From a virus: a stretch of 24,610 nucleotides of DNA. The notes below the pieces were generated by a model. That model was not told the origin of the DNA. It searched no databases and worked only from the letters and a program-made list of their open reading frames with translations. Location: positions 1 through 24,610 of IMG/VR virus record IMGVR_UViG_3300045970_000580; one strand, 5' to 3'. A program made the translations under genes and the position numbers. This document shows, piece after piece, positions 1 to 24,610 of this stretch; the first letter of the stretch is position 1, and each line of letters begins with the position of its first letter.

Positions 1-586
1 GTGCCAAAGCTGCCATGATTTCTGCTTCTACATCTAAACCATGCATTGCTTGAGCATCTTGAGCAGCTTCAAAAGTCCAACGTGCTGATAATTTGCGCGA
101 TTTAGCTTCAACAACTTGTTTCAAGATTTGAACGTTAATACGTTTACCAGGAACGCCCTCAAGAGATGCAGTAGCGTCAGCGCGGCCAGTAGATGAACTA
201 CCGGAGTATGCAGAAGCAATCTTGAATGGGGACAATGCTTCGTCTCCAGCTTGTGTACTTGTTGCGTATGGTGAGCCGTCAGTCATGTTATCTGCGTAAC
301 GTACACGTAGAGTATGGATCTGAGCAACTGGACCAGTCATTGGTTGAACACCAATAATCTCGTTCGCAATAACAGTCGGCATAACTCGACGGATAACTGG
401 GAGGATAACGCGATTAAGTGTTGCAACGTTTGCAGCTTGTGTTCCGCCAGCAGTAGCATTTTCTGCCAAGTGCTTGCGTGTGTTTTCTAATATTACTGAC
501 ATTGAAGAGCGACGGGAACCTTGTAAACCTTCCAACAGGGCTTCTTTGGTTTCATTCCAACGGCCTTCTAATAGATTTTGTGACAT
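1..586 (-). CDS. 23: Major capsid protein gp23, N-terminal part (cut by window edge)
   Basis: Forms the hexameric lattice of the phage head. In T4 it is assembled on the gp22 core and its N-terminus is cleaved by gp21. Read from an ATG at 584-586, the frame stays open to base 1 (about 195 codons). It begins MSQNLLEGRWNETKEALLEG and contains the stretch NRVILPVIRRVMPTVIANEI, followed by a TGPVAQIHTLRVRYADN-type segment, all characteristic of T4-like gp23. The start is supported by the strong ribosome binding site AAGGAG (596-601), ten bases upstream. It is the last visible gene of the minus-strand head operon, only 23 bases after the gp22 stop, the same gp22-gp23 order as in T4. No separate promoter is visible in that gap. 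The C-terminal portion lies outside the window. Confidence 0.95.
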   Translation of the reverse strand, partial: MSQNLLEGRWNETKEALLEGLQGSRRSSMSVILENTRKHLAENATAGGTQAANVATLNRVILPVIRRVMPTVIANEIIGVQPMTGPVAQIHTLRVRYADNMTDGSPYATSTQAGDEALSPFKIASAYSGSSSTGRADATASLEGVPGKRINVQILKQVVEAKSRKLSARWTFEAAQDAQAMHGLDVEAEIMAALA

Positions 587-609
587 TTTTTATTTCTCCT
601 TTAGATTTT

Positions 610-1920
610 TTACTTCAGCCCTGCTAATCGTTTAATTTCGAATACATTATCTGATTCGTATTGAACGTTTGGTTTAGCAGTTTTATCGCCCGACACCACT
701 TTACGATTCTCACTCAACACAGTAACTTTTGATTTATCTGTTGATTTAGTTTCATTTAGTACTGACGGTAGATACTTGTCATATACAGAACGCAGTTTAT
801 TGGTCTGTATACCTTCGAGTAATTCAGACATCACATTTGCTTTGTCTTTGCTCAACGGTTTTAGCAACTCGGCTATGGTTTGCTTACGTTGTGCTGATTC
901 TCGAATAACTTTTACTTCTCGGTCTTTTGCTTCAACTAACTTAGATGCCTTAACAGCAATAGATTTAGCTTCTTCTAGTTGACGATTCTTAGCTTTAACC
1001 AATGAACTCAATTTTGCAATTTCCTTATTTTCATTCAGGTGTGTTGCAGTAAATTCACCAGCAAATGCTTCGAACAATCTTCTTCCGAACATATTTTCTC
1101 TTGCTACTTGTATATCTTCTTTTAATTGAGTCAATTCAGACTCTAAACTCTTAGCAACAGCTTCTTTAACAAGTTTAGCGGATTTACTTACAAAAGCAGT
1201 TTGCATTTCTGACATGCGTTGTTTTGCGCCAGCAACCAAGCGTACCTTCGTTTCAACCAACTTACGTTTATCTTGATCAAATTCACCAATTTCGTTTGCT
1301 AGGCTTTCCATTACGAAAGCTTCTAGATTCTTATAACCTTCGTTTTGTACCTTGCGGTCATTTTGAAGTTGTTTAATTTCTTCTGTTAGTTTGGTAACCA
1401 TAAAAGTATTAAACTTGCTACTAGACTCTTTAACAAACTTTTTAAATGCAACACGATCATTTGCCAATTCTTGTTTTTCTTGATTAAACTCTGAAATTTC
1501 GTTAGCTAGGTTTTCCATTACGAATTTTTCTAGTTTTTTAACGCCTTCAGCAAAACCTTTACGGTCATTGCGTAGTTGTTTGATTTCTTCCGACAACTTA
1601 TCAATCATAAATTGATTAAATTTGCTACCGGACTCTTTAACGAACGATTTGAATTTAATACGATCTTCAGTGAGCGCATACTTTTCTTGTTTAAATTCTG
1701 CTAACTCTTCTTGAAGCGATTCTGTTACCATTTTGTCTAAAGCCACAACCATTGTGTTCTTATCATGATCGTAACGGCGGGCGAATTCTTCTCTTAATTC
1801 TGATCTAACTGTTTCACGGGCTTCAGCAAGCTGAGCTTCCCATGCTTCGTTAATTGCAGAGCGAGTGTCTTCGTTAATTATGCCGCTCTCAACCAGTGAA
1901 TTGATGGCGTTTATGGACAT
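610..1920 (-). CDS. 22: Prohead core scaffolding protein gp22
   Basis: Internal scaffold of the procapsid, expected to be degraded by gp21 protease after assembly. The 436-residue protein is charged, almost entirely helical and coiled-coil in character, with no cysteine. The call rests on this composition and on its position between gp21 and gp23, exactly as in T4. It is much longer than T4 gp22 (about 270 residues), and the extra length is partly explained by an internal repeat with a 69-residue period (residues about 64-221). The C-terminus ends in a short conserved-looking segment FEIKRLAGLK. The ATG is preceded by AAAGGAG at a good distance. Upstream lies a 184-base gap that holds a bipartite promoter-like element (2016-2071), so the gene may have its own late transcript with gp23. 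Confidence 0.88.
   Translation of the reverse strand: MSINAINSLVESGIINEDTRSAINEAWEAQLAEARETVRSELREEFARRYDHDKNTMVVALDKMVTESLQEELAEFKQEKYALTEDRIKFKSFVKESGSKFNQFMIDKLSEEIKQLRNDRKGFAEGVKKLEKFVMENLANEISEFNQEKQELANDRVAFKKFVKESSSKFNTFMVTKLTEEIKQLQNDRKVQNEGYKNLEAFVMESLANEIGEFDQDKRKLVETKVRLVAGAKQRMSEMQTAFVSKSAKLVKEAVAKSLESELTQLKEDIQVARENMFGRRLFEAFAGEFTATHLNENKEIAKLSSLVKAKNRQLEEAKSIAVKASKLVEAKDREVKVIRESAQRKQTIAELLKPLSKDKANVMSELLEGIQTNKLRSVYDKYLPSVLNETKSTDKSKVTVLSENRKVVSGDKTAKPNVQYESDNVFEIKRLAGLK
1258..1731 (-). repeat. 69-residue internal tandem repeat in scaffold gp22
   Basis: Residues about 64-221 hold two full copies and a partial third of a 69-aa unit. ESLQEELAEF (67-76), ENLANEISEF (136-145) and ESLANEIGEF (205-214) are each 69 residues apart. 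FMIDKLSEEIKQL (104-116) and FMVTKLTEEIKQL (173-185) are also 69 apart. Each unit is itself two related helices, of about 40 and 29 residues. At DNA level the period is 207 bases. Confidence 0.85.
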
Positions 1921-2015
1921 TTCGACTTCTCCTTTAAATTTACTTCTTTACTACTATTCAGCTACCCGATATATCGTGTTGCTTGAATTCTCTTCTTAAT
2001 CATAATTGCTATAAG

Positions 2016-2071
2016 GTATTTACTTACTAATTAAAAATATGCATGTTTAACGCTGTTTTTGACACTCGTTT
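2016..2071 (-). promoter_or_regulatory. Bipartite promoter-like element before gp22
   Basis: On the minus strand a 17-base motif AAACGAGTGTCAAAAAC (2055-2071) is followed, after exactly 32 bases, by TAAATAC (2016-2022), which matches the core of the T4 late promoter consensus TATAAATAC. The same arrangement with the same spacing occurs at 4721-4776 before the gp67-like gene. It lies about 95 bases upstream of the gp22 start codon and beyond the gp21 stop. The conserved spacing is seen directly; the promoter role is inferred. Confidence 0.5.
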
Positions 2072-2104
2072 TAAATTTATTTTGTACCTTCTTCAATTTA
2101 AGTT

Positions 2105-2758
2105 TTATCGCAATTTTAAATCTTTGATCATTTTCAATACTTCTGTCTGAACATATTTCTGTACTTTACGATCTTGTATTGCTTCTGCAGACATATCATA
2201 TAATTTGTCGCCATGTTTCATATTTCTGAGTCCTTCATAAATGGCTTTTGGGTAGGCTGCAGGAGCGGATGGTTGAGCGACAATATCTACTGTAATTATT
2301 TCAAAATCAGAAACTCTTCCTGTAGATTCATCTACATTACCAGAACCTCTTGACGATACTCCTAGTCTAACACCTGCTTCGAGCATAACCTTGATTATGT
2401 TTCCCATCGGGGTCGGTAATAATTTTAGCTTCCCATATCCATTGGGTCCATCCATATCCATTTCTACAATTTGATGAGTAACTCTGTCAAGATTAATCTT
2501 TAAATCATCTGGATGGTCGCACTCCCCGAGCACCGGAAAATTACCTTTTATTTGTTCGTTGATGGTGTTTACTGCTTTTTTAATTTCGTGAACGGGATAA
2601 ATGCGTTGATTATGATTTCGGACGTCCCCCTGTATAAAAATTCCTTTAAGGTGTAACGTTTTGCCTTTATTTCCAAAGGCATCTTCTGATTCTTCTAAAG
2701 AAACAGCACTTTTGCTAGTTATCGGATTTATGTATTCGTGTAGAGCTATTTTTGACAT
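2105..2758 (-). CDS. 21: Prohead core serine protease gp21
   Basis: Maturation protease that cleaves the prohead core, capsid and itself during head maturation. It is 217 residues, close to T4 gp21 (about 212). Visible hallmarks are GECDHPDD with the catalytic His at 82, GVSSRGSG with the catalytic Ser at about 135-136, and ITVDIVAQPSAPA, where Asp158 probably completes the triad of this herpesvirus-protease-like fold. The ATG at 2756-2758 has AAGGA seven bases upstream. Start codon and ribosome binding site both lie inside the 3' end of the upstream endonuclease gene, with a 13-base overlap. The overlap suggests that the endonuclease gene inserted precisely, preserving gp21 translation. It is followed by gp22, as in T4. 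Confidence 0.93.
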   Translation of the reverse strand: MSKIALHEYINPITSKSAVSLEESEDAFGNKGKTLHLKGIFIQGDVRNHNQRIYPVHEIKKAVNTINEQIKGNFPVLGECDHPDDLKINLDRVTHQIVEMDMDGPNGYGKLKLLPTPMGNIIKVMLEAGVRLGVSSRGSGNVDESTGRVSDFEIITVDIVAQPSAPAAYPKAIYEGLRNMKHGDKLYDMSAEAIQDRKVQKYVQTEVLKMIKDLKLR

Positions 2759-3627
2759 ATAATTTCCTTAATACAATCGGTAAAATTTTCTGTGCTATTA
2801 AAATATTCTTCTATCTTTTCTTTACGTACACCATAAGTACGATTAATAAATTCTGGACGTTTATAATATCCACCACTTAGTATTGTTTCTGCATATTTTA
2901 GATATATTTCCTGTTGTGCTAGGGTCATTTTTGTTATATGTGTTCTATACCCAGATATAACAATTTGTTTCTTTTTAACTGGATCTTTCCATTTAGCACC
3001 AATATTTTTCTTTGCCTCATCTGTATGGTTTTTACCATAGTTGGGGTTCTTACTTCCCGTATAATCTCTATCTGCAATGGCATCCATAAATGACTTATGC
3101 CATTCATCCGACATTTTAAGTCCAAAGTTAGGATTAAGCTCTCCAGCAAATCCTTTATAATCGGTACTATGTCGACCTTTTTCAAGGTATGCATCAAACA
3201 TTTCTTTCCACTTTTCTTTTCCTATTACAGACTCTATACAAGAAATATATTTCTTTTTATTAACTTTATTCATTAATACAAAATCAAAAGTAACTAACTC
3301 TTTGACATCATATGACATATATTCATGTAATGTATAATTAATAAATATTTCAGCAATTTCTTTTTCTGATTGCTTTATTTCTGTAAGAATTACAATATCT
3401 AACTCTCTATCATAATACATAACATCGGGAATCTTACGTTTATTGGAAATAGCAGATTTAAGTGATATAGGTTCGGTTATAAATTTAGTATCCTTAACTA
3501 CATCGAGATACACGCAATAAACATATTCGTTTGTACTACGTGTAAATTGACCTTTATACTCACCACGATACCCACGTTGTATATTACGACGCATTTTAGT
3601 TTCTTCGGGAGTTTCTATTTTCTTCAT
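2746..3627 (-). CDS. Free-standing homing-endonuclease-like protein (PD-(D/E)XK plus NUMOD3)
   Basis: A 293-residue protein that is not part of the T4 head set. The N-terminal part has a PD-(D/E)XK-like nuclease signature: E34, then P67-D68, then E83-I84-K85. The centre carries two NUMOD3-like DNA-binding motifs, NPNFGLKMSDEW (from about 165) and NPNYGKNHTDEAKKNI (about 195-210), typical of phage homing endonucleases. The C-terminus is basic and helix-rich. It sits between the gp67-like gene and gp21, overlapping gp21 by 13 bases, and has a poor ribosome binding site, as selfish endonuclease genes often do. Likely role (inferred): it cuts a head-gene locus in endonuclease-free relatives and spreads by recombination. 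The catalytic family (EDxHD, Vsr-like or another) cannot be settled by eye. Confidence 0.72.
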   Translation of the reverse strand: MKKIETPEETKMRRNIQRGYRGEYKGQFTRSTNEYVYCVYLDVVKDTKFITEPISLKSAISNKRKIPDVMYYDRELDIVILTEIKQSEKEIAEIFINYTLHEYMSYDVKELVTFDFVLMNKVNKKKYISCIESVIGKEKWKEMFDAYLEKGRHSTDYKGFAGELNPNFGLKMSDEWHKSFMDAIADRDYTGSKNPNYGKNHTDEAKKNIGAKWKDPVKKKQIVISGYRTHITKMTLAQQEIYLKYAETILSGGYYKRPEFINRTYGVRKEKIEEYFNSTENFTDCIKEIICQK

Positions 3628-3641
3628 ATACCGTTATTCTT

Positions 3642-3667
3642 GCAGAGCATAATTTAATATGCCCTGC
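3642..3667 (-). other. Stem-loop between gp67-like gene and endonuclease
   Basis: A 10-bp stem with a 6-base loop begins about 16 bases after the gp67-like stop codon. On the minus-strand RNA the arms GCAGGGCATA and TATGCTCTGC pair fully if one G.U is allowed; on the plus strand that pair would be an A.C mismatch, which favours a minus-strand RNA hairpin. No U-run follows, so it is not a classical terminator. It may be a processing or mRNA-stability element, or may dampen endonuclease expression (inference). Confidence 0.55.
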
Positions 3668-3682
3668 GTTGAATAATGTGCC

Positions 3683-4648
3683 TTATTTACGTGCTTTTGT
3701 AGTACGACGTTTTGATTCAATAACACTAGTTTTGTTAGTGTCTGTTTCTTTAGCAGATACTTTAGATACTTTCTCTAATTTGGCTCCACGACCACCGGCT
3801 GTATTAGCGTATGAATCACGTCCCATTTTAGTTTCGCCTTTTGTGTAAGCATTAGATGCTTTCTTTGGGCTTGAACCATCTGGAGAGGCTTCTGAACCGC
3901 CACGTGCGATATTAGCAGAAGTTCCACCAAAGTCGTTTTTACCACCGATTTGTGATGAACGTTTATTTACGGTTGGTTTTGCTCCGGATTCTGAACCAGT
4001 ACCAACAAATTCACCTTCAGATTTTGCGTTAACAGCAGAAACTTTTTCTACATATTCGCGCATTAGATCGGATGGAGATTTACGACGTTGCTCATATATA
4101 CCGTCAGATTTTTCGTCTTCTTCTGACTCATCGTCAAGTTCTTCATCTGAATCCAATTCAGAATCTTCATCGTCAAGTTCATCTTCTGAATCAAGTTCTT
4201 CTGAATCTAAGTCATCTTCTGAGTCTAAGTCTACTTCAGAATCTAAGTCATCTTCTGAATCTAATTCTAAATCTTCACCTTCTTCGTCTGCCATCAAACT
4301 GTCGAATTCAGCTTTCAATTCGTCGATTGCATCTTCCAAATCTAAAACGCGGTCTTCAATTTCTTCACCTTCTTCTGATTCTAAATCTTCATCGGCACCA
4401 AGGTCTTCACCTTCGTCGTCAAATTCGGATTCACCGGCTTCGTCATTTTCGATATCATCTTCATGATCTGAAATATCATCGGCGAAATCATCACCGTCTA
4501 AATCTTGACCAAGTTCATCTTCTTCTTTTAGGCTTTCGTAAATTGTGCGTGAATTGTCGATTACGATTTCGTGAAATAATGCTCTTGCTTTCTTTTGATC
4601 TTCGTTAATGATAAGCTCAATTAACTTTTCATATTTATTTACTGACAT
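3683..4648 (-). CDS. 67: Prohead core protein, gp67 (PIP)-like, strongly acidic
   Basis: Likely internal core protein of the prohead. The N-terminus (YEKLIELIINEDQKKARALF) resembles the start of T4 gp67, a short helical segment of the type 'LIEAIKSNDLVAARKLF' followed by a very acidic tail. Here residues about 40-190 are dominated by Asp, Glu and Ser, with LDSEDDLDSE-type repeats and a short helical stretch (DLEDAIDELKAEF). A basic, Gly/Ser/Lys-rich C-terminal part of about 130 residues ends in RRTTKARK. At 321 residues it is about four times T4 gp67 (80 aa), so it may combine gp67- and gp68-like roles. ATG with ribosome binding site AAAAGGAG. It follows gp20 and an 89-aa gene, as expected for a core gene. 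The assignment is by N-terminal resemblance, composition and synteny. Confidence 0.75.
   Translation of the reverse strand: MSVNKYEKLIELIINEDQKKARALFHEIVIDNSRTIYESLKEEDELGQDLDGDDFADDISDHEDDIENDEAGESEFDDEGEDLGADEDLESEEGEEIEDRVLDLEDAIDELKAEFDSLMADEEGEDLELDSEDDLDSEVDLDSEDDLDSEELDSEDELDDEDSELDSDEELDDESEEDEKSDGIYEQRRKSPSDLMREYVEKVSAVNAKSEGEFVGTGSESGAKPTVNKRSSQIGGKNDFGGTSANIARGGSEASPDGSSPKKASNAYTKGETKMGRDSYANTAGGRGAKLEKVSKVSAKETDTNKTSVIESKRRTTKARK
4120..4275 (-). repeat. Low-complexity Asp/Ser/Glu/Leu coding repeats
   Basis: Degenerate short tandem DNA repeats built on tctgaatctaagtcatctt-like units encode runs of LDSEDDLDSE-type sequence in the gp67-like core protein. The region is prone to length change by slippage. 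The reverse strand shows a spurious Leu/His-rich open frame over the same bases. Confidence 0.7.
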
Positions 4649-4720
4649 GTTATTGCTCCTTTTAAATAATTGGGTAACCTCTTTCTACGTGCAGGTTAGA
4701 TGTGTGAATCTTGTATGCTA

Positions 4721-4776
4721 GTATTTAGTTTACCGGTAAAAAAACTAGCTAAAATCAACGTTTTTGACGCTCGTTT
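4721..4776 (-). promoter_or_regulatory. Bipartite promoter-like element before gp67-like gene
   Basis: Minus-strand motif AAACGAGCGTCAAAAAC (4760-4776), then 32 bases, then TAAATACTA (core TAAATAC at 4721-4727), which agrees with T4 late consensus TATAAATACTA from its third base on. It is the same 17-base motif (one base different) with identical spacing as the element at 2016-2071. It lies between the stop of the 89-aa gene and the gp67-like start, about 75 bases upstream of that start. Function inferred. Confidence 0.5.
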
Positions 4777-4783
4777 GTCTATT

Positions 4784-5053
4784 TTACATCATTCCTCCAC
4801 CATTATCTGCGGCCGGGGCCGCATATTGTTTACTCACCGTTTTTATTTTTTGCTGAAATTCTATTTTTCTAATATCGTTCATCATTCGTAATTTGTTGAG
4901 TTGCCCCAAGGTCAACCTAGTTTTCCGCATATCAGAAAGTTTAAGCGTAGATTGATCTTCTTTATCGGTAGAATAACCTAACGGAGTTTTATCTATGGTG
5001 TCGTTTGGTGCCGAACTTGAATCCATTTCGTATAACAGTTCTGAGATTAACAT
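4784..5053 (-). CDS. Small conserved head-module protein (between gp20 and gp67)
   Basis: An 89-residue protein with a Ser/Asp-rich N-terminal half and a basic helical C-terminal half (RKTRLTLGQLNKLRMMNDIR, then EFQQKIKTVSKQY), ending in AAPAADNGGGMM. Small proteins with an 'RLTL..LNKLR' core occupy the slot between gp20 and gp21 in marine T4-like phages as I recall them; I cannot name a function. The ATG has GAGGA upstream. The gene follows gp20 by 41 bases and precedes the bipartite promoter element of the core gene. It may be another minor core component (gp68-like slot), but this is inference from position only. Confidence 0.65.
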   Translation of the reverse strand: MLISELLYEMDSSSAPNDTIDKTPLGYSTDKEDQSTLKLSDMRKTRLTLGQLNKLRMMNDIRKIEFQQKIKTVSKQYAAPAADNGGGMM

Positions 5054-5094
5054 GATTTTTCCTCGTATAAGTTATTTAGTAAAATTACCAAAAA

Positions 5095-8088
5095 TTACAT
5101 TGGTCCTTCTGCTGGTGGCATTTCTCCACCACCTATATCTTCACCGCCACCCATATCACCACCCATATCTTCTCCACCACCCATATCCGCCATATTTCCT
5201 AAATCGGATGATATACCGCTTGGTGATACTCCTACACTACGTAAATTTGGATCTTCTGGTTTAGCAACATCGGTATCTGCATGTTCCTCGGCCCATAACT
5301 GTTCGTTTTCTTGCATTTCTTCTTCTGATAAACCCAAGTACCTAGTCAGTATAAATCGTTTAGCCAAGTATGGGAATTGTTCTATTTGTGTAAATGACTG
5401 TATTCTAGCCGTATCAATATCGGCCTGACGGTATTTTGTAAAGTTTTGCGGTTCATTAAATTTTAAATCAAACACACTAGCGTCTATGTTGATACCACGG
5501 AATCGCATAAACAACTTAAATTCTCGATCTAAGGTTGTCGCCATTGCATTCTGCAATCTAACACAATACTGATTAAACCGCCATTCTTGAATCATGGCCA
5601 TACCAACTTTACCATCAGAATAAGTATTTTGTGCTTCATCTGTTTGTGTCGGCAAATAACTACTTGGTATTTTTAAACCACGGAACATTTTATTTGTGAA
5701 AAAACGGAGATCTGAAATTTCGCCTAAATTCGAATTGAAATTCATAACTCCGCAATCAAGAGCAAATGTATGATAATTGTGGTACTTTTCGTCTACATCA
5801 ATAGTAAGTGTACCTACTTCTATCGGGGAATCCAAATACTCAATAGATATAATTTTGTGATTAAATAATTCGGCTTCTTTTCTAAATTGCCTCCAGTTCT
5901 TGTAACCATGGCGTGTTACTCCTACTTTTAATTGCGACTCGGTAATCCCTGTTTTATCCCAATTTGCAGATTTTGTATCTTTATTGATACCTAAGTAATA
6001 GCTCACAAACTCAGAATCAGCATTAAGTTTGTCAACTAATGTCCTAGTATTTTCTTGATGCGATGTTTTTCCTAAAAGCATAGATTGTATTTTAGCTAAT
6101 ACCGTATTATCAAATTTTACTTCTTGATTAGCATAATACTTTTCGCGAGTGCCTTCTGCATTCATAAATTTTGAAGATGCTTTGCCTATTTTGTTATTTC
6201 TTTCTTCGTACTCTTCAGTACCTCTAAATTTATCCCAACCTTCCTTTTGCGCAGTAGTAAATTTATCATAGAATTCGGGGTCAGTCTGTAACATCTCGTT
6301 TAACTTAGTATTGACAATTTTAAATGCTTTTCTAGAATTTTGAGCCCTAATTTCTCTATCTTCATCAGATAAGTTTGCTACATAATTACTAATACCTGTT
6401 GAAATACCATCACATCTATGTTTATATTCTTCATCTGAATGATTTTCCCAAATTTCGTGCATATTTTGACTGTGATAATAAATATGATCTTTAGCAGACA
6501 TAAAACATAGATTTTCAGGAGTATTATTATATCTGTCAAAATCCTTATGGTGTCTTACTTCATAATTCCCATTGCTATAATCGGGGTTGCATACTTCATA
6601 TTTCACCAACGTATCTTTAAAATAATCAGCAACCATTTGGTGTGTAAATACCCATTCTTTTGTTGCGGTATCATAAACTTGTTCATAGTCTTTGCGCAGA
6701 TTGGTTATTTTTAATGTACGGCGATTATGTGGTATCATACTTTCACCAATAGACAATTGGTCTGCGCGTAATGTCCCTTTGCCAATAATAGGGAACTTAT
6801 GATCGGGAGTAACAATCATATCTTTTCCATTATCTAAAGTAATTTTCATAACTTTTGCAGACTTTTGTGTTACTCCAGCCCAACTTACTATACCAGGTAC
6901 GATATGACCGTTTTCTGGATTACATGAATATACCCAGTTTTCTTTGCCATTTTTATATTCTTCGGTCATCTCAGTCAATGTTAAAGTTCTACCATCTAAT
7001 AACGGAACTTTCGTATCCATAGTTAAACAGCCACCGGGAAGTATGCTAACATCAGAGCCTTTTCCTTCTGATGAAACCGGAAAGAAAAAGTCTTCATTCT
7101 GACTGATCGGATTATAGGTCGCATCCATCATATTTTGCCCATTGCCGCTGTGCGTTGGAATCCTACGTTGATGAACTTCATTTTTAACTCGTTCAACAAA
7201 GGCCATAGCCAAGTGTGCTGGCATTCCACCCACATCAATTTTAAATATCCTACGTTCTGGGGCACGTTGTATGCGATATATTAGAATTGACTCTTCTAAC
7301 ATTTCTTTTTGTTTAAATACTTTAAATATATTTTCTAATACTGAGTTACCAAATGGCCATGCTGCATCTAATCCCTCACCCAATGATATATGTACCACAT
7401 GCTCTGCGTTGATCACCGACTCGTTTTTTGCATTAGAAAATCTTGATCCACCACCTGCCCCGGTTACTGCCGGAGTGTATGATCCACCAGGATTGCCAAT
7501 TGCAGGCCGATTCATATAAGTATCCGATGTTGTAACTGCGGTCACTGTTAAATTTTGTAGATTGACATTTAATTCTTTCAAAACGTATTGTTCTGGAGAT
7601 TTACCATCAGATTCATTCACTATGACTTTAGTTACCTTAGACATTTCAGTCCATAGTAATTTAAACGTTTCTGGATCTCGGACGAACACTTGATCCCCAT
7701 ACTTCACACAGTTACGGAATAACTTAAAGATACGTTTATCAAATTGATTTAGTTTATACCACTGTCTTAACTGCTCTTTGATGATTTTAATTTCATTATC
7801 GGTTGGTTTTTCATTGAATTCGATATTAAATGCGGTTCCATTTTCTACGTTAGTTTGCGTTGAGAATTCAGCCAATATATCTAATGCAGCTGATACTTCG
7901 GAATCTTGGTCCATTTGCTCGTATTGGTTATATCGTTCAATACGGTTCGGGTGTCCTACATACACATCTGGTAATTGAGATTGATAATTCTTAACCCCAA
8001 AAGAGGCTGAAGAGTCACTTGTATTTCCGCTGATTGGACTTAGTGAAGTTCCAGGTATTGCAGATTTAAAATGTTTGCGCCACGTCAT
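5095..8088 (-). CDS. 20: Portal vertex protein gp20, interrupted in-frame by an intein
   Basis: Portal ring of the head: nucleates prohead assembly and is the DNA gate. The 997-codon frame is two exteins around a 432-residue intein. The N-extein (1-353) includes DVYVGHPNRIERYNQYEQMD and the conserved run up to DVSILPGG. The C-extein (786-997) resumes SNLGEISDLRFFTNKMFRGL, so splicing restores the highly conserved gp20 stretch LPGG-x-NLGEI. The spliced protein is 565 residues, in the range of T4-like portals (T4: 524). The C-terminus is a Met/Gly/Glu-rich tail (GGGEDMGGDMGGGEDIGGGE). ATG at 8086-8088 with AAGGA upstream, and a late promoter CATAAATA at 8111-8118. It heads the head operon, as in T4. 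Confidence 0.95.
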   Translation of the reverse strand: MTWRKHFKSAIPGTSLSPISGNTSDSSASFGVKNYQSQLPDVYVGHPNRIERYNQYEQMDQDSEVSAALDILAEFSTQTNVENGTAFNIEFNEKPTDNEIKIIKEQLRQWYKLNQFDKRIFKLFRNCVKYGDQVFVRDPETFKLLWTEMSKVTKVIVNESDGKSPEQYVLKELNVNLQNLTVTAVTTSDTYMNRPAIGNPGGSYTPAVTGAGGGSRFSNAKNESVINAEHVVHISLGEGLDAAWPFGNSVLENIFKVFKQKEMLEESILIYRIQRAPERRIFKIDVGGMPAHLAMAFVERVKNEVHQRRIPTHSGNGQNMMDATYNPISQNEDFFFPVSSEGKGSDVSILPGGCLTMDTKVPLLDGRTLTLTEMTEEYKNGKENWVYSCNPENGHIVPGIVSWAGVTQKSAKVMKITLDNGKDMIVTPDHKFPIIGKGTLRADQLSIGESMIPHNRRTLKITNLRKDYEQVYDTATKEWVFTHQMVADYFKDTLVKYEVCNPDYSNGNYEVRHHKDFDRYNNTPENLCFMSAKDHIYYHSQNMHEIWENHSDEEYKHRCDGISTGISNYVANLSDEDREIRAQNSRKAFKIVNTKLNEMLQTDPEFYDKFTTAQKEGWDKFRGTEEYEERNNKIGKASSKFMNAEGTREKYYANQEVKFDNTVLAKIQSMLLGKTSHQENTRTLVDKLNADSEFVSYYLGINKDTKSANWDKTGITESQLKVGVTRHGYKNWRQFRKEAELFNHKIISIEYLDSPIEVGTLTIDVDEKYHNYHTFALDCGVMNFNSNLGEISDLRFFTNKMFRGLKIPSSYLPTQTDEAQNTYSDGKVGMAMIQEWRFNQYCVRLQNAMATTLDREFKLFMRFRGINIDASVFDLKFNEPQNFTKYRQADIDTARIQSFTQIEQFPYLAKRFILTRYLGLSEEEMQENEQLWAEEHADTDVAKPEDPNLRSVGVSPSGISSDLGNMADMGGGEDMGGDMGGGEDIGGGEMPPAEGPM
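5734..7029 (-). mobile_element. Intein with HNH-type homing endonuclease in gp20
   Basis: 432 codons, residues 354-785 of the gp20 frame. Block A: CLTMDTKVPLLDG starting with the nucleophile Cys1. Block B: MIVTPDHKF with the TxxH motif. Middle: VRHHKDFDRYNNTPENL...DHIYYH (His at 513/514), an HNH-like nuclease core, then a helical, possibly DNA-binding stretch. Block F/G: VGTLTIDVDEKYHNY, then CGVMNFN ending in the cyclising Asn785; the +1 extein residue is Ser. The penultimate residue is Phe, not the usual His, so C-terminal cleavage may be slower or depend on another residue. It is inserted in the most conserved part of the portal (LPGG|SNLGEI), as expected for an intein that must splice to persist. 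Confidence 0.93.
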
Positions 8089-8110
8089 ATTATAGTTGTT
8101 CCTTATGTGT

Positions 8111-8118
8111 TATTTATG
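8111..8118 (-). promoter_or_regulatory. T4-type late promoter for gp20
   Basis: CATAAATA on the minus strand (7 of 8 to TATAAATA), 23 bases upstream of the gp20 start codon and 32 bases beyond the tape-measure stop codon. A start about six bases downstream leaves a short leader holding AAGGA. Confidence 0.65.
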
Positions 8119-8149
8119 CTTTGGATATTATAAGCGAATATTTTTGATA

Positions 8150-11100
8150 TTAGTTAGTATTGGTGTGTATCTTTCTAAGGTAACTATTGCTTTCGTTTGT
8201 GGCAGTCAATAACGATTTTAAAATATCCTCTTGACTACTAAACTTATCGATTAACGAGTTAATTCCATCTACCATATTTTTAGTATGTGATTTTTCTGTG
8301 GTCGATTTTTCTTCTGCGGGTTTAGATTTATCCGAAGGTTTATATATATTTGCCCCCGCAGATGCACCATTTTGTTCGGCCGACGGGGGAGTTAGTACGG
8401 TAGCAGCATTTGGTGTATTGCTCCCTAATAGTTTATTAACTCCGCCAGCAAGGCCTAATGCACCTATTTGTAAAGCACTTGGTAAACTAGAAGATAGTTT
8501 TTTCATACTTATGGCAACTTGATCTAGTTTCACAGGGTCTAAATTACTTAATGATAGTAAATCGGTAGTTAAACTTTTAAATCCAGATGCACCACCTGCT
8601 GCTAAAGCTAATAACCCCGGAATCATAGTAGCTAATCCACCCCCAATTGCAAATAATCCCTTTCCAATTTGTACTAGATTGGCACCAGAAGCCCCATTTG
8701 AAAGATCTATAATTGACGAAGTTATGCCTTTAAATACCTTTACTATATTATCGCCTACACTAGAAAATACGTCTTTAATTCCAGAAAAAATCGAAGTTAT
8801 TACTGGTCCAGCTACTTTAAGTACTTCAACTATGCCATTACTCACACTAGTAATTATACCGCCGATATTAGATAATATCGAGGTAATTATTGGCCCAGCC
8901 ACAGAGAGAATATCAGCTATTCCACCAAATATAACCTTAATTAGTTTTCCAATTGGCTCCATTGCAGGTATTGCAGACTTAAAGGCTTCGGCTAATAGCC
9001 ATATTGACCCAGCCATCGCCGCCATTAAACCAATACCAATACCAACTGCTACCATAACTGGACCTGCACCCATTATTCCGGCCATTATAGCAAATGCCCC
9101 CACGGCAACCGTAGCTTTACCTATAGATTCCCAATCAACTTCCGCAAATATTTTTAATGCTTTGCCCAGTACAAACACAGCACCGCCTATGCCTATTAAT
9201 GCACCCACCCCCATTAATACTTTTGTTGATCCAAGTGCTGTTAGCCCATTTGCCAATCCCCTTAGTACTCCGCCGATTGCGTTGCCTGCCCCAGCACCTA
9301 TGCTGCCTATTCCTTTACCAATACCAGATAATCCTTTACCTAAGCCATCCATCACTTTGCTTGAACCACCTTTTCTACCACCACGTTCTTTACTTTTACT
9401 ACCTTTGTCTCCACCTCCCGAAAATAAATCCGGTAAGCTAGGCATTTTAAACATGCCCAATAATGATAAGGCTAACGGCGCAATAGCTAATACTGCTGTC
9501 CCGATACCAGCTAACGGTGCGGCCCATGCAGGCATTGATCCGGCTTTTGCTGCTAAGTCTGATATTGCTTTGACCGAATCTTGGATAGTAACAATAGTAT
9601 CGCGCACAGAGGTAGCAAAAGTTCCAAGATTCGATAGGGCAATATTTTGCATATCTTTAGCGAAGGTTTGTTGTAATGCCATCAATTGAACTTCTGGTGT
9701 CTTTAAATCCTTAGTATCTTTTTTATTTTTATTCGCCAGTTCTGCAATTTGTGCTGCGGTTAAGGAAGCATTTGCAAATTTTTGTGTATATTGAGCAGTA
9801 TCGTTTATAGCCTTTGCTATTTCAACCCCTGGTCCACTTCTTGCTTTACCTAATGTTGTGCCTAATTCGTTTGCATCTTTTAACATCTGAGGACCGTATT
9901 TTTGATACCCGTCTGTTACTGTTTGTACATCTAAGGTATGTGCTTCGGATGCCTTAAATTGGTCATCTTGACTTTGTGCTAATGCCGAACTCAATGCTCT
10001 AGAAGCAGCAATATCAGAGCTGATAACATTACCATATATTTTCTTTTCCCTAAATGCCCTTTGATCAACCTCGCTCATTGCTGCCATAGCAGAAACCGTT
10101 TTTAATCTTTCTACTTCTGACATCCCATTCAATACCGAGTTAAATGCCAATGTATCATTTTCTTGTCGCACTTTTTCGAGTCTAGCTTTAGCATCTTGAC
10201 CAGTTAGATCCGAAATTAATTTTAAATTTTTAGCATAATCTTGAGTAGCATTTGAAATAGTAACAGCCGTGGTATCAGATTTTAATTTACCTGCAGGACC
10301 CGCCATCAATGCCATAGTTTGTGCAGTAGCGTCTGCTTGCTCATCCATTGACATACCTAAAGCAAACATACTATTTCTTGCTTTTTCTCCGCCAGCAGCC
10401 ATTGACTCCGCCATTCTTTTACTCGCTATCCCCACACCTAAACCGGTTTTAGAGAGTATATCTTTATTTGTCGAAACTGCCTTTGAAAATTGCTCTAATG
10501 TCATACCACCATTTAATGCCGTTTGCGTCATTTCTATCATACCACCAGCATATATGGCACCAGCATTCGACATAGTTTGGAATTCAGTAATAAGTTTGCT
10601 AGTCTGGGTAAACATGAAACCCACACCTTCTTTAGCTAATCCCGCTAATGCATCTGATGCACCACCTAAGGCAGACCCTAGTAGTGAGGCACCAACACCT
10701 AACGCACCCACTCTACCTCCGGCTCCGGCAGTAGCTTTACCAAAATCAGATAGGGCATTAGTTCCTACATGAGCGGCTGCATTACCCATGTCCACCATAC
10801 CCTTCATAAAGGTTTCGGCCATGCCCATTGCATCGCCACTAAATGCCTTGCTTATTGATTCTTTTATCGCTGATCCTGCAGATTTAGCTAAAGCCCCAGC
10901 CATTGATCCCATTGCATTCTTTACCTGTTGACTTGCTTCGTTACGTGCATTTATTTCTTCAAGGTAAGACTTTTCCAAAAGTCTTCGACTCTTTGATGTT
11001 CCCTCCGACATTTCCCCAATTTCACGACGCAGTCTTTCTAAATCGTTAGACAACGATTCAGAGGTTAATAACCCCTCTTTTTGCATACGAATAGTATTTT

Positions 11101-11320
11101 GCAAATGAGACCTAGTATTGTTAATTTCTTTCTTTGCTTCTTCTCGTAATTTTTCCCTAGATTTAAGTTCAGAATAAACCACCTTCTCCATGTCAGCCGC
11201 AGTTTTCCCAAGTGTGCGCAAATTTTTAGCAACATCTTCTATATCTTTAGCTAAAAATTTTCCAGTACGAGTTAAATACTCCTTCATTGGTTCTAATTCT
11301 GAATCGATTTCCTCGGCCAT
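8150..11320 (-). CDS. Tail tape-measure-like protein (gp29 role)
   Basis: A 1056-residue protein, the longest complete tail gene here. The N-terminal 150 residues are charged and helical (coiled-coil like). Then comes an Ala/Gly/Met-rich helical body. A hydrophobic segment lies near 593-623, a Lys/Gly-rich linker near 632-654 (GDKGSKSKERGGRKGG), and a long hydrophobic region near 700-900 has several membrane-like helices (for example GALIGIGGAVFVLGKAL), followed by repeated GGIITSVSNGIVEVL / GPVITSIFSGI units. This architecture is typical of tape measure proteins, which set tail length and can enter the host membrane at infection. T4's tape measure gp29 is about 590 residues; if this is the equivalent, the tail is longer or the protein has additional domains. 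It is divergent from gp26/gp51. No direct gp29 motif is recognised, so the call is by architecture and neighbours. Confidence 0.7.
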   Translation of the reverse strand: MAEEIDSELEPMKEYLTRTGKFLAKDIEDVAKNLRTLGKTAADMEKVVYSELKSREKLREEAKKEINNTRSHLQNTIRMQKEGLLTSESLSNDLERLRREIGEMSEGTSKSRRLLEKSYLEEINARNEASQQVKNAMGSMAGALAKSAGSAIKESISKAFSGDAMGMAETFMKGMVDMGNAAAHVGTNALSDFGKATAGAGGRVGALGVGASLLGSALGGASDALAGLAKEGVGFMFTQTSKLITEFQTMSNAGAIYAGGMIEMTQTALNGGMTLEQFSKAVSTNKDILSKTGLGVGIASKRMAESMAAGGEKARNSMFALGMSMDEQADATAQTMALMAGPAGKLKSDTTAVTISNATQDYAKNLKLISDLTGQDAKARLEKVRQENDTLAFNSVLNGMSEVERLKTVSAMAAMSEVDQRAFREKKIYGNVISSDIAASRALSSALAQSQDDQFKASEAHTLDVQTVTDGYQKYGPQMLKDANELGTTLGKARSGPGVEIAKAINDTAQYTQKFANASLTAAQIAELANKNKKDTKDLKTPEVQLMALQQTFAKDMQNIALSNLGTFATSVRDTIVTIQDSVKAISDLAAKAGSMPAWAAPLAGIGTAVLAIAPLALSLLGMFKMPSLPDLFSGGGDKGSKSKERGGRKGGSSKVMDGLGKGLSGIGKGIGSIGAGAGNAIGGVLRGLANGLTALGSTKVLMGVGALIGIGGAVFVLGKALKIFAEVDWESIGKATVAVGAFAIMAGIMGAGPVMVAVGIGIGLMAAMAGSIWLLAEAFKSAIPAMEPIGKLIKVIFGGIADILSVAGPIITSILSNIGGIITSVSNGIVEVLKVAGPVITSIFSGIKDVFSSVGDNIVKVFKGITSSIIDLSNGASGANLVQIGKGLFAIGGGLATMIPGLLALAAGGASGFKSLTTDLLSLSNLDPVKLDQVAISMKKLSSSLPSALQIGALGLAGGVNKLLGSNTPNAATVLTPPSAEQNGASAGANIYKPSDKSKPAEEKSTTEKSHTKNMVDGINSLIDKFSSQEDILKSLLTATNESNSYLRKIHTNTN

Positions 11321-11344
11321 TTTATAATTCCCTCTTTTTACAGG

Positions 11345-11352
11345 TATAAATA
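11345..11352 (+). promoter_or_regulatory. T4-type late promoter for gp26/gp51
   Basis: Perfect TATAAATA followed by CTAG, as in the T4 late consensus TATAAATACTATT. It points right, about 75 bases upstream of the gp26 start, and forms one arm of an inverted repeat with the opposite promoter at 11366-11373. Confidence 0.8.
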
Positions 11353-11365
11353 CTAGTGTATAGTT

Positions 11366-11373
11366 TATTTATA
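11366..11373 (-). promoter_or_regulatory. T4-type late promoter for tape-measure gene
   Basis: Perfect TATAAATA on the minus strand, about 46 bases upstream of the tape-measure start codon. It faces the plus-strand late promoter with 13 bases between them. Arms GTATAAATA / TATTTATAC make a 9-bp inverted repeat, so the two RNA polymerase footprints overlap and the expected start points nearly coincide. Confidence 0.8.
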
Positions 11374-11425
11374 CTCAAAATTAACTAGATTTTGATATAA
11401 GAAACCAAATTTAAAAGGACAAAAT

Positions 11426-12271
11426 ATGAACCAGAATAATAACCCATTACAGAAACACTTTCGTCAACCATCAATATATATCCAATTAACGTCTAAAGGA
11501 CAATTTTGGAAGGATGGTGCGGTCGACTTAGGGGTAACCGGAGAACTACCAATTTACCCAATGACAGCAAAAGATGAAGTAACTCTACGCACTCCAGACG
11601 CATTACTAAACGGTACTAGCGTAGTCGATGTTATTCAATCTTGCTGCCCAAATATCAAAAATGCTTGGGAAATGCCTTCGGTAGACGTCGACTCAACATT
11701 GATTGCTATACGTATCGCAAGCTATGGTCAAAGTATGGGTGTCACATCTAAATGCCCAAAATGTAACGAAGAACACGATTACGATATAGATTTGCATAAC
11801 GTATTAGCACAGATTAGAATGCCAGATTATAATAAGACATTGACTACAACCGACGGATTAGTAATCAAATTTAAACCCATTAACTATTTACAGGTTTCAA
11901 AAGCAGCCGGGATCGTATTCGAAGAAGAGAAGTTGATTAGGGCATTAGCCGATACAACTACAGATGAAGAGGTACGCAAACTCGATTTCGCCAAACGTGT
12001 AGATAATATGGTGAATCTAAATAATGAGAATATCACTAACGCAACCGAAAGTATTACCGCAGAAGGAACTATAGTATCCGACCCAAAATTCATCAGCGAA
12101 TACTATCAGAATGCGCAAGGTAGTGTATTACGCGAGGTGCAAGATATGATTAAGCAATTTTCAGAAGAAGTTAGCATTAAACCTATTGATACGTTATGTA
12201 CTTCTTGCAATCACGAGTTTAAATTGAATGTGGAATTTGATTACTCGCATTTTTTCGCCAAAGGCTCTTAA
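11426..12271 (+). CDS. 26: Baseplate hub/assembly protein gp26-like
   Basis: A 281-residue protein resembling the T4 gp26 family of baseplate hub assembly proteins. It opens with a conserved segment (QPSIYIQLTSKGQFWKDGAV, then ELPIYPMTAKDEVTLRTPDA). It has two CxxC pairs, C110-P-K-C113 and C258-T-S-C261, that probably form one zinc ribbon. The ATG follows AAAAGGAC at a good distance and lies downstream of a perfect late promoter. The gene ends TAA at 12269-12271, but a canonical -1 slippery heptamer sits five codons earlier (12250-12256), joining it to the gp51-like frame. It is divergent from the tape-measure-like gene, which fits a tail-assembly chaperone role. Family assignment is from memory of gp26 homologues; T4 gp26 is shorter (about 208 aa). 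Confidence 0.8.
   Translation: MNQNNNPLQKHFRQPSIYIQLTSKGQFWKDGAVDLGVTGELPIYPMTAKDEVTLRTPDALLNGTSVVDVIQSCCPNIKNAWEMPSVDVDSTLIAIRIASYGQSMGVTSKCPKCNEEHDYDIDLHNVLAQIRMPDYNKTLTTTDGLVIKFKPINYLQVSKAAGIVFEEEKLIRALADTTTDEEVRKLDFAKRVDNMVNLNNENITNATESITAEGTIVSDPKFISEYYQNAQGSVLREVQDMIKQFSEEVSIKPIDTLCTSCNHEFKLNVEFDYSHFFAKGS
12250..12256 (+). other. Putative -1 ribosomal frameshift site
   Basis: T TTT TTC in the gp26 reading frame (codons TTT TTC, residues 276-277) fits X XXY YYZ. Both Phe codons re-pair to TTT in the -1 frame. The -1 frame then stays open for 76 codons to TAA at 12484-12486. Small hairpins follow: CGAT-GAA-ATCG (12282-12292) and the perfect ATCTAT-TTG-ATAGAT (12296-12310). Confidence 0.7.
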
Positions 12272-12486
12272 CACTCAGCAACGATGAAATCGTAAATCTA
12301 TTTGATAGATACGAGAAAGAGATTAAGGCCGTAAAAGAAGAATCATTTCGTTTATCGTGGTATATGAGAGGTGGACTCGATATGGGAGATTCTATGTTAT
12401 TGAGTAATCAAGACAAAGAAATTCTAAATAAAATCATATCAGAAAACCTAGAGATTTCGAAAAAGTCAGGATTACCATTTTTTTAA
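12256..12486 (+). CDS. 51: gp51-like domain, read by -1 frameshift from gp26
   Basis: A 76-codon open frame encodes RQRLLTLSNDEIVNLF, a charged helix (DRYEKEIKAVKEES), the signature WYMRGG, and a helical end closing in KKSGLPFF. WYMRGG followed by an acidic helix and an NIE.TK.S.MP-type end is, as I recall, the pattern of the short gp51-type baseplate hub assembly protein that follows gp26 in marine T4-like phages. The frame has no ATG, GTG or TTG between its upstream stop (TGA at 12238-12240) and the ATG at 12364, which would cut the protein through WYMRGG and lacks a ribosome binding site. The likely product is therefore a 353-residue gp26-gp51 fusion made by -1 slippage after residue 277. 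A terminator follows 20 bases after the stop. Confidence 0.75.
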   Translation, partial: RQRLLTLSNDEIVNLFDRYEKEIKAVKEESFRLSWYMRGGLDMGDSMLLSNQDKEILNKIISENLEISKKSGLPFF

Positions 12487-12505
12487 TTTGAAATATTTTA
12501 GAGTT

Positions 12506-12534
12506 AAGGTTGTAGAAATACAACCTTTTCTTTT
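12506..12534 (+). terminator. Rho-independent terminator of gp26/gp51
   Basis: Perfect 9-bp stem AAGGTTGTA / TACAACCTT closed by a GAAA tetraloop (12506-12527), followed by TTCTTTT. It is 20 bases after the gp51-frame stop. On the other strand there is no U-run, so it acts rightward only. Confidence 0.88.
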
Positions 12535-12600
12535 GCCTAACTAGATACCTTTTCTACTCGTGGTATACCATTTATGTAATAATTGATTGATTTACTATTA

Positions 12601-12651
12601 GTTGTCTTTCGCTTTGCTCAATCCAACTGTATTTTCGCTATCGCTCAATAC
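12601..12651 (-). repeat. Twin tandem-G.A hairpins
   Basis: Two adjacent related hairpins, separated by one base. On the minus strand, 12629-12651 reads GTATT-GA-GC-GATA-GC-GA-A-AATAC and 12601-12627 reads GTTG-GA-TT-GA-GC-AAA-GC-GA-AA-GA-CAAC. Outer stems differ but pair (GTATT/AATAC versus GTTG/CAAC), while the GA opposite GA internal loops are kept. This looks like a duplicated RNA module with compensatory change. Confidence 0.6.
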
Positions 12652-12766
12652 GTTTTCTTTTCTTTCTTACTGTAAATTGTTATGGTAATTCTATTAGCTA
12701 ATACATGACTGCTATTATTTGCTTTTGCTTTTAAGGATGCTATCTAACCAGAGCATAGCACACAAA

Positions 12767-12833
12767 TATAAGATGGATTTTAAAAAAAGAACCTGTCAGG
12801 CAAGTCTCCAGAATTTTTAAAATACATCTTATA
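12767..12833 (-). other. Long stem-loop within the noncoding region
   Basis: Arms 12767-12785 and 12815-12833 pair over 19 positions with one mismatch (TATAAGATG.ATTTTAAAA-type arm). The 29-base loop contains the small palindrome CCTGACAGG. Directly abutting it, 12833-12840 can pair with 13033-13040 (GAGCTCGT/ACGAGCTC), which would stack the two helices. Confidence 0.65.
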
Positions 12834-13410
12834 CGAGCTCTAACCGTCACAAGCATCAACTCTGAAATTATATGCCAAAAGATGATCATTCGTTCCTCAT
12901 CTCTATCTCCTACTTATATCACGTGTAACCGTGTCGCTGTTCAGGCGTCGAAGATTTCTGGGCTATGGAGGGGATTGACTATGTCATTCCAGACTGTATT
13001 ACTACAGTTTCCAGGCGTGTCGTCTGTTTTATGAGCTCGTCGTTGACACTTGCTCCAGACCCGGTAGGATTAGCGTTATTATGAACTACCGGCCACTTTT
13101 ATTTAACCTTATTCTAGTATTAAATATTTACTAGTCAAATCAATTCAATCATCAACGTTCTATACTTTTTATAAGGTGGTAACCTTAAAGGACTGCTCAT
13201 CGCAGTATACTAGATCGAGCTGATACTCTTAAGGCAGGGGCGCACAACATGAAGAGGCACGTGCCATCTAGATATACTTCGGACTCTAGACAGATCCAAT
13301 AATCAGTTAAATAACGGTACTACTTTAAGGGTTCTGTATTTTATTATGAGATGGTCTCTGGGTATTGCTTAGGTAAATTATTGACATGGTGTCTGGTGAT
13401 GCGTTTTATC

Positions 13411-13689
13411 TTAATGCTTTCGTAATGCAACTGGGGTAGATCGTTTTCGTTTTCCAGTTTTTGGTGTGTGTTTAATATTAGCTAACACCTTTAAATCATA
13501 TTCAGTTGGCTTATGTACCGTCATAGACTTATTAGATGTTAATTCCATCATTTTGTTATTTATTAACCTAACTTTGTCCTCTTCGGTTATACTCAAATCT
13601 TTCGACATCAAACATTTGACGTGAAATTCTGCTTGCCTAAGTATCTGTATGGCTATATATTGTTTTTCTGTAAGTTTAGTTTTTTTCAT
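13411..13689 (-). CDS. Small basic protein of unknown function
   Basis: A 92-residue protein if read from the ATG at 13687-13689 (MKKTKLTEKQYIAIQILRQA); an earlier in-frame ATG at 13711-13713 would add eight residues. Neither start has a clear ribosome binding site. The later start is preferred for its natural-looking N-terminus and shorter overlap (14 bases) with the upstream nuclease gene. The protein is helical in the first two thirds and ends in a basic, unstructured segment (KTGKRKRSTPVALRKH), which suggests nucleic-acid contact. It is the last gene of the minus-strand operon before the structured noncoding region. I recognise no family. Confidence 0.6.
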   Translation of the reverse strand: MKKTKLTEKQYIAIQILRQAEFHVKCLMSKDLSITEEDKVRLINNKMMELTSNKSMTVHKPTEYDLKVLANIKHTPKTGKRKRSTPVALRKH

Positions 13690-14188
13690 TTGGTAGTGTA
13701 AAAAATATCCCATCTGGTAATGTCAGCATATCCGCCAACTTATATATATTGTACTTGTCTTTATAAACAAAAAGCAAGGGTAATTCTAATTTCTGGTTAA
13801 GAAAGATTATTTCTTCAATACCGTTATACTTAACAATCAATAACATCTCTTTTTTGCTATTTTCGGCATCCTGAGATGCTTGTTTTAACCAACCGTCCCA
13901 TTGAGTAATCTCACCTTTCACTATAGAAGCAAATGATGGTCCAGACTTATAGAATTTACACTCAATGGAAAACTTGAAATTATCGGGACAAATAATATCA
14001 CCAAAATGCGCATGAGTTAAATCATGTGTCTCTTTACGCCTTTGATTAGATCCACCAAAATAGGAACCCGAATCTGAGTTCCTAATGAAGGATTTTTCGA
14101 GTTTGGTGATATCCTTGAAACGTGCAGAAAGCAAATTTGCGATCTTTCTTTCCTGCGAATTCCCCTTATTTTTTCCGTTCACTCCCAC
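13676..14188 (-). CDS. PD-(D/E)XK nuclease, Holliday-junction-resolvase-like
   Basis: A 170-residue protein with the layout of a small PD-(D/E)XK nuclease. N-terminal KGNSQERKIANLLSARF contains the helix glutamate; then HFGDIICPD supplies the metal-binding Asp; then FSIECKFY supplies the E-x-K pair. Small enzymes of this pattern in phages cut branched DNA or act as resolvases. That would fit with gp46/gp47 recombination functions upstream, but the substrate is not shown by the sequence. The start is GTG at 14186-14188, directly after the TAA of the preceding gene. It is supported by AAGAAGG eight bases upstream, and the two genes are probably translationally coupled. It overlaps the next gene slightly. 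Confidence 0.72.
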   Translation of the reverse strand: MGVNGKNKGNSQERKIANLLSARFKDITKLEKSFIRNSDSGSYFGGSNQRRKETHDLTHAHFGDIICPDNFKFSIECKFYKSGPSFASIVKGEITQWDGWLKQASQDAENSKKEMLLIVKYNGIEEIIFLNQKLELPLLFVYKDKYNIYKLADMLTLPDGIFFTLPNEKN

Positions 14189-14695
14189 TTATTTCGCCTT
14201 CTTAAAATTGATAACACATGGTGGTGTTGTTTTCCAGGTATAGTGTCTAATATAAGTAGCACTATTATTCAACTTTGACGCAACCCAATCTAAACCATTT
14301 GCGACATGGTCTAATAGTCGAATAGTACCGCATTCCGACTTAGCTTCGAAAGTTTTGTTGATGGTATTAAGTCGATCTCGAATTTTAGAAACAGATTCAA
14401 TTTGGTCGTGATTTACATTAAATATTATTGGTTCTGCTACCTTGGAACTCACACTCATGCCTAAATGACTAGTAAACCAAGATTTTTCTTCGTCTGACAT
14501 AGAAGGTTGACCCAACACAGTTAACAATTGATTAATTTCTGATATTTTTTTGTCGGGTGTTCGTTGAGTTGCATCAAGCAACATCGAATAATTTGTTTTT
14601 GCTAACTCGATCGTTTCGCTACCATCACGATATTTTGTGATTTCTAGCCAGCGAAAGTCCTTATCGATCTCGGTATATTGTAAAAATTTACGCAT
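14189..14695 (-). CDS. Hypothetical protein (168 aa)
   Basis: Not recognised. The protein starts MRKFLQYTEIDKDFRWLEIT and is soluble and mixed alpha/beta in appearance, with two cysteines (SECGTIRL and PPCVINF) and no signal peptide or membrane segment. A charged middle (residues about 45-120) looks helical. The ATG has an excellent ribosome binding site, AAAGGAG. It lies 10 bases after the 163-aa gene and abuts the GTG start of the PD-(D/E)XK nuclease, so the three are one transcript. Being in the same operon as a nuclease hints at DNA metabolism, but this is only context. Confidence 0.7.
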   Translation of the reverse strand: MRKFLQYTEIDKDFRWLEITKYRDGSETIELAKTNYSMLLDATQRTPDKKISEINQLLTVLGQPSMSDEEKSWFTSHLGMSVSSKVAEPIIFNVNHDQIESVSKIRDRLNTINKTFEAKSECGTIRLLDHVANGLDWVASKLNNSATYIRHYTWKTTPPCVINFKKAK

Positions 14696-14705
14696 ATAAG
14701 CTCCT

Positions 14706-15197
14706 TTAGTTTAATGGTTGGCGTTTAAACTTATTGGCAACATTAATCTGCCAATTGGCAAACGAAATTAAGTTACCGGCAAGAAAATCTTTTAATTTGG
14801 TGACTAATATGATTTGTAAATTAGCAAATTGGACCACACTATTGATTAATGTTTCTTTCCATTTTGGTAATTCTTCAATGTCGCGCAACTTATCTAGTAA
14901 GATTCTGTTACTATCAACGGTTTTTTGATACGGATTATCATACCTATCATACGATATTATGGCATTAGGTATCACTTCGCCTTGGTGCCGTTCTAGTAAA
15001 ACATGCTGTGGCTCTACTCGCCAATTTCTTTTTGCCCACTTAATTTCGTCGGCATCTAATTTTGGGATGCCCATCGAATCTAATTTTAGATTAGCAATAG
15101 CAAGTTCGGATTCAAAACTATCGGGCTCATCAGAGATAGGAATAGAAGTAAGAACCGACATCTTACCGTCTTCGGTCCTTGATACTTCTATAATCAC
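14706..15197 (-). CDS. Hypothetical protein (163 aa), GTG start
   Basis: Not recognised. The N-terminal part (MIIEVSRTEDGKMSVLTSIP) looks beta-rich, the centre is acidic (SDEPDSFESELAIANLKLDS), and the last 50 residues are amphipathic helices (LINSVVQFANLQIILVTKLK and FANWQINVANKF) with a duplicated 'FANxQI' element. The helices are moderately hydrophobic but not clear membrane spans. The only sensible in-frame start is GTG at 15195-15197, with no good ribosome binding site. A 12-codon mini-frame (MREFSFYEKIVM) ends in TGA overlapping that GTG, so initiation may depend on coupling. It follows the Hc1-like gene by 37 bases. Confidence 0.6.
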   Translation of the reverse strand: MIIEVSRTEDGKMSVLTSIPISDEPDSFESELAIANLKLDSMGIPKLDADEIKWAKRNWRVEPQHVLLERHQGEVIPNAIISYDRYDNPYQKTVDSNRILLDKLRDIEELPKWKETLINSVVQFANLQIILVTKLKDFLAGNLISFANWQINVANKFKRQPLN

Positions 15198-15234
15198 ATT
15201 ACTATTTTTTCGTAAAATGAAAACTCGCGCATAA

Positions 15235-15435
15235 TTATTTAGATGCTTTAGCTTCTTTTAACTCGTTCTTCTTAGTCTGAATCTCAAGACGACGAACTTT
15301 AGCCAATTTAGCCAAATCGCCTAATGCTGCACGGGCTCTAGCGGCCGAAGCTGCAATTCCCTTACCTTCAAACTTTTCATTTTCTAGCTTGTATGTTTCG
15401 ATTGCTTCCAAAATTGCCTGATTAGTTGTACTCAT
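15235..15435 (-). CDS. Small basic histone H1 (Hc1)-like DNA-binding protein
   Basis: A 66-residue, Lys/Ala-rich helical protein. The core GKGIAASAARARAALGDL, then AKLAKVRRLEIQTKKNELKE, resembles the N-terminal domain of the bacterial Hc1 histone-like family (pattern AA.R.R..L..L.K..K..R.E) and small related proteins of T4-like phages. It probably binds DNA non-specifically; whether it acts on host nucleoid or phage DNA is unknown. The ATG is preceded by AAAAGGAG. The gene has its own 190-base leader from a perfect late promoter (15628-15635), with a 17-codon ORF and two hairpins in between, suggesting strong, possibly regulated late expression. The family call is by resemblance only. Confidence 0.6.
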   Translation of the reverse strand: MSTTNQAILEAIETYKLENEKFEGKGIAASAARARAALGDLAKLAKVRRLEIQTKKNELKEAKASK

Positions 15436-15470
15436 TTGTAATACTCCTTTTAAATTATTCTGTATGCGAA

Positions 15471-15498
15471 AGTAGCAACTAACGAATTAATTGCTACT
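15471..15498 (-). other. Stem-loop in leader of Hc1-like gene
   Basis: Perfect 8-bp stem AGTAGCAA / TTGCTACT with a 12-base loop, ending about 35 bases upstream of the Hc1-like start codon, just before its ribosome binding site. No U-run follows. A second stem (GGGTGA/TCACCC, 15536-15560) lies further upstream. Confidence 0.6.
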
Positions 15499-15546
15499 CT
15501 GCGATTTACTGCTCGTTTATCCTTAGATTGAGGATGGGTGAACCTA

Positions 15547-15600
15547 TTAAATAGTCACCCCCTTCTCTGAAGATTTTTTACTACGGATAGATTGATACAT
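15547..15600 (-). CDS. Putative 17-aa leader peptide
   Basis: ATG at 15598-15600 opens a 17-codon frame, MYQSIRSKKSSEKGVTI, ending TAA at 15547-15549. It has a strong ribosome binding site (AGGAG seven bases upstream) and begins about 28 bases downstream of a perfect late promoter. Its stop codon lies inside the GGGTGA...TCACCC stem-loop. It may be a true small basic peptide or a translated leader controlling the Hc1-like gene. There is no homology I can recognise, so the call rests on signals only. Confidence 0.4.
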   Translation of the reverse strand: MYQSIRSKKSSEKGVTI

Positions 15601-15627
15601 TTTACTACTCCTGTTTTAGCTACCGAG

Positions 15628-15635
15628 TATTTATA
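15628..15635 (-). promoter_or_regulatory. T4-type late promoter for Hc1-like operon
   Basis: Perfect TATAAATA followed by CTCGG on the minus strand, 29 bases after the gp46 stop. It separates the early-type gp47/gp46 genes from the downstream genes (leader ORF, Hc1-like, 14706, 14189, nuclease, 13411). Confidence 0.75.
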
Positions 15636-15663
15636 CTGCCAAAGAGCATACGAAATATTTTCT

Positions 15664-17427
15664 TCAACCTTCTTGATTTTCCTGCCATTCTGTAAAGCCC
15701 GAGGTTTTAACTACCTTCAAAATATTATCTACTCTACTTGCGAGGTCATCTTTATGTGATATCAGCCAAATACTCTTATTAGTTTCACGAGACATGCGTT
15801 TCAAGATGCCCATACTATTTTCTACTCCGTTTGTGTCCATTCCGTTGTCAACGAGCTCGTCAATCATCAATAGATTGATTGGTCCATATAAACTTTCGTA
15901 TACTCCTCTAAACGCTAAAGATAATGCTAATATGACTCGTGTTGATTCACCGCGACTCATCCCATCAAAATCTAAATCTCGCCCAAGTTCTTCAATCTGT
16001 ACAGACAAATCGTTTTGGAACACCACAGTGTGCGGCAACCCTAATTTATCTAAATAACTAGATAATAACGAGTTTAAATAAGTCAAATTCTGATCTATGA
16101 TACGTTTTCGGATAAACGAGTCTTTGTTAGTCAATAATTTAAATAATAATTCTTGGTGCTCTTTTAATTTTGTTGTATTGTTGATGATAGCGTAATCAAT
16201 TGCGACAATAGCAGTAGCTTCCATTTCCCTGATTGATTCGGCATACGGATCTTCAGTATTTAGTTTATCTTCTAAAGATTTTTCGAGATGCGCGATACTA
16301 GATTTATGATGATCAGCATCCTCTTTTTTCGCATAATACGTTTTTGGTTTAACACCAAGATCACCTAACGCTGCCAATCCTTCATTGATCGATTCAATAA
16401 TTTCTAAATCTTCTCTTTCGGCTTTTATATGGTCTTCCAAAGTATCCAATTTAGTTTTGAGTAATTCCTCTTGTTTGTCGTCGTGGATCTCTTGACCGCA
16501 CGAGTGACATGTGTGATTCTTTAGATTCTCAATCTCATTAGTAAGCTTCTCAATTCCCTTTTGCTCTCGAGTAAGATCCTTATTTGATCGAAGCAAAGCC
16601 GATTCTAATTCTGAGATATCCTTTTGCTTCTGAGTATATAGTGCGAGTAATTCGTGATTCTTTAACTCCGCATCAATATCGATTTCTAATAATTTACTAA
16701 ACTGATCCTGCAACGATATAACTTCACTTGCCAATTTAGTTTCCCATGCAGCTTGGCGCTTTCTAAAACCAGCAATCTGTTCTTCTATGCGTTTGTTAGA
16801 CTCGATTGTAGCATTGATTCTATATTCTTCGCTAGTAATGGTATCTTTAGATTTCTTAATCTCTTCTTTTAATTTTTCTGCTTTCTCACTCAGCATTGTG
16901 ATACCAAGCAATTCTTCAATGATGGCTCGTTGGTCGTTCGACTTCAACCTCAAAAATGGTTCGGTATATGTGTTTAATACTACGATATGTTTAAACATAT
17001 CGTGTCCCATACCAATGATCTTATCTATCTCGTGCTGAGTTTCTCTACTATCGCCTTGAGCATCATTATCTTTGCTTTCGAATGCAGTATCTCCGATATA
17101 TAATGCTAAAATTCCAGGTTTGCGCCCACGTTCGATTCTATATTTTATATTATTCTTTTCAAACTCAACCGTCACTAACATTCCTTTCATATTAGTTCGA
17201 TTGATTAGATTGTCTTTTTTGATGTTACTGATAGCGTGACCATATAATGCGTAACTTAATGCGGATAGTGCGGCGGATTTTCCGGTTCCGTTTCTGGAAC
17301 CATCTCCACCTAGGTCTAAGTTTTCCCCTAAGACAAGAGTAAGATCTTTGCGATCTAAATTAATGGCCTGTGAAACATTACCTGTTGATAGGAAATTCTT
17401 AGCTGTTAAATTTTTGATAGTTAGCAA
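15664..17427 (-). CDS. 46: Recombination endonuclease subunit gp46 (Rad50/SbcC-like)
   Basis: ATPase subunit of the gp46/gp47 complex, which resects DNA ends for recombination-dependent replication and degrades host DNA. It is 587 residues (T4: 560). Order of motifs: Walker A SRNGTGKSAALSALSYALYG (Lys50, Ser51); long coiled coil with the zinc hook C307-H-S-C310-G at its middle; a second coiled-coil arm; ABC signature GMSRGESTRV; Walker B LLMIDEL with D523/E524; H-loop WLISHKDDL. All parts are intact. The start is TTG at 17425-17427, one base after the gp47 stop TGA, with GGAG eight bases upstream. No ATG fits without losing the first beta strand. It is cotranscribed with gp47, as in T4. Confidence 0.95.
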   Translation of the reverse strand: MLTIKNLTAKNFLSTGNVSQAINLDRKDLTLVLGENLDLGGDGSRNGTGKSAALSALSYALYGHAISNIKKDNLINRTNMKGMLVTVEFEKNNIKYRIERGRKPGILALYIGDTAFESKDNDAQGDSRETQHEIDKIIGMGHDMFKHIVVLNTYTEPFLRLKSNDQRAIIEELLGITMLSEKAEKLKEEIKKSKDTITSEEYRINATIESNKRIEEQIAGFRKRQAAWETKLASEVISLQDQFSKLLEIDIDAELKNHELLALYTQKQKDISELESALLRSNKDLTREQKGIEKLTNEIENLKNHTCHSCGQEIHDDKQEELLKTKLDTLEDHIKAEREDLEIIESINEGLAALGDLGVKPKTYYAKKEDADHHKSSIAHLEKSLEDKLNTEDPYAESIREMEATAIVAIDYAIINNTTKLKEHQELLFKLLTNKDSFIRKRIIDQNLTYLNSLLSSYLDKLGLPHTVVFQNDLSVQIEELGRDLDFDGMSRGESTRVILALSLAFRGVYESLYGPINLLMIDELVDNGMDTNGVENSMGILKRMSRETNKSIWLISHKDDLASRVDNILKVVKTSGFTEWQENQEG

Positions 17428-17428
17428 A

Positions 17429-18445
17429 TCAAATACTCCGATAAATTTCGATTAAAAACTTAGGATCATAATTCCCTTGCGAAATATTGGTAAGTTCCTC
17501 TAATACTATGGTATCAACAGATTTAAAATCAATACTGCCGGGCAAAATTTCTCCACCCTCAACCGCTTTTTTAACTGGTAGCAATGAAATCTCCCTTAAT
17601 TTATAAGTCTCGACGAATGTTTCTTTGATAAAAGTTGATTCTTCATAACTAATATCAATATCTAAATTCACCCTTACGTGTTGATCTGGCTTTAAAATCG
17701 TTTCTGCATTTTGTAGCAAATAGCTCAAATTGAATACACGATAGGTTGGTTGTCCTGGCCAAGAATGGTATGTTTCGGTTCCGTCCCAGTCTAAGATCAT
17801 ACAGCCGCGAGCATCATCGCCTGCATCGCCGTAATTATGTGGAAAGCAGTTGCCGATATACGTGATATTATCACCTGCTTGTCGTTTATGAAAGTGTCCA
17901 GAATAAACCTTTTCGATGTTATGAAAATGTGTTCTTTGAATTGTTCCGTGGTCCGGCATAGCAATACTAGCATTCATCAAAAAGTGCGGTAATTCAAAAT
18001 GCCCGAAACAATATTTGGCTTTAATTTTTTCAATTTTCTTATGCTCATCATGAATAAGCCAGGGCATTATTGACACATCGCCTTCTTTGAAGAAGTCATT
18101 TATGATATGGATATTGGGAATATGCCTAGCCCAGTCCACCGAATAGACGTCCCGTTTGTCCCTAAAAAATTGGTCATGGTTGCCAGTCACAAAATACGTA
18201 TCGTTAAAACTTTCGCTTAGAACTTCTAACCCACGAACCGCATAGGACATCGTTTTGAGATTCATACTAGCTCGATTATTATGATAATCGCCCAAAAATA
18301 GGCAGGTTTCTGCGCCGGCTTCTTTACCGGTCTTAGCTGCCCATTTCAGGAACTCCAAACAATCGTTATTGTGTAAATCGCTATTGGATTTTGCACCAAA
18401 ATGAAGATCGGTGCAAATCATTGCCTTCTTAAATAAATTTGTCAT
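17429..18445 (-). CDS. 47: Recombination endonuclease subunit gp47 (Mre11/SbcD-like)
   Basis: Nuclease partner of gp46. It is 338 residues, matching T4 gp47 (339). The calcineurin-like phosphoesterase motifs are complete: CTDLHFG (D13, H15), FLGDYHNN (G52-D53), VTGNHD (88-91), FGHFELPH and YSGHFHKRQ. Together they bind the two metal ions. The first ATG (18443-18445) has no ribosome binding site, but lies only five bases after an extended -10 box, which suggests a leaderless message. A second in-frame ATG at codon 9 has AAGAAGG only two bases before it and would remove residues just before the first motif. It precedes gp46 with a one-base gap. Confidence 0.95.
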   Translation of the reverse strand: MTNLFKKAMICTDLHFGAKSNSDLHNNDCLEFLKWAAKTGKEAGAETCLFLGDYHNNRASMNLKTMSYAVRGLEVLSESFNDTYFVTGNHDQFFRDKRDVYSVDWARHIPNIHIINDFFKEGDVSIMPWLIHDEHKKIEKIKAKYCFGHFELPHFLMNASIAMPDHGTIQRTHFHNIEKVYSGHFHKRQAGDNITYIGNCFPHNYGDAGDDARGCMILDWDGTETYHSWPGQPTYRVFNLSYLLQNAETILKPDQHVRVNLDIDISYEESTFIKETFVETYKLREISLLPVKKAVEGGEILPGSIDFKSVDTIVLEELTNISQGNYDPKFLIEIYRSI

Positions 18446-18450
18446 ACACT

Positions 18451-18480
18451 AATATAGCAAATCTATCGTACTAGATGCAA
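18451..18480 (-). promoter_or_regulatory. Sigma-70-type promoter for gp47/gp46
   Basis: -35 TTGCAT (18475-18480), 18-base spacer, extended -10 TGC-TATATT (TATATT at 18451-18456). The predicted start falls on the gp47 ATG itself. The host-type promoter, unlike the TATAAATA late boxes, fits the early or middle timing of recombination genes. Confidence 0.5.
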
Positions 18481-18507
18481 CTATTTTGAATAATTTTTGT
18501 TCGAATA

Positions 18508-19539
18508 TTACAAAGTTAGAGTTCCACCGACGTTGAACGTATAAATGTTATTGCCACCAGCATTAGTCAATATTGCTCCAGAATACGAATGTGCGGTCGA
18601 CGTATTTGGCATATAGACAATTATGATACCGCTGCCGCCGCTACACCCAGAACCATCAGCGTTTCCGCCTCCACCACCTCCGCCACCCGTATTTGCAATG
18701 CCTGAACCTCCGCCGCCATACTGTGTGCATGTTCCGCCGCCATAAGATGATACTCCTGCACCTGGGTATTTTGCCGAACCGCGCCCGCCACCACCTCCGC
18801 CCACTGCAATTGTACCACCATTACCATTGGGAATATTTAACCCAATTCCGCCGGTACCGCCACGGCTTGTCGGTAATCCCGCTCCCCCAACCCCACCTGC
18901 TCCACCACCACCTCCTGATGCAGACCCAACAAATGGTGTAAACACTCCAGCTCCGCCAGCATAACCATTTGGTGACCCAGCACCACCATTAGCCCCTGCA
19001 ATTGTAGCTAATCCATTCCCGCCTGGTCCGCCACCACCGCCCGATCCAATGCCAGTAGAAGTCCCTGTAGGGGGAAGAGGAGAAGTTCTACCGTCTTGCC
19101 ATCCACCTCCGTCACCACCCTGAGCGATAATTGTTGAAAAATTAGATGCAGTTATTGAAGAAGCCCCACCTTGTTGAGCCGTTGCGTAAGCAGTACTGCC
19201 TACACCGCCTGACCCCACAGTAATAGTAAAAACAGTCCCGACACTAACAGTTCTTGACCCAGTAAACACAGACCCGCCACCCCCGCCACCGCTACCGCTA
19301 CCGCTTTGACCTAGAGTTAACCCTCCTGCCCCTCCCCCACCTACAACAGAAAAACTTAATATAAATGAGTTTGATTTCCCATACCCGTTTGATAATGATA
19401 TAGAAGTGCCTGAGCCAGCCACACCAAACAACCCCCTGACAGCGGGATCATTTAATGATATGGTTGCGATTGAAGATAAACCTAATTCTGAATCTGTTTG
19501 ACCGAGACTAATGGATGATGAACTTGATGGCAATGTCAT
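18508..19539 (-). CDS. Glycine-rich adhesin/tail-fibre-like virion protein
   Basis: A 343-residue protein from the ATG at 19537-19539, chosen over an in-frame ATG 12 codons upstream because AAGGA lies seven bases before it and the N-terminus MTLPSSSSSISLGQ fits. The N-terminal about 60 residues (TDSELGLSSIATISLNDPAV, then SISLSNGYGKS) match a short attachment module seen at the start of many T4-like environmental-phage structural proteins. The remainder is a glycine-rich repeat domain (VGGGGAGG, GGGGGPGGNG and so on) with a beta-type end, CSGGSGIIIVYMP, typical of Gly-rich phage fibre tips. Likely role: host recognition at a fibre tip. The position between gp55 and gp47, away from other tail genes, is odd. 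A weak late-like box (19602-19609) lies upstream. Confidence 0.7.
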   Translation of the reverse strand: MTLPSSSSSISLGQTDSELGLSSIATISLNDPAVRGLFGVAGSGTSISLSNGYGKSNSFILSFSVVGGGGAGGLTLGQSGSGSGGGGGGSVFTGSRTVSVGTVFTITVGSGGVGSTAYATAQQGGASSITASNFSTIIAQGGDGGGWQDGRTSPLPPTGTSTGIGSGGGGGPGGNGLATIAGANGGAGSPNGYAGGAGVFTPFVGSASGGGGGAGGVGGAGLPTSRGGTGGIGLNIPNGNGGTIAVGGGGGGRGSAKYPGAGVSSYGGGTCTQYGGGGSGIANTGGGGGGGGNADGSGCSGGSGIIIVYMPNTSTAHSYSGAILTNAGGNNIYTFNVGGTLTL

Positions 19540-19601
19540 TTTGATTTCCTTATAATACGGAGACATCAAATCCACGCCTCCGGTGTGGGTGGTAGTATAG
19601 T

Positions 19602-19609
19602 TATTTATT
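19602..19609 (-). promoter_or_regulatory. Weak late-promoter-like box for the Gly-rich protein
   Basis: Minus strand GAATAAATAACTAT overlaps the gp55 stop region and lies about 63 bases upstream of the Gly-rich protein start. It has 7 of 8 bases to TATAAATA (first T replaced). Position is sensible; the score alone is weak. Confidence 0.3.
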
Positions 19610-20516
19610 CATCGTGGCCGGCCACATGATAATCATCGCTATTTTGCCTACTAAACGATGGTGCCAAATCGTTCATCTGCAAAATATCATCGCGAATATT
19701 TTGATTCTTCTTCTCGATATTTAGCACTCGGGTAAAACTGTTCTGTAAGATCATCGTTAGGTAGGAGAAGGGGTTAGCACTAACCGATTCATCAAATTGC
19801 AATCCAACCTGAGATAATTGTAAAAGAGAAGTAGATTTCATCTCATCAACATAAGTATAAGACCGCCAGTTGTATCTAGAAGCATATCGATCTGTAAGTT
19901 TCATAAACATCTGCGCCAATTCCCTAGAAATTTGCCCATGCATCTTATTAAACGACCCAAGTTCCAAATCGCCTTGCCAATGCGATTTTCCGACACATAT
20001 CAAATTATTAGTATTCTCATCGAGTTTCCAGTGTTGAAATGGTTGAAAATTGACTTTAACATATTTCTTAGATGGGGCGACTACTTCTGGGATAGGAAGA
20101 TCGTATTCGGTAACGATACTCTCTAGTGGATCAATAGATTCGATTATTGACGAAATTGATTTTTTCTTACCTTTGATAACCTTTGGTACAATAACGGCTT
20201 CGGGAATATGATCCCAAGTTTTAAACCTAAAAATAACATCAGAAGGTTTAATCATATCTTCTGGGACATCCACATCTTCGGCGAATACCTTCACACCTTG
20301 GGAAGCATAAATTTCAACTGCCAATTTTGCTAACCTATCTCTTCTAATAGTGACTGCTTCCCCACTATCTAATAATTTCTGCATTTCGTGTAGACCAGAA
20401 ACTATCATATCGTAATCTGAATATTTTGAGTCGGTGAAACTACAATAAGATGTCTTACTTTTGTGTATTTCCTTCATTAAATCTCGGTTATTCAAATAAT
20501 TGATTGGGCGGGCCAT
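19605..20516 (-). CDS. 55: Late-transcription sigma factor gp55
   Basis: Phage sigma factor that directs host RNA polymerase to TATAAATA late promoters, with the sliding clamp as activator in T4. The N-terminus INYLNNRDLMKEIHKSK resembles T4 gp55 (NYVNNKELL..I..WK). The C-terminal half has the sigma region-2-like block: LAQMFMKLTDRYASRYNWRS, then EMKSTSLLQL, then SVSANPFSYLTMILQNSFTR, parallel to T4 'FNFSGYTQSW...NPHAYITQACFNAF'. At 303 residues it is much longer than T4 gp55 (185) because of an insertion of about 100 residues between the first motif and the sigma core. ATG at 20514-20516 immediately follows a 28-codon ORF. Several late promoters in this window are its likely targets. Confidence 0.88.
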   Translation of the reverse strand: MARPINYLNNRDLMKEIHKSKTSYCSFTDSKYSDYDMIVSGLHEMQKLLDSGEAVTIRRDRLAKLAVEIYASQGVKVFAEDVDVPEDMIKPSDVIFRFKTWDHIPEAVIVPKVIKGKKKSISSIIESIDPLESIVTEYDLPIPEVVAPSKKYVKVNFQPFQHWKLDENTNNLICVGKSHWQGDLELGSFNKMHGQISRELAQMFMKLTDRYASRYNWRSYTYVDEMKSTSLLQLSQVGLQFDESVSANPFSYLTMILQNSFTRVLNIEKKNQNIRDDILQMNDLAPSFSRQNSDDYHVAGHDE

Positions 20517-20603
20517 TTAGATCTCCTTATTATTATTGATGGCGCTTCTTGTGTAGGTTAGTTTGACAACATTTGACGGTATTAGTTTAGTTTTTCGATA
20601 CAT
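20517..20603 (-). CDS. Short ORF (28 aa) abutting gp55
   Basis: ATG at 20601-20603 with a GAGAGGAAA ribosome binding site opens MYRKTKLIPSNVVKLTYTRS plus eight more residues. The TAA at 20517-20519 touches the gp55 ATG (TAAATG). Its last codons AAG GAG ATC contain the ribosome binding site of gp55, so translation of the short ORF would traverse the gp55 initiation region. It is the first frame of the transcript from the promoter at 20633-20662. It may be a coupling or leader ORF rather than a functional protein; not recognised. Confidence 0.45.
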   Translation of the reverse strand: MYRKTKLIPSNVVKLTYTRSAINNNKEI

Positions 20604-20632
20604 TTTCCTCTCTTTCCTTTTGTAATGTATTG

Positions 20633-20662
20633 ATTATATACTATTTACCAATCGAATAGCAA
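20633..20662 (-). promoter_or_regulatory. Sigma-70-type promoter for gp55
   Basis: -35 TTGCTA (20657-20662), 18-base spacer, perfect -10 TATAAT (20633-20638). It would start transcription near 20626, about 110 bases before gp55. A host-type promoter is what is expected for a gene needed before late transcription. Confidence 0.6.
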
Positions 20663-20708
20663 GCCTTTTTTAATTTTTCTTAGAATTATGTATGCATATA
20701 ATGCGAAG

Positions 20709-20716
20709 CATAAATA
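20709..20716 (+). promoter_or_regulatory. T4-type late promoter for the baseplate operon
   Basis: CATAAATACAATA on the plus strand, 24 bases before the first gene of the rightward operon. It is followed by a strong ribosome binding site TAGGAGG (20727-20733). Confidence 0.7.
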
Positions 20717-20740
20717 CAATATACAGTAGGAGGAAAAAGT

Positions 20741-21511
20741 ATGGTAGATTTTGGTGGATTAGCAACAGAAGGGCAAACTCGATTAGGTAATTTCTTTACC
20801 AATACAATTGGCGTCCCTAAGAAGAAATCATCTCCAACCTGGACCATCAACAACATCCAACCTGGGATGGAAGATTGGCGTCTAAAAGTTAAAACCAATA
20901 TTCCCGGAATGTTCAACAACCAGAGCGATAAACAAACTAACATCTTATCTCCGTTGCTAGTTACGGGCGGTGTAATCTTTCCGATAACACCTACGGTACA
21001 AGTATCTCATACCGCAAAATATTCAAATGAAACTCCAACGCATAGCAACTATGCAATGCCGTTTTACCAAGGTAGTGAAGTTGCGTCGATTACGATAAAT
21101 GGCGAGTTTCCAATTCAAAATATATCGGAAGGGCAATATCTATTGGCTGCAATATACTTCTTCAGATCAGTGACCAAGATGTTTTGGGGTAAGGATACTG
21201 ATGCTGGTGCGCCTCCACCGTTAGTATATTTGAGTGGTTACGGAGATTTATACTTTCCGAATGTACCGTGCGTAGTAACACAATTTATGCATAATTTACC
21301 AGATAACACGGATTACATCGAAATTCCGACGTTAGGGCAAGCACTAAATCGAGTGCATGTGGGGGAAATTGGTGGCTCAACTAGATTGCCGTTACAAAGT
21401 CAAATTTCAATTACTCTACAACCAGTATATAGTAGAGATAGTTTATCTAGATTTAGACTAGATCAATTCTCAACTGGCGGATTATTAGATAATAAGGATG
21501 GATTCCTATAA
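20741..21511 (+). CDS. Putative baseplate/tail structural protein (256 aa)
   Basis: A conserved-looking virion protein of environmental T4-like phages; I cannot give a T4 gene number. The N-terminus is short and polar, then WRLKVKTNIPGMF, LLVTGGVIFPITPTVQVSHT, a stretch around EVASITINGEFP, an aromatic helix GQYLLAAIYFFRSVTKMFWG, and a proline-rich turn with APPPLVYLSGYGDLYFPNVP. It ends QSQISITLQPVYSRDSLSRF. The mix of beta strands and the conserved YLSGYGDLYF turn suggests a tube- or baseplate-type fold. It is first in the operon, with a late promoter and strong ribosome binding site. Its TAA overlaps the ATG of the gp53-like gene (TAATG), so the two are coupled. Baseplate function is inferred from these neighbours. 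Confidence 0.7.
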   Translation: MVDFGGLATEGQTRLGNFFTNTIGVPKKKSSPTWTINNIQPGMEDWRLKVKTNIPGMFNNQSDKQTNILSPLLVTGGVIFPITPTVQVSHTAKYSNETPTHSNYAMPFYQGSEVASITINGEFPIQNISEGQYLLAAIYFFRSVTKMFWGKDTDAGAPPPLVYLSGYGDLYFPNVPCVVTQFMHNLPDNTDYIEIPTLGQALNRVHVGEIGGSTRLPLQSQISITLQPVYSRDSLSRFRLDQFSTGGLLDNKDGFL

Positions 21512-21810
21512 TGACTACATATAGCCAATACAGTCCATATTTCGGAACACCAAAGTATGGTCAATTTTTAGATGTCAGAGCAAATAGACCAATCACCGCA
21601 TCGATCGGAGATACCTTATTTACAATTACACCAGTATATAATAATAGACCAGATCTATTAGCAAACGACTTATATGGCGATAGTAGATTATGGTGGGTAT
21701 TTGCCCAACGTAATCCAAATGTATTGCGAGATCCATTATTTGATTTTGTGACTGGCGTTACTATATATGTGGTTGATGCGAAGCAAGTTAAATTAGATTT
21801 AGGGTTATAA
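21511..21810 (+). CDS. 53: Baseplate wedge protein gp53-like (LysM-type)
   Basis: A 99-residue protein whose core, YNNRPDLLANDLYGDSRLWW then VFAQRNPNVLRDPLFDFVTG, is the pattern of gp53-type wedge proteins and the LysM-like domains often found near phage baseplates ('a-ndlYGdprlWWviA..N.i.dP...l..G..l.vP'). T4 gp53 is about 196 residues, so this corresponds to the core domain alone. It starts at the ATG overlapping the stop of the preceding gene by one base and is followed after three bases by the next gene. The tight packing points to stoichiometric expression of baseplate parts. The gene number is by resemblance; LysM-like is the safer statement. Confidence 0.72.
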   Translation: MTTYSQYSPYFGTPKYGQFLDVRANRPITASIGDTLFTITPVYNNRPDLLANDLYGDSRLWWVFAQRNPNVLRDPLFDFVTGVTIYVVDAKQVKLDLGL

Positions 21811-21813
21811 GAA

Positions 21814-24610
21814 ATGGTAGCTGCAACCTCAGACCAACTAGCCGCCGCTAGACAAGATCTAATTACGGCCAGAAGTAATGCTGCGGCATACCGAGCAAGT
21901 AATTCAAACTATGCAACTGACCCTAATTATCAAAGTAATTATGTTGGAAATATAAACCAAGCACAAGTTTATTTGGATTATTTAGAATCGACCTTACCGC
22001 CACCGGTTCCCACTCCTACTACAATAGAAAAGGCAATTGCGCCAGAACCTAAAATTGAACCAGTAAAAAAAGCCACAGAATCCGAAAAATCTATTCCTAT
22101 AGTGGAACCAACTACCGAGTTAAATAAGATTGAGTGTATACCTAATCCTCTGCACAAATTTTCATCTTATACCTATGCATTACAACTTTGTTTATTATTG
22201 CCCGAAGAAAGTAAAATAATTTTAGATAAAACTAAATCAAAAACCACCTTTACTCCGAAAAATGTACTAGTCGCTACTGGGGGACGTAGAGAAGCTATAG
22301 GAAGTTTAGCATCAAATAGAAACAAATATTTTGACCGAGATTTCTTTTTCGATAAATTAGAATTTGAAACGATTATTGGTATGGGCGCAAATTCGGGAAG
22401 TTCGAATGTCACAACCATAAATTTTACATTGACCGAACCATATGGTATAACTTTTTTGGATAGTTTAGCTAAAGCGTGTAACGATCCGGAAATTAATATT
22501 CCAGATTTTAAAAAGGCCGCGTATCTGCTCATAATTGATTTTTATGGATATGATGAGCATGGACTACCAAAAAAAATCAATGGGATGGCAAAATTTATTC
22601 CTATCCAGTTATTAGAAGTAAAGATGAAATTGACAGCAAAAGGCGCAGAATATACTATTTCGGCAGTACCGTATCATCAACAGGCATTTTCGAGCGTATC
22701 GACTTCATCGCCGGCGAGATTTGAAATCATCGCATCTGACCTAAAAAGTTTCTTTACTACGGGGACAGAATCAGTCCGAACAGAAGAAGGCAAATTGCAA
22801 GATGAAAAAATAAGAAAAGAAATAGCAGTTAAATCTAAAACATATGACGCAATTGTTGACCGAGTACCCAAAACTGAAGAGGATAAAAAACTAACTAACG
22901 TTAGGGTAGATATTCTTAGTCAAGAACTTAATGCATTGGATCAAAAACTCAAAAATAATATCGAAAATTCAAACGGTGTCACCAGTCTACCATCTGCTAT
23001 GAATAAATGGTTTAAGGAGGCATATAAACAGACAGCAGACAAATTTATCGATGTTATTGAATTTGATCTAAAAAAGGCACCTAATTTAATAAATGGTAAA
23101 TTTCCAGATAGAACTCAACAATCGAAGGACAATGTAGCCCCCCCAGAAAAAAATCCACCAACCGTAGCCGAAAAAACGATTAGTGAAGACCAAGCGGCTA
23201 AAATTAAAAAGGCACAAGATGAATTAGATGTAGCAAATAAAAATTTAACTGATGTCGAAAAAACATTAAAGGATTTACCTGACGGTAGTTCGGTGGACCA
23301 ATTAACGCAGGCCAATATTGCAGTTGAAGATGCAAAAATAGAGGTAGCTAGAAAAGAAGAGGCGTTTAAAACTGCGCAAATCGAACCAAAACCTACTACC
23401 CCAACCACCGAAGATAAGGCAAATAGTAGTAACCGCTTGAGTTTAACCGTAGGTCAAGGTGACACCATCATGCAAATAATAACTAATGCTATCACCAGTA
23501 GCAGTTATATCACCGATCAACTTAAAATATTTGATTTAGAAAGAATAACGGGCGCCAAACTAACAGAATTTCTATCGACCCCGCTAAATTGGTTCAAGGT
23601 GACCTCACAAGTCATGCCAGGAGAATACGATAAAAAACACGGCAAACCCCAACTTACCACGACATACATAATAACAGAATACAAAGTTCCAAATTGGAAA
23701 AATCCTAATGCACCAAAAGGTCCAATTCAACCATCGTTTGTGGTTAAGGAATATAATTATATATTCACTGGTAAAAATACTGAAGTATTAGATCTAGATT
23801 TGACATTCGATACGCAATATTATGTAATGCAACAGGTTGTACAACCGGGGGCAAGCACTACGCAAGAAAATCCAAACGAAAATGTTATCTTACTTTCGGA
23901 CATTAAAGATACCGATACCATCTCACAAGAACAACTGCAAAATTACTCTTCGGAATCGTTATTTGCTGCTACCGGTTTACGTCCGAAAGTGGTTAAGGTA
24001 TCAGGTACACCGCAAAAACAGATTGTTGATACTATAAGCACTACTGCGGCGAAACATGTAACCAAATCAGTTAATGCTCAAGGTGGGGATATGATTGACA
24101 TCAACATGAAAATCATTGGGGACCCAGATTTCATCAAACAGGACGATATTTTTGCTAATCATATGCTTAATACCGATACAAAAGATCCTAGAAAATTGAA
24201 TAATACTGAGTACGGAAGTTTGGTGACCGATGCTAATCAAATTTTTATTAGGGTGAAATTTAATTCTCCGGCCGATTATAATAGGCAAGGGTTGGCTAAA
24301 CCAAATTCAGATGGGGGCGCAGGAATTTCGAACTTATTTTCTGGGTACTATCAAATATTAACGGTAAATAATACCTTTCAGGGGGGGAAGTTCGAACAGC
24401 AGGTTCATGCCGTGCGTAACCCAAACGTGGGGACCACTAAAGCTAAAAATGTAGCAGACAGGGCAACGGATACAACCAAAGCTGCATCTGGAAATAATAG
24501 GAAAGCGAAAGAAGAACTTGGGAATAATGTAGGCAGATCGTCTGCATTTCCGACTCCTGTAAGCATAGGTACTCCGGTTAAAACTTCTGATTCGTTGATG
24601 CTTACTCCCG
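21814..24610 (+). CDS. Large virion structural (baseplate-hub-type) protein, 3' end outside window
   Basis: The frame is open from ATG 21814-21816 to the last base (932 codons, no stop). Regions: an Ala/Gln-rich helical N-terminus; a Pro/Glu/Lys linker (about 70-105); a first beta-rich domain starting NPLHKFSSYTYALQLCLLLP and including VTTINFTLTEPYGITFLDSL and a VKMKLTAKGAEYTISAVPYH segment; a Lys/Glu/Gln coiled or disordered middle (about 320-540); a second domain with TVGQGDTIMQIITNAITSSS and EYNYIFTGKNTEVLDLDLTF; and a closing IFIRVKFNSP ... FSGYYQILTVNNTFQGGKFE segment. The same block order occurs, as I recall, in large unnamed structural proteins of cyanophage-like T4 relatives; a baseplate hub role is inferred from these blocks and from the gp53-like neighbour. 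Confidence 0.72.
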   Translation, partial: MVAATSDQLAAARQDLITARSNAAAYRASNSNYATDPNYQSNYVGNINQAQVYLDYLESTLPPPVPTPTTIEKAIAPEPKIEPVKKATESEKSIPIVEPTTELNKIECIPNPLHKFSSYTYALQLCLLLPEESKIILDKTKSKTTFTPKNVLVATGGRREAIGSLASNRNKYFDRDFFFDKLEFETIIGMGANSGSSNVTTINFTLTEPYGITFLDSLAKACNDPEINIPDFKKAAYLLIIDFYGYDEHGLPKKINGMAKFIPIQLLEVKMKLTAKGAEYTISAVPYHQQAFSSVSTSSPARFEIIASDLKSFFTTGTESVRTEEGKLQDEKIRKEIAVKSKTYDAIVDRVPKTEEDKKLTNVRVDILSQELNALDQKLKNNIENSNGVTSLPSAMNKWFKEAYKQTADKFIDVIEFDLKKAPNLINGKFPDRTQQSKDNVAPPEKNPPTVAEKTISEDQAAKIKKAQDELDVANKNLTDVEKTLKDLPDGSSVDQLTQANIAVEDAKIEVARKEEAFKTAQIEPKPTTPTTEDKANSSNRLSLTVGQGDTIMQIITNAITSSSYITDQLKIFDLERITGAKLTEFLSTPLNWFKVTSQVMPGEYDKKHGKPQLTTTYIITEYKVPNWKNPNAPKGPIQPSFVVKEYNYIFTGKNTEVLDLDLTFDTQYYVMQQVVQPGASTTQENPNENVILLSDIKDTDTISQEQLQNYSSESLFAATGLRPKVVKVSGTPQKQIVDTISTTAAKHVTKSVNAQGGDMIDINMKIIGDPDFIKQDDIFANHMLNTDTKDPRKLNNTEYGSLVTDANQIFIRVKFNSPADYNRQGLAKPNSDGGAGISNLFSGYYQILTVNNTFQGGKFEQQVHAVRNPNVGTTKAKNVADRATDTTKAASGNNRKAKEELGNNVGRSSAFPTPVSIGTPVKTSDSLMLTP

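Follow-up and report, generated by a model that had tools for sequence, protein, structure and literature searches.

The gp26 locus and its surroundings

The stretch of DNA analyzed here (the window; 24,610 nt) is a 24.6-kb viral record that carries T4-type genes for portal, prohead protease, baseplate wedge, and late sigma factor. It contains a gp26-type gene whose product matches the Pfam family PF12322 (T4_baseplate; 1e-17, 65 bits versus a curated cut-off of 24.5) and phrog_150 (baseplate hub; 5e-19, 69.8 bits). We predicted structures for this gp26 and for one natural T4-type gp51. The AlphaFold model of gp26 had a pLDDT of 87, and its fold resembles that of predicted T4-like baseplate hub assembly proteins. 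Neither sequence search nor fold search found a relative in the PDB. Weaker fold matches of the gp26 model were uncharacterised proteins of the jumbo phages phiRSL1, phiEaH2, Special G, and PaBG, which possibly are unrecognised chaperones of the same fold.

At its 3' end, the gp26 frame reads CAT TTT TTC GCC AAA GGC TCT TAA, with the stop codon at 12269-12271 and with codon 277 being the TTC of the heptamer T TTT TTC. The -1 frame, which is closed by a stop codon at 12484-12486, translates to LLAFFRQRLLTLSND...WYMRGG...SGLPFF, and its earliest ATG, GTG, or TTG is the ATG of WYM. A slip at the heptamer would add the 76 residues encoded by 12256-12483, and the predicted fusion would comprise 277 + 76 = 353 residues. 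The initial annotation had described the heptamer, the gp26 stop, and the open -1 frame, as well as the lack of a start codon ahead of WYM and the length of the fusion, all of which proved correct in the sequence and its translations. As a terminator-like hairpin follows the -1 frame, gp26 and its extension would share one transcript. Past this unit, about 850 bases (12530-13410) are devoid of open reading frames of at least 60 aa and have no Rfam or tRNA match.

Table 1. Features of the gp26 locus in the window.
Feature	Position	Strand	Basis
Divergent tape-measure-like gene, 1056 aa, presumed client	8150..11320	-	phrog_1272, phrog_3981
TATAAATA, T4-late-promoter-like box upstream of gp26	11345..11352	+	sequence
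gp26-type gene, short product (TAC-N / 'G' equivalent), 281 aa	11426..12271	+	ORF; PF12322; phrog_150; AlphaFold model
Open -1 frame, 'T'/TAC-C domain	12241..12486	+	translation; codon-position divergence
Slippery heptamer T TTT TTC, gp26 phase	12250..12256	+	sequence; kept in intact relatives and several distant phages
5' arm of RNA stem, GGC-U-CUUAA, one bulged U	12263..12271	+	folding; co-variation in relatives
3' arm of RNA stem, UUAAGGCC	12323..12330	+	folding; co-variation in relatives
Intrinsic-terminator-like hairpin and T-rich tail, 3' of the -1 frame	12506..12527	+	sequence

The gene that diverges from gp26 matches phrog_1272 (tail length tape measure protein; 3e-7) and phrog_3981 (2e-5), which bears out the earlier description of this neighbor as tape-measure-like. 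A tape-measure gene is thus adjacent to gp26, but it is divergent and not directly downstream. The same order of portal gene, large structural gene, and divergent gp26 is found in 121Q, XbC2, GAP32, and CBB. Between the tape-measure-like gene and gp26, two T4-late-type TATAAATA boxes lie in opposite orientation (11345-11373). The window shows no enrichment of these boxes, and the placement of the one upstream of gp26 is suggestive only. A late sigma factor gene is found at 19605-20516 (phrog_12791, 4e-68). In the T4-type portal gene (5095-8088, minus strand), an intein and its HNH region lie at about residues 353-775 (Pfam Intein_splicing 8e-13, HNH_3), and an open reading frame with a NUMOD3 motif (2746-3627, minus strand) is probably a homing endonuclease gene that was inserted beside the prohead protease gene.

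Conservation of the slippery heptamer

TTTTTTC occurs 14 times in the window, with 15.5 occurrences expected by chance, and the case for frameshifting must therefore rest on comparison. Where the heptamer lies at the junction, and how widely it is kept there, is far from what chance would give. We compared the junction in 24 IMG/VR relatives, seven named jumbo phages, and a deeper sample of 80 loci. The nearest named relatives of the window are the jumbo phages Phosso, Atu_ph07, XbC2, 121Q, GAP32, CBB, and PA5oct, with 29-35% identity, and all seven have the heptamer. Altogether, T TTT TTC was present at the junction in 97 of the 98 distinct homologous loci that were read automatically. L136 alone escaped this reading, for the sole reason that two upstream stops break its gp26; heptamer and extension were intact on inspection, so that all 98 junctions keep T TTT TTC. 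The two stop codons of L136 (L136:3001-3837) are adjacent and lie near residue 114, which may reflect readthrough, a sequencing error, or decay.

The heptamer also extends to the distant phages KVP40, P-SSM2, S-PM2, phiW-14, and Vibrio 2.275.O, and the likewise distant HTVC008M, Cr30, and phiM12 have T7-T8 variants at the junction. In Salmonella phage Vi01 (L062), a gp51-type domain follows gp26 in the -1 frame at GAA ATT TTC ATT TAA, which contains no canonical heptamer. In the relatives, the gp26 stop follows 3, 6, 9, or 12 nt past the heptamer, and complete -1 frames run for 73-91 codons without a stop. Elsewhere in gp26, Phe is encoded by 650 TTT and 197 TTC codons (77% TTT). With this preference for TTT, the invariant TTT-TTC does not follow simple codon preference, and a T followed by TTT-TTC should be uncommon if the site were unconstrained.

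Coding selection in the -1 frame

Among 75 extensions of equal length, the divergence at the first, second, and third codon positions of the -1 frame was 0.39, 0.24, and 0.58, respectively. Judged by this third-position bias, the -1 frame evolves as a translated coding sequence, and the question is how ribosomes enter it. Current annotations of gp51 in cyanophages, 121Q, and KVP40 assume that the -1 domain is a separate small protein made from its own start, which possibly could be non-canonical or translationally coupled. Indeed, the records of P-SSM2, S-PM2, KVP40, 121Q, and XbC2 contain a separate small gene at the junction, and in L024, L026, L027, and L105 an ATGA overlap exists at the gp26 stop. 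However, the window has no ATG, GTG, or TTG before WYM, and the starts in relatives are often absent and otherwise scattered. Over the 30 codons that open the -1 frame, 49 of 96 relatives have neither ATG nor GTG, and 20 of these 96 also have no TTG; in the other half, the position of an ATG or GTG varies and is not conserved. The overlapping frame is thus under coding selection without a conserved start of its own. The initial annotation had asked whether a slippery site and a start-less gp51 frame are conserved in relatives: the heptamer is kept in 98 of 98 junctions, and some of the relatives lack every start codon in these 30 codons. As a separate start would also leave the invariant heptamer and the co-varying stem described below unexplained, we regard it as improbable.

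A co-varying RNA stem downstream of the heptamer

The 5' arm of a predicted RNA stem begins 6 nt past the heptamer in the window, and in most relatives the stem begins about 3-6 nt 3' of it. In the commonest register, GGCTYTTRA, located 6 nt past the heptamer, pairs with TYAARAGCC about 50 nt further on, and other 3' arms are used by subclades. The stem of the window itself has 8 bp with one bulged U and folds with no more than ordinary energy (z of -1.3 to -1.8). Clearly stronger z-scores downstream of the heptamer were obtained with L001 (-4.3), L004 (-6.7), Atu_ph07 (-5.8), and L103 (-5.3). At least 8 uninterrupted pairs were found in 75 of 91 loci versus 59 of 455 control windows inside gp26. 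A clear stem was absent in the relatives L030-L032, L094, and L101, and the stem is weaker or absent in 121Q-type relatives.

Using a gap-free alignment of 73 sequences, we compared pairing and covariation with 500 shuffles and with slid registers. The pairing of 71.8% was above all 500 shuffles and every slid register, and the covariation of 0.214 was reached by none of the 500 shuffles (0.127 shuffled) and by no slid register. Two tightly coupled pairs are decisive, namely T18-A77/C18-G77 (Fisher 7e-13) and G21-C74/A21-T74 (Fisher 7e-11). On the 5' side of each pair, the base is the third position of a Leu codon of the -1 frame and its changes are synonymous (CTT/CTC and TTG/TTA), whereas changes on the 3' side alter the amino acid, and this coupling is unpredicted by protein constraint. 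A gp26 tree implies 8 and 11 same-branch changes for the two pairs, all of them pair-preserving, versus 1.4 and 1.1 expected.

Under a null model of synonymous codons, the aggregate for the stem was clearly above expectation (22.4 versus 15.3), but only 37 of 91 loci individually passed at the 5% level, the window not being among them. This null is conservative because the pooled codon usage already includes the codons of the arms. RNAalifold gave no consensus fold for the full mixed set, probably owing to the differing 3' arms of the subclades, and there was no match to Rfam families at the junction. An SD-like stimulator upstream of the heptamer was not found in the window's clade. P-SSM2 and S-PM2 differ in this respect, as they combine a GGAGG located about 10 nt upstream with a downstream local hairpin in place of the long-range stem. 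In the relatives, the co-varying stem is a candidate stimulatory element, which is weaker in the window itself.

In view of these data, we think that a large environmental and jumbo-phage group of T4 relatives probably drives chaperone frameshifting with a long-range stem that has a loop of about 50 nt and a 3' arm inside the coding sequence of the extension. In this group, selection on the RNA would make the choice of T-domain residues (K/R; S,T,A/V,I) follow that of synonymous Leu codons, and subclades would have relocated the 3' arm.

The stem also bears on a slippage of RNA polymerase, rather than of the ribosome, on the T-run, which would likewise yield the fused frame. There is a T-run at the site, and it reaches T7-T8 in the three distant phages mentioned above, but all 97 intact relatives have exactly T6 followed by C, and the run has not drifted to greater lengths. 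For transcriptional slippage to be efficient, longer runs are usually required. An RNA stem downstream, at a spacing suited to ribosomes, points to translation, and we therefore consider polymerase slippage very improbable. As the window is just one metagenomic viral contig, it might be suspected that an error of assembly or sequencing broke a formerly continuous gene. This has a negligible probability and is refuted by the recurrence of the same junction in about 100 contigs that are independent of each other and in the finished genomes of phages in culture.

Relation to T4 gp26 and gp51

T4 gp26 and gp51 are encoded by separate, divergently placed genes without a frameshift, in contrast to the one gene with a -1 frame in the window. 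Both T4 proteins match PF12322/phrog_150, but gp51 spans positions 3-281 of phrog_150 and gp26 only 10-236. T4 gp51 thus is a full-length gp26-like protein plus a tail, which makes it the in-frame counterpart of the whole fusion. The -1 frame had initially been equated with gp51; it would correspond to the gp51-type tail domain (phrog_634), but not to the complete gp51 of T4. T4 gp51 is required for assembly and is missing from the particle (PMC3004832).

Overlapping frames encode the front and the back part of phrog_150 in P-SSM2, S-PM2, HTVC008M, Cr30, and phiM12, with the back frame shifted by -1. The P-SSM2 fusion spans positions 5-278 and also matches phrog_634 ('baseplate hub assembly catalyst'), as does T4 gp51. 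KVP40, P-SSM2, and S-PM2 have the same T TTT TTC at the end of gp26 and a gp51-tail domain in the -1 frame, yet their records annotate two genes at the junction; in that of KVP40, the small gene is likened to a C-terminal stretch of 40 residues in T4 gp51. HHalign linked T4-type gp51 C-termini to the cyanophage -1 domains (E=5e-7) and these to window-type -1 domains (E=1e-4, prob 57%); the window's own -1 domain falls short of the C-terminal part of phrog_150 and of phrog_634 and is connected via such intermediates only, at the same position and in the same register. At the level of folds, the T4-type gp51 model matches structures predicted for gp26 (Aeromonas phage 25 gp26, 4e-9).

With T4 gp51 being a gp26-like protein plus tail, and the -1 domain probably corresponding to the gp51 C-terminus, the two products would be a short/long tail assembly chaperone pair of the G/GT type. 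The phrog_150 coverage, the HHalign links, and the fold match are most simply explained if the T4 pair represents these two products placed on two genes.

Probable programmed frameshifting in a putative tail assembly chaperone gene

Taken together, we consider it highly probable that gp26 and the start-less -1 frame constitute one tail assembly chaperone gene, which would give rise to a short and a long form by a stem-assisted -1 slip at T TTT TTC. The conservation of the heptamer, the third-position-biased divergence, and the co-varying stem make programmed -1 frameshifting at 12250-12256 very likely, in line with the initial annotation. We infer that most ribosomes would stop at 12269 and produce the short form of 281 aa, and that a minority would slip back by one base on T TTT TTC, where tRNA-Phe would re-pair in both the P and A sites. 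The RNA stem about 6 nt downstream would help this slippage, and the slipped ribosomes would produce the long form of 353 aa, which ends in the gp51-type domain. As lambda G/GT suggests by analogy, the N-terminal part would serve to coat the tape-measure protein, which probably is the product of 8150-11320, and recruitment of tail-tube subunits would fall to the extension.

The role as tail assembly chaperone is likely by homology and genomic context, and the proposed lambda analogy gains from T4 gp51, which is equivalent to the fusion but encoded in one frame. There are also differences: the slippery sequence is not that of lambda, no relation in sequence or fold was detected, the N-terminal protein is larger than lambda G and bears a zinc ribbon, and the tape-measure gene is divergent in the window and downstream in lambda.

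Relation to previous work and implications

The tail assembly chaperone genes of T4-like phages, including the two separate genes of T4, were reportedly identified by Vladimirov, Gautam and Davidson in 2022 (Virology 566:9-15), and the abstract of that paper is said to name genes 26 and 51 and to state that frameshifting is conserved in several T4-like groups. In the literature, we found gp26/gp51 frameshifting only by an indirect citation: PMC10885494 refers to Vladimirov, Gautam & Davidson 2022 for some T4-like phages that have a short gene and a long, fused one. To recast gp26/gp51 as tail assembly chaperones, the main idea of the initial annotation, is thus supported and correct, but, going by this citation, not new, as it was published in 2022. 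In an earlier review, G-T frameshifting had been described as widely conserved in long-tailed phages 'except T4' (Atkins et al., 2016; PMC5009743). The co-varying stem and the spread into the environmental and jumbo-phage group may be new additions.

The main value of our analysis lies in this stem, which is a ready and testable candidate for a stimulatory element, and in the correction of widespread split annotations. The data fit a simple history in which frameshifting is widespread in T4 relatives, including KVP40 from T4's own family, and in which T4 has distributed the two products over genes 26 and 51. Small 'gp51' entries, as found in the records of cyanophages and other phages, would then probably be mis-annotated extensions and not genes.

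Follow-up and report, generated by a model that had tools for sequence, protein, structure and literature searches.

A candidate structured RNA of about 750 nucleotides in the gap beyond the baseplate hub gene of T4-like phages

What does a phage keep in a long stretch of DNA that carries no genes? Such a gap lies at positions 12541-13400 of a T4-like phage contig from IMG/VR, which was analysed over its whole length of 24,610 bases (the window). The initial annotation had described the gap as free of ORFs and had proposed that it encodes a long structured RNA, with features favouring the minus strand. We find that the gap very probably does hold such an RNA, of about 750 nt, with a fold kept among related phages, a 5′ domain of its own and a 3′ module shared with commoner RNA types. 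With the same confidence, the locus appears to hold structured RNA in most of the phages of the T4-like group that were examined.

The gap and its relatives

The window has the gene set of a T4-like myovirus, with major head protein, head protease, portal, baseplate hub, gp46/47-like nuclease and late sigma factor; the RNA locus is labelled gp51 here. The portal gene (5095-8088, minus strand) encodes 997 aa and includes an HNH endonuclease-like stretch at residues 490-551, which is probably an intein or an inserted endonuclease. The plus-strand frame following the hub gene runs to 12486. Between its end and the minus-strand gene at 13411-13713 no ORF exceeds 50 aa, which confirms the gap described in the initial annotation. 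The longest ORFs inside the gap measure 49 aa (12740-12889, minus strand) and 50 aa (12882-13034, plus strand); neither is supported. The genes upstream of the RNA on the minus strand are a PDDEXK/RusA-like gene and a gene of 100 aa.

Taken alone, the window sequence says little. Folded as a single sequence, the minus strand gave a z score of -1.72 with 1 of 20 shuffles as good, which is weak; the plus strand gave 0.49, with 13 of 20 shuffles as good. The many stems noticed at the outset do exist, as 15 perfect 8-mer inverted pairs, but their number is not above chance (mean 8.1, maximum 18 in 200 mononucleotide shuffles). Likewise, the 8-bp helix singled out between 12833-12840 and 13033-13040 is present exactly as described, but it is not above chance and is not among the helices of the relatives. 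Judged on sequence, it is the comparison with relatives that settles the case for a structured RNA, not single-sequence folding.

The hub protein was used as bait and 25 loci were fetched. A search with the window alone (nhmmer) located a nucleotide homologue of the gap in L004, on the same strand and at the same place (E 1e-19). A profile of these two sequences identified further homologues in the L230/L231/L237/L243 group and in L238. Scanning viral contigs with the pattern CTGCGATGAGCAGTCC returned 24 stretches, in which L256 and L263 were the sole new homologues besides L230, L231, L235, L237 and L243. A blastn search of the window region against 50,697 phage records gave short chance matches only. 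The window type thus comprises five distinct sequences (the window, L004, L237, L263 and L256), aligned as A4, which omits the duplicates L230, L231 and L243 as well as L238, a near-duplicate. In these relatives the RNA is on the strand opposite to the gp26-like hub gene and beyond the end of that gene. We note a single in-frame TAA within the matched part of the hub gene in the L230/L237/L238 group (L248-L252).

A structure of 28 pairs was drawn by hand on A4 (Table 1). Changes on both sides of a pair are seen in 14 of the 28 pairs and in 20 cells, against shuffle means of 4.8 and 5.6, and none of 500 shuffles was as high. In all, 97.1% of cells are paired (shuffle mean 85.4%), a figure that is inflated because the structure was drawn by eye on the very five sequences on which it is counted; both-sided change is harder to obtain in this way. 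Sliding the partners by 1-3 columns lowers pairing to 26-45%. Unguided RNAalifold on A4 predicted 88 pairs, 32 of them with both-sided change, and recovered helices 1, 3, 4 and 5; it pairs the columns of H2 otherwise than our drawing. H3 illustrates the pattern, reading CUAGUAU/AUACUAG in the window, CUAAUGC/GCAUUAG in L256 and CUAACAC/GUGUUAG in L263. H4 is identical in all five sequences and is therefore uninformative on pairing, either way. H1, H3 and H5 each contain one wobble cell in the minus-strand reading; these would be A-C mismatches if read on the other strand.

Table 1 Positions of the hub gene, the candidate RNA and its parts in the window
Feature	Position	Strand	Basis
gp26-like baseplate hub gene	11426-12271	+	phrog_150 baseplate hub, E 4.9e-19; locus marker in relatives
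Candidate structured noncoding RNA	12600-13360 (approximate)	-	Homology to L004, L237, L263 and L256 over its extent; covariation
GAGACCATCTC hairpin, 5′ end	13348-13358	-	In 5/5 window-type sequences; aligned L263 copy is GAGACAAACTC
Helix H1	13285-13290 with 13267-13272	-	Both-sided change in 4/6 pairs (five sequences); 86.7% of cells paired
Helix H2	13226-13228 with 13217-13219	-	Middle pair A-U, C-G or U-A depending on the phage
Long-range helix H3, spanning 100 bases	13207-13213 with 13114-13120	-	Both-sided change in 4/7 pairs; 100% of cells paired
Hairpin H4, ACTGC-GATGA-GCAGT	13192-13206	-	Invariant in 5/5
Helix H5	13086-13092 with 13061-13067	-	Both-sided change in 5/7 pairs; 100% paired
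Hairpin H6, GTAA loop	12993-13008	-	6/6 pairs; differently lettered hairpins at the same position in 5/5 window-type sequences
Conserved motif GACATAGTCAATCCCC	12970-12985	-	Kept in the window, L004 and L237; altered at a few positions in L263 and L256
3′ tail module	12629-12683	-	A-rich stretch, then stem - GA - GC(NNNN)GC - GAA - stem; hairpin at 12629-12651
Second tail-like hairpin GAGCAAAGCGAA	12607-12620	-	Pattern match; 5.3 bits with model R1, weak

The two minus-strand elements picked out in the initial annotation, the GTAA-loop hairpin H6 and the tandem G.A element in the hairpin of the tail, proved real, and the compensatory changes in homologues at the same locus support its proposal of a long structured RNA on this strand. 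The GTAA loop is of the GNRA type, and tandem G.A pairs are likewise an RNA motif. The covariation for which relatives were to be searched is present, and neither a protein-coding nor an intron explanation emerged from them. The GAGACCATCTC hairpin, near which the 5′ end of the RNA would lie, occurs once in the window (0.01 expected) and in just 15 of 190 hits of the commoner types described below.

Commoner RNAs of the locus and the shared tail

Two commoner RNA types, of about 400-470 nt, share both the locus and the 3′ hairpin module with the window RNA. A profile of the type 1 RNA matches around 190 loci, either over its full length (type 1) or over its 3′ half joined to another 5′ domain (type 2). 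The 3′ halves were aligned as A2, which holds 60 of 80 non-redundant type 1/2 sequences; 20, mostly long or low-scoring, were omitted by hand, and the list of 80 was already free of matches that end early or lack a recognisable core. In A2, 96.9% of cells are paired. Of its 20 pairs, 11 are changed on both sides, as are 144 cells; shuffles averaged 7.4 and 42.0, and none of 500 reached these values. At one pair A-U and G-U are exchanged in 23 of the 60 rows.

The position of these RNAs is consistent. Among 104 distinct RNA sequences, fetched by DNA pattern alone with neighbours ignored and only identical RNA sequences removed, the hub gene is on the opposite strand beyond the RNA 3′ end in 75 and otherwise placed in one (L118). 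The fetched piece has no hub gene in the other 28, and in 25 of these it reaches less than 4.5 kb past the RNA on that side. At 30 hub loci the profile found no match. A covariance model of types 1/2 (R1) was applied to 13 of them. It detects either the whole RNA or the tail at L002, L003, L018, L019, L020, L026, L031, L062, L065, L066, L114 and L116; L021 scores only 12 bits. These counts are of hub loci and not of phages, several loci coming from one contig. Searched per phage record, R1 matched 13 of 15, as a rule once in each, including records of about 345 kb; a second match in G016 reaches only 15.3 bits.

Searches with a type 1 and a type 2 RNA (blastn) against the 50,697 phage records gave no matches. 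A 19-base core pattern was also tried on 84,980 bacterial and archaeal genomes and matched 19 times. The type 1 profile fits six of these weakly and around the pattern only, and they were set aside as chance.

Types 1 and 2 (L013, L009 and L208, for example) carry two RGATRAW 7-mers flanking a hairpin. Within every one of the 60 A2 rows the two copies agree, although nine versions occur, against a mean of 9.2 identical rows and a maximum of 17 under shuffled pairing; this count is conditional on the selection of A2, and the rows are related and so do not represent 60 independent events. A looser scan of 121 distinct sequences found identical repeats in 111, with 41 further hits unscored. Of the ten exceptions at least three (L165, L155 and L208) are mis-anchored, the repeats being identical in their A2 rows. 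The 7-mers are direct repeats, so simple pairing between them offers no explanation. A search for a complement in cis revealed none at a constant place. Roughly a dozen type 1 sequences have a G-U-rich match near -98, which we attribute to the conservation of the stretch in which it lies. Two copies that read one partner, or intermolecular RNA-RNA contacts, would explain the identity.

Part of these RNAs is already known under another name. The Rfam motif Polynucleobacter-1 (RF01718) was found in this gap, read on the minus strand, in four of 13 sources searched (L005, L009, L013 and L022). The conserved RNA extends over about 430-470 nt and the 141-position model covers its front only; Polynucleobacter-1, with which type 1 begins, is thus no more than the 5′ section of a longer RNA of phages. 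It is followed by the 3′ tail module that the window RNA shares, but RF01718 has no match in the window, where the 5′ domain is another one. In Burkholderiaceae RF01718 scored above its cut-off in 6 of 398 genomes (L291-L296; listed sizes 1.8-2.2 Mb), and at all six loci the tail comes next, at most a few hundred bases away (R1 19-25.5 bits). The bacterial motif, like that of the phages, is thus the leading section of a longer RNA. At L297 RF01718 falls below the Rfam cut-off and R1 gives 22 bits; at L291 the motif has a DUF6641 gene on one side and a tyrosine integrase on the other. In its table the paper of 2010 in which Polynucleobacter-1 was defined appears to enter a 'y' for the motif under both RNA and cis-regulatory (PMC2864571).

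Run unfiltered on the window, R1 identifies the tail at 12683-12630 on the minus strand with 20.9 bits (E 2.5e-4), a score that is partly due to A-rich sequence; the next best match has 5.9 bits. L004 scores 30.6 bits. L237 and L238 reach only 9.1 bits, and no tail is listed for L263 and L256 at E up to 1, so that the likeness of the tail in these four rests on reading by eye. The inner stem has 2 bp in the window tail, 8 bp in L237 and 5 bp in L263, with GA/GAA kept; L256 has a variant. A second model, R2, built on the window-type 5′ part, gave no match in the 60 sources searched beyond a short hairpin used to fetch some of them, and matched neither sampled type 1/2 members nor cultured isolates. 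With no detectable relation between the 5′ domains, the unity of the family rests on tail, strand and place. The window accordingly has two features of types 1/2, namely the 3′ tail module and the position beyond the end of the hub gene on the opposite strand. The GGTAC-GG-CAACC-CC core and the paired RGATRAW repeats were not encountered in the window, where R1 finds the tail alone. The GACATAGTCAATCCCC motif of the window is at a comparable place and may or may not correspond to the core. Common descent of the window tail and that of types 1/2 is likely from their sequences, and this applies to the tail alone.

Cultured phages and known RNA classes

Homologues of the hub protein occur in 62 of the 50,697 phage records, mostly RaK2-like jumbo phages. 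The same gap in coliphage 121Q has 837 bases and no annotation. Its sequence was found at 163 places in 41 records, four to five per record in most and two in the Klebsiella phages listed. The four sites in 121Q comprise three without annotated genes and a fourth that overlaps a short annotated ORF on the opposite strand; by model, GAP32 and BF have five copies and RaK2 three. Nine sequences of this type support 90 predicted pairs, of which 52 are changed on both sides. A TATAAT-like box is seen upstream of several of these RNAs, and some end, by eye, in a stem and a T run. Over the 521 bases used as query, the RNA of phage Sharanji (listed host E. coli K-12 MG1655) matches its 121Q counterpart with 100% identity. 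Examples of this multi-copy RNA are L301 (5280-5800, minus strand), L305, L307 and L309.

The 121Q-type RNA resembles the window RNA in its position, sharing both the gap and the orientation to the hub gene (121Q, Munch, BF, GAP32, Hallingskeid and XbC2), but it differs in its 3-5 copies per genome by model, and the likeness is one of placement. A model of this RNA, R3, gave no match in the window, in sampled members of types 1-3 or in PA5oct, Phosso and Atu_ph07, and Rfam returned sub-threshold chance matches only. The word TGCGATGAGCA was considered as a sign of homology between the two and was rejected: it is not kept among the relatives of 121Q, and R2 and R3 do not cross-match. In PA5oct about 1.5 kb at the same place (L300, 5525-7039) is nearly gene-free with tiny annotated ORFs only. 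None of the three models matches it convincingly; the stretch may hold yet another RNA. The annotation of Atu_ph07 has no comparable gap, so the rule of an RNA at this locus has exceptions.

The initial annotation had likened the candidate in size to GOLLD and ROOL and had named these, HEARO and group I/II introns as the families to be searched in Rfam. The window gave no match to any of them: there was none at gathering score, chance matches only for 12480-13450 at E up to 10, and none for single regions. The window RNA is thus not a detectable GOLLD, ROOL, HEARO or intron; what stands of the likeness is size and a phage origin. The window RNA and GOLLD are both phage-borne and of similar length. 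GOLLD has a conserved 3′ region and a less conserved 5′ region, which is comparable to the window RNA, and ROOL is large, phage-borne and without a protein, as is the window RNA (PMC12286853). A homo-oligomeric RNA cage is a further trait of GOLLD. tRNA islands are often near GOLLD, whereas the window, a fragment of 24.6 kb, contains no tRNA, which also sets it apart from ROOL.

What the RNA may do

The RNA would be produced at the same time as the minus-strand genes upstream of it, or shortly afterwards; we infer both its transcription and its stability. It would act during infection as an autonomous folded RNA in an architectural or a binding capacity, as supposed for GOLLD and ROOL, and would be neither a guide, an mRNA leader nor a mobile element. 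A large autonomous RNA that acts as RNA, as a scaffold or binder resembling GOLLD or ROOL, is put forward tentatively as its role. Several observations count against our main reading: promoters in the window (7 against 5.2 expected) are not above chance, the minus strand of the scanned region has no terminator-like sites, the single-sequence fold is weak, and the window type has five distinct members, on which the structure was itself drawn. The T4-type late promoter TATAAATA occurs 3 times in the window against 4.4 expected and not once by the RNA.

The RNA may instead be a long structured 3′ UTR, or a processing or stability element, of the upstream minus-strand operon and not a free-standing gene, which we regard as possible if somewhat doubtful. 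In L022 (6426-6860, minus strand) a SegE-like GIY-YIG gene ends at 6426 and a type 1 RNA starts right at its stop codon, running from 6430. No promoter was recognised by inspection in the sequences upstream of type 1 RNAs, and the window has none above chance. Regulatory RNAs are known from bacterial 3′ UTRs (PMC2864571), which also speaks for this reading. Against it, the RNA stays while the upstream gene varies between the pair of genes in the window and GIY-YIG in L022, and the 121Q-like RNA has its own TATAAT-like boxes, in several cases a stem and T run, and recurs elsewhere in the genome. It is also conceivable, though we are inclined to doubt it, that the RNA is a regulatory sponge or decoy that captures in trans a protein or RNA of the host or of the phage, a reading that overlaps with the autonomous role favoured here. 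The identical 7-mer pairs are as expected if one drifting partner is bound by both, and their cis complement at a constant place was not found; the repeats, however, were observed in types 1/2 and not in the window type.

The remaining explanations deny an RNA of this kind altogether or make it mobile. A DNA element, that is an origin or a recombination or packaging site with inverted repeats that mimic RNA stems, would suit a gap between the hub gene and nuclease and gp46/47-like genes, with Endonuclease VII adjoining it in cultured relatives. The wobble pairs of one strand, the persistence of small G.A internal loops and of GNRA-like loops despite sequence change, and the fixed strand relative to the hub all argue against this, and we consider it improbable. 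An intron, HEARO or other mobile RNA element is very improbable: nucleases adjoin the locus in several phages, but there is no Rfam match up to E 10, and the RNA is intergenic and keeps to one place, with a single copy in each phage record for the types that were tested. Least credible of all is leftover, non-functional sequence with chance stems. The weak single-sequence fold and the unremarkable number of 8-bp inverted repeats would agree with it; the homology and the compensatory changes do not.

A broader picture can be drawn, which we offer as a speculation that is possible but far from secure. The gap from the hub gene to the recombination nuclease would be a dedicated RNA locus in much of the T4-like and RaK2-like phages, occupied by a family built of modules, in which the 3′ tail is constant and 5′ domains can be exchanged, and of which the window has a third, larger type. 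Polynucleobacter-1 would be a misread fragment of this family, and the multi-copy coliphage RNA a remote or convergent counterpart. The RNA would be a core machine of infection, either oligomeric or binding one partner at two sites.

Large phage RNAs are known as a kind, and those of undefined role, such as GOLLD and ROOL, are few; this locus adds an RNA in most of the related phages examined. No description of these RNAs was found in the open-licence literature searched, so the RNA type at the locus appears new in that literature. Since 121Q and Sharanji are cultured and carry an RNA at the same place, the role of large phage RNAs is directly testable in them.
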